From an uncultured Legionellales bacterium (GTDB lineage: Bacteria > Pseudomonadota > Gammaproteobacteria > Eutrophobiales > Eutrophobiaceae): a stretch of DNA of 42,052 nt. The stretch covers positions 1 to 42,052 of the forward strand of contig CAJWRJ010000012.1 in NCBI GenBank assembly GCA_913046215.1, in the 5' to 3' direction. Both the position numbers and the translations under genes were made by a program. Under the pieces are notes generated by a model. It was given only the letters and a program-made list of their open reading frames with translations. It had not been told where the DNA came from and searched no databases. This document shows, piece by piece, positions 1 to 42,052 of the stretch; within the stretch, counting starts at the first letter, position 1; each line of letters begins with the position of its first letter.

Positions 1-109
1 TTACTTCAGTTGGAAATTCATTTTTTTTATCAACTTCAATGACATCAATAGCGATGGCTGGCGTTATATTTAAAAGAAAAATAGCCAGACAAATTGTTGC
101 TTTTCTCAT
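1..109 (-). CDS. Secreted protein, N-terminal fragment (runs off left edge)
   Basis: Only the first 36 codons are present. They begin at an ATG (109-107) with a good ribosome binding site, AAGGAG, about 8 bases upstream. The peptide starts MRKATICLAIFLLNITPAIA and continues IDVIEVDKKNEF. This is a basic n-region, a hydrophobic core and an AxA-like cleavage site, so a Sec signal peptide followed by the start of a periplasmic or outer-membrane protein. It reads in the same direction as the LPS genes to its right, but 106 bases separate it from waaA, so it may have its own promoter. The family cannot be named from so short a piece. Confidence 0.6.
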   Translation of the reverse strand, partial: MRKATICLAIFLLNITPAIAIDVIEVDKKNEFPTEV

Positions 110-215
110 TCTTTATCACTCCTTAAGTATGTCTTAAATCTTTACTATTCTTTAAATTTACTTAGCTTTTAGAAAATGAACTAGGTCAATAAGTTCATAT
201 TATCACCAAAAAAAT

Positions 216-1481
216 TTAGTTGCCTAAATACTTTTCTATTAATTCAAATGTCTTATTAGATGAACCTCTATTTGCCTTAATAACGGTCTCACCAGAGTCG
301 CCTATACTATTCCTAAGATTAGCATCACTCAACAAATCTATTACCCTGTCTGACAATTCTTTGGCATTTTGAGCTAATAACAATGCCCCCTCATGAAAAA
401 GAAGTTCGCTTATTTCCCTAAAATTATAAGTATACGGGCCTGTTATTACAGGTAAATTTAAACTTGCCGGCTCTAACATATTTTGCCCGCCATTTTTCAC
501 AAGGCTACCGCCAACAAATGCAACTTCAGAAGCAGCATAATATAGCTTAAGCTCTCCAAGCGTATCTAGTAAAAAAACACTATTTTCATTTTCAAATGAT
601 TCTTCTTTGGTGCGTCTTTTGAATTTAAATCCTCCTTGTTTACAAAGTGTAACAACTCTTTTAATACGTTCTGGATGCCTTGGTGCTAATATCAGAATGG
701 CATCTTGATATTTTGATAAAACATTTCTATGGGCGTCCAAAATTATTTCCTCTTCACCTTCATGAGTGCTTGCTGCAATCCATATAGGACGACTAATTGA
801 AAAATAATGTCTTAAAGATTCTGCCTCTTCTTTAACACTTTGCTGTACTTCTATGTCAAACTTTAAGTTTCCAGAAATTGAAATATTTTCTTTTTTTGCT
901 CCAAGCATGATAAAGCGATCAGCATCTGCCTTTGTCTGCGCAGCAATTTCTTCAACTAATTGAAGCGTCTTCGAGGTTAATTTTGATATTAATTTGTACC
1001 CCTTTGTCGATTTTTCACTTAATCGTGCATTAACAATAAGAACTGGAATATTCGCTTCATTACATAAGTGATAAAGGTTAGGCCAAATCTCGGTTTCCAT
1101 AGTTATTAAAACAACTGGATTAACAGACTGTAGAAATTTATTTACGCAAAAAGGAATATCATAAGGCAAATATAAATTTAAGATATTTTTATTATACTCT
1201 TGAGAAACTGTCGCAGCTCCAGTTGGTGTTACAGTAGTAATAAGAATTGAGAAATCTGGATATTTTTTTGAAAGCTTTTTAACAATTGGTTTTGCGGCAT
1301 TAACCTCACCAACAGAAACAGCATGTATCCAAATTACTGATTTTTCATTTTTCCAATTTACAATACCAAATCTTTCAAGCCATCTTTTTCTATAATCTGG
1401 ATTTTTACAACTAACCAATAATAGTCTTAGTAAAATAAATGGCACTAGAAGATGAATAACTACTGTATAAAGATATCGCAA
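216..1481 (-). CDS. waaA: 3-deoxy-D-manno-octulosonic acid (Kdo) transferase
   Basis: Transfers Kdo from CMP-Kdo to the lipid A precursor at the cytoplasmic face of the inner membrane, the first step of LPS inner-core assembly. The 421-residue length matches the family. An N-terminal hydrophobic anchor (about 3-23) is followed by WIHAVSVGE, whose Glu59 aligns with the catalytic Glu of WaaA proteins. The METEIWPN, STHEGEE, PRHPER and FVGGSLV motifs are all present. The start is TTG: no ATG lies in frame nearby, and the translation from TTG aligns with the E. coli N-terminus. It is last in an apparent hldE-hldD-waaA operon, 30 bases after hldD, so heptose and Kdo supply are probably co-transcribed. 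Confidence 0.95.
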   Translation of the reverse strand: MRYLYTVVIHLLVPFILLRLLLVSCKNPDYRKRWLERFGIVNWKNEKSVIWIHAVSVGEVNAAKPIVKKLSKKYPDFSILITTVTPTGAATVSQEYNKNILNLYLPYDIPFCVNKFLQSVNPVVLITMETEIWPNLYHLCNEANIPVLIVNARLSEKSTKGYKLISKLTSKTLQLVEEIAAQTKADADRFIMLGAKKENISISGNLKFDIEVQQSVKEEAESLRHYFSISRPIWIAASTHEGEEEIILDAHRNVLSKYQDAILILAPRHPERIKRVVTLCKQGGFKFKRRTKEESFENENSVFLLDTLGELKLYYAASEVAFVGGSLVKNGGQNMLEPASLNLPVITGPYTYNFREISELLFHEGALLLAQNAKELSDRVIDLLSDANLRNSIGDSGETVIKANRGSSNKTFELIEKYLGN

Positions 1482-1511
1482 TTGACTTAAAAATATTATT
1501 TTGTTTATAAA

Positions 1512-2462
1512 TTAATTAAGAAGTTCATCTAGATACAAATTAACACCCTTATCAACCGATATAAATTCGGTGTTGTAACCTATTGACCTTAGTTTAGTAA
1601 GGTCTGCTTCAGTAAAACTCTGATAATTTTTCTCTATTTCTTTAGGAAAAGGGATGTAGTTAATTTTTCCTTTTTTACGTCTTTTAATGATTGTATTCGC
1701 AATATCATTAAAGCTATTTGATTTACCCGTTCCAACATTATATATCCCAGAAATATTTCTATTATTCATCATCCAGACATTTGTCTTAACAACATCATCA
1801 ACATATATAAAATCTCTGCGTTGCTCTCCATTCTTATATCCACCGCTTGCAGAGAATAAATTTAGGTTTCCCATATCATTGATCTGATTATTAAAATGAT
1901 ATATGACACTTGCCATTGATTTCTTATGTGTTTCATGTGGCCCATAAACATTAAAATATCTGAGCCCAACTACCTGTGATTTAAGTATCTTTCTAATTTT
2001 TAAATCACGCACATACTGATCAAACATCCATTTAGATTGGCCATAAATATTAATCGGCTCCTCATTTTTTTCTTCCTCAGTAAAATTTGAGCTAAGACCG
2101 TAAATCGCTGCACTAGATGCATAAATAAATGGAATCTCACGCTCCGTACAAAAATCTAATAACGTTTTTGAGTACATGTAGTTATTGCTCATCATATATT
2201 CGACATTTTTCTCAGTTGTCACAGTACATGCTCCTTGATGAAACATAAAATCAATATCCTCACAAATCTTTTCACGTTCCTCAATTGCTCTAATGAAATC
2301 ACTTTTATCAATATAAGCGCTGATCTTATCTTTTATTAAGTTATTATTTTTCTGACTATCTTTTAGATTATCAACGACAATAATATCTTGATGACCCATC
2401 GCATTAAGTTTAGAAACCAAATGACTTCCAATAAAACCTGCTCCTCCAGTAACAACAATCAT
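1512..2462 (-). CDS. hldD: ADP-L-glycero-D-manno-heptose 6-epimerase
   Basis: Catalyses the last step of ADP-heptose synthesis, epimerising ADP-D-glycero- to ADP-L-glycero-D-manno-heptose for the LPS inner core. It is a 316-residue extended SDR enzyme. The NAD(P)-binding GGAGFIGS sits at residues 6-13 and the catalytic Tyr140-x3-Lys144 (YGQSK) at the same positions as in E. coli. Other family motifs are HQGA, LRYFNVYGP and RRDFIYVDDV. It starts with ATG 14 bases after hldE and is followed 30 bases later by waaA. Together with hldE it indicates that this organism makes a heptose-containing core. Confidence 0.95.
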   Translation of the reverse strand: MIVVTGGAGFIGSHLVSKLNAMGHQDIIVVDNLKDSQKNNNLIKDKISAYIDKSDFIRAIEEREKICEDIDFMFHQGACTVTTEKNVEYMMSNNYMYSKTLLDFCTEREIPFIYASSAAIYGLSSNFTEEEKNEEPINIYGQSKWMFDQYVRDLKIRKILKSQVVGLRYFNVYGPHETHKKSMASVIYHFNNQINDMGNLNLFSASGGYKNGEQRRDFIYVDDVVKTNVWMMNNRNISGIYNVGTGKSNSFNDIANTIIKRRKKGKINYIPFPKEIEKNYQSFTEADLTKLRSIGYNTEFISVDKGVNLYLDELLN

Positions 2463-2476
2463 AATCTGCTAGCTCT

Positions 2477-3895
2477 TTAATCGCCTATTTTTTTTATAAT
2501 TTTACTTGTTGAATGTCCTTTTTCATAAGGGAGAATGGCAACCTCTCCACCAAATTTTTTAATAAATTTAGCTCCTGCTATCTCCTCTTCTTTATAATCT
2601 CCACCTTTTACAAGAACATCAGGTTTTAATAATTGAATTAGCTTCTCTGGTGTATCTTCATCAAACTCAACAACTAAATTAACACTTGCTAAGCCATTCA
2701 AAACAATCGCTCTATTTTCGAGTTTATTTATTGGTCGCTTATTACCTTTTAATCGCTTAACAGAATCATCGTCATTAATTGCTACTACGAGAAAATCACC
2801 AAGAGATTTAGCTTTAGCTAAATATTTAACATGTCCGGTATGTATTATATCGAAACAACCATTTGTCATTATTATTTTTTTCTTTTGATTTTTAATATTC
2901 TGAATAATTTTTATCGCATCATCTCTGTGGAATACTGTTGATAATTTTTCATTATTATTAATATTTTTATTAATTTCATTGGCTGTAACGGAAGCTGTTC
3001 CAAATTTCTCTACAACTAACCCAGCAGCTGTATTAGCAAATGATGTTGCTATTTCAATGGGAACGTTGCTTGCGAGTGAAGCAGCTAAAACAGCAATAAC
3101 TGTATCCCCTGCTCCTGTTACATCAAAAACTTCATGCGAAACTGCATCATGATGAAATGATGTTCCATTATCTTTTATTAATACCATACCCTTATTTCCT
3201 CGAGTAACAAGCAGGGCTTTTATTTTTAATTCTTTACAAAGAGCTTTTCCTTTATTTACTAATTCATCATCTGTATAGAATTTTCCTACTATTGCCTCAA
3301 ACTCTTTTTCATTTGGTGTTAAAATGTCTACATTTTCATATGGTGTAAAATCTAAAGATTTTGGATCAAGAAGTATTGGTATATTTTTTTTATTTGCACT
3401 TTTTATTAACTTATCAACATCAATCAAACTACCTTTTGCATAGTCAGACAATATAACTATATCCGTTCCTTCTAGTAATTTAATATACCTATCAAATAAA
3501 CTATTTGTATTTGAAAATTCAGTCTTTTCATAATCGAGTCTTATTAATTGCTGGTGTTGACTGACAACTCGTTTTTTGGTTACTGTAGAAAAGGCATCAT
3601 TTTGTAAAAAATGACATTTGACATTTTTTTTTGTGAGAATATTCTCTAATTGCTCAGAGGCTTTATCTATCCCTGTGATTCCTAATAGATCTACAGACAT
3701 TCCAAGAGATGAGACATTTAACGCAACATTTGCTGCGCCACCTGGTCTCTCTTCCGTATTACTGACTTTTACTATAGGAACAGGAGCCTCAGGTGAAATG
3801 CGACTGGTTTCGCCATAAATGTATTCATCGAGGATAATATCCCCAACAACTAACACTTTGGCAGATTTTAGGGGTTTAAAAATTTTGTCTTGCAT
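2477..3895 (-). CDS. hldE: Bifunctional D-heptose-7-phosphate kinase / heptose-1-phosphate adenylyltransferase
   Basis: A two-domain enzyme of ADP-heptose synthesis. Residues about 1-320 form a ribokinase/PfkB-type kinase, with the GGAANVALN motif (52-60) and DVTGAGDT, whose Asp264 is the expected catalytic base. Residues about 340-472 form a cytidylyltransferase-like domain with the nucleotide-binding HTGH (352-355) and GGDY (431-434). The length of 472 fits the fused enterobacterial form rather than the split HldA/HldC version. It is first in the hldE-hldD-waaA unit. No clear ribosome binding site precedes the ATG, so initiation may be weak or leaderless. A 71-base divergent spacer separates it from a DUF3108 gene. 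Confidence 0.95.
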   Translation of the reverse strand: MQDKIFKPLKSAKVLVVGDIILDEYIYGETSRISPEAPVPIVKVSNTEERPGGAANVALNVSSLGMSVDLLGITGIDKASEQLENILTKKNVKCHFLQNDAFSTVTKKRVVSQHQQLIRLDYEKTEFSNTNSLFDRYIKLLEGTDIVILSDYAKGSLIDVDKLIKSANKKNIPILLDPKSLDFTPYENVDILTPNEKEFEAIVGKFYTDDELVNKGKALCKELKIKALLVTRGNKGMVLIKDNGTSFHHDAVSHEVFDVTGAGDTVIAVLAASLASNVPIEIATSFANTAAGLVVEKFGTASVTANEINKNINNNEKLSTVFHRDDAIKIIQNIKNQKKKIIMTNGCFDIIHTGHVKYLAKAKSLGDFLVVAINDDDSVKRLKGNKRPINKLENRAIVLNGLASVNLVVEFDEDTPEKLIQLLKPDVLVKGGDYKEEEIAGAKFIKKFGGEVAILPYEKGHSTSKIIKKIGD

Positions 3896-3966
3896 TAAAA
3901 AATTTGTTTAGATTATTCTATATATATATTAGATTCTAACATACGATAATTATCATAGTATTCAAT
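3896..3966. promoter_or_regulatory. Divergent spacer hldE / DUF3108 gene with a 10-bp palindrome
   Basis: These 71 bases must hold the promoters for both divergent genes. They are almost pure A/T and include a TATATATATA run (3920-3930 area). A perfect palindrome GATAATTATC lies at 3945-3954. It resembles half of a Fur-type GATAAT box, but one half-site in AT-rich DNA is weak evidence for any regulator. Confidence 0.3.
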
Positions 3967-4686
3967 ATGTTGATTAAAAGACTAGTATTTCTTCTATATT
4001 TACTAATTCATGCGAATACCTTGTTCGCTGAGGGCAATATTCCTCCTTTTTTCGAAGTGAATTACAAGCTATATAGTGATGGTACTAGAATTGGGCTCAT
4101 GGAGAGAAAGTTTTTTAAGAATCAAGATAATAGCTATGTATTCCGCTCTGAAAGTAAGACAACTGGATTAATTTCATTATTTAGAAAAGATCATATTACT
4201 GAAGTTAGCAATTGGAATTTTATAGACTCAAACTTTTTTCCTTTAAATTATACATATCAACATACTGGTAATAAAAAGAACCGAGATGTTGAAATAAACT
4301 TCAATTGGGATAGTGAGGTCATAGTCAATCGTGTTAATGATTCAGTATGGAAAATGAAAACAGAAGATGGTGTATTAGATAAATTATTATATCAATTAAT
4401 AATAATGGTTGATCTAAAATCTGGAAAGATCCCTAATAAATATATAATTGCTGATGGTGGAAAAATAAAAGAATATAGATTTGAAAAAATAAAGGAAGAG
4501 GTAATCGAAACAGCAATTGGGAGCTTTAATACTACTAAGCTAGCTCGTTACAAGAAAAATAAACAAGAAACATTTTTATGGTGCGCGCATGAGCTTAACT
4601 TTTTACCTATAAAAGTTATCACAAAAGAAAAAGATGGCAGAATATCAAAAGCAATAATTAAATCTTTAGTAGGAATTAATTACTAA
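3967..4686 (+). CDS. DUF3108 family periplasmic protein
   Basis: A 239-residue protein with an N-terminal signal peptide (LVFLLYLLIHANTLFA, cut near residue 21) followed by a beta-rich domain. The pattern is FEVNYKLYSDGTRIG, then FRSESKTTGLISLF, EVSNWNF and FFPLNYTYQHTG, with a C-terminal FLWCAHELNFLPIKV. This is the signature of DUF3108, a family of lipocalin-like periplasmic proteins of unknown function that is common in Gammaproteobacteria. It is transcribed away from hldE, and its last 11 bases overlap the convergent end of dsbC. The fold and cell location are likely; no function can be given. Confidence 0.75.
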   Translation: MLIKRLVFLLYLLIHANTLFAEGNIPPFFEVNYKLYSDGTRIGLMERKFFKNQDNSYVFRSESKTTGLISLFRKDHITEVSNWNFIDSNFFPLNYTYQHTGNKKNRDVEINFNWDSEVIVNRVNDSVWKMKTEDGVLDKLLYQLIIMVDLKSGKIPNKYIIADGGKIKEYRFEKIKEEVIETAIGSFNTTKLARYKKNKQETFLWCAHELNFLPIKVITKEKDGRISKAIIKSLVGINY

Positions 4687-5386
4687 TTTGTTTTATAAGT
4701 TCATCTGGAGGAATGTATCCTGGTAATTTTCTTCCATTTTCTAAAAAAATAGCAGGCGTTCCAGATACACCAAGTTTTTTACCAAGTGCATATTGTCGAG
4801 CAATTGGTGCATCACAGATCCTTGAATTAACTCTCTCACGATTTTTAGCAGCTGTTAGTGCTAACTGTCTATCATCCGCACACCAAACATTCCGCATTTC
4901 TTCTCCAATTGCTGAATCAACCCCTGTTCGAGGATACGCTAGGTACCTAACTGATATTCCCATCGCATTTAATTCGGGTACATCCAGATGAAGTTTTCTA
5001 CAATATCCGCAATCAACATCAGTAAAAACATATATATAATGTTTGTTTAGATTTGAAGAAAATTCTATGTATTCATCTTTTTTAATTGAACTCAATAGAT
5101 TGATTCTATTTTCTGCACGAACATCTTCAGTTAGATTTCTGCGATTACCTATATCTAATATTTCCCCCTTAAGAACAAAATTAGCATCTCGAGTCATGTA
5201 AATTATATCGGGGCCAATTAATACTTGGTATATCCCCTTAATTGGAGTTTCTTCTACACCTGTTATTTCAATTTCAGATGATAATCGAGACAATGATTCA
5301 CTAAATTCTTTGATAAGTTCATCGTTCGCATATAGATTTGTTGAAATAACGACACATATTAAAATAAATAATCGGAAATTAATCAA
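4676..5386 (-). CDS. dsbC: Thiol:disulfide interchange protein DsbC
   Basis: Periplasmic disulfide isomerase that reshuffles wrong disulfides and is kept reduced by DsbD. The 236-residue sequence has a signal peptide (about 1-20), an N-terminal dimerisation domain (about 21-80) and a thioredoxin fold with the active site CGYC at 126-129. The structural pair Cys169/Cys191 and the cis-proline in SGTPAIF (Pro211) are present. The start is TTG at 5386, chosen because AGAGG lies 8 bases upstream and no in-frame ATG precedes the mature protein. It follows xerD by 83 bases, as in the E. coli xerD-dsbC order. Its 3' end overlaps the convergent DUF3108 gene. Confidence 0.93.
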   Translation of the reverse strand: MINFRLFILICVVISTNLYANDELIKEFSESLSRLSSEIEITGVEETPIKGIYQVLIGPDIIYMTRDANFVLKGEILDIGNRRNLTEDVRAENRINLLSSIKKDEYIEFSSNLNKHYIYVFTDVDCGYCRKLHLDVPELNAMGISVRYLAYPRTGVDSAIGEEMRNVWCADDRQLALTAAKNRERVNSRICDAPIARQYALGKKLGVSGTPAIFLENGRKLPGYIPPDELIKQISN

Positions 5387-5469
5387 AATATTACCTCTTT
5401 TTTATCTATATTTAGTAAAGTAAACATAATATTACAATTTGATCTCTTTAGATGCCAATAAACCATTTT

Positions 5470-6372
5470 TTAACCACGAGGGTGGTGCTTTGAATGTATG
5501 TCTTTTAATCGCTCTCGTGCAACATGCGTATATATTTGTGTAGTTGAAATATCACTATGGCCTAGCAACATTTGTACAACCCTAAGATCGGCTCCATGAT
5601 TAATTAAGTGTGTAGCAAATGCATGTCTAAGCATATGCGGGGATATGCTTTTCTTAATCCCAGCAACAATTGCATGTCTTTTAACTATATGCCAGAAGGT
5701 TTGGCGTGTCATTGATTTTCCTCTTCTACTGGGAAATAGAGTATCTGTTGAATTGTTCTCACCCAAAATTTCATTTCTTCCATGTGCAAGATATTTTTCT
5801 AACCACTCAGTAGATATTTCTCCAAGCGGAACTAAGCGTTCTTTGTTGCCCTTACCCATCACTCTAACTACACCTTGACGTAAATTTATCTGGTGTAGTG
5901 TTAATGTTATAAGTTCGGAAACCCGAAGACCTGTGCCATAAATAATTTCTAGCATGGTTTTATCTCTAAGACCTAATGGTTGATTTGTATTTGGAGCATC
6001 AAGAAGTGACTCAACTTCATTTTCTGTTAATGATTTAGGTAAACTTCTACCTAATCTAGGAGCTTCGACATTCTTAATGGGATTTTGTTTTACCTTATCT
6101 TCCTTCGATAAATACTCGTATAAACGACGCAAGCTTGATAAATTTCTTGCAACTGTTCGAGTTGATTTATTTTCTGTCGATGCTAAATAAGCTAATATAT
6201 TTTGCGGTCCTGCTTTTGTAATATTTATACCTTGATTTTGCAACCATCTTGCATATTTAGATATATCGCTACGGTATGCAAATAGAGTGTTTTTACTTAA
6301 TCCTCTCTCCATCCAGAGAGAATCTAAAAATAAATCAATTATTTCTTTTGATTCATTTGTAAGATCTTCCAT
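5470..6372 (-). CDS. xerD: Site-specific tyrosine recombinase XerD
   Basis: Works with XerC at the dif site to resolve chromosome dimers at division under FtsK control. The 300-residue length is typical. The N-terminal SAM-like core-binding domain (about 10-95) is followed by a catalytic domain with the complete set Arg150, Lys174, His246, Arg249, His272 and Tyr281 (in LRHAFATHL and LLGHSDISTTQIYTH). It is called XerD rather than XerC or an integrase because it is immediately followed by dsbC, as in E. coli, and no phage or integron features are nearby. The ATG start gives the standard N-terminus. Confidence 0.92.
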   Translation of the reverse strand: MEDLTNESKEIIDLFLDSLWMERGLSKNTLFAYRSDISKYARWLQNQGINITKAGPQNILAYLASTENKSTRTVARNLSSLRRLYEYLSKEDKVKQNPIKNVEAPRLGRSLPKSLTENEVESLLDAPNTNQPLGLRDKTMLEIIYGTGLRVSELITLTLHQINLRQGVVRVMGKGNKERLVPLGEISTEWLEKYLAHGRNEILGENNSTDTLFPSRRGKSMTRQTFWHIVKRHAIVAGIKKSISPHMLRHAFATHLINHGADLRVVQMLLGHSDISTTQIYTHVARERLKDIHSKHHPRG

Positions 6373-6461
6373 ACTTTAAAATTCATTATTTAATAATTCA
6401 TGAACATCAAATTATTCTTTGAAAATTATATTTATTATTCAAAATGATTTTTTTATGGTTA

Positions 6462-6815
6462 CTAATTACTCTTTATTTTTTCTTTAATACGTGCTGCTTT
6501 TCCACGAAGCTCTCTCATGTAATATAATTTTGCTCGGCGGACATTACCATGTCGTTTAACTTGAATTTCAGCAATACTTTGACTAAAGGTCTGAAAAACC
6601 CTTTCTACGCCTTCACCATATGATATTTTACGTACAGTAAACGATGAATTTATACCTCTGTTTTTCACTGCAATTACAACACCTTCAAATGCTTGCAGAC
6701 GCTCTCTTTGCCCTTCCTTAACCTTAACCTGAACAACAACCGTATCACCAGGAGAAAATTTAGGTATTTTTCTCTTCATTTGCTCAGACTCAAGTTGTTC
6801 AATAATATTCGACAT
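6462..6815 (-). CDS. rplS: 50S ribosomal protein L19
   Basis: Ribosomal protein at the 30S-50S interface. The 117 residues include [18 protein letters not shown] and [13 protein letters not shown], then SFTVRKIS and [20 protein letters not shown], all diagnostic of L19. The ATG is preceded by GGAG at about 8 bases. It is the last gene of the rpsP-rimM-trmD-rplS operon, which is conserved across bacteria. Confidence 0.97.
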
Positions 6816-6851
6816 TTCTATAACTCCAAAACTTTTATAAAATTACTTAAA

Positions 6852-7598
6852 TTAATTTTTTTTAATTTCGTCTATATATTCCTGCAATAATAATTTTTGC
6901 TCTTCATTAAGTTCTATTGATTCTATTAAATCTGGTCTTATTCGCCAAGTTTTACCTATTGCCTGTTTTAACCTCCAGCGTCTGATTTCCTCGTGGTTTC
7001 CACTTTGTAAAATCTCTGGGACTATTAAGCCATTAATATCATCTGGACGCGTATAATGCGGATAGTCGAGCAAGCCGTCAACAAATGAATCTTCATTTGC
7101 TGAGTTATTATCGCCTAAAACACCTGGTAATAGCCTACAAACACTGTCTATTAAGACTAAGGCAGCAAATTCACCGCCACTAAGTACATAATCTCCTATT
7201 GACCATTCCTCATCTATCTCAGACATAATTATACGCTCATCAACGCCTTCGTAGCGTCCACATACAATTATCATACCTTTTCTTTTTGAAAATTCGGCAA
7301 CACTTGATTGTTTTAACTGAGTACCTTGTGGCGAAAGTAATATAACTTTTGTTTTTGGTTGCTTTTCCTTAGCTTTTTTTATTGCTGCGCTTAAAGGCTG
7401 GTGCTTTAAAACCATCCCAGGCCCTCCGCCGTATGGACGATCATCAACAGTTTTATGTTTATCTTGAGCGTAATTTCGAGGATTCCAGTTTCTTAATTCA
7501 ATTAGTCCATTTCCTTTGGCGCGACCAATTACTCCATGAGTTAAAGCTGATGAAATTATATCTGGAAAAAGCGTAACTACGTCTATTTGGTAAATCAT
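6852..7598 (-). CDS. trmD: tRNA (guanine37-N1)-methyltransferase
   Basis: Makes m1G37 next to the anticodon, preventing +1 frameshifting at proline and other codons; it belongs to the trefoil-knot SPOUT methyltransferases. Knot and S-adenosylmethionine motifs are visible: [30 protein letters not shown] and [13 protein letters not shown]. The start chosen is ATG at 7598, which overlaps the rimM stop as ATGA and gives 248 residues. A TTG five codons upstream (7613) is also open but would extend the protein beyond the family norm and deepen the overlap. Third gene of the rpsP operon. Confidence 0.95.
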
Positions 7599-8128
7599 TC
7601 TTCGATTATCCAATCAACATGGATAACTCCGTTGTCCAAATCAATATTTTTAATATACAAATCCATAATTAAGGGAATTAGAATTCGTTCGTTACCTCTA
7701 ATGCTGCCCTTTACTACAAAAACATCATTTGCACCCGTTTCAATGATCTCGCTAACGGCGCCCAAATGAAGATTTGATTGGTTTTGAACGCTTAACCCCA
7801 CCAAATCTTTCCAATAATATTCATCTTTCTTTAATTTGGGTAGTTTTTCAGAATTTATAGCGATATTACAGTTTACATATTCGCTAGCTTTCTCAGGACT
7901 ATTCACACCTAAAATCTTGACGAAAAGCTTTTGCCCTTGTGTTCGTGATTCTTCGATATTTATTTCCTGCCAACCATCATTCAACTTTAATAACCAAGGT
8001 GCGTACAACAAAATATTATCACTTGGTCTTGTATAAGAATGAATCTTTAACCATCCCTTAACGCCATATACGCTACCAAATCGTCCAATGATTAAAGGAT
8101 TATTAGTATTTTGACTTAAACCTGACAT
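7595..8128 (-). CDS. rimM: Ribosome maturation factor RimM
   Basis: Assembly factor for the 30S head that binds S19. The 177 residues show the N-terminal RimM barrel ([17 protein letters not shown] at 13-29, near LLYAPW) and the C-terminal PRC-like barrel ([11 protein letters not shown] to the VDWIIEE end). It is 55 bases after rpsP and its TGA overlaps the trmD ATG (ATGA), so the two are probably translationally coupled. Confidence 0.95.
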
Positions 8129-8183
8129 TGATGACTTGCGAAATTAAAAACAAAATCTATGCGAGAAAAGCTAAGAAACCTAA

Positions 8184-8441
8184 TTATGACTCAACTGCTT
8201 CTGGTTCATTATCCTTTATTAATTTAGCAACCCTTTCGGAAGTCTGCGCACCCTGTGAAATCCAGTAGTTTATACGCTTTAGATCAAATTTTATGGGTAC
8301 ATCCTGACCTGTCGCAAAAGGATTATAGAAACCAAGCCGCTCAATTAGTCGGCCATCTCGTTTATTACGGCTATCTGTAACCACGATATGGTAAAATGGC
8401 TTCTTTTTTGCTCCTGTTCTTGACAATCTAATCGTTACCAT
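8184..8441 (-). CDS. rpsP: 30S ribosomal protein S16
   Basis: Small-subunit protein needed early in 30S assembly. The 85 residues begin [20 protein letters not shown] and contain [14 protein letters not shown] and SERVAKLI, matching the family over its whole length. The ATG follows GAGGTC about 11 bases upstream. First gene of the rpsP-rimM-trmD-rplS operon; its promoter should lie in the 229-base divergent spacer to its right. Confidence 0.97.
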
Positions 8442-8670
8442 CGTTATGATGACCTCATATTTTCATATTAAGCATGTAGAATTACATGTCTGAAAAAAGG
8501 CGCTATTGTACGTAAAAAACGTAAAAAAGAAAGTGGGCTACTAATTTAACATAGAAAATAACGATTATTTTACACTTAAATACATGCTGAAAAAGCGTCG
8601 TAGAACATCTATTCTTTAAAAAAATTATTAAGTATATTATTTATAGTATTGATTAATATAGGATTATTAT
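8442..8670. promoter_or_regulatory. Divergent spacer rpsP / 5-FCL gene
   Basis: A 229-base gap holding divergent promoters. For rpsP a -10-like TACAAT lies on the minus strand near 8506-8511, followed by a GC-rich discriminator (AGCGCC) typical of growth-rate-controlled ribosomal promoters, but its -35 is poor. In the rpsP leader a palindrome, CATGTA-gaat-TACATG (8473-8488), could form a small hairpin or be an operator. For the rightward gene only AGGA seven bases before the ATG is clear. I looked for a 6S RNA, which precedes this gene in E. coli, and saw none. Confidence 0.4.
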
Positions 8671-9237
8671 ATGGAATTATATGAAGAGAAAGCACGATTG
8701 CGTAAAGAATTAAAAAAAAGGCGCCATAATCTTAATAACGACACAAGAAAAGAAAAAAGTGAGCAAATCGCCCAAACATTCTATCAGATAAAAGAATTTA
8801 AAGAGGCAAGTAGCGTATTTTGCTACTTATCTTACATGGATGAAGTTGATACAACTCGATTGGTAAAATATATTCTCAAGAAAAATTTAAAACTATATGT
8901 TCCAAAAATTATAAACAATGAGGAAATGGTTGCCACGAGATTGAGAAAAATGGCTGATTTAGAGCCAGATAAAATAGGAATATTAACGCCCAAAACAGGC
9001 GAAATTTTATTAGAGTCAATAGACATAGCCATCACACCTGGACTTGGTTTCACAAAAAGATGTGAAAGACTAGGATATGGCAGGGGTTATTATGATAGAT
9101 GGTTCTCAAAAAATCATGTAAAAATAAAGATCGGTGTTGCATTTGAAACACAATTAGTAAGTAGCCTGCCATTAGAAAAAACAGATATTGCAATGGACAT
9201 ACTAATAACAGAAAAGAAAGTGATTAAGAAAAAATAG
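8671..9237 (+). CDS. 5-formyltetrahydrofolate cyclo-ligase
   Basis: ATP-dependent conversion of 5-formyl-THF to 5,10-methenyl-THF, which rescues folate trapped in the formyl form. The 188-residue protein starts with the basic helix KARLRKELKKRR and ends with the family signature LGYGRGYYDRW (about 132-142) plus the preceding TPGLGFT. It corresponds to E. coli YgfA (fau). A good ribosome binding site (AGGA) precedes the ATG. It is transcribed alone and converges on a lipoprotein gene 11 bases away. Confidence 0.93.
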   Translation: MELYEEKARLRKELKKRRHNLNNDTRKEKSEQIAQTFYQIKEFKEASSVFCYLSYMDEVDTTRLVKYILKKNLKLYVPKIINNEEMVATRLRKMADLEPDKIGILTPKTGEILLESIDIAITPGLGFTKRCERLGYGRGYYDRWFSKNHVKIKIGVAFETQLVSSLPLEKTDIAMDILITEKKVIKKK

Positions 9238-9248
9238 CCCTTTAAAAA

Positions 9249-9947
9249 CTAGTTTACTTCGAAGTGGGTTAATTCAACTGATAAAGTTCCTTTGTCTAAC
9301 GCCTCACTTTGTGTTTTTTCAAGCCTTTCCATCTTAACAAGGCCTACACCAGGAGCATACCAATTTGTTTGTTCTACGCTTACTAGTGTCAATCCTACAT
9401 AGTTTCCAGCATCCTTATAGGATGATCCAGTCATTACAACTTTCATGCATTTATCGAATTGTCCTGCTGGCACATTAACAATATCTTGAAATGATAGTAT
9501 TTCAACTTCCATTGGTACTTCAGCAATTATTTTAAACTCAGTTCTTTGAGGTGGGCCTGTTTTTTTCAATAATTTTGTATGAGTTACCTGTTGCCATTTC
9601 TTATTAAGAATTAATGGATATGGTATAACGAGAGATTGAAAAGAACTTAATTTTGGATCAACAAGTTCGTTAGCTACACTGCCTAAATAATATATGCCCT
9701 CATCTGTAATCTTATAAAATAAGTTTGTACCATCAAGAGATTCTCTTCTATAAACCAATTCTCCATCAATTTCCTTAGAGCCAGCATTAAGAAGAATATA
9801 TTTTTGATTTTCAAGTCCATCTCTTGTTGTAAGTGACACGCTATAGTGCCATTTCAAACCACTACTTAGCGGAAAATATGAATCATCATTCTTTGAACAA
9901 CTAATACATAAAAAGGAAACAATTATTACAAAAAAAATATTTTGCAT
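9249..9947 (-). CDS. Putative lipoprotein of unknown function
   Basis: A 232-residue protein with a hydrophobic N-terminus ending FLCISC; Cys17 would be the lipidated residue. The lipobox is not ideal because Cys rather than Leu is at -3. After SKNDDS comes YFPLSSGLKWHYSV, an opening seen in many uncharacterised bacterial lipoproteins, then a beta-rich domain with NVPAGQFDKCMKVVM and NWYAPGVGLVKMER. The latter pattern is shared with proteins predicted to resemble LolA/LolB or DUF3108 beta-barrels. It lies 42 bases upstream of pnp on the same strand but in reading order follows it. No function is assigned. Confidence 0.6.
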   Translation of the reverse strand: MQNIFFVIIVSFLCISCSKNDDSYFPLSSGLKWHYSVSLTTRDGLENQKYILLNAGSKEIDGELVYRRESLDGTNLFYKITDEGIYYLGSVANELVDPKLSSFQSLVIPYPLILNKKWQQVTHTKLLKKTGPPQRTEFKIIAEVPMEVEILSFQDIVNVPAGQFDKCMKVVMTGSSYKDAGNYVGLTLVSVEQTNWYAPGVGLVKMERLEKTQSEALDKGTLSVELTHFEVN

Positions 9948-9989
9948 AAAGTTATCTTGAATTTTTGCTCTTATTATTAATTTTTAAAT

Positions 9990-12074
9990 CTATTCGTTTA
10001 CAGCCTTCATGCTAAGTCTAACTCGACCCTGTTTATCAACCTCCAGAACCTTAACCTTAACAAGATCTCCCTCGCTAAGCTTATCACTAACATTCTCTAC
10101 TCTTTCCTCTGAGATTTGTGAGATATGAACTAATCCATCTTTTCCAGGGAGAATATTTACAAACGCACCAAAGTCCATAAGTTTAGCAACACGACCCTCA
10201 TAAATTTTACCTACTTCAATATCTGCTGTTATTTGTTCGACACGTTTCATTGCTTCATCCCCAGCAGCCTTATCGGTTGATGCGATATTAACTACACCAT
10301 CGTCGGTAATATCTATAACAGCACCAGTTTCCTCTGTTATAGCTCTGATTGTTGCGCCACCTTTACCTATAACATCTCTAATCTTATCGGGATGAATTTT
10401 AATAGTTGCAATACGTGGAGCATATTCGGACATTTCTGTTTTATGAGACGATAAGACTGCATTCATTTTTTCTAAAATATGTAATCTACCATCATTTGCC
10501 TGGTGTAATGCGGTTTCCATAATCTCTCTCGTTATACCATCTATTTTTATATCCATCTGTAATGCAGTTATGCCTTTTTCCGAGCCTGCAACTTTGAAAT
10601 CCATATCACCTAAATGATCTTCATCACCCATGATATCGGATAAGACAACAAATTTTTCTCCATCTTTTATAAGACCCATTGCTATACCTGCAACAGGTGC
10701 CTCTAACTCAACTCCCGCATCCATTAGTGCAAGACTGCTACCACATACTGAAGCCATTGAGCTTGAGCCATTTGACTCAGTAATCTCAGAAACAACTCTT
10801 ATGGAATATGGAAAATCCTCCATGTTTGGCATTACACCCAAAATTCCTCTTTTAGCTAATCGTCCGTGACCAATTTCACGTCGTTTAGGTGTGCCTACCC
10901 TGCCTGTTTCATTTACACAGAATGGAGGGAAATTATAATGGAATATAAAAGGTTCTTTTCTCTCTCCTTCAATAGCATCTATAATTTGCGCATCACGTTG
11001 CGTACCTAAAGTTGTAACGACTAAAGCCTGTGTTTCACCGCGTGTAAATAAAGCAGAGCCATGGGTTCGTGGCAAAACCCCAGTTTCGATAGTTATAGGA
11101 CGAACTGTTTTTGCATCACGACCATCTATACGATTTTCACCGGAAAGAACACTATTTCTAACTATATGACTTTCTAGCTTTTCAATTTCTTCTACAACCT
11201 CAGCAGGTGACCAAGTCAAATCTTCGTCGCTTTGAATTGTTTCAACTACCTCATCTTTAATTTCTTTAATTCTTTCTTTTCGCTCAAGTTTATTATTTAT
11301 TGTGTAGGCCTCTCGCAGCAAATCAAATGATTGTTTCTGTATTTCTTTTTCTAGAGAACTATCTTTTTCTGGTGCTGACCAATTCCATGATTTTACATTT
11401 GCATCTTTAACAAAGCTCTCAATACTATCTATTACTACTTGTAATTCTTGGTGCCCATACATAACAGCACCTAGCATAGTATCCTCAGATAACTGTTTTG
11501 CTTCAGATTCAACCATCAAAACAGATGATTTAGTGCCTGCAACAACTAAATCTAAATCAGATTCTTCCAAATCTTGAAAAGATGGATTCAATATATACTC
11601 TCCATTTTTATACCCAACTCTAGCAGCTCCTATTGGCCCATTAAAAGGTGCACCGGTTAAAGATAATGATGCTGATGCCCCAATTATCGCAGCTATGTCA
11701 GGATCTACAGCAGGATCAAGCGACATTACTGAAGCTATAATTTGAACTTCATTCTTAAATTCTTTTGGAAAAAGTGGACGTATAGGTCTGTCAATTAGCC
11801 GCGAAGTTAAGGTTTCTTTTTCTGATGGTCTCCCTTCACGCTTAAAAAAACCTCCTGGTATTTTACCAGCAGAATACGTTTTTTCTTGATAATCAACTGT
11901 TAAAGGAAAAAAATTCTGATCCTCTCTAGCTTCTTTTTTTGCAACACAACTAACTAAAACAACAGTGTCTCCCATGTAGACCATTACTGCTCCATCTGCT
12001 TGTCTTGCAATTCTACCTGTCTCAAGGGTGACTTTTTGATTGCCAAATTGAAATTCTTTTTTTACTACACTCAT
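9990..12074 (-). CDS. pnp: Polyribonucleotide nucleotidyltransferase (PNPase)
   Basis: Phosphorolytic 3'-5' exoribonuclease, a trimeric core of the RNA degradosome. The 694 residues contain two RNase PH domains (about 1-230 and 310-545), the linking alpha domain, a KH domain (about 552-612, with [15 protein letters not shown]) and an S1 domain (about 620-690, with [18 protein letters not shown]). The second RNase PH domain carries [23 protein letters not shown] and the active-site [18 protein letters not shown]. The ATG has AGGA about 7 bases upstream. It lies downstream of rpsO across a terminator hairpin, as in E. coli, where this spacer is an autoregulated RNase III site. Confidence 0.97.
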
Positions 12075-12130
12075 GAAATTTTCCTAGTTAATATTTATAA
12101 AAATGAATTTTAAATGCTAAATATTTTATA

Positions 12131-12157
12131 AAAACCAAAACCCGCTGTTGCGGGTTT
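12131..12157 (-). terminator. Rho-independent terminator between rpsO and pnp
   Basis: An 8-bp perfect stem AAACCCGC/GCGGGTTT with a 4-base loop (12138-12157) is followed on the minus strand by TTTTGGTTTTT. It sits 42 bases past the rpsO stop and 64 bases before pnp. It probably ends most rpsO transcripts and sets rpsO-to-pnp read-through. Confidence 0.85.
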
Positions 12158-12199
12158 ATTTATTATTATATTCTCGTCGATAAAATATTCAGAAGAGTT

Positions 12200-12469
12200 T
12201 TATTTTCGTAGACCGAGTTTATCAATTAACTCGCGATAACGTGCTATATCTTTATTTTTTAAATAATCGAGTAATTTGCGTCTTTGATTCACCATGCGCA
12301 ATAAACCCTGTCTAGAATGATGATCTTTTGTATGCTCTTTAAAATGATCTGATAGGTCTGTTATTCGTGAGGTTAGCAACGCAACCTGAACCTCTGGGGA
12401 TCCAGTATCATCATTAGATAGCTGATAGTCTTTAACAATACTTAATTTTTGTTCATGACTTAGCGACAT
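12200..12469 (-). CDS. rpsO: 30S ribosomal protein S15
   Basis: Primary 16S rRNA binding protein that organises the central domain and contacts the 50S subunit. The 89 residues match over full length: [23 protein letters not shown]-like [19 protein letters not shown], and [10 protein letters not shown]. The ATG follows AGGAGAAG at about 7 bases, a strong ribosome binding site. It has its own promoter just upstream and a terminator downstream. Confidence 0.97.
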
Positions 12470-12517
12470 ATAATTACTTCTCCTACTACTCTTTTCTTCT
12501 TGCTTAATTTGGCGCGT

Positions 12518-12546
12518 ATTTTACCCGCGCATATTCCGCGGAACAA
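12518..12546 (-). promoter_or_regulatory. Predicted sigma-70 promoter for rpsO
   Basis: On the minus strand TTGTTC (12546-12541), a 17-base spacer and TAAAAT (12523-12518) are followed by a GC-rich discriminator (ACGCGCC). Transcription would start near 12511, leaving about a 40-base leader to rpsO. The spacer holds GC-rich inverted elements (CCGCGG, GCGCG). Confidence 0.65.
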
Positions 12547-12587
12547 GTGAAAGATTTTTTCTATATAATAAATTTTTTATATTCTAA

Positions 12588-13514
12588 TTAAGTTATATTA
12601 ATCAATCGCTTAGGTGAAACTCGCCCATCTTTTGTAATTTCTCCTAAACCTATAAATTGGCGCGAACTATCATACATTCTCAATTTTCCACATTTATGTG
12701 ATCCATTAGTATTTATAGATTGCCCCCTTGTTATTGAAAATACCTCTTCATTTTTCAATTGTATTTGAGGAATGTCTTTTAAAGCTGTATCCATTGGTAA
12801 TAGTAAATCAGAGAGCGCGACTGGATTATTTCTAGCAATATTTTCAATCTCTTCTAATTTTATTGAATCTGATTCATGAAATGGTCCTGATATTTTTCTA
12901 TTAAGAGTCAAGACATGTGCTCCACACCCTATCTTCTTACCAATATCTTCAACAAGTGTTCTAATGTAAGTGCCTTTAGAGCATGTAACTTCAATATCAA
13001 AAAAATCACTGCCTCTATTTAATAAATTGATTTTATAAATTTTGATGCACCTAGACTTTCGTTCAACTGAAATACCTTTATATGCAAGCTTATATAATCT
13101 TACGCCTTGGTGCTTCAATGCAGAGAACATAGGTGGAGTTTGTTTAATTTCACCAATAAAATTTTCCAATACTTCTTCTAGCTTTAATTTATTACTTGGA
13201 GGAATTTGTTTTCTTTCTAACAGATCTCCTTCAGCATCGCCTGTAGTTGTAGTTTCACCTAATCTACATCTAACAAAATATTTTTTGTCTGACCTCAATA
13301 AATACTCAGACACTTTGGTAGCCTCACCAAAACAAATCGGCAGCAATCCTGTTGCAGGAACATCTAAACTTCCTGTATGTCCTGCCTTTTTTGCATTATA
13401 TATTCGCTTAACTTTTTGTAATGATTGATTCGAACTAACACCCGCTGACTTATTAAGAAGGAGAATGCCATTCACATCGTTATATTGCTTTTTTTGTGAT
13501 TTTTCTTTATTCAT
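12588..13514 (-). CDS. truB: tRNA pseudouridine55 synthase
   Basis: Converts U55 in the T-loop of nearly all elongator tRNAs to pseudouridine. The 308-residue protein has the catalytic motif AGHTGSLDVPATGLLP with Asp51, then KYFVRCRLGETTTTGDAEG and KGTYIRTLVEDIG. Typical TruB proteins carry Asp-Pro after GSL; here it is Asp-Val, a mild change beside the catalytic Asp. The C-terminal PUA-like region (about 250-308) is present. It follows rbfA by 18 bases in the rimP-pnp operon. Confidence 0.95.
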   Translation of the reverse strand: MNKEKSQKKQYNDVNGILLLNKSAGVSSNQSLQKVKRIYNAKKAGHTGSLDVPATGLLPICFGEATKVSEYLLRSDKKYFVRCRLGETTTTGDAEGDLLERKQIPPSNKLKLEEVLENFIGEIKQTPPMFSALKHQGVRLYKLAYKGISVERKSRCIKIYKINLLNRGSDFFDIEVTCSKGTYIRTLVEDIGKKIGCGAHVLTLNRKISGPFHESDSIKLEEIENIARNNPVALSDLLLPMDTALKDIPQIQLKNEEVFSITRGQSINTNGSHKCGKLRMYDSSRQFIGLGEITKDGRVSPKRLINIT

Positions 13515-13532
13515 ATAAATATAATTATTTTT

Positions 13533-13883
13533 TTATTTATCATTTACAGAATCAATTATTTCACTCAGTCGCTGAGCACGCTCAATGGATACATCGTAAT
13601 TAAAAGATATAGATGGGACAGTTTTTGATGTTAATAAACGAGAAATCTCGTGGCGAAATCTACCAGCTTCTAAATTAAGCTCATTAATTAGATCATCACG
13701 AGACTTTTTCAAGTTCAAACTAGTTACGTATATAATAGATTTTTTTAAATCAGGAGACACATCAACATTAGTTAGAGTCACTAAACCATATTGACTTATT
13801 GGAAATTTTTTTTGTATCAAAACTGCCAGCTCTTCTTTTATAACTTGAGCTACGCGACGATTACGGCCAAATTCTTTTGGCAT
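13533..13883 (-). CDS. rbfA: 30S ribosome-binding factor RbfA
   Basis: Binds free 30S subunits and assists late 16S rRNA processing and cold adaptation. The 116 residues have the KH-like fold signature: RVAQVIKEELAVLIQ at the N-terminus, VTLTNVDVSPDLKKSIIYVT in the middle, and FRHEISRLLTSKTVPSISFNYD near the end. It lies 10 bases after infB and 18 before truB. Confidence 0.95.
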   Translation of the reverse strand: MPKEFGRNRRVAQVIKEELAVLIQKKFPISQYGLVTLTNVDVSPDLKKSIIYVTSLNLKKSRDDLINELNLEAGRFRHEISRLLTSKTVPSISFNYDVSIERAQRLSEIIDSVNDK

Positions 13884-13893
13884 ATGCTAATAA

Positions 13894-16371
13894 TCAAATT
13901 TTTCGTGCGACACTAATTCTTTCAAACACTTCAATCTGATCACCCTCTTTCACATCATTATAATTCTTCACGCCAATACCACAGTCCATCCCAGATTTTA
14001 CCTCACCAACATCATCCTTAAAGCGACGTAATGACTCAAGCTCTCCTTCGTACACCACTACGTTGTCTCTCAGGACTCTTATTGGATTATTCCTTTTAAT
14101 GAATCCTGTTGTAACCATGCAACCAGCAATATCGCCAAATTTTGGAGATCTAAATATTTCTCTAACTTCTGCTACACCAATAATTTGTTCTCTAACATCC
14201 GGTGATAATAATCCGCTAAGTGCTGCTTTTACATCATCAATTACATCATAAATTATGCTGTAATATCTAATATCTATACCCTCTGTATCTGCAAGTTTTC
14301 TGGCGCCTGCATCTGCTCTAACATTAAAACCAATAACGATACCTGATGATGCCATAGCAAGATTAATATCAGACTCCGTTATCCCGCCAACACCGCTGTT
14401 AATAACACTTACCTTAACTTCTTCATTACTCAATCTTAATACAGCATCAACTAATGCCTCTGCTGAACCTTGTACATCTGCCTTAATAAGAATATTTAAC
14501 GAGATTATCTGTCCATCCTCCATCTGCGTCATAATATTCTCAAGCTTCATTGCCTGTTGTTCTGCAATTTTAGATTCTCTATATTTACCCTGCCTGAGCA
14601 TAGTAATTTCTCGAGCTTTTTTCTCATCTGGCACAACAATCATTTCGTCACCTGCATTTGGCGTTCCCGAGAGTCCAAGAACTTCAAGAGGTGTTGATGG
14701 GCCTGCTGAATTAATATTTTTTCCGCTATCGTTAATCAATGCTCGAATACGTCCAAATTCATGTCCGCTTATAATTATATCTCCTTTTTCAAGCTGTCCG
14801 TTCTGAACTAAAATAGTCGCAATTGGTCCTCGACCTTTATCAAGACGAGATTCAATAACAACGCCAGATGCAGGTCCTGTTGCTACCGCCTTTAATTCTA
14901 AGATTTCAGCCTGCAAAAGAATATTCTCTAATAAAGACTCTATACCCTCGCCCGTCAAGGCAGAAACAGGTACAAAAATTGTATCTCCTCCCCAATCTTC
15001 CGGTATGACCTCATGTTTTGCTAAGTCTTGTTTCACTCTTTCAGGGTCAGCATTTTCTTTATCAATTTTATTTATTGCAATAATTATAGGAACATTGGCC
15101 GCTTTAGCATGTGTTATTGCTTCTTCTGTCTGCGGCATAACTCCATCTTCAGCAGCAACCACAATAACCACGATATCTGTTGATTTTGTTCCTCGTGCTC
15201 TCATTGCAGTAAATGCTTCGTGTCCAGGTGTATCTAAAAATGTTACATCCCCGTTATCTGTTTTAACACGATACGCTCCAATATGTTGTGTTATACCACC
15301 AGCTTCACCTGCAGCAACTTTTGTTCGACGAATATAGTCAAGCAACGATGTTTTGCCGTGATCAACATGTCCCATAATAGTTACAACAGGTGCGCGAAGA
15401 ATTTTTTCACCCTCTTCTTGATTTGCTAATATAATTTTTTCTTCAAGTGCGTTTTCATTTTGAATTTTTACTATATGCCCCATCTCTTCAACTACTATTG
15501 CAGCAGTTTCTTGGTCAATGATTTGATTTATAGTTGTCATAGTCCCAAGACCCATTAAAATTTTCACAACTTCTGAGCCTTTAACCGACATTCGTTGGCC
15601 AAGTTCTGAAACTGAAATATTCTCTGGAATTTCTACCTCTCTTACGATTGGCGCGGTCGGTTTTTCAAACCCATGCTGCTTAGCAGTTTGTTGTGGTATA
15701 ACTGGAGTTGGACGAGACTTTTTCCTTCTTCTTCCAGTAGTTTTAGTAGTAACATGAAGCTCTTCACGTTTGTGCTGAACTTTTTCTTTTTTATTCTTTT
15801 TTTCTTTTGTCGTTGATTTTTTTTCTAGAATATCAGGTATTTTCTCAACTACTTCATTATTAATTACTTTTTCCGATTCTATTGGAATGTTTGCCTCTTT
15901 TAGATCATCTGTATTTTGCAGTAATTCTTTACTATCTTCGGCAGTATTTTGAATGTTATCTTTTTCTATATCCTTATCTGACTTTACTTCTTCTTTTTTT
16001 TGTACCTTTTCTTCCTTAGATTCATTTTCATTTTTTAAATTATCAACTAACTCGCTTCTCTTTGCATAAGTACGACGTTTACGAAATTCAATACTAACGG
16101 TTTTAGATCTAGGTTTTAATCTCCCTTGACTCGCTACAGGAACTTTTAGTTCACTAGTAGTTTTACGGCGTAGTGTGATTTTACTGAGGCCTTCTCCGCC
16201 ATCTTTTCCATGTTTTTGTCTTAAAAAGGATAATAGTTTCTTTTTTTCTTTATCCGTAATGACATCATCAGCATTTTTATTTGATAGCCCTGCTTCAACC
16301 AGTTGTTCTTGTATTCTTTTAACTGATACACCTACGTCTTTTGCAAATTCATCGACTGTAATATCGGGCAT
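13894..16371 (-). CDS. infB: Translation initiation factor IF-2
   Basis: GTPase that brings formyl-Met-tRNA to the 30S P site and promotes subunit joining. The 825 residues comprise an N-terminal IF2_N domain (1-50), a long charged Lys/Glu linker (about 60-230), a second IF2_N (about 247-300), the G domain with GHVDHGKT (334-341), DTPGH (380-384) and NKID (434-437), then domains II, III and the C-terminal tRNA-binding C2 ([19 protein letters not shown]). The ATG shares one base with the nusA stop (TAATG), so translation is probably coupled. The initiator tRNA it carries is encoded at the head of the same cluster. Confidence 0.97.
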
Positions 16372-17909
16372 TAATCTATACTCTCGTCAGTTGACTCAGC
16401 GTTTTCAAACCACGGTATTCTAGCCGTCATTATTAATTCCCCAGCCTTTTCTTTTTCCAAACCCGATATCACTAATAGCTCATCAACAGACTGCTCAGCT
16501 AGGTCCTCCATTGTAATAACACCGATACTAGCTAATTCATATGCCAATGATCTTTCCATACCCTTCATATTCAAAAGATCCTCAGCAGGAACTGCATCTC
16601 CAATTTGCTCTTCTTTAGCAATAGCGCTTGTTAATATTATATCTTTAGCCCGATCTCTTAATGCAGTTACAAGATCGTTATCAAATTCCTCAATTCTCAG
16701 CATTTCATTTTCTGGTACATAAGCTATTTCCTCTAAGCTTGAAAAACCCTCTTGTGCTAAAATAATTGCAACCTCCTCATCTACATCCAGTTTCTCCATA
16801 AACATAGCCTGTAATACCTCAGATTCTTTTTCACTCTTTTCGTTAGCCTGTTCAACTGACATAACATTTAGTTCCCATTCTGTTAATTCTGAAGCAAGCT
16901 TAACATTTTGCCCGCCTCGTCCTATTGCTTGGGAAAGATTTTCGTCTGTAACAGCGATATCAATAACATGCTCGTCTTCATCAACCATGATTGATGAAAC
17001 CTCAGCTGGAGCCATTGCGTTTATAACATATTGAGCTGGGTTATCATCCCAAAGAATAATATCTACACGTTCACCACTTAATTCATTTGAAACTGCTTGA
17101 ACTCTTGATCCGCGCATTCCAACACATGCGCCAATAGGATCGATCCTTGGGTCATTTGCTTTGACAGAAATTTTAGCTCTGGCGCCGGGATCTCTTGCAC
17201 CACTGATAATTTCAATCATTCCTTCATTAATTTCCGGTACCTCAATTTTAAAAAGCTCAATTAATAATTCAGGAGCAGTTCTACTAAGAAACAATTGTGG
17301 TCCGCGTGTAACTTCTAACTTAATCTCCCTAAGATATGCACGAATACGATCACCAGAACGAATAGCTTCACGTGGGATAATTTCATCTCTTGGAATAAAT
17401 GCTTCAGCATTTTTCCCAAGATCGACTATGATACCGTTCCGCTCTGTTCGCTTAACTATTCCACTAACCATTTCGCCAACTCGATCACCATATGTATCTA
17501 CAGCCCTAGCTCTCTCAGCTTCACGAACTTTTTGAACAATAACTTGCTTAGCTGCTTGTGCCGCAATTCTGCCAAATTCAACTGACTCCATAGGTTCTTC
17601 CAAAAATTCGCCTACTTCTATATCAGCAGACATTTCACTTTGTTTGAGCTTCTCATGTGCATCATTGAGAAATATCTGTCTAGTTGGCGCCTCAAGGATT
17701 TCATCTCCATCAGGCATAATTTCCCAACAACGATATGTTTCATAATCTCCAGTTTCACGATCTATAGAGACTCTAACTTCAATATCCTCGCGATTACGCT
17801 TCTTTGTTGCACTCGCAAGAGCCGCCTCAATTGCCTCGAATATAACGCTTTTCGCAACATCTTTTTCAGTGCTGACTGCATCAACAACCATTAATATTTC
17901 TTTATTCAT
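16371..17909 (-). CDS. nusA: Transcription termination/antitermination factor NusA
   Basis: Binds RNA polymerase and nascent RNA and modulates pausing, intrinsic termination and antitermination. The 512-residue protein has the N-terminal polymerase-binding domain (about 1-125), S1 (about 135-200), KH1-KH2 (about 230-350, with [18 protein letters not shown] and [15 protein letters not shown]), and two acidic helix-hairpin-helix repeats (about 365-500). The repeats are typical of gammaproteobacterial NusA that contacts the alpha-subunit C-terminus. It follows rimP by 26 bases and overlaps infB by one. A terminator-like hairpin lies in the leader upstream of rimP. Confidence 0.97.
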
Positions 17910-17935
17910 AAATCTATTAATTACCCCAAATAAAA

Positions 17936-18391
17936 CTAAAATTTTGCGACTATTTTTGCTTTTTCAATTAATTTAAACGGTATCTTTTCAATATTTCCAT
18001 CAACCTTTATTGTTACGTCTGTATTATCAGTAGCCTCTAAAATCCCAACGAATTTCTTTCTTCCTTTTTGTTTTTCAAATAATTTCAATCTCACAGTTTT
18101 ACCAATATTTTCTTTTATCTGCTCTTCGGTAAATAATGGCCTATCAAGGCCTGGTGAAGAGACTTCTAAATTATATTCACCCTTAATTGGGTCTTTTACG
18201 TCTAATATGCCAGTTAATTGCTGACTAACTAAAACACAATCGTCAATATTGATCCCACTTGATTTATCAATGTAAATTCGCAAGAGAGAATAATTGCCGC
18301 CTCTAGCTAGCTCAATACCCAATAACTCGTAACCCATTGCAATTACTTCGGGTTCAAATAAATCAAATAAATTCTGATTTTGTCTACGCAT
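17936..18391 (-). CDS. rimP: Ribosome maturation factor RimP
   Basis: Needed for early 30S assembly. The 151 residues carry the family motifs GYELLGIELARGG, LRIYIDKSSGINIDDC, LDVKDPIKGEYNLEVSSPGLDRPLF and a C-terminal SH3-like domain. The predicted ATG (18391) has no usable ribosome binding site, because a hairpin and its T-rich tail occupy 18424-18397 directly upstream. Initiation may therefore be weak or depend on RNA folding. The next in-frame ATG is codon 19 and would delete conserved sequence, so the first ATG is preferred. Confidence 0.93.
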   Translation of the reverse strand: MRRQNQNLFDLFEPEVIAMGYELLGIELARGGNYSLLRIYIDKSSGINIDDCVLVSQQLTGILDVKDPIKGEYNLEVSSPGLDRPLFTEEQIKENIGKTVRLKLFEKQKGRKKFVGILEATDNTDVTIKVDGNIEKIPFKLIEKAKIVAKF

Positions 18392-18396
18392 AGTTC

Positions 18397-18424
18397 AAAA
18401 AGCAAAAATGGGCCCAAGGCCCAC
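18397..18424 (-). terminator. Terminator-like hairpin abutting the rimP start (possible attenuator)
   Basis: On the minus strand TGGGCC-ttg-GGCCCA (18423-18409), followed by TTTTTGCTTTTT (18408-18397), ends five bases before the rimP ATG. It could end tRNA read-through. It could also act as an attenuator for transcripts starting at the promoter 18484-18455, only about 25 bases upstream. Confidence 0.75.
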
Positions 18425-18454
18425 TTCAAAAACTACATTTATAAATCAAGCGCA

Positions 18455-18484
18455 AGTATAACTAGTTAGTATTAGCTATGCCAA
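18455..18484 (-). promoter_or_regulatory. Predicted sigma-70 promoter for rimP-nusA-infB
   Basis: On the minus strand TTGGCA (18484-18479), an 18-base spacer and TATACT (18460-18455) make a near-consensus promoter, followed by TGCGCTTG. A start near 18448 gives a leader that runs almost at once into the hairpin before rimP. Confidence 0.65.
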
Positions 18485-18576
18485 TTTTTAAAAAATATTT
18501 TTAAGAGAAAGATTCGGTCTTTTCTCATATAAATAAGAAATTGGATTTTTATGAGAATTGAAAGTCTTAAGATAGT

Positions 18577-18653
18577 TGGTAGCGGGGGCAGGATTTGAAC
18601 CTGCGACCTTCGGGTTATGAGCCCGACGAGCTGCCAGACTGCTCCACCCCGCA
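18577..18653 (-). tRNA. metY: Initiator tRNA-fMet (anticodon CAT)
   Basis: A 77-base cloverleaf with encoded CCA. The D-arm starts GAGCAG, the anticodon loop is CTCATAA, and the T-arm is GCAGG-TTCAAAT-CCTGC. The three G:C pairs GGG/CCC in the anticodon stem mark it as initiator rather than elongator. The acceptor stem pairs GCGGGG with CCCCGC at positions 2-7/66-71, while position 1 is T and position 72 is T. The missing Watson-Crick pair at 1:72 is the initiator hallmark, but E. coli has C-A there rather than U-U. Its place at the head of rimP-nusA-infB equals metY in E. coli. Confidence 0.96.
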
Positions 18654-18666
18654 TCAGAGCCCGCGA

Positions 18667-18695
18667 ATACTACAGTGGCGTATAATGATTTTCAA
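18667..18695 (-). promoter_or_regulatory. Predicted promoter of the initiator tRNA
   Basis: Minus-strand TTGAAA (18695-18690), a 17-base spacer and TAGTAT (18672-18667) are followed by a G/C-rich discriminator (TCGCGGGC), as expected for a stringently controlled stable-RNA promoter. The spacing to the tRNA 5' end is 13 bases. Confidence 0.7.
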
Positions 18696-18712
18696 GATAC
18701 TTAGTGTGCACA

Positions 18713-18740
18713 TAATAAAAAAGGCCCCTTAACGGGGCCT
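18713..18740 (-). terminator. Rho-independent terminator after the H1-like gene
   Basis: Perfect 7-bp stem AGGCCCC/GGGGCCT (18722-18740) with a 5-base loop, followed on the minus strand by TTTTTT and ATT. It ends transcription of the lysine-rich gene. It lies 24 bases past the stop codon of the extended reading frame (18765) but 139 bases past the stop of the in-frame version. Confidence 0.85.
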
Positions 18741-18764
18741 AATTCAATCAAGGTGCACTTAAAA

Positions 18765-18909
18765 TTACTTCTTTATTAAGTGCTGAACCAGGGCTTTTCG
18801 CCTTTTCTTTCTTGCTTCAATAATTCTTCTGGCTTTCTTTCTGAGAAGTTCATCTCTTTTACCAAAAGATATTGTAGCTCTATCTCCTTCTCCTGGTTCT
18901 CCTTTTAGC
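18765..18909 (-). pseudogene. Out-of-frame C-terminal extension of the H1-like gene (47 codons)
   Basis: Past the A9 run (18910-18918) the reading frame reached by skipping one A stays open for 47 codons to TAA at 18765. It encodes LKGEPGEGDRATISFGKRDE and then a basic amphipathic stretch ending VQHLIKK. The composition looks like real protein, with charged helix, no low-complexity nonsense and a stop just ahead of the terminator. No start codon of its own is visible, and the same frame is closed by TAG within the repeats upstream. It is best read as the true C-terminus of the H1-like protein, reached by slippage on the A-run or hidden by a one-base sequence error. Confidence 0.6.
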
Positions 18910-19269
18910 TTTTTTTTTGGCTGTTTTACGTTTCGCTTTACGTTTCGCCTTTCTTTTGGCTACTTTACGCTTCGCTTTACGCTTCGCCTTTTTCTTGGCT
19001 ACTTTACGCTTCGCTTTACGCTTCGCCTTTTTCTTGGCCGTTTTACGCTTAGCCTTACGTTTAGCCTTCTTCTTGGCCGTTTTACGCTTAGCCTTACGTT
19101 TAGCCTTCTTCTTGGCTACTTTACGCTTAGCCTTACGTTTAGCCTTTTTCTTGGCTACTTTACGCTTGGCCTTTCTCTTTGCTGTCTTCTTCTTGGCTAC
19201 TTTACGCTTCGCCTTTCTCTTTGCAGTCTTTTTCTTTGCAGTCTTACGTTTAGCTTTTCTCTTTGCCAT
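18880..19269 (-). CDS. Histone H1-like lysine/arginine repeat protein
   Basis: As written it is 129 residues, built almost wholly of Ala, Lys, Arg, Val and Thr: an initiator Met, nine units of AKRKAKRK(V/T)AKKK (two of 14 and seven of 13 residues), and a tail AKRRTRRRR. This resembles bacterial H1-like proteins (Chlamydia Hc1/Hc2, Bordetella BpH1, Pseudomonas AlgP tail), which bind and compact DNA. A DNA-binding role is inferred from composition only. The ATG has AGGGGAG about 8 bases upstream, and a promoter is visible at 19363-19390. An A9 run close to the 3' end suggests the real product is 167 residues (stop at 18765). Confidence 0.75.
   Translation of the reverse strand: MAKRKAKRKTAKKKTAKRKAKRKVAKKKTAKRKAKRKVAKKKAKRKAKRKVAKKKAKRKAKRKTAKKKAKRKAKRKTAKKKAKRKAKRKVAKKKAKRKAKRKVAKRKAKRKAKRKTAKKKAKRRTRRRR
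18910..19266 (-). repeat. In-frame 39-bp tandem repeats of the H1-like gene
   Basis: Nine tandem units, mostly 39 bases (13 codons), two of 42, encode AKRKAKRK(V/T)AKKK. Synonymous differences (for example GCG/GCT/GCC Ala and AAG/AAA Lys) fall in blocks, so units at each end resemble their neighbours. This is the pattern left by local unequal exchange. Confidence 0.85.
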
Positions 19270-19362
19270 TGTTATAGACTCCCCTAGAAATTGAACATTA
19301 AATTAATTTAATAAACAAGACATCTAAAACAAATACGTCGCAAAGCAACATATTGACTGTGG

Positions 19363-19390
19363 ATTATAGTCATGTTTTTTATTTTTTCTA
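19363..19390 (-). promoter_or_regulatory. Predicted promoter of the H1-like gene
   Basis: Minus-strand TATAAT (19368-19363) is a consensus -10 element. A partial -35, TAGAAA (19390-19385), lies 16 bases upstream. It sits in the 198-base gap between adk and the H1-like gene; the rest of that gap is T-rich on the plus strand with no other feature I can support. Confidence 0.5.
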
Positions 19391-19467
19391 GTTTTTTTAT
19401 ACATTTTTTCTTTTTTTTTAAAAACTCTATTTTTTATTTCCAAATTTTCGATTTTGTTGCACAAAAG

Positions 19468-20121
<654 letters not shown>

Positions 20122-20192
20122 TTATATACCTATTATTTTATATAATAATTACAGACTTATTATTCGATAAAATGGAGAAGATGTAAAAAAAT

Positions 20193-20570
20193 ATGCAGAT
20201 TGATATTGATACAGGCGATTCAAATACAAATAGAATAGTCTCATATTCAAAAAATTGTATTGAGTTAAAGAATAAATTGATAAAAAACACCCTAGTAATT
20301 TCATCAACACGCCTTGATGAAACTATGCTGTGTGCTAATTTTAATGATTTTGATTTAGAAAATTTAAAAAAAATAATCTCCTGGGAACCTGAAATCATAT
20401 TAATTGGAAGCGGAAAAACGGCCTATCTTCCTAATCCTGAATGGATAATATATGCAAATAAAAAGAATATTGGATTAGAGGTGATGACTACAGGCGCAGC
20501 CTGCCGGAGCTATAATCTATTAGTAGATGAAGGTAGAAATGCAGTTGCTTGTCTATTTTTACCAGCTTAG
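20193..20570 (+). CDS. Mth938-like (DUF498) domain protein
   Basis: A 125-residue single-domain protein of the Mth938/NDUFAF3-like family. Family marks are PEIILIGSGKTAYLPNPEW, GLEVMTTGAACRSYNLLVDEGRNAVACLF. Eukaryotic relatives assist respiratory complex I assembly; the bacterial role is not established. The ATG is preceded by GGAGAAG at a longish distance (about 12 bases). Its end overlaps the convergent nlpD end by four bases. Confidence 0.8.
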   Translation: MQIDIDTGDSNTNRIVSYSKNCIELKNKLIKNTLVISSTRLDETMLCANFNDFDLENLKKIISWEPEIILIGSGKTAYLPNPEWIIYANKKNIGLEVMTTGAACRSYNLLVDEGRNAVACLFLPA

Positions 20571-21376
20571 TTTGATTGATTTGGTAGGTATTTGAGAGGA
20601 TTTACAGGCTTTCCATTTAAGCGAATTTCGAAATGTAAAATATTACGTCCTGCAGGATCTTGCCCCATGTTCGAAATTTTTTGTCCCGCTTTGATAGTAT
20701 CACCTTCCTTAACTAAAAGTGTCTTATTGTATGCATACGCACTCAAAAATTTCTCAGAATGCTTGATAATTATTAATTTTCCATAACCAACGAGACCGCT
20801 ACCACTGTAGACAATTTCGCCCCTAGCGGCAGCTTTGATGACTTGCCCAGGAGAACCTGAAATATCCACACCTTTTTTTGATGTTGGTGAATTAAGTTTT
20901 ACAATCTTTCCCTTCGTCGGCCAAAACCAATTTATGGCTTTACCCGACAAATCTTTATTTTTTCCTTCCTTCTTTATATTGGATTTATTAATCTCTTTTT
21001 TCTTAGTAATCGATTCTTTTTTAACTAATTTTTCTTTCTTTTTCTTAAAAATCTGTTTAAAACAAATAGAATCTCCTAAATAGATAACATATGGACTTTT
21101 TATGCCATTCCAATCTGCGAGTTTTTTATAATCGTAATTGTAACGCCACGCGATGGAATATAAAGTATCGCCTTTTACAACAACGTGACAACCAGATTTA
21201 TTTTTTTTGAGTCTCTTAACTGACTTATCTTTAACATTTTTATTTGTTTTTTTACTGGTAGTGGATGATTCATTAGCTTGATCACGTTGTGTAACAGGCG
21301 CTAAACCATTCCCAGAACAGGCCTGAAGGCAGAAACAGAGTATTGCAATAGAAAAATATTTAGTACTAGGTATCAT
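20567..21376 (-). CDS. nlpD: NlpD-like lipoprotein: LysM plus inactive M23 (LytM) domain
   Basis: Outer-membrane lipoprotein that in E. coli activates the amidase AmiC at the division site. The start chosen is ATG 21376, eight bases after the pcm stop, because it gives a signal peptide with canonical lipobox LQAC (Cys20) and 269 residues; a longer frame opens at 21448 inside pcm. A LysM domain (HVVVKGDTLYSIAWRYNYD) is followed by a Lys-rich linker and a LytM domain. The zinc ligands are lost: KGVDISG lacks the first His, SAYAYN replaces the SxYAHN His, and ILHFEIR lacks the first His of HxH. This matches regulatory NlpD rather than an active endopeptidase. Third in surE-pcm-nlpD; rpoS does not follow. 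Confidence 0.9.
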   Translation of the reverse strand: MIPSTKYFSIAILCFCLQACSGNGLAPVTQRDQANESSTTSKKTNKNVKDKSVKRLKKNKSGCHVVVKGDTLYSIAWRYNYDYKKLADWNGIKSPYVIYLGDSICFKQIFKKKKEKLVKKESITKKKEINKSNIKKEGKNKDLSGKAINWFWPTKGKIVKLNSPTSKKGVDISGSPGQVIKAAARGEIVYSGSGLVGYGKLIIIKHSEKFLSAYAYNKTLLVKEGDTIKAGQKISNMGQDPAGRNILHFEIRLNGKPVNPLKYLPNQSN

Positions 21377-21383
21377 TTGAAAT

Positions 21384-22052
21384 CTATCGTGTTGCATCAG
21401 TACCGGCAAGCATAGGCACGAAACTAACAGAATCAAGAAGCTTTTCACTGTAATCAGCCTGATTTCGTGTAATTTCTAACAATTTTTGCTCCCCAGCTTC
21501 ACCAACAGGAATGATTAGACGGCCATCCAAAGCAAGCTGCTCTCTCAGAGCACTAGGCACTCCAATAGGCGCTGCTGAAACAATAATACCATCGTATGGA
21601 GCATGAGCTTTCCAGCCTATGTTTCCATCAGAATGGTTGCTTCTAATATTCGTGCAACCTAATTTTTGAAACCTCTCTCTTGCGCGAACCAGCAATCCAT
21701 CAATTCTCTCTACGGTATACACATAATCAACAAATTGGGCCAAGACGAATGTCTGATAACCACATCCTGTTCCTATCTCTAATACTTTATGAAGTTTATT
21801 ATCTTTGATTAATGCCTCGATCATTTTTGCAACTATATAAGGTTGAGATATTGTTTGATTGAATCCAATTGGTAGCGCTGTATTTTCATACGCTCGAGTT
21901 GCAAGAGCCTCATCAACAAAAAAATGTCGCGGTGTATTTCTTATTACATCAAGTACAGCCTCAGACTCTATTCCCATTTCTATCAACGTTTCCGCTAGGC
22001 GATCGCGCGTGCGTTGTGACGTCATCCCAATCCCCTTGAAGTCTGATTGCAT
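21384..22052 (-). CDS. pcm: Protein-L-isoaspartate O-methyltransferase
   Basis: Methylates isoaspartyl residues in aged proteins to start their repair, using S-adenosylmethionine. The 222-residue frame contains PRHFFVDEA, YENTALPIGFNQTISQPYIVA, the S-adenosylmethionine loop EIGTGCGYQ (92-100), YDGIIVSAA and LDGRLIIPVG. The ATG at 22052 shares one base with the surE stop (TAATG). A second ATG at 22025 has a stronger ribosome binding site (AAGGGGA, 7 bases) and matches the E. coli N-terminus (MxSxR), so the protein may be 213 residues. Confidence 0.94.
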   Translation of the reverse strand: MQSDFKGIGMTSQRTRDRLAETLIEMGIESEAVLDVIRNTPRHFFVDEALATRAYENTALPIGFNQTISQPYIVAKMIEALIKDNKLHKVLEIGTGCGYQTFVLAQFVDYVYTVERIDGLLVRARERFQKLGCTNIRSNHSDGNIGWKAHAPYDGIIVSAAPIGVPSALREQLALDGRLIIPVGEAGEQKLLEITRNQADYSEKLLDSVSFVPMLAGTDATR

Positions 22053-22795
22053 TAATTAAGAACCTCAATCCAATTAGAAATAGTGGACAAAAATTGATGT
22101 TTTGTTAAATCGATATGCATTGGAGTTATTGACACTTTATTTTTACGTATTGCATAAAAATCGGTGCCCTTTCCTGCATCTCGCTCAGCTCCAACTTCAC
22201 CCACCCAGTAAACCTTTCTACCTTTTGGGTCATGTGTTTCTATAGCAGGCTCTGATTTATGGCGATTTCCAAGGCGTGTAACTTCATAACCCTCTATTGA
22301 ATCATAATTAACATCGGGAATATTTATATTTAGAAGTATCTCCTCTAGTGGATTCTTTATTAAGGATTGAATAACTTTCTTTACTACTAAAACGGCCGAT
22401 TTATAATCTGAACTCTCACCGGCAAGTGAAAATGCAATTGCTGGACAACCGAGAAATCTTCCCTCCATAGCAGCAGCTACGGTTCCAGAGTAAAGCACAT
22501 CATCTCCCAAATTAGCACCCGCATTTATCCCGCTAATCACCATATCTGGCTCTTCATCTAATAAACCTGTTATCGCAAGATGTACACAATCGCTCGGCGT
22601 CCCATTAACATAATAAAAACCTCGCTTATCTTGCTTTACATAAAGCGGTGAGTCTAATGTGAGAGAATTGCTTGCGCCACTCCGGTCTCTGTCCGGTGCT
22701 ACAACAGTTACATTCCCTATTTCACTTAGAACTTCTGCTAATATAGAGATACCAGAAGCTTGATATCCGTCATCATTACTTAATAAAAAATGCAT
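22052..22795 (-). CDS. surE: 5'/3'-nucleotidase SurE
   Basis: Metal-dependent nucleoside monophosphate phosphatase linked to survival under stress. The 247 residues open MHFLLSNDDGYQASGI, with the metal-binding Asp8-Asp9. PDRDRSGASNSLTL and SGINAGANLGDDVLYSGTVAAA complete the active site. First gene of surE-pcm-nlpD, 32 bases after argF on the same strand. Confidence 0.95.
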   Translation of the reverse strand: MHFLLSNDDGYQASGISILAEVLSEIGNVTVVAPDRDRSGASNSLTLDSPLYVKQDKRGFYYVNGTPSDCVHLAITGLLDEEPDMVISGINAGANLGDDVLYSGTVAAAMEGRFLGCPAIAFSLAGESSDYKSAVLVVKKVIQSLIKNPLEEILLNINIPDVNYDSIEGYEVTRLGNRHKSEPAIETHDPKGRKVYWVGEVGAERDAGKGTDFYAIRKNKVSITPMHIDLTKHQFLSTISNWIEVLN

Positions 22796-22826
22796 ATATC
22801 TAATAGATAGGTAGAAAAGAACTCGA

Positions 22827-23729
22827 TTAATTTAATAAAAATTCTAATAACGCTTTTGAGGAGTGCAATCGATTGCCTGCCTCTTCCCAAACAACACTCT
22901 GAGGACCCTCTAATACCTCCTCAGTAACCTCTTCATTCCTATGCGCTGGTAAACAATGCATAAAAAGTGCATCGCTTTTTGCACACACCATAATTTCTGA
23001 ATTGACCTGATATTTTTTAAACTTATTCTTTCTTTCGTTCTGCTCGTTCTCCTGACCCATGCTAGCCCATACGTCGGTAATCACAAGATCAGCGTTACCA
23101 ACTGCCTTATGTGGATCATCCTCGAATGATACATTTTCTTTCGAAGACTCATAAATTTCTGCTGCAGGAACAAATTCCTTGGGACATGAAATGATTAGTT
23201 GGAAATTAAAAATCTTTGCCGCATTTATATATGAATGACACATATTATTACCATCACCGAGCCATACAACTTTTTTATTTTCAATAGAACCACGTGCTTC
23301 TGTGTATGTTAATAAATCAGCAAGCAATTGACAGGGATGAAAACTATCAGATAGTCCATTTATCACCGGAACATCAGAATAGCTTGCGAATTCTTCTAGT
23401 TTTTGGTGTGCAAATGTTCTTAGCATTATGCAATCAACCATTTTTGATAAAACTCTGGCTGTATCTTTTAGTGGCTCGCCACGCCCAATCTGAGTTCCTG
23501 TTGGTGCAAGATAAATTGCATGACCACCAAGTTGCGCCATTCCGGTCTCAAAAGACACACGAGTCCTCGTTGAGGATTTTTCAAAAATCATGCCTAATAC
23601 ACGATTGTCTAATGTCGTTATGATTTTTTTTTGTTTAACTTGCTTTTTTAATTCTAACGCACGATTTATAATTGACTCCAATTCGTCGCGATTTAAACTT
23701 TTAAGCGTTAGAAAGTGTCTGACACTCAT
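22827..23729 (-). CDS. argF: Ornithine carbamoyltransferase
   Basis: Makes citrulline from ornithine and carbamoyl phosphate in arginine synthesis. Counting from the chosen ATG (23729, AAAGG 8 bases upstream; a TTG two codons earlier is less likely) the protein has 300 residues. Carbamoyl-phosphate binding STRTR is at 53-57, HPCQ at 131-134 and the ornithine-binding HCLPAHR at 258-264, with DVWASMGQE before it. It follows argD by 47 bases, forming an argD-argF unit. Confidence 0.95.
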   Translation of the reverse strand: MSVRHFLTLKSLNRDELESIINRALELKKQVKQKKIITTLDNRVLGMIFEKSSTRTRVSFETGMAQLGGHAIYLAPTGTQIGRGEPLKDTARVLSKMVDCIMLRTFAHQKLEEFASYSDVPVINGLSDSFHPCQLLADLLTYTEARGSIENKKVVWLGDGNNMCHSYINAAKIFNFQLIISCPKEFVPAAEIYESSKENVSFEDDPHKAVGNADLVITDVWASMGQENEQNERKNKFKKYQVNSEIMVCAKSDALFMHCLPAHRNEEVTEEVLEGPQSVVWEEAGNRLHSSKALLEFLLN

Positions 23730-23776
23730 AATCAATACCTTTTAAAAATAAATGAATACTATGTGATTCTGTAAGT

Positions 23777-24946
23777 TTATAACAAATGTTCTTTTAATAT
23801 TTCTGTCAAAATTGATACAACTCTATCAATCTCTGATTCTTTCATAATTAGAGGAGGTAGTAATCTAATTACATTCCCAGAAGTGACATTAATCAATAAT
23901 TTTTTTTCTAATGCCTTAGCAACAAGGTTTGTACAATTATTTTCTAATTCAATACCTACCATTAAACCTTTGCCTCTGATATCGTTTATACCTTTCATGC
24001 CTCCCAGAGATTGATTTAGTTCGTTCATAAAATAACGACCAAGCTTAGCTGCGTATTCGTCCATACCATCCTTCTCTAGAATAGTTACCACCTCTAACGC
24101 AACCCTTGATGCAAGTGGGTTTCCCCCAAAAGTCGATCCGTGACTTCCTGCAAGAAAATATCCAGATGCTTTTCCTTTTGCCAGACAAGCTCCTATAGGC
24201 ACACCATTTCCCAAAGCTTTAGCAATCGTAACCACATCGGGCAATACACCTTCATGCTGATACGCAAACCACTTTCCTGTGCGACACATTCCGGTTTGAA
24301 CTTCATCTACGATCATTAATAAATTATTTTGATCACAAATATTTCTAATAGAATTTAAATAACTATCATTGGGAACAACAATACCGCCCTCGCCTTGAAT
24401 TGGCTCGATCATTATGGCAACTATATTTTCCGAAACCTTAACATAATCTTCTAAAGCCTCAACATTATTGTATGGCATATGTTTAAAGCCGCCTAATAGT
24501 GGTTTGAAACCATCTTGAACTCTTTCACCGCTCGCACTAATAGTTGCCATTGTTCTTCCATGAAAACTATTCTGCATAACAACAATTATTGGCTCATGAA
24601 TCTTTTGATTATGCGCATGAAGACGTGCAAGTTTTATTGCTGCTTCATTTGCCTCAGCTCCAGAGTTACAAAAAAATGCATTATCCATCCCAGAGAGAGC
24701 TGTAAGTTTTTCAGCGAGTTTCTCTTGGAATGAAATACGATATACATTAGAGGTATGAATTAATTTCGCTGATTGCTCTGCGATTACTTTACTAAGCGAT
24801 GGATGTGAATGACCAAGTCCACAAACTGCGATACCACTTAAAGCATCTAAATAACGATCGCCTTCATTATCTATGAGCCAAGGACCAGCGCCTTCCTTAA
24901 ACTCAACTGATAAAGGACTATAGTTACCCATCAAAAAATTGGTCAT
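23777..24946 (-). CDS. argD: Acetylornithine/succinyldiaminopimelate aminotransferase
   Basis: PLP-dependent class III aminotransferase converting N-acetylglutamate semialdehyde to N-acetylornithine; the enterobacterial enzyme also serves lysine synthesis. The 389 residues show the PLP-phosphate site NSGAEANEAAIKLAR, SFHGRTMAT, VDEVQTGMCRTG, the Schiff-base lysine Lys243 in TIAKALGNG, and GSHGSTFGGNPLA. The ATG follows AGGAAAAA at about 7 bases. Placed before argF, so arginine synthesis rather than ornithine degradation is the likely role. Confidence 0.93.
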   Translation of the reverse strand: MTNFLMGNYSPLSVEFKEGAGPWLIDNEGDRYLDALSGIAVCGLGHSHPSLSKVIAEQSAKLIHTSNVYRISFQEKLAEKLTALSGMDNAFFCNSGAEANEAAIKLARLHAHNQKIHEPIIVVMQNSFHGRTMATISASGERVQDGFKPLLGGFKHMPYNNVEALEDYVKVSENIVAIMIEPIQGEGGIVVPNDSYLNSIRNICDQNNLLMIVDEVQTGMCRTGKWFAYQHEGVLPDVVTIAKALGNGVPIGACLAKGKASGYFLAGSHGSTFGGNPLASRVALEVVTILEKDGMDEYAAKLGRYFMNELNQSLGGMKGINDIRGKGLMVGIELENNCTNLVAKALEKKLLINVTSGNVIRLLPPLIMKESEIDRVVSILTEILKEHLL

Positions 24947-24988
24947 AAATTTTTCCTAATTATCTCTCTTCAAAACTAAACAATTATT

Positions 24989-25027
24989 TGTTATTTAAAA
25001 AATAACAAGCCCGGCCATAGCCGGGCT
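24989..25027 (-). terminator. Double-hairpin terminator after the PuuD-type gene
   Basis: A perfect 8-bp GC-rich stem AGCCCGGC/GCCGGGCT (25008-25027, 4-base loop) is followed on the minus strand by TTGTTATTT-aaa... A second 9-bp AT-rich stem TTGTTATTT/AAATAACAA immediately adjoins it and contains the T-run. The GC hairpin plus T-tract is a standard terminator; the second hairpin is unusual. Confidence 0.8.
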
Positions 25028-25058
25028 GAAAATATCTTATTGTAGTATATCTTTATTG

Positions 25059-25670
25059 CTATAACGGCAATCCATGCCCGTAACCGACCATACACATTAG
25101 CATAGGTATGGATAGCAATGTATTTGTTCTTGATGCCATCAATGCTGTATTTTTTGCCTTTGCGATCTCATCTGCCGTTGCATCAACAATACCTAAAATT
25201 TTCTTCTGATTTGGCCAAATCAAAACCCAAACATTAAAGAGCATAATTGTTCCTAACCATGAACCAACGCCTATCGTCGCCCCCATAACACCGCCCTTAA
25301 GCATAAAAGCATCATGCAAACTTATTGGGAGATAATAATGTAAGGCCGCAGCACCAGTTATCCATGTTAACAAGGCTCCCCAACGAAACCACCATAATGC
25401 ACGAGGTGCTACATATTTATTGATAGCTGCAGGTCCAGGTCCACCTTCATCAGCCAAAGCTTCACCAACAGCCGGCACCTGAACAAAATTGAAATAATAG
25501 AGCAAGCCTATCCATATAACGCCAAAAAAGACATGCAACCAAACAATCAAAGACCACCGCTCCGCCATAGTTTCCAATATGGCTCCGTCATTATTAATAC
25601 AAAAAGCAATTATAATAGCTAGAACAAAACCCAAAGTTATTGTTGCGCGTACTGATTTCAATGGATTCAT
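25059..25670 (-). CDS. PuuD/urate-oxidase N-terminal-type integral membrane protein
   Basis: A 203-residue inner-membrane protein with about five hydrophobic helices (near 9-26, 40-61, 90-110, 125-150, 183-200). The segment SLIVWLHVFFGVIWIGLLYYFNFVQVPA, the AINKYVAPRALWWFRWGA region and the GSWLGTIMLFNVWVLIWPNQKK stretch mark the Urate_ox_N family. In PuuD this domain is fused to cytochrome c and linked to urate hydroxylation. Here the membrane part stands alone with no purine genes next to it, so the substrate is unknown. ATG start with AGGAG about 9 bases upstream; own promoter and own terminator. Confidence 0.8.
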   Translation of the reverse strand: MNPLKSVRATITLGFVLAIIIAFCINNDGAILETMAERWSLIVWLHVFFGVIWIGLLYYFNFVQVPAVGEALADEGGPGPAAINKYVAPRALWWFRWGALLTWITGAAALHYYLPISLHDAFMLKGGVMGATIGVGSWLGTIMLFNVWVLIWPNQKKILGIVDATADEIAKAKNTALMASRTNTLLSIPMLMCMVGYGHGLPL

Positions 25671-25732
25671 AAACCTATTCTCCTACGTGGCAATTTAATT
25701 TTATTAGAATGTAATTAATCAAACTGGTTCAG

Positions 25733-25761
25733 ATTATACTTACCTCTAGAGCGGCTTTCAC
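25733..25761 (-). promoter_or_regulatory. Predicted promoter of the PuuD-type gene
   Basis: Minus-strand GTGAAA (25761-25756), a 17-base spacer and TATAAT (25738-25733), about 65 bases before the ATG, in the 241-base divergent gap to grxD. Confidence 0.55.
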
Positions 25762-25862
25762 CATCTTTTAATGCTATATTTCTTTGAATTTTTACGTATT
25801 TAGGGGTCGAAAAGATATAAAGGAAATAAAAACATGATTCTCGATTCTTTTTTTTATCTTTT

Positions 25863-25890
25863 TTGATATGATTTAGATATTGATTATATT
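25863..25890 (+). promoter_or_regulatory. Predicted promoter of grxD
   Basis: TTGATA (25863-25868), a 16-base spacer and TATATT (25885-25890), followed by a T-run and the ribosome binding site AGGAAGGA 5 bases before the grxD ATG. Confidence 0.5.
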
Positions 25891-25911
25891 ATTTTTTTTA
25901 GGAAGGACTAT

Positions 25912-26232
25912 ATGGACGCTGTTATCGAACAAATCAAAAGCACAATTACATCAAACCCTGTAGTTATCTTCATGAAAGGTACTCCAGATTTTCCTCAATG
26001 CGGATTTTCAATGCAAACATGTCAAGCATTAAAAGCATGTGATATTGAGTTTGGATTTGTTGACGTATTAGCACAACCAGAAATGAGAGAGAACTTGCCA
26101 AAATTTTCTGACTGGCCAACATTTCCGCAATTATTCATAAATGGCGAGCTTATTGGCGGCTGTGATATTGCTATGGATATGTTCGAAAAAGGCGAGCTTC
26201 AAAAAATGACAAAAGAGGCGGTTAATAAATAA
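25912..26232 (+). CDS. grxD: Monothiol glutaredoxin (Grx4 type)
   Basis: Binds a glutathione-ligated [2Fe-2S] cluster, often with BolA, and moves iron-sulfur clusters. The 106 residues have the monothiol CGFS active site at 30-33 (PQCGFSMQT), the glutathione-binding WPTFPQLFINGELIGGCDI, and the standard Grx4 length. A strong ribosome binding site AGGAAGGA precedes the ATG. It is monocistronic and converges on dnaQ 12 bases away. Confidence 0.95.
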   Translation: MDAVIEQIKSTITSNPVVIFMKGTPDFPQCGFSMQTCQALKACDIEFGFVDVLAQPEMRENLPKFSDWPTFPQLFINGELIGGCDIAMDMFEKGELQKMTKEAVNK

Positions 26233-26244
26233 AAAGTAGCGTCT

Positions 26245-26961
26245 CTAATCTATTTCATTCTCAATCCAAATACATTTTCCGCCGCTTTTTTCTTGAATAG
26301 ATTCTAATAGTAGCTGATGTTTTGATAATTCAGTTTTAGTTGGCTCGATAATTATTTCTTTAGTAATTTTTTTATTAGTTTCATGTCCATTTTCATTTTC
26401 ATTTGATTTTTTTATTTCTATTTGCTCTAACGATAAATCTGTCTGTCCTCCTGTCATTCCTAAATAAACATCTAATAAAATCTCAGCATCAAGTAATGCG
26501 CCATGTAGATCGCGATTAGAATTATCAACATCGTAACGTTTGCATAGAGCATCTAAATTATTCTTTTGCCCTGGATGTTTTTCACGTGCTAGGAGTAAGG
26601 TATCGAAGACCTTACAATAATCTTCGACCTGCCCCCATTTCTTTCCCATTAACTTTAATTCTGAATTTATAAACCCAACATCAAAAGGAGCATTGTGAAT
26701 GATCAGCTCACTGTCTTTAATGAAATCAATAAAATCTTGAGCGATATCAGCAAAACGAGGTTTGTCAGAGAGAAATTCATTACTCAAACCGTGAACATTA
26801 TATGCGCCATCCTCAATTTCACGCTCTGGATTAAGATATTGATGGAAATTACGTTTCGTCTCACGTCGATTAATTAGCTCGACACAACCAATTTCAATAA
26901 TTCGATGGCCCTGTTTAGGTTCAAGCCCAGTTGTTTCTGTATCTAACACTATTTGTTTCAT
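26245..26961 (-). CDS. dnaQ: DNA polymerase III epsilon subunit (proofreading exonuclease)
   Basis: 3'-5' exonuclease of the replicase core. The 238 residues show DEDDh residues: Asp7 and Glu9 in [17 protein letters not shown] (89-97, Asp94), and His153/Asp158 in [10 protein letters not shown]. The C-terminal tail beyond about 185 is charged and would carry the alpha-subunit-binding region. The ATG overlaps the rnhA stop as ATGA, so the pair is coupled; rnhA and dnaQ are also adjacent in E. coli, but divergent there. Confidence 0.95.
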
Positions 26962-27398
26962 GCTAATAACTCATCAATTGCCTTATTTGCCAACATATCA
27001 ACACGTTCGTTTTCATGGTGCCCACTATGGCCTTTTACCCAGCACCAATCAACATGATGAACTTTACACGCCTCGTCTAATCTCTGCCAAAGATCAACGT
27101 TTTTTACTGCTTTCTTTGATGATGTCCTCCAATCACGTTTTTTCCATTCATCTATCCATTCTGTTATGCCTTGCATCACATATTTTGAGTCAGTCGTCAT
27201 TACAACCTCACATGGTCTCTGTAATGCCTCTAGACCCATTATGGCAGCCATTAATTCCATACGGTTATTTGTTGTTTCCTTCTCGGAACCATAAAGCTCT
27301 TTCTCAGAATCATCGGATCTCAACAATACCCCCCAGCCTCCAGGTCCAGGATTACCTCGGCATGCCCCATCTGTGAAAATTTCGATTTTTTTTGTCAT
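26958..27398 (-). CDS. rnhA: Ribonuclease HI
   Basis: Cleaves RNA in RNA:DNA hybrids, removing R-loops and primers. The 146 residues keep the catalytic set at the same numbers as E. coli: Asp10 (IFTDGAC), Glu48 (NNRMELMAA), Asp70 (VMTTDSKYV), His124 and Asp134 ([11 protein letters not shown]). The ATG shares one base with the stop of the methyltransferase gene (TAATG), and its stop overlaps the dnaQ start. Confidence 0.97.
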
Positions 27399-28171
27399 TA
27401 TTTTTTTATTGTCAACCTTGATGTTGGCTCAATCGATTCTCCTGAAATAATATTCCTTCTTTTTTTCCAGTTTATTTTTATAGAACTCAATGGTGCTACA
27501 CGTTTTTTTGCAACGACTATATATAACCCACCGAATATTGGATAACAATACTTCCCCAATCGCTCGAGTGGAAGAAATTTTTTTAATAATTTTTTATTTG
27601 ATAATGGCGGTGAAAAGAAAAAATAGTTTACTTTTTCATATTCAAAATCGAGTAATGATAACCAATCCTTCAGTCTTGAAACCGAAATTAGTTTTCCACT
27701 CCATGGCATTCTGTTCCACCAACAAAAAATTAAATGCCATAACCCCCATAAACTAAATGGATTTATTCCAATAAAGACCACATAACCCTCGCAAATTAGT
27801 ACTCTTTCAATTTCTCTTAATAATTTATGTGGATCGGTCGAAAATTCTAATATATGAGGCAAAATCAAAGCATCAACACTATCCATTGCAATTGGTAATT
27901 CCTCTGCATTTGTTCTAATAGCTTTTTTTATATCTTTTTTAAATTCGCTATTTTCAAGAAATAGAATAGTTTTATTTGATATCCTTGATGCTTTGAGATA
28001 GTTGAGTTCAGCACAGTAACCAAATTGCAATATATGATATCCAAATATTCTTGGAAGAATTTCCTCTAATTTGCTCATTTCTTCCGCATATACTGTCTCA
28101 CCTAGAGGGCTTTGGTACCACTCAGAAAGTTTGTCTCTCAACGTTAATTCATTTAAGCTTTCGTAGTTCAT
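27398..28171 (-). CDS. YafS-like SAM-dependent methyltransferase
   Basis: A 257-residue class I methyltransferase-like protein. The N-terminus [22 protein letters not shown] is typical of the YafS group. The S-adenosylmethionine-binding strand is degenerate ([11 protein letters not shown] in place of a Gly-rich GxGxG loop), but the later motifs are present: [32 protein letters not shown] and [17 protein letters not shown]. No substrate is known. It sits between rnhA and divergent gloB, exactly where yafS lies in E. coli, which supports the name. Confidence 0.8.
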
Positions 28172-28234
28172 TGTGTTTCATATTAATCGTTTGCAATCAA
28201 AAGAAGTAATTAAATTTACCAAGGATTTTAAATA

Positions 28235-29005
28235 ATGCTAGAGATAATACCCGTAACAGCATTAAAGGATAACTATATATGGGTGGTAAAGAACAAAATA
28301 ACATCCGATAGTTTGATAGTTGATCCGAGCGAGCATGAGCCTGTATTAAAATTGATTGAATTCGAGAAATTAAATCCTAGAGCAATACTCATTACTCATC
28401 ATCATTGGGACCATGTTGGTGGAATAGTTGGTATAAGAGAGAAATTCAATATTCCTGTATACACGCCAAAAAAAGAACGTGTGGAGGGAGGTACAAACCC
28501 AGTTGGTGAAGGAGATACTATTTTCGTGTCAGAACTCGATATGGAAATCCAAATATTAGATGTCCCCGGACACACATCAGGCGCCGTAGCTTACTACACA
28601 CGAAATATGGTATTCAGTGGAGACACTCTTTTTGCAGCAGGCTGTGGTCGTTTATTTGAGGGCACAGCTGAACAAATGTATGCTTCGCTATCAAAAATAA
28701 AAAATCTTCCGGCACAAACGCTTCTTTTTTGTGGTCATGAATATACTGTCGCGAATCTGAAATTTGCAGCGACCGTTGAGAATGGCAATGATATGATCAA
28801 AGAAAGACTCGCCGAGGCGATTAAAAAAAGAGAAGGGATGCAGCCTACATTGCCCACGACCCTAGAAACTGAGAATCAAACGAACCCATTTCTTCGTTGC
28901 AATGAAAAATCAGTTATTGATTCTGCTAGTAATTACGCAGGGAGATCGTTAGATAACCCCGTCGATGTTTTTGCTACAATAAGAGATTGGAAGGATTCCT
29001 TCTGA
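28235..29005 (+). CDS. gloB: Hydroxyacylglutathione hydrolase (glyoxalase II)
   Basis: Hydrolyses S-D-lactoylglutathione to D-lactate and glutathione, the second step of methylglyoxal detoxification. The 256-residue metallo-beta-lactamase-fold protein has THHHWDH (54-60), VPGHTSGAVAYY, FSGDTLFAAGCGRLFEGT and CGHEYTVANLKFA, supplying all zinc/iron ligands. The C-terminal domain ends TIRDWKDSF. Its stop codon directly abuts the mltD ATG. Confidence 0.95.
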   Translation: MLEIIPVTALKDNYIWVVKNKITSDSLIVDPSEHEPVLKLIEFEKLNPRAILITHHHWDHVGGIVGIREKFNIPVYTPKKERVEGGTNPVGEGDTIFVSELDMEIQILDVPGHTSGAVAYYTRNMVFSGDTLFAAGCGRLFEGTAEQMYASLSKIKNLPAQTLLFCGHEYTVANLKFAATVENGNDMIKERLAEAIKKREGMQPTLPTTLETENQTNPFLRCNEKSVIDSASNYAGRSLDNPVDVFATIRDWKDSF

Positions 29006-30865
29006 ATGCGCAAAATTTTCCGAAAAAACAATAAAAAAAACAAAAAAATGATCAATAAAACATCAATTTACACAATAATATTAATCCCATTTATATTTTT
29101 TGGATGCGCACCTAAAGAAAAGATTGAGTCACCAGATACTGCTCAAACTTACGAAAAACCAGGCACTGTTGAAGCGGAGATCACACCTAGATCTGATGAT
29201 TTAGCAATTATTCGAAAAGAGGAAGCGACACCCTCAAAAGAAACTGATGCACAAAAAATCTATACTGATTTATGGGTTATGATTCAAGACGGCCTTATTC
29301 TTGAGAGAAATATTGATAACAAAAAAGTAAAGGATAAAATCGCATGGTTTGCTCGAAATCAAGAATATATTAATCGGGTAGTAAAACGCGCTGAACCCTA
29401 CTTATATCATATTGTAAATAAGATAAAAGAACGTGATATGCCTCTCGACTTAGTACTGCTCCCGGTGGTTGAAAGTGCATACCAACCTTTTGCGCTATCG
29501 CCAAGTAGAGCATCTGGAATTTGGCAATTTATACCCGCTACTGGAAAAAGATTTGGGCTAAAACAGAACTGGTGGTATGACGGGAGGCGTGATGTCGTCG
29601 CAGCTACTGATGCCGCACTTAATTATCTGGAAGCGCTACACAAGAGATTCAAGGGAGATTGGTTTCATGCACTTGCAGCATATAATGCTGGTGAGGGAAA
29701 TGTTGAGCGTGCGATTAGAAAAAATAAAAAGAAAGGAAAGAAAATAGATTTCTGGAATCTGAGACTTCCTCCTGAAACGAGAAGTTACGTACCAAGTTTA
29801 TTAGCAATTGCAGAAGTATTAAAAAATAACGATAAGTACAATATCAAATTTAATAAAATAAAAAATGAGCCCTATTTCGAAATTATTGATGTTGAAAGTC
29901 AAATTGATCTAGCAACTGTTGCTGATTTATCAAATCTCACAATGGATGAAATCTATACACTTAATCCGGGATTTAATCGTTGGGCAACTGATCCTAATGG
30001 GCCGCATCAATTAGTCATACCAATAACGAAATCAAAAGAATTTAAAACTAGACTTAAAAAGTTACCAAAATCAAAACGTATAGTATGGAAGCAACATATT
30101 ATAAGTAAAGGTGAATCGCTTGGTCTTATTGCAGAGAAATATAAAACGAGCATAAGCGCAATAAAAGAGTCAAATAATCTCAAGGGGAACCTAATTCGTG
30201 AAGGAAAATCCCTACTAATACCTACTGCAAAAGAATCGAATAAATATTATTCACTAAGTGCTGATTCAAGACGGTTCAGGGATTTAAAAACAAGTGATGG
30301 AAAACAATATACCTATATCGTGAAACGTGGTGACAACCTATGGGATATAAGTCGAAAATACGGAGTTAGTGTTAAGCAGCTTGCAAGATGGAGTGGCATA
30401 TCAACAAAAAGTTTTCTTAGGCCAAAGCAAAAATTAACAATTTGGATAAAAGAAGAGGAATCTAATGCTAGCAATCAAACAAAAGCGATCGCTAATAATC
30501 TGCCGGATTCAGATTATGTTGTAAAAGAGGGTGAATCTCTCTGGTTGATTGCAAGACGCTTTGATATCCATGTAGTAGAAATACTTGAATGGAATAATCT
30601 TAAAAAAAATACACCTATACAGCCCGGACAGATTTTAAAAATGCATTTGAGCAAAAAAAATGAAGAAGAAAGCAGGGATGCAATAGTGCTGTCAAATCAA
30701 AAAATTACCGAGTATGTAGTAAAAAAAGGTGATTCTCTCTGGTTGATTGCAAGACGCTTTGATATCCATGTAGTAGAAATACTTGAATGGAATAATCTTA
30801 AAAAAAATACACCTATACAGCCCGGACAGATTTTAATTATTCAAAAAGTACTGAGTGATGCCTAG
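29006..30865 (+). CDS. mltD: Membrane-bound lytic murein transglycosylase D with four LysM domains
   Basis: Cleaves peptidoglycan glycan strands to give 1,6-anhydro ends. It is 619 residues, longer than E. coli MltD (two LysM). A very basic n-region (1-18) leads to a hydrophobic stretch and lipobox FFGC (Cys34), so an outer-membrane lipoprotein. The SLT domain has catalytic Glu156 in VVESAYQPFALS, then GIWQFIPATG and ALAAYNAGEGNV. LysM domains lie near 366-408, 438-482, 508-550 and 572-615; the last two are almost identical. The first ATG is kept because GGAAGGA lies upstream, although ATG at 29048 would give a more usual signal peptide. Confidence 0.92.
   Translation: MRKIFRKNNKKNKKMINKTSIYTIILIPFIFFGCAPKEKIESPDTAQTYEKPGTVEAEITPRSDDLAIIRKEEATPSKETDAQKIYTDLWVMIQDGLILERNIDNKKVKDKIAWFARNQEYINRVVKRAEPYLYHIVNKIKERDMPLDLVLLPVVESAYQPFALSPSRASGIWQFIPATGKRFGLKQNWWYDGRRDVVAATDAALNYLEALHKRFKGDWFHALAAYNAGEGNVERAIRKNKKKGKKIDFWNLRLPPETRSYVPSLLAIAEVLKNNDKYNIKFNKIKNEPYFEIIDVESQIDLATVADLSNLTMDEIYTLNPGFNRWATDPNGPHQLVIPITKSKEFKTRLKKLPKSKRIVWKQHIISKGESLGLIAEKYKTSISAIKESNNLKGNLIREGKSLLIPTAKESNKYYSLSADSRRFRDLKTSDGKQYTYIVKRGDNLWDISRKYGVSVKQLARWSGISTKSFLRPKQKLTIWIKEEESNASNQTKAIANNLPDSDYVVKEGESLWLIARRFDIHVVEILEWNNLKKNTPIQPGQILKMHLSKKNEEESRDAIVLSNQKITEYVVKKGDSLWLIARRFDIHVVEILEWNNLKKNTPIQPGQILIIQKVLSDA
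30536..30836 (+). repeat. 103-bp perfect direct repeat inside mltD (duplicated LysM)
   Basis: Positions 30536-30638 and 30734-30836 are identical over 103 bases, offset 198. Each copy covers most of one LysM domain (SLWLIARRFDIHVVEI and following). The flanks diverge at once, so this looks like a recent in-frame domain duplication or gene-conversion tract. Confidence 0.9.
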
Positions 30866-30911
30866 TTTGAATTACTAATAATTATCATTAATTGAAATTA
30901 ATTATAACTAG

Positions 30912-32486
30912 ATGAAAAATAATATCTTCGATAACTATAACCCTCAAAAAACACTTTACAAAGCCTTGCTTGATGCAAGCAATGAACACGGGAAAAACTA
31001 CGAAGTAATTGAGGACATCCAAAGAAAACCACTTAAGTATAGAGATATTATTCTACAAAGCATTGTACTAGGTAATTATATAAAAAGATTCACTACCGAA
31101 TCTGAACATATTGGAATTATGCTGCCTAATGTTACCGCCCTACCAATACTTTTTTTCGCTTTACAATTTACTGGTCGTGTTCCTGCAATGTTAAATTTCT
31201 CCTCGGGCGCCTATGCAATAAATAGGTCGTGCAAAACTGCAAAAATAAAAACTATCTATACATCAAGACTTTTTATAGACAAAGCTAAGCTAGAGTCAGT
31301 TATAAAAGAATTACAAAAAAACTATTCAATATACTATCTAGAAGATATAAAAAAGAAAATAAAAATAAGCACGAAATTATTTTCATTAATCGCACAGTTT
31401 TTTATTTCAAAATACTATGATAGACAACACCCTAACAAAGACCCAGAAAAAACGGCTGTTATACTCTTTACCTCAGGTTCGGAAGGTGATCCAAAAGGTG
31501 TCGCATTATCCCATAGAAATCTGCTTTCTAACTATGCGCAAGTTAAATACCATATAGAATTCAGTGCATCTGATACAATGTTTTGCTGTCTCCCTTTGTA
31601 TCATTCGTTTGGACTTAATGCAGGCTTCCTGATGCCATTATTAGGAGGTTCAAAAATATTCCTATACCCAACACCTCTTGATTATCGCCTTATTCCAGAA
31701 TTTATTTCAAAACTTAAAGCAACTATTCTTTTCGGTACTAATACATTTTTTAAGGGTTATGCTAATTATGCCAAGCCTGATGATTTCAAAACATTAAAAT
31801 ATGTAGTTGCAGGTGCCGAAAAATTACATGGCGATACGATTAAATTATGGAGAGATAAATTTGGTCTAGATATTTTACAGGGTTATGGAGTCACTGAAAC
31901 AAGTCCTGTGATATCAGTTAATGATTTAAAACAAAATAAAATAGGTACCGTGGGAAGTATTATGATAAATATAAATCATTATTTAGAGCCAGTAGAGGGT
32001 ATAGATAATGGTGGACGCCTCGTTGTAAAAGGACCGAATATTATGCTTGGATACCTGCTTTATGATAATCCTGGAATTCTCCAACCTCCGTCAACTGCTA
32101 AAGGTGCTGGATGGTATGATACTGGTGATATTGCTAATGTTGATGATGAAGGATTTGTGACAATATTAGGACGCGCAAAAAGATTTGCTAAAATTGGAGG
32201 TGAAATGGTTTCCCTAACAGCAGTTGAGGAATTAGCAGCACTCACATGGCCGCAAGAAAAACATGCATGTGTAGCAATAATCGATGAAAATAAAAGAGAG
32301 AGAATAATACTTGTCACAGAAAATAAAGAGGCAAAACTCAAAGAATTACAAAAAATTGCTAAAGAAAATCATATTAGTAAATTAAACATACCTAAAAAAA
32401 TTGAAACTACTATCGATATTCCTATTCTTGCTACTGGGAAAATAGATTATATTAATCTTACAAAATTAGTTGCATTAAAAAATTAA
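30912..32486 (+). CDS. Aas-type acyl-[ACP]/acyl-CoA synthetase, stand-alone
   Basis: A 524-residue AMP-forming ligase. ATP-binding TSGSEGDPKG lies at 187-196; then CCLPLYHSFGLNAGFLMPLLGG, YVVAGAEKLHGDTIKLW, GYGVTETSPVIS, WYDTGD and the C-terminal ATGKIDY, with the expected catalytic lysine. These motifs match the C-terminal ligase half of E. coli Aas (acyl-ACP synthetase/2-acyl-GPE acyltransferase) better than FadD. The acyltransferase half is missing, so it may recycle free fatty acids or lysophospholipid with a partner encoded elsewhere. It is followed by apt with stop and ATG touching. Confidence 0.8.
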   Translation: MKNNIFDNYNPQKTLYKALLDASNEHGKNYEVIEDIQRKPLKYRDIILQSIVLGNYIKRFTTESEHIGIMLPNVTALPILFFALQFTGRVPAMLNFSSGAYAINRSCKTAKIKTIYTSRLFIDKAKLESVIKELQKNYSIYYLEDIKKKIKISTKLFSLIAQFFISKYYDRQHPNKDPEKTAVILFTSGSEGDPKGVALSHRNLLSNYAQVKYHIEFSASDTMFCCLPLYHSFGLNAGFLMPLLGGSKIFLYPTPLDYRLIPEFISKLKATILFGTNTFFKGYANYAKPDDFKTLKYVVAGAEKLHGDTIKLWRDKFGLDILQGYGVTETSPVISVNDLKQNKIGTVGSIMININHYLEPVEGIDNGGRLVVKGPNIMLGYLLYDNPGILQPPSTAKGAGWYDTGDIANVDDEGFVTILGRAKRFAKIGGEMVSLTAVEELAALTWPQEKHACVAIIDENKRERIILVTENKEAKLKELQKIAKENHISKLNIPKKIETTIDIPILATGKIDYINLTKLVALKN

Positions 32487-33002
32487 ATGAAAGATCTAGA
32501 AAAATATATTAGAAACATACCAGATTTTCCAAAACCAGGTATTCAATTTAAAGATATAACACCTCTATTGAAAGCACCAAAAATATTAAATCAATCAGTA
32601 GAAATGCTAATAGAGCCATTTCTTAAAAAGGAAGTAACAGCAGTAGCTGGAATGGAGGCACGTGGATTTATTTTTGGAGCACTTGCTGCTCATAAATTAA
32701 ATACTAGTTTTATTCCTTTAAGAAAACCAGATAAACTCCCCTATGATGTCAAACAAACCTCTTATGATCTTGAATATGGTTCTGCTTCATTAGAAATACA
32801 TACTGATGCAGCAGGAGCTAACGATAATGTGCTGTTGGTCGATGATCTAATAGCAACTGGAGGCACAGCTGCAGCGAGTTGTAAATTAATTGAGGAATTG
32901 GGGGCGAAAATAGTTGGTTGTGCTTTTATTATTGAACTCGATTTTTTAAATGGGAGAGAAAAACTCGATAAATATGATATTCACTCACTAATTCATTATT
33001 GA
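32487..33002 (+). CDS. apt: Adenine phosphoribosyltransferase
   Basis: Salvages adenine to AMP with PRPP. The 171 residues include IRNIPDFPKPGIQFKDITPLL, the GMEARGFIFG loop, RKPDKLP and the PRPP site VLLVDDLIATGGTAAA (115-130). The ATG comes directly after the ligase stop, so the two are likely co-transcribed. It converges on the SDR gene 10 bases away. Confidence 0.96.
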   Translation: MKDLEKYIRNIPDFPKPGIQFKDITPLLKAPKILNQSVEMLIEPFLKKEVTAVAGMEARGFIFGALAAHKLNTSFIPLRKPDKLPYDVKQTSYDLEYGSASLEIHTDAAGANDNVLLVDDLIATGGTAAASCKLIEELGAKIVGCAFIIELDFLNGREKLDKYDIHSLIHY

Positions 33003-33012
33003 AAAAAACGCT

Positions 33013-33768
33013 CTAGACTAACCCGCCATTTATATTAATTGATTCTCCCACTAAATAGGATGATTCATCAGAAGATAAGAAAACGACTGCCTCAGCAATA
33101 TCATCTGGTGTGCCAAAACGTCCAAGTGGTATTTCTTTAAGACGCTCCTGATAAAAATCACCATCTATATTTTTTTCAGCAAAAGCTGTGATAATCCAAC
33201 CGGGAGAAACCATATTGACACGAATTATTGGGGCAACACTTTTTGCAAAAGAACGTGTAAACCCAAGAACTGCCGACTTACTGGCAGCAAAAATTTGTGG
33301 ATTCAAACCTTTAAAACCATGTATAGATAAATCCCAGCCCATGTTTACAATCACACCATGCCCTTGCTTTTTCATGATCTCGCTGACAGACCAGCAAGCG
33401 TTAATTGTTCCTTTTAAATCAGTCTCAATTAATCGCTCTAATTTATCAGCAGTATTAGCTGAAGCAGCATCGCCAGTGAGAATATCTGCGCCTGCATTAT
33501 TTACCCATATGTCAATACGACCGAATTCATCGAGGGTGCTTTCAATTAAATGATTGAGAGATTTTTTATCGCTTACATCTGCTTGGATTAATAGAATTTT
33601 ACTACTACATGATTCATTATTTTTTAACAGCATTTCAGCATTATTTTTAGACTTTAGATAATTAACGACAATATCTGCTCCTTCAGAAATAAATAGATTA
33701 GCAATACCTGCCCCTATACCACTGCTTGAGCCGGTAATGACAGCAACTTTATTTTTAAGACGTTCCAT
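33013..33768 (-). CDS. Short-chain dehydrogenase/reductase-like protein lacking the catalytic Tyr
   Basis: A classical-SDR-length protein (251 residues) with the cofactor loop TGSSSGIG (12-19), NNAG (90-93), the SPG after strand 6 and GRFGTPDDIAEAVVFL near the end. The usual YxxxK is FxxxK (Phe160-AAS-Lys164, codon TTT), and the region that normally carries the catalytic Ser reads NMGWDLS. Two of the three catalytic residues are therefore changed or displaced, so it may be a non-canonical or inactive SDR, perhaps a binding protein. It is divergent from the glycosyltransferase operon across 59 bases. Confidence 0.8.
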   Translation of the reverse strand: MERLKNKVAVITGSSSGIGAGIANLFISEGADIVVNYLKSKNNAEMLLKNNESCSSKILLIQADVSDKKSLNHLIESTLDEFGRIDIWVNNAGADILTGDAASANTADKLERLIETDLKGTINACWSVSEIMKKQGHGVIVNMGWDLSIHGFKGLNPQIFAASKSAVLGFTRSFAKSVAPIIRVNMVSPGWIITAFAEKNIDGDFYQERLKEIPLGRFGTPDDIAEAVVFLSSDESSYLVGESININGGLV

Positions 33769-33827
33769 TGTTCATTTTACTCATATAACATTACGTAGTT
33801 ATTTTAACGAGAAAACTTTATTTTAGT

Positions 33828-34649
33828 ATGCCAGAAATTGCCGTTATTATCCCCACTTACAATCGAATCTCATTCCTAGAACGAGCAATTAATTCAGTGC
33901 TCGATCAATCTTGTTCAGTGAATCAAATAATCGTTATAGATGACGGTTCAACAGACGATACAAAGAAAGTAATTAAAAAAAAATATCCACAAGTTACATA
34001 TATTCATCAAAAAAATCAGGGTGTCAGCGTTGCTAGGAACAGAGGAATAATCGAGACTAATTGTGAGTGGATATGTTTTTTAGACTCAGATGACACATGG
34101 CATAAAAATAAAATTCAAAAACAGAAACAAAAAATTAAAGAAAATTCTGAAATGTTATTTTGTCATACAAATGAAATCTGGCATCAGCATGGAAAAATTC
34201 TAAATCAGCAAAAAAAACATAAAAAATATGGCGGTTATATTTTTGAGCAATGCCTACCATTTTGTATTATTTCACCATCTTCAGTAATAATTCATAAAAA
34301 AATATTTAATGAGATAGGATTATTTGATGAAGGACTTTTGGCGTGTGAGGATTATGATATGTGGCTACGTATATGCAGTAGGTATCCCGTATTATTTATC
34401 AATGAAGCATTAACAAATAAATATGGTGGTCATAGCGATCAGCTATCAAAGAAATATTGGGGTATTGATAGATTTAGAATAATTGCATTAGAAAAAATTA
34501 TTCAATCTAAGAATCTTGATCCAAAAAAAACAAAAATAGCAAAAACCGAGCTACTTAAGAAAGTAAATATTTTTTTAAAGGGGTCTGAAAAATATAAGAG
34601 AAATAAATATCATGACATGTGTATCGCAATAAGAGAAAAATATGCTTAA
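33828..34649 (+). CDS. Family 2 glycosyltransferase
   Basis: A 273-residue GT-A fold enzyme: VIIPTYNR (6-13), IDDGSTDD (37-44), NQGVSVARNRGI, the metal-binding LDSDD (85-89) and EDYDMWLRI (174-182). There are no membrane helices. The acceptor cannot be told. First gene of a tight four-gene operon: its end overlaps the next gene by 8 bases. The LPS core genes are 30 kb away, so a link to LPS is not evident. Confidence 0.85.
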   Translation: MPEIAVIIPTYNRISFLERAINSVLDQSCSVNQIIVIDDGSTDDTKKVIKKKYPQVTYIHQKNQGVSVARNRGIIETNCEWICFLDSDDTWHKNKIQKQKQKIKENSEMLFCHTNEIWHQHGKILNQQKKHKKYGGYIFEQCLPFCIISPSSVIIHKKIFNEIGLFDEGLLACEDYDMWLRICSRYPVLFINEALTNKYGGHSDQLSKKYWGIDRFRIIALEKIIQSKNLDPKKTKIAKTELLKKVNIFLKGSEKYKRNKYHDMCIAIREKYA

Positions 34650-35100
34650 AAAACTAAAAAATTATCTAAAAATATCAGATAAATTACATACAGCAGCTCA
34701 GCCTGACTATGATCAATTCAAACTGATAAAAGACAGTGGTGTTGAAATCATTATCAACCTAGCAGAAATTGATTCGCCAGGGGCAATTGAAAATGAATCA
34801 CAACTGGTAGTTGAAAATATGATGGATTATATAAATATTCCAGTTGATTTTAAGCAGCCGACATCTGCTGAACTAGAATCATTTTTCAATATTATGATTC
34901 ACTCAACTAGTAAAACAGTCTTAGTTCACTGCGCCTATAATTGGCGTGTTTCATGCTTTATTTACTTATATCGCATAATCAAGCTTGGAATAAGTGAAGA
35001 AGAAGCAAAAAGTGATATGCTTAAGATATGGGAGCCAAATAAAACGTGGCAATCTTTCATTGAGACAAATTTATCTAAGCAGAATCATAAAATAAAATGA
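34642..35100 (+). CDS. DUF442-type (dual-specificity-phosphatase-like) protein
   Basis: A 152-residue protein of the phosphatase-like family often annotated DUF442 or beta-lactamase hydrolase-like. It opens with YLKISDKLHTAAQPDYDQF and GVEIIINLAE, the latter matching the family's strand before the loop, and carries the signature VHCAYNWRVS: Cys97 and Arg102 form the CX4R variant of the phosphatase P-loop. Substrate unknown. It overlaps the upstream gene by 8 bases and the downstream gene by 4 (ATGA), so it is firmly part of the operon. Confidence 0.75.
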   Translation: MLKKLKNYLKISDKLHTAAQPDYDQFKLIKDSGVEIIINLAEIDSPGAIENESQLVVENMMDYINIPVDFKQPTSAELESFFNIMIHSTSKTVLVHCAYNWRVSCFIYLYRIIKLGISEEEAKSDMLKIWEPNKTWQSFIETNLSKQNHKIK

Positions 35101-35915
35101 CAGTACATTTCTTTTCAGCTCTTTTTTGTGAAGCAAAACCTATTATTAAGCACTATGACCTTAGTAAACTAGAAAATTTAAATACATTTTCAATATACAG
35201 CTCTAATGAAGGAGATATTACGCTCACTATCACAGGGATTGGTAAAAATAATGCTATTAAAGCAATAAAATATCATCACGACTCTATGCATACACATAAA
35301 AGTGATATTTGGCTTAATATAGGGATTGCAGGACATAAAAATATAAGTGTTGGTGATATAAGACTAATTAATAAAATAACCGATGATGAAGATAAAAAAA
35401 GCTGGTACCCACAAATAATTTTTAAGTCAGAATGTCCCTCTATCGACTTAGTCTCACTAAATGCTCCATCAACCAATTATAAAGCGTGTTTATACGATAT
35501 GGAGGCGTCTGGCTTCTACCAAACTGCTATTCAATATGGAACTATAGAATTGGTACAATCTCTCAAAATTATTTCAGATAATAGCAGAACATCTATATCA
35601 AAAATTAATGCAGAAAATGTTGAGTCATTAATTAAATTAAATATAGATGCTATTGAAAAAGTATTGTCTGAACTGAAAATACTGGCAAAACAAATAACAT
35701 CTGAAGAGAAGTTACCTAACTATTATGAACTTTTTATAGAAAAATGGCACTTCACACAATCAGAAAAATATAGGCTAAAAAGAATGCTGGCTAAGATAAA
35801 TATTAGATATTCTAATGAAAATATTTTTGAATCCACCAATCACCTTGGAACGGGGAAATTAGTTTTAAAAGAATTAGAAAATAAATTAACTAATATCAAT
35901 TTCTCTTTAAATTAA
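35097..35915 (+). CDS. Nucleoside-phosphorylase/MTAN-like protein with C-terminal extension
   Basis: Residues 1-190 resemble the PNP/UDP family (5'-methylthioadenosine nucleosidase-like): ITGIGKNNAIKAI (45-57), LNIGIAGHKNISVGDI (73-87), YDMEASGFYQTA (133-144) and KIISDN, with Ser160-Asp161 at the place of the catalytic Asp. About 80 further residues (191-272), helical and charged, are not part of the usual fold. It is coupled to the phosphatase gene and ends one base before the radical SAM gene. A plausible link is base or nucleoside handling alongside DNA repair, but this is inference. Confidence 0.65.
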   Translation: MTVHFFSALFCEAKPIIKHYDLSKLENLNTFSIYSSNEGDITLTITGIGKNNAIKAIKYHHDSMHTHKSDIWLNIGIAGHKNISVGDIRLINKITDDEDKKSWYPQIIFKSECPSIDLVSLNAPSTNYKACLYDMEASGFYQTAIQYGTIELVQSLKIISDNSRTSISKINAENVESLIKLNIDAIEKVLSELKILAKQITSEEKLPNYYELFIEKWHFTQSEKYRLKRMLAKINIRYSNENIFESTNHLGTGKLVLKELENKLTNINFSLN

Positions 35916-35916
35916 T

Positions 35917-36915
35917 ATGATAGATACCATATACATTGAAAATGAGATTGCGACACATCCGCGTACTAAAAAAATTCTCAAAAGATTCTCAAAAGCTACG
36001 CAAATTAAATGTGATCGTTATTCTGAAATTTTTAATCGCAAGTCTCAAAACTTTAGATTACAAAAGAATAATCCAGCATTAATTTTAGCTAAAAAACATA
36101 AGGGTATGGTGCTGCCAATACCTAAGCAATTTGGTATTGGGGCAAAACATAATTATTACTTTTCTCATATGTTGAATTGCATTTATGACTGCCGATACTG
36201 TTTTCTACAAGGGATGTTTCAATCCGCAAATTACGTTTTATTTGTTAATTACGAAGATTTTATCAATGATATTGAATCTCTAGTGAAAACACATAGCTCA
36301 GATGAGGTTCATTTTTTCTCGGGATATGATTGCGATAGTTTAGCACTAGATCCTGTAACTCATTTTATATCTGATTTTCTTCCTTTCTTTGAAGAAAATG
36401 AAAATGCTTTAATTGAATTAAGAACAAAAAGTACGCAAATAGCTTCACTTTTGAAGAGGCCCGTTATCAATAATTGTGTTGTTGCTTTTAGCTTTACACC
36501 AGAAAAAATAGCAAGTCTTCTTGAACATAAAACACCAGCTATATCTAAAAGACTAGAAGCGGCGATAAAGTTACAAAAAGCGGGGTGGAATATTGGGTTA
36601 CGTTTCGACCCTCTCATCTATACTAAAGATTTTACTGATCAATATAAAACTTTATTTAATAGAGTTTTTTCAGAAATAAATATAGATTTACTTCACTCTG
36701 TGAGTCTTGGAAATTTTCGACTTCCAAAAGATTATTTTCGGAAATTAGAAAAACTCTACCCAGAAGAATTATTGCTCGCATCGCCACTGGTAGAGGACGA
36801 TGGAATTATTTCGTACCCAGGGGATTTACGAGATGAGATGGTCAAATTTTGCGAGAATAAAATTAAAAAATACACGCCAAAAGAAAAATTCTTTCCGTGT
36901 TATGAAGTAGCTTGA
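35917..36915 (+). CDS. Spore-photoproduct-lyase-like radical SAM protein
   Basis: A 332-residue radical SAM protein. The [4Fe-4S] motif is CX3CX2C at Cys88, Cys92 and Cys95 (NCIYDCRYCFLQG), the spacing used by spore photoproduct lyase, followed by NYVLFVNYEDF and FSGYDCDSLALDPVTHF, which align with SPL. Of the SPL hydrogen-transfer residues, the first Tyr is kept (Tyr94), the second is Phe96, and Cys139 is close to the position of the catalytic Cys. SPL repairs the thymine dimer 5-thyminyl-5,6-dihydrothymine in spores; this organism has no sporulation genes here, so a different lesion is likely. Confidence 0.8.
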   Translation: MIDTIYIENEIATHPRTKKILKRFSKATQIKCDRYSEIFNRKSQNFRLQKNNPALILAKKHKGMVLPIPKQFGIGAKHNYYFSHMLNCIYDCRYCFLQGMFQSANYVLFVNYEDFINDIESLVKTHSSDEVHFFSGYDCDSLALDPVTHFISDFLPFFEENENALIELRTKSTQIASLLKRPVINNCVVAFSFTPEKIASLLEHKTPAISKRLEAAIKLQKAGWNIGLRFDPLIYTKDFTDQYKTLFNRVFSEINIDLLHSVSLGNFRLPKDYFRKLEKLYPEELLLASPLVEDDGIISYPGDLRDEMVKFCENKIKKYTPKEKFFPCYEVA

Positions 36916-36924
36916 AGATTTTAT

Positions 36925-38930
<2,006 letters not shown>

Positions 38931-39019
38931 TTAATTACATGCTATATAATGCAGACGCTTACTACAACTAAATTAATATGGATTTTCATAACTAATTAAT
39001 TGATAGCTATTTTTTTATA

Positions 39020-39337
39020 ATGCAAACAATCACCCCAGAGACACTAAAGGAAAGGCTGGATAATGGCGAAAAACTTATGCTAGTTGATGTTCGTGAGTCC
39101 TGGGAGTTTTCAATATGTAAAATCGAGGGTGCTGTAAACATAAATATGTCGGATTCTGAAAAATTACTCAATGATCTCAATTCAGATGATGAAATTGTGA
39201 CAATTTGCCATCATGGCATGCGGAGTTTTCAGGTTGCCACATTTCTTGAATCAAATGGTTTTAACAATGTCATAAATCTAGATGGTGGCATTGATCTGTG
39301 GGCTAAAACTATTGATTCTGATATGGCACAATATTAA
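39020..39337 (+). CDS. Rhodanese-like sulfurtransferase
   Basis: A 105-residue single rhodanese domain. LVDVRESWEFSICKIEGAVNI is the CDC25/rhodanese N-signature, and the active loop is CHHGMR, with Cys63 able to carry a persulfide. It resembles small cytosolic GlpE/PspE-like proteins. No ribosome binding site is visible, and TATAAT overlaps the ATG itself, so the start or the initiation mode is uncertain. It precedes the TolC-family gene by 47 bases and may be co-transcribed with it. Confidence 0.85.
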   Translation: MQTITPETLKERLDNGEKLMLVDVRESWEFSICKIEGAVNINMSDSEKLLNDLNSDDEIVTICHHGMRSFQVATFLESNGFNNVINLDGGIDLWAKTIDSDMAQY

Positions 39338-39384
39338 TAATATTACTGATTTTTAATAATTATAATTTAATCTATCTTCTATAA

Positions 39385-40716
39385 ATGTTCTCTTATTTAA
39401 AAAAAATATTCATACTTATCTCAACGATACTAGTTTCAATAAACAGTCTATCTGCCGATTTAGCTAGTATTTACTTTTTAGCAGAGAAAAATGATCCAAC
39501 ATACCAACAAGAAATCTCAAAACATCGCGCTGTAACTGAATCTAGACCTCAGGCATTGGCAAAATTGCTACCCTCTCTAAATTTAAGTGGAAACACAAAA
39601 AGAAATGCACAGGATATTACAACATCGGGTTCTTCAGTTGGTGCTGACGGTGAAATTGATTTCAATAGTCATGGTTACAGCTTAAGTATTACTCAACCAC
39701 TTTTTAGACGAGATGATTTTATAGCCTTAGCGCAGGCAGATAGTCAAATTAAAGAATCGGAAGCAAAGCTCGCAAAAGCGCAACAAAACCTAATCATCAA
39801 AGTCAGTAAATCTTATTTTAATGTTTTAAAAAGTTTGGATAATCTTGAATTTGCAAAAACTGAAGTTACGTCATTAAAGCGACAACTTGATCAAGCTAAT
39901 CAAAAATTTGAAGTGGGATTAAGCGCAATTACAGATGTTCAAGAAGCAAAAGCAGGTTATGATCTTGCGGTTGCTCAAGAGATCCAGGCAATAAATAAAA
40001 TAGACAATGCGAAGGAAGAGGTGCGAGAACTAACTGGAGAGTATATAGATCAATTCAGTGTTCTTGGTAAGGATATACTTTTGGTTAAACCAAATCCCGA
40101 AGTAATAGATAGTTGGACTGAGTTAGCAATAAAACAGAACTTGGACATTGCTGCTGCTAATTTTGCTTTAGAAAGTGCAAGAAAAGAAATTAAGAAGCAA
40201 TCGGCCGGTCATCTACCCACAGTTGATATCGTTGCATCACATGGCTATGATTCAACCGGTGGTCGTTTCGGAAGCACAAGGACAGACCGCTCCGCAATTG
40301 GTTTGGAGCTAAATATCCCAATATATTCTGGTGGCTTAGTAAACTCAAAGACTCGCGAGGCTCATGAAAAATATAACCAATCCATGCATTATCTTGAAAA
40401 AGCGAGACGTTCAGCACAAAGAGAGACAAGAGAGGCTTATCTTGGTGTAATATCGGGTATTAGTCAGGTAGCAGCACTAAAACAAGCTGTTATTTCGAGT
40501 GAGACAGCTCTACTTGCAACTGAATCTGGGTTTGAAGTTGGAACGCGAACAGCGGTTGATGTTGTTGCATCGCAAAGGGCAACCTCAAAGGCGCTCCGTG
40601 ATTATAGTAATGCAAAATATGATTACATTTTAAATACCTTAAAACTAAAACGATCAGCAGGTACCCTGTCTCCTGATGATTTAAATTTAATTAATGCATG
40701 GTTGATAAAAAAATGA
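39385..40716 (+). CDS. tolC: TolC-family outer membrane efflux protein
   Basis: Trimeric outer-membrane channel used by efflux pumps and type I secretion. The 443-residue protein has a signal peptide ending LSA-DLAS (cut near residue 24), then two repeated OEP halves (about 25-215 and 225-440): LASIYFLAEKNDPTYQQE, RPQALAKLLPSLNLSGNTKRN, SISITQPLF-like YSLSITQPLFRRDD, QKFEVGLSAITDVQEAKAGYD, and in the second half SAGHLPTVDIVASHGYD and GFEVGTRTAVDVVASQRAT. No pump or export gene is adjacent, so it may serve several partners. It overlaps the next gene by four bases. Confidence 0.9.
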   Translation: MFSYLKKIFILISTILVSINSLSADLASIYFLAEKNDPTYQQEISKHRAVTESRPQALAKLLPSLNLSGNTKRNAQDITTSGSSVGADGEIDFNSHGYSLSITQPLFRRDDFIALAQADSQIKESEAKLAKAQQNLIIKVSKSYFNVLKSLDNLEFAKTEVTSLKRQLDQANQKFEVGLSAITDVQEAKAGYDLAVAQEIQAINKIDNAKEEVRELTGEYIDQFSVLGKDILLVKPNPEVIDSWTELAIKQNLDIAAANFALESARKEIKKQSAGHLPTVDIVASHGYDSTGGRFGSTRTDRSAIGLELNIPIYSGGLVNSKTREAHEKYNQSMHYLEKARRSAQRETREAYLGVISGISQVAALKQAVISSETALLATESGFEVGTRTAVDVVASQRATSKALRDYSNAKYDYILNTLKLKRSAGTLSPDDLNLINAWLIKK

Positions 40717-41285
40717 CAAAAAATAAAAAAAAATCACTATGTGATATCAATGAAAGCTGCTTGATGATTGTTGATATTCAAGAAAAATTAAGTGCAGTGA
40801 TGCCAGAGAAGGTAATTAATCGCTTAAAAACTAATGCAAACATATTATTAACGGCTGCAAATAAATTAAATATTCCAATCATTGCAACGATGCAATACCC
40901 AAAAGGCTTGGGTGATATCGAAAACTATATAAAAGATCAACTAACGGATACCTCAAAGTGTTTTGAAAAAACTAGCTTCTCAGGAGCTATGGCGAATGGT
41001 CTATTAGAACACATTGAAAAGCTTAAAAAGAAGCAAATCATCCTAATTGGTCTTGAATCACATATTTGCGTTCTACAAACAGCACTAGAATTCTCAGAGA
41101 AGGGATATGAGGTATTTGTTGTGAGTGATGCAATCGCATCCCGAAAGCTAACAAGTTATGAAACAGCACTAACTAGATTAGAGCAGGCCGATATATGGTT
41201 ATTGAATACTGAATCTGTTCTTTTTGAGTGGATACGTGATGCGGCGCATCCGGAATTCAAATCACTCTCAAAATTAATCCTTTAG
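40713..41285 (+). CDS. Isochorismatase-family (cysteine) hydrolase
   Basis: A small cysteine hydrolase of the YcaC/nicotinamidase-like fold, about 190 residues. The catalytic triad is visible: Asp in LMIVDIQEKL, Lys in CFEKTSFSGAM, and Cys in LESHICVLQTA (26, 91 and 124 when counted from the upstream ATG at 40698). The start is set at 40713 because it overlaps the tolC stop as ATGA; the 40698 ATG is five codons earlier and neither has a clear ribosome binding site. The natural substrate is not known. It converges on the repeat-protein gene three bases away. Confidence 0.85.
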   Translation: MTKNKKKSLCDINESCLMIVDIQEKLSAVMPEKVINRLKTNANILLTAANKLNIPIIATMQYPKGLGDIENYIKDQLTDTSKCFEKTSFSGAMANGLLEHIEKLKKKQIILIGLESHICVLQTALEFSEKGYEVFVVSDAIASRKLTSYETALTRLEQADIWLLNTESVLFEWIRDAAHPEFKSLSKLIL

Positions 41286-41288
41286 AAT

Positions 41289-41690
41289 CTATTTGCACTT
41301 CGAGCAAACTGTCGGACAATTCCAACCTCCGCCTGGTCCTCCAAAACACGGGCCGCCCTCGCCTGCATAACATGAACCACCAGGGCCTGCATAAGCTGGG
41401 CCACCAGGACCCGCATAAGCCGGACCACCCGGTTCGGCATAACATGCGCCACCTGGTCCATCATAGGCTGGACCACCTGGACCTGCGTACATCTTGCCAC
41501 CAAGGCCTGCATAACACGGTCCACCTTCACCCGCATAAGCTGGACCACCTGGACCTGCATAAGCCGGACCACCCGGTTCGGCATAACATGCGCCACCTGG
41601 TCCATCATAACCTTTACAATTACATACGTTTCTAGCTATTGCTGATGACGATAAAAAAATTAAGATTACAACAAGCACGTATCTTTTCAT
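41289..41690 (-). CDS. Secreted Gly/Pro/Tyr/Cys octapeptide-repeat protein
   Basis: A 133-residue protein: signal peptide (1-19, cut after AIA), RNVCNCKGYD, then about 12 units of an eight-residue repeat PGGPAYAG with variants (PGGACYAE, EGGPCYAG, LGGKMYAG), and a Cys-rich end WNCPTVCSKCK. The regular Gly/Pro/Tyr repeat with spaced cysteines is like structural or extracellular matrix proteins, and disulfide or tyrosine cross-links are possible; the role is unknown. Its ATG follows the stop of the DUF4399 gene directly, so the two are an operon. Confidence 0.75.
   Translation of the reverse strand: MKRYVLVVILIFLSSSAIARNVCNCKGYDGPGGACYAEPGGPAYAGPGGPAYAGEGGPCYAGLGGKMYAGPGGPAYDGPGGACYAEPGGPAYAGPGGPAYAGPGGSCYAGEGGPCFGGPGGGWNCPTVCSKCK
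41413..41609 (-). repeat. 53-bp perfect direct repeat inside the octapeptide-repeat gene
   Basis: Positions 41413-41465 and 41557-41609 are identical, offset 144 bases, which is exactly six octapeptide units. A multi-unit block was therefore duplicated in frame recently. Confidence 0.85.
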
Positions 41691-42052
41691 TTATTCCATT
41701 ACCGTAACTTCAATTATTTCAGATGCTAATGGTGGTTGATGAGGGATGTGATGTTTATCACCTAATATTAGTTGAAGTCTATGTTTTCCTGAAGGCAGAT
41801 CGAGTTTAGTTTCAGTTTGTCCTAAACCAAAGTGGAGATGCTGACTAGTTGAGGGAATAGGTGAGGAGTAATCTATTTCATCTACATTTATCAGTAAATG
41901 ATGATGCCCAGTATTTTTTACATCAACGCCAGCAGGAGCAATGCCCTTGCCCGCTAAACCAAACTGCACTAGAAAAGGTGATCTTAATACATCTCCATCT
42001 TCAATATTGATAAAGTAGACTTTTTCTGAGAAAGCATTAAATGATAAAAATA
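41691..42052 (-). CDS. DUF4399 protein, 5' end cut by the window edge
   Basis: The frame is open to the right edge, so the start is missing; a GTG at 41969 is internal and not the real start. The visible part begins FLSFNAFSEKVYF, the end of a signal peptide (cut after AFS), then the family core: SPFLVQFGLAGKGIAPAGVDVKNTGHHHLLINVDE, QHLHFGLGQTETKLDLPSGKHRLQLILGD, and PPLASEIIEVTV. Its His cluster (HHH and HLHFG) could bind a metal, which is inference. DUF4399 has no known function. The octapeptide-repeat gene follows with no gap. Confidence 0.85.
   Translation of the reverse strand, partial: FLSFNAFSEKVYFINIEDGDVLRSPFLVQFGLAGKGIAPAGVDVKNTGHHHLLINVDEIDYSSPIPSTSQHLHFGLGQTETKLDLPSGKHRLQLILGDKHHIPHQPPLASEIIEVTVME

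Follow-up and report, generated by a model that had tools for sequence, protein, structure and literature searches.

The locus examined here raises the question of what a relative of spore photoproduct lyase (SPL), an enzyme known for repairing DNA and for recycling its SAM, is doing in a gammaproteobacterium where its gene is packed together with those for a nucleosidase, a phosphatase, and a glycosyltransferase. The window, i.e., the whole 42,052-nucleotide stretch of DNA that was analysed, belongs to a gammaproteobacterial genome of 1.4 Mb whose closest named relatives are 'Legionellales'/'Thiotrichaceae' MAGs of marine origin. Four open reading frames, all on the plus strand, encode a GT2 glycosyltransferase (GT; 33828-34649; PF00535, 116 bits), a DSP/DUF442-type phosphatase (34642-35100), an MTAN-fold purine nucleosidase (35097-35915), and an SPL-fold radical SAM enzyme (35917-36915). 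The first three genes share 8 and then 4 bases with their successors or predecessors, and a gap of 1 base separates the last two, confirming the four-gene operon described in the sequence-only reading in its positions, spacing, and families. The phosphatase carries an HCAYNWRVS motif and scores 27.4 bits against PF22741 (cut-off 27) and 37.4 bits against the Blh N-domain, and the Cys-phosphatase loop HCAxNxRV is present in all 13 of its 13 relatives. A FabG-like SDR gene on the minus strand (33013-33768) is divergent from the first cassette gene, and a convergent thiC lies downstream of the operon. We also noticed that the Aas-type acyl-ACP synthetase at 30912-32486 lacks the acyltransferase portion at its N-terminus and has 524 residues, compared to 724-791 in wider relatives.

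The SPL-like protein scored 84.6 bits against PF20903 (cut-off 27) and fell below the cut-off of NCBIfam TIGR04070 (105.9 compared to 400 bits). Its structure model (pLDDT 84) matched SPL along the whole length with a TM score of 0.83, and other radical SAM folds followed at below 0.5. In common with SplB (TIGR04070, PF20903; PDB 4FHC/4FHD), it has the whole-chain fold (TM about 0.8), the CxxxCxxC cluster motif (C88/C92/C95), Tyr96 (Gt), and Lys174 (Gt), which is conserved in the SPL-like proteins. In contrast with SplB, from which it differs at all but 17% of positions over the structural alignment, it occurs without spores, has a nucleosidase partner, falls in a clade of its own, and has other residues at the positions of Cys141 and Tyr99 (B. 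subtilis numbering). Among 127 gammaproteobacterial SPL-like sequences, the cluster cysteines are kept in every one, the Tyr99 position is always Phe (F96 in the window), and the Cys141 position is Tyr in 126 (Y137 in the window) and His in 1. Another Cys stands two residues after the Cys141 position in 122 of the 127, and since C. acetobutylicum SPL uses a relocated Cys (PMC5368176), loss of Cys141 alone is not fatal to SPL activity. When aligned with authentic B. velezensis SplB, the SPL-family proteins of Granulicella and Kovacikia, like SplB itself, retain Cys141, Tyr99, and a C-terminal insertion of roughly 10 residues around KRRYKWGRYG. This insertion, which may have a role in lesion binding, is missing from all module proteins. 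A branch with support of 100/98 in a maximum-likelihood tree divided the module proteins, together with a third family (described at the end), from SplB and the SPL-family proteins, although long branches are involved.

The nucleosidase lies just below the PNP_UDP_1 cut-off (PF01048, 24.2 compared to 25.1 bits) and far below that of TIGR03664 (18.9 compared to 124.7 bits), and in profile comparison it comes closest to the futalosine hydrolase/MTAN models, again under the family cut-offs. The structure model (pLDDT 92) matched MTA/SAH nucleosidases with E about 1e-12 and TM scores of 0.5-0.67. E12, E136, and D161 are invariant in 93 of 93 sequences and M135 is found in 91, and by motif E12, M135-E136, and D161 are the predicted equivalents of E. 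coli MTAN E12, M173-E174, and D197. The protein thus resembles MTA/SAH nucleosidase (MtnN/Pfs) and futalosine hydrolase (MqnB) in its predicted fold and catalytic residues, but differs from both in scoring under the cut-offs, in its co-occurrence or fusion with an SPL-like protein, and in an extra tail. The tail, previously remarked upon as unusual, is a real C-terminal helical element of about residues 206-272 (35712-35915, plus strand). The nucleosidase family is represented elsewhere in this genome by an S-methylthioinosine phosphorylase and by an HpnG-like protein. Canonical MTAN was found in 0 of 40 sampled SPL-positive genomes and in 2 of 40 SPL-negative ones, and being rare in both groups, it gives no reason to regard the nucleosidase as a stand-in for a missing MTAN.

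The SPL-like gene was present, mostly as a full orthologue, in 28 of 58 genomes related to the window host. We compared 21 loci, window included, of which 19 came from the GTDB family of the window and 2 from families elsewhere in the class. The nucleosidase adjoins the SPL-like gene in all 21, the GT is present in 19, the divergent FabG-like SDR is kept as a neighbour in 16, and the phosphatase is found in 13. Because gene order is kept in relatives, the arrangement in the window is not due to chance, and the sequence-only reading, which a neighbourhood not conserved in relatives would have refuted, withstands this check. We also examined 40 loci from further families of the class. Here the nucleosidase adjoins the SPL-like gene in 34 (one of these being a weak 27-bit match) and the GT is present in 25. 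In 31 of these loci the SPL-like gene is followed by another SDR ('SDR2', not of the same family as the FabG-like protein), which in most cases overlaps it or lies within a few bases of it. These counts indicate that the common cassette is GT - nucleosidase - SPL - SDR2, with the GT as the first cassette gene in most Gammaproteobacteria. The genus of the window has the phosphatase and lacks SDR2, which was for that reason invisible to the sequence-only reading, and the phosphatase is a local, lineage-specific addition. The unit as originally drawn therefore stands in its nucleosidase-SPL core, but it includes a phosphatase restricted to one lineage and a GT that is often absent, and it omits SDR2. 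In two distant loci, a TsaA/TrmO-like gene lies directly 3' of SDR2 (L111, 7964-8680; L244, 5313-6035).

The co-occurrence of the two core genes was then counted in a sample of 369 gammaproteobacterial genomes, with the SPL-like protein of the window type (hereafter short SPL) scored at E below 1e-100. Short SPL was found in 49 genomes and the tailed nucleosidase in 47, with 46 genomes holding both, 3 only the SPL, 1 only the nucleosidase, and 319 neither; the corresponding Fisher values of about 1e-53 ignore shared ancestry and are descriptive only. Nucleosidase and SPL are thus together in 46 of the 50 carrier genomes. Two of the four exceptions to pairing are incomplete or fragmented genomes (G095, G304), and one has a weak, short neighbour (G087, L190). 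In methanotrophs, SPL-SDR2 is at one site and the nucleosidase at another, and both were present in 10 of 10 genomes searched, with the GT in 4 of these 10. The constant core is the nucleosidase and the SPL-like protein, usually with a downstream SDR and often with a GT.

A second, matched form of the pair was also observed. A tail-less nucleosidase occurs in 11 of the 369 genomes, mostly in the order GT - nucleosidase - SDR2, and a long SPL-like protein (about 410-480 residues) occurs in exactly those eleven genomes, usually elsewhere in the genome (11 with both, 0 and 0 with one alone, 358 with neither). Accordingly, the tail is present alongside short SPL and absent alongside long SPL. This sharp split comes from a single sample of 369 genomes, and the exclusion is not absolute, since G010 and G027, from the window's own family, hold both SPL types. 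The N-terminal domain of long SPL follows the pattern 'FTxQELRQLxEIAIDLxMW ... GKxxKK' and the nucleosidase tail 'WHFTxxExxQLxxLLxxW ... GKxVLxxL'. Their alignment with hhalign covered 64 columns at a weak E of 0.0038 with a score of 19.8, and 0 of 500 column shuffles did as well (best shuffle, 18.8). Homology between the tail and the long-SPL N-terminal domain is therefore probable, not proven, and suggests that the tail is a docking domain that moved between partners.

The module was also found incidentally in three records from outside Proteobacteria or from gut bacteria (NZ_CP084075.1, MT835514.1, and MT835770.1). In Fusobacterium vincentii (L279, 5098-6969), a single 623-residue frame comprises the nucleosidase, a linker, and the SPL-like domain, and is followed by an SDR; this fusion is from one genome only. 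In a human faecal contig (L278), the nucleosidase, SPL, and SDR genes overlap. In a gut contig (L277), the SDR comes first, followed by a 160-residue nucleosidase remnant (5505-5984) and then the SPL-like gene. The remnant is without its N-terminal half and keeps the tail-like part, which suggests that the tail may matter to the SPL-like protein apart from catalysis. The residue at Tyr99 is kept in the Fusobacterium and gut SPL-like proteins. Their linker aligned with the proteobacterial tail at a score of 13.0 and E 0.075, where 200 shuffles reached at most 11.9, a result only suggestive of homology. The records behind L277, L278, and L279 (MT835514.1, MT835770.1, and NZ_CP084075.1, respectively) are labelled phage or plasmid and look like bacterial chromosomal DNA under wrong labels. 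Viral carriage of the module was rejected, with no case found in IMG/VR. One phylum sample yielded no further match beyond the class, a weak result given that the listed genomes all belong to the same class.

From this linkage and co-occurrence, the one fusion, the predicted folds, and the residues, we infer an SPL-fold enzyme that consumes SAM together with a tethered, dedicated nucleosidase that cleaves the adenosyl product, in a reaction other than repair, a proposal to which we give about an even chance. The SPL-fold enzyme would generate a 5'-deoxyadenosyl radical and, its Cys/Tyr relay lost, would use up SAM at each turnover rather than regenerate it. The adenosyl-containing product would be passed within a putative physical complex to the MTAN-type nucleosidase, which would hydrolyse off the adenine and expose an aldose to be reduced or oxidised by the SDR, with the GT, and in the window the phosphatase, acting downstream. 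In B. subtilis SPL, C141A or Y99F each brings the ratio of repaired product to 5'-deoxyadenosine to 1, with loss of SAM recycling (PMC3742179), and because both of these sites are changed in the SPL-like family, SAM is presumably consumed, leaving an adenosyl product to be handled. As the target of the nucleosidase, the by-product 5'-deoxyadenosine is a tentative candidate, well short of an even chance, and slightly more likely than an adenosylated substrate, which we regard as unlikely. Radical SAM enzymes are inhibited by 5'-deoxyadenosine, which MTAN can cleave (PMC8102628), and according to the same paper biotin synthase is reported to need a nucleosidase in vivo (its ref. 9), with the Pfs nucleosidase relieving the inhibition. 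Unlike the SPL-like protein and its nucleosidase, however, biotin synthase and Pfs are not a dedicated, linked, or fused pair, and since 38 of the 40 SPL-negative genomes cope without MTAN, the need to clear a by-product is not in itself enough to account for a dedicated nucleosidase. The lack of canonical MTAN in all 40 sampled SPL-positive genomes counts in favour of the proposal. Counting against it are the Tyr99 residue kept in the Fusobacterium and gut proteins, the shortened nucleosidase of L277, and the third relay-less SPL family, whose genomes hold no such nucleosidase.

The SDR and GT are better accommodated if the substrate is adenosylated, and this reading can be extended to a full pathway in which a substrate receives the 5'-deoxyadenosyl radical from the SPL-like enzyme, the nucleosidase depurinates the adduct, the SDR reduces the sugar, and the GT glycosylates it, as modelled on HpnH/HpnG hopanoid side-chain assembly or the MqnE/MTAN futalosine route. 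This would make all of the genes steps of one pathway and explain the strict pairing, and the resemblance of the nucleosidase profile to futalosine hydrolase/MTAN models is consistent with it. However, adduct formation lacks precedent in the SPL family, being known for none of its members, and the GT is dispensable, as in the methanotrophs. The module shares with HpnH/HpnG(/HpnI) the logic of a radical SAM enzyme, a PNP-superfamily nucleosidase, and a GT2, but its radical SAM family is different, and HpnH does not track SPL (6 of 40 SPL-positive compared to 8 of 40 SPL-negative genomes), for which reason a role in the hopanoid pathway was rejected. The window genome moreover has its own HpnG-like nucleosidase beside squalene-hopene cyclase (L268, G000:C2), with HpnH elsewhere, and production of extended hopanoids is probably encoded in these 1.4 Mb. 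On balance we consider radical adenosylation unlikely, and similarly unlikely its broader form, in which the nucleosidase/SPL-like/SDR module of Gammaproteobacteria, Fusobacteria, and gut bacteria works as an enzyme complex that produces a new kind of metabolite by adenosylation, depurination, reduction, and glycosylation. Less likely still is salvage or modification of a nucleoside or tRNA base, comparable to the queuine salvage enzymes QueK/QueL, with the SPL-like enzyme and the nucleosidase acting on the same modified compound; the SPL fold binds pyrimidine nucleosides and the partner is a nucleosidase, but there was no match to any such NCBIfam or Pfam model.

A role in repairing UV or oxidative lesions of DNA independently of light, in favour of which stand the SPL fold over the whole chain and the conserved radical SAM triad and Lys174 (Gt), appears improbable. 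The relay residues are replaced in the gammaproteobacterial relatives, the SplB insertion is missing, and the module proteins form a separate clade. LexA-like sites upstream of the module were at chance level (11 of 134, compared to 11.1 expected), and SOS regulation was accordingly rejected. The genes also persist in deep-sea Bathymodiolus symbionts and other dark-living organisms, namely gut and oral bacteria, and repair offers no obvious part for the GT and nucleosidase. Because the relay is changed, the insertion missing, LexA boxes not enriched, and the genes kept in dark habitats, the repair role raised by the sequence-only reading is unsupported, and gammaproteobacterial genes labelled 'spore photoproduct lyase' should not be taken for UV repair genes. 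In contrast, its idea of an undescribed pathway around the SPL-like protein and nucleosidase is strongly indicated by the conserved neighbourhood and co-occurrence, and no description of the pair was found in the open-licence literature. A linked, once fused, SPL-like/nucleosidase pair, whose reaction is probably not repair and is so far undescribed, thus occurs in many Gammaproteobacteria and in some bacteria of the gut and mouth. If the proposal of SAM consumption with a dedicated nucleosidase is true, a widespread SPL-fold branch without the recycling relay, paired with an obligate and sometimes fused nucleosidase, would show a radical SAM scaffold changing function, and the two proteins are a ready-made enzyme pair for direct tests of how adenosyl products are handled.

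The third family in the tree is likewise SPL-like and relay-less, with 373-396 residues and a 'FGTWELGDSLAL' motif (L250, L251, and L252, from G111, G238, and G340, respectively), and none of these three genomes holds such a nucleosidase. At L250, the third-family gene lies directly 5' of an aldo-keto reductase gene.
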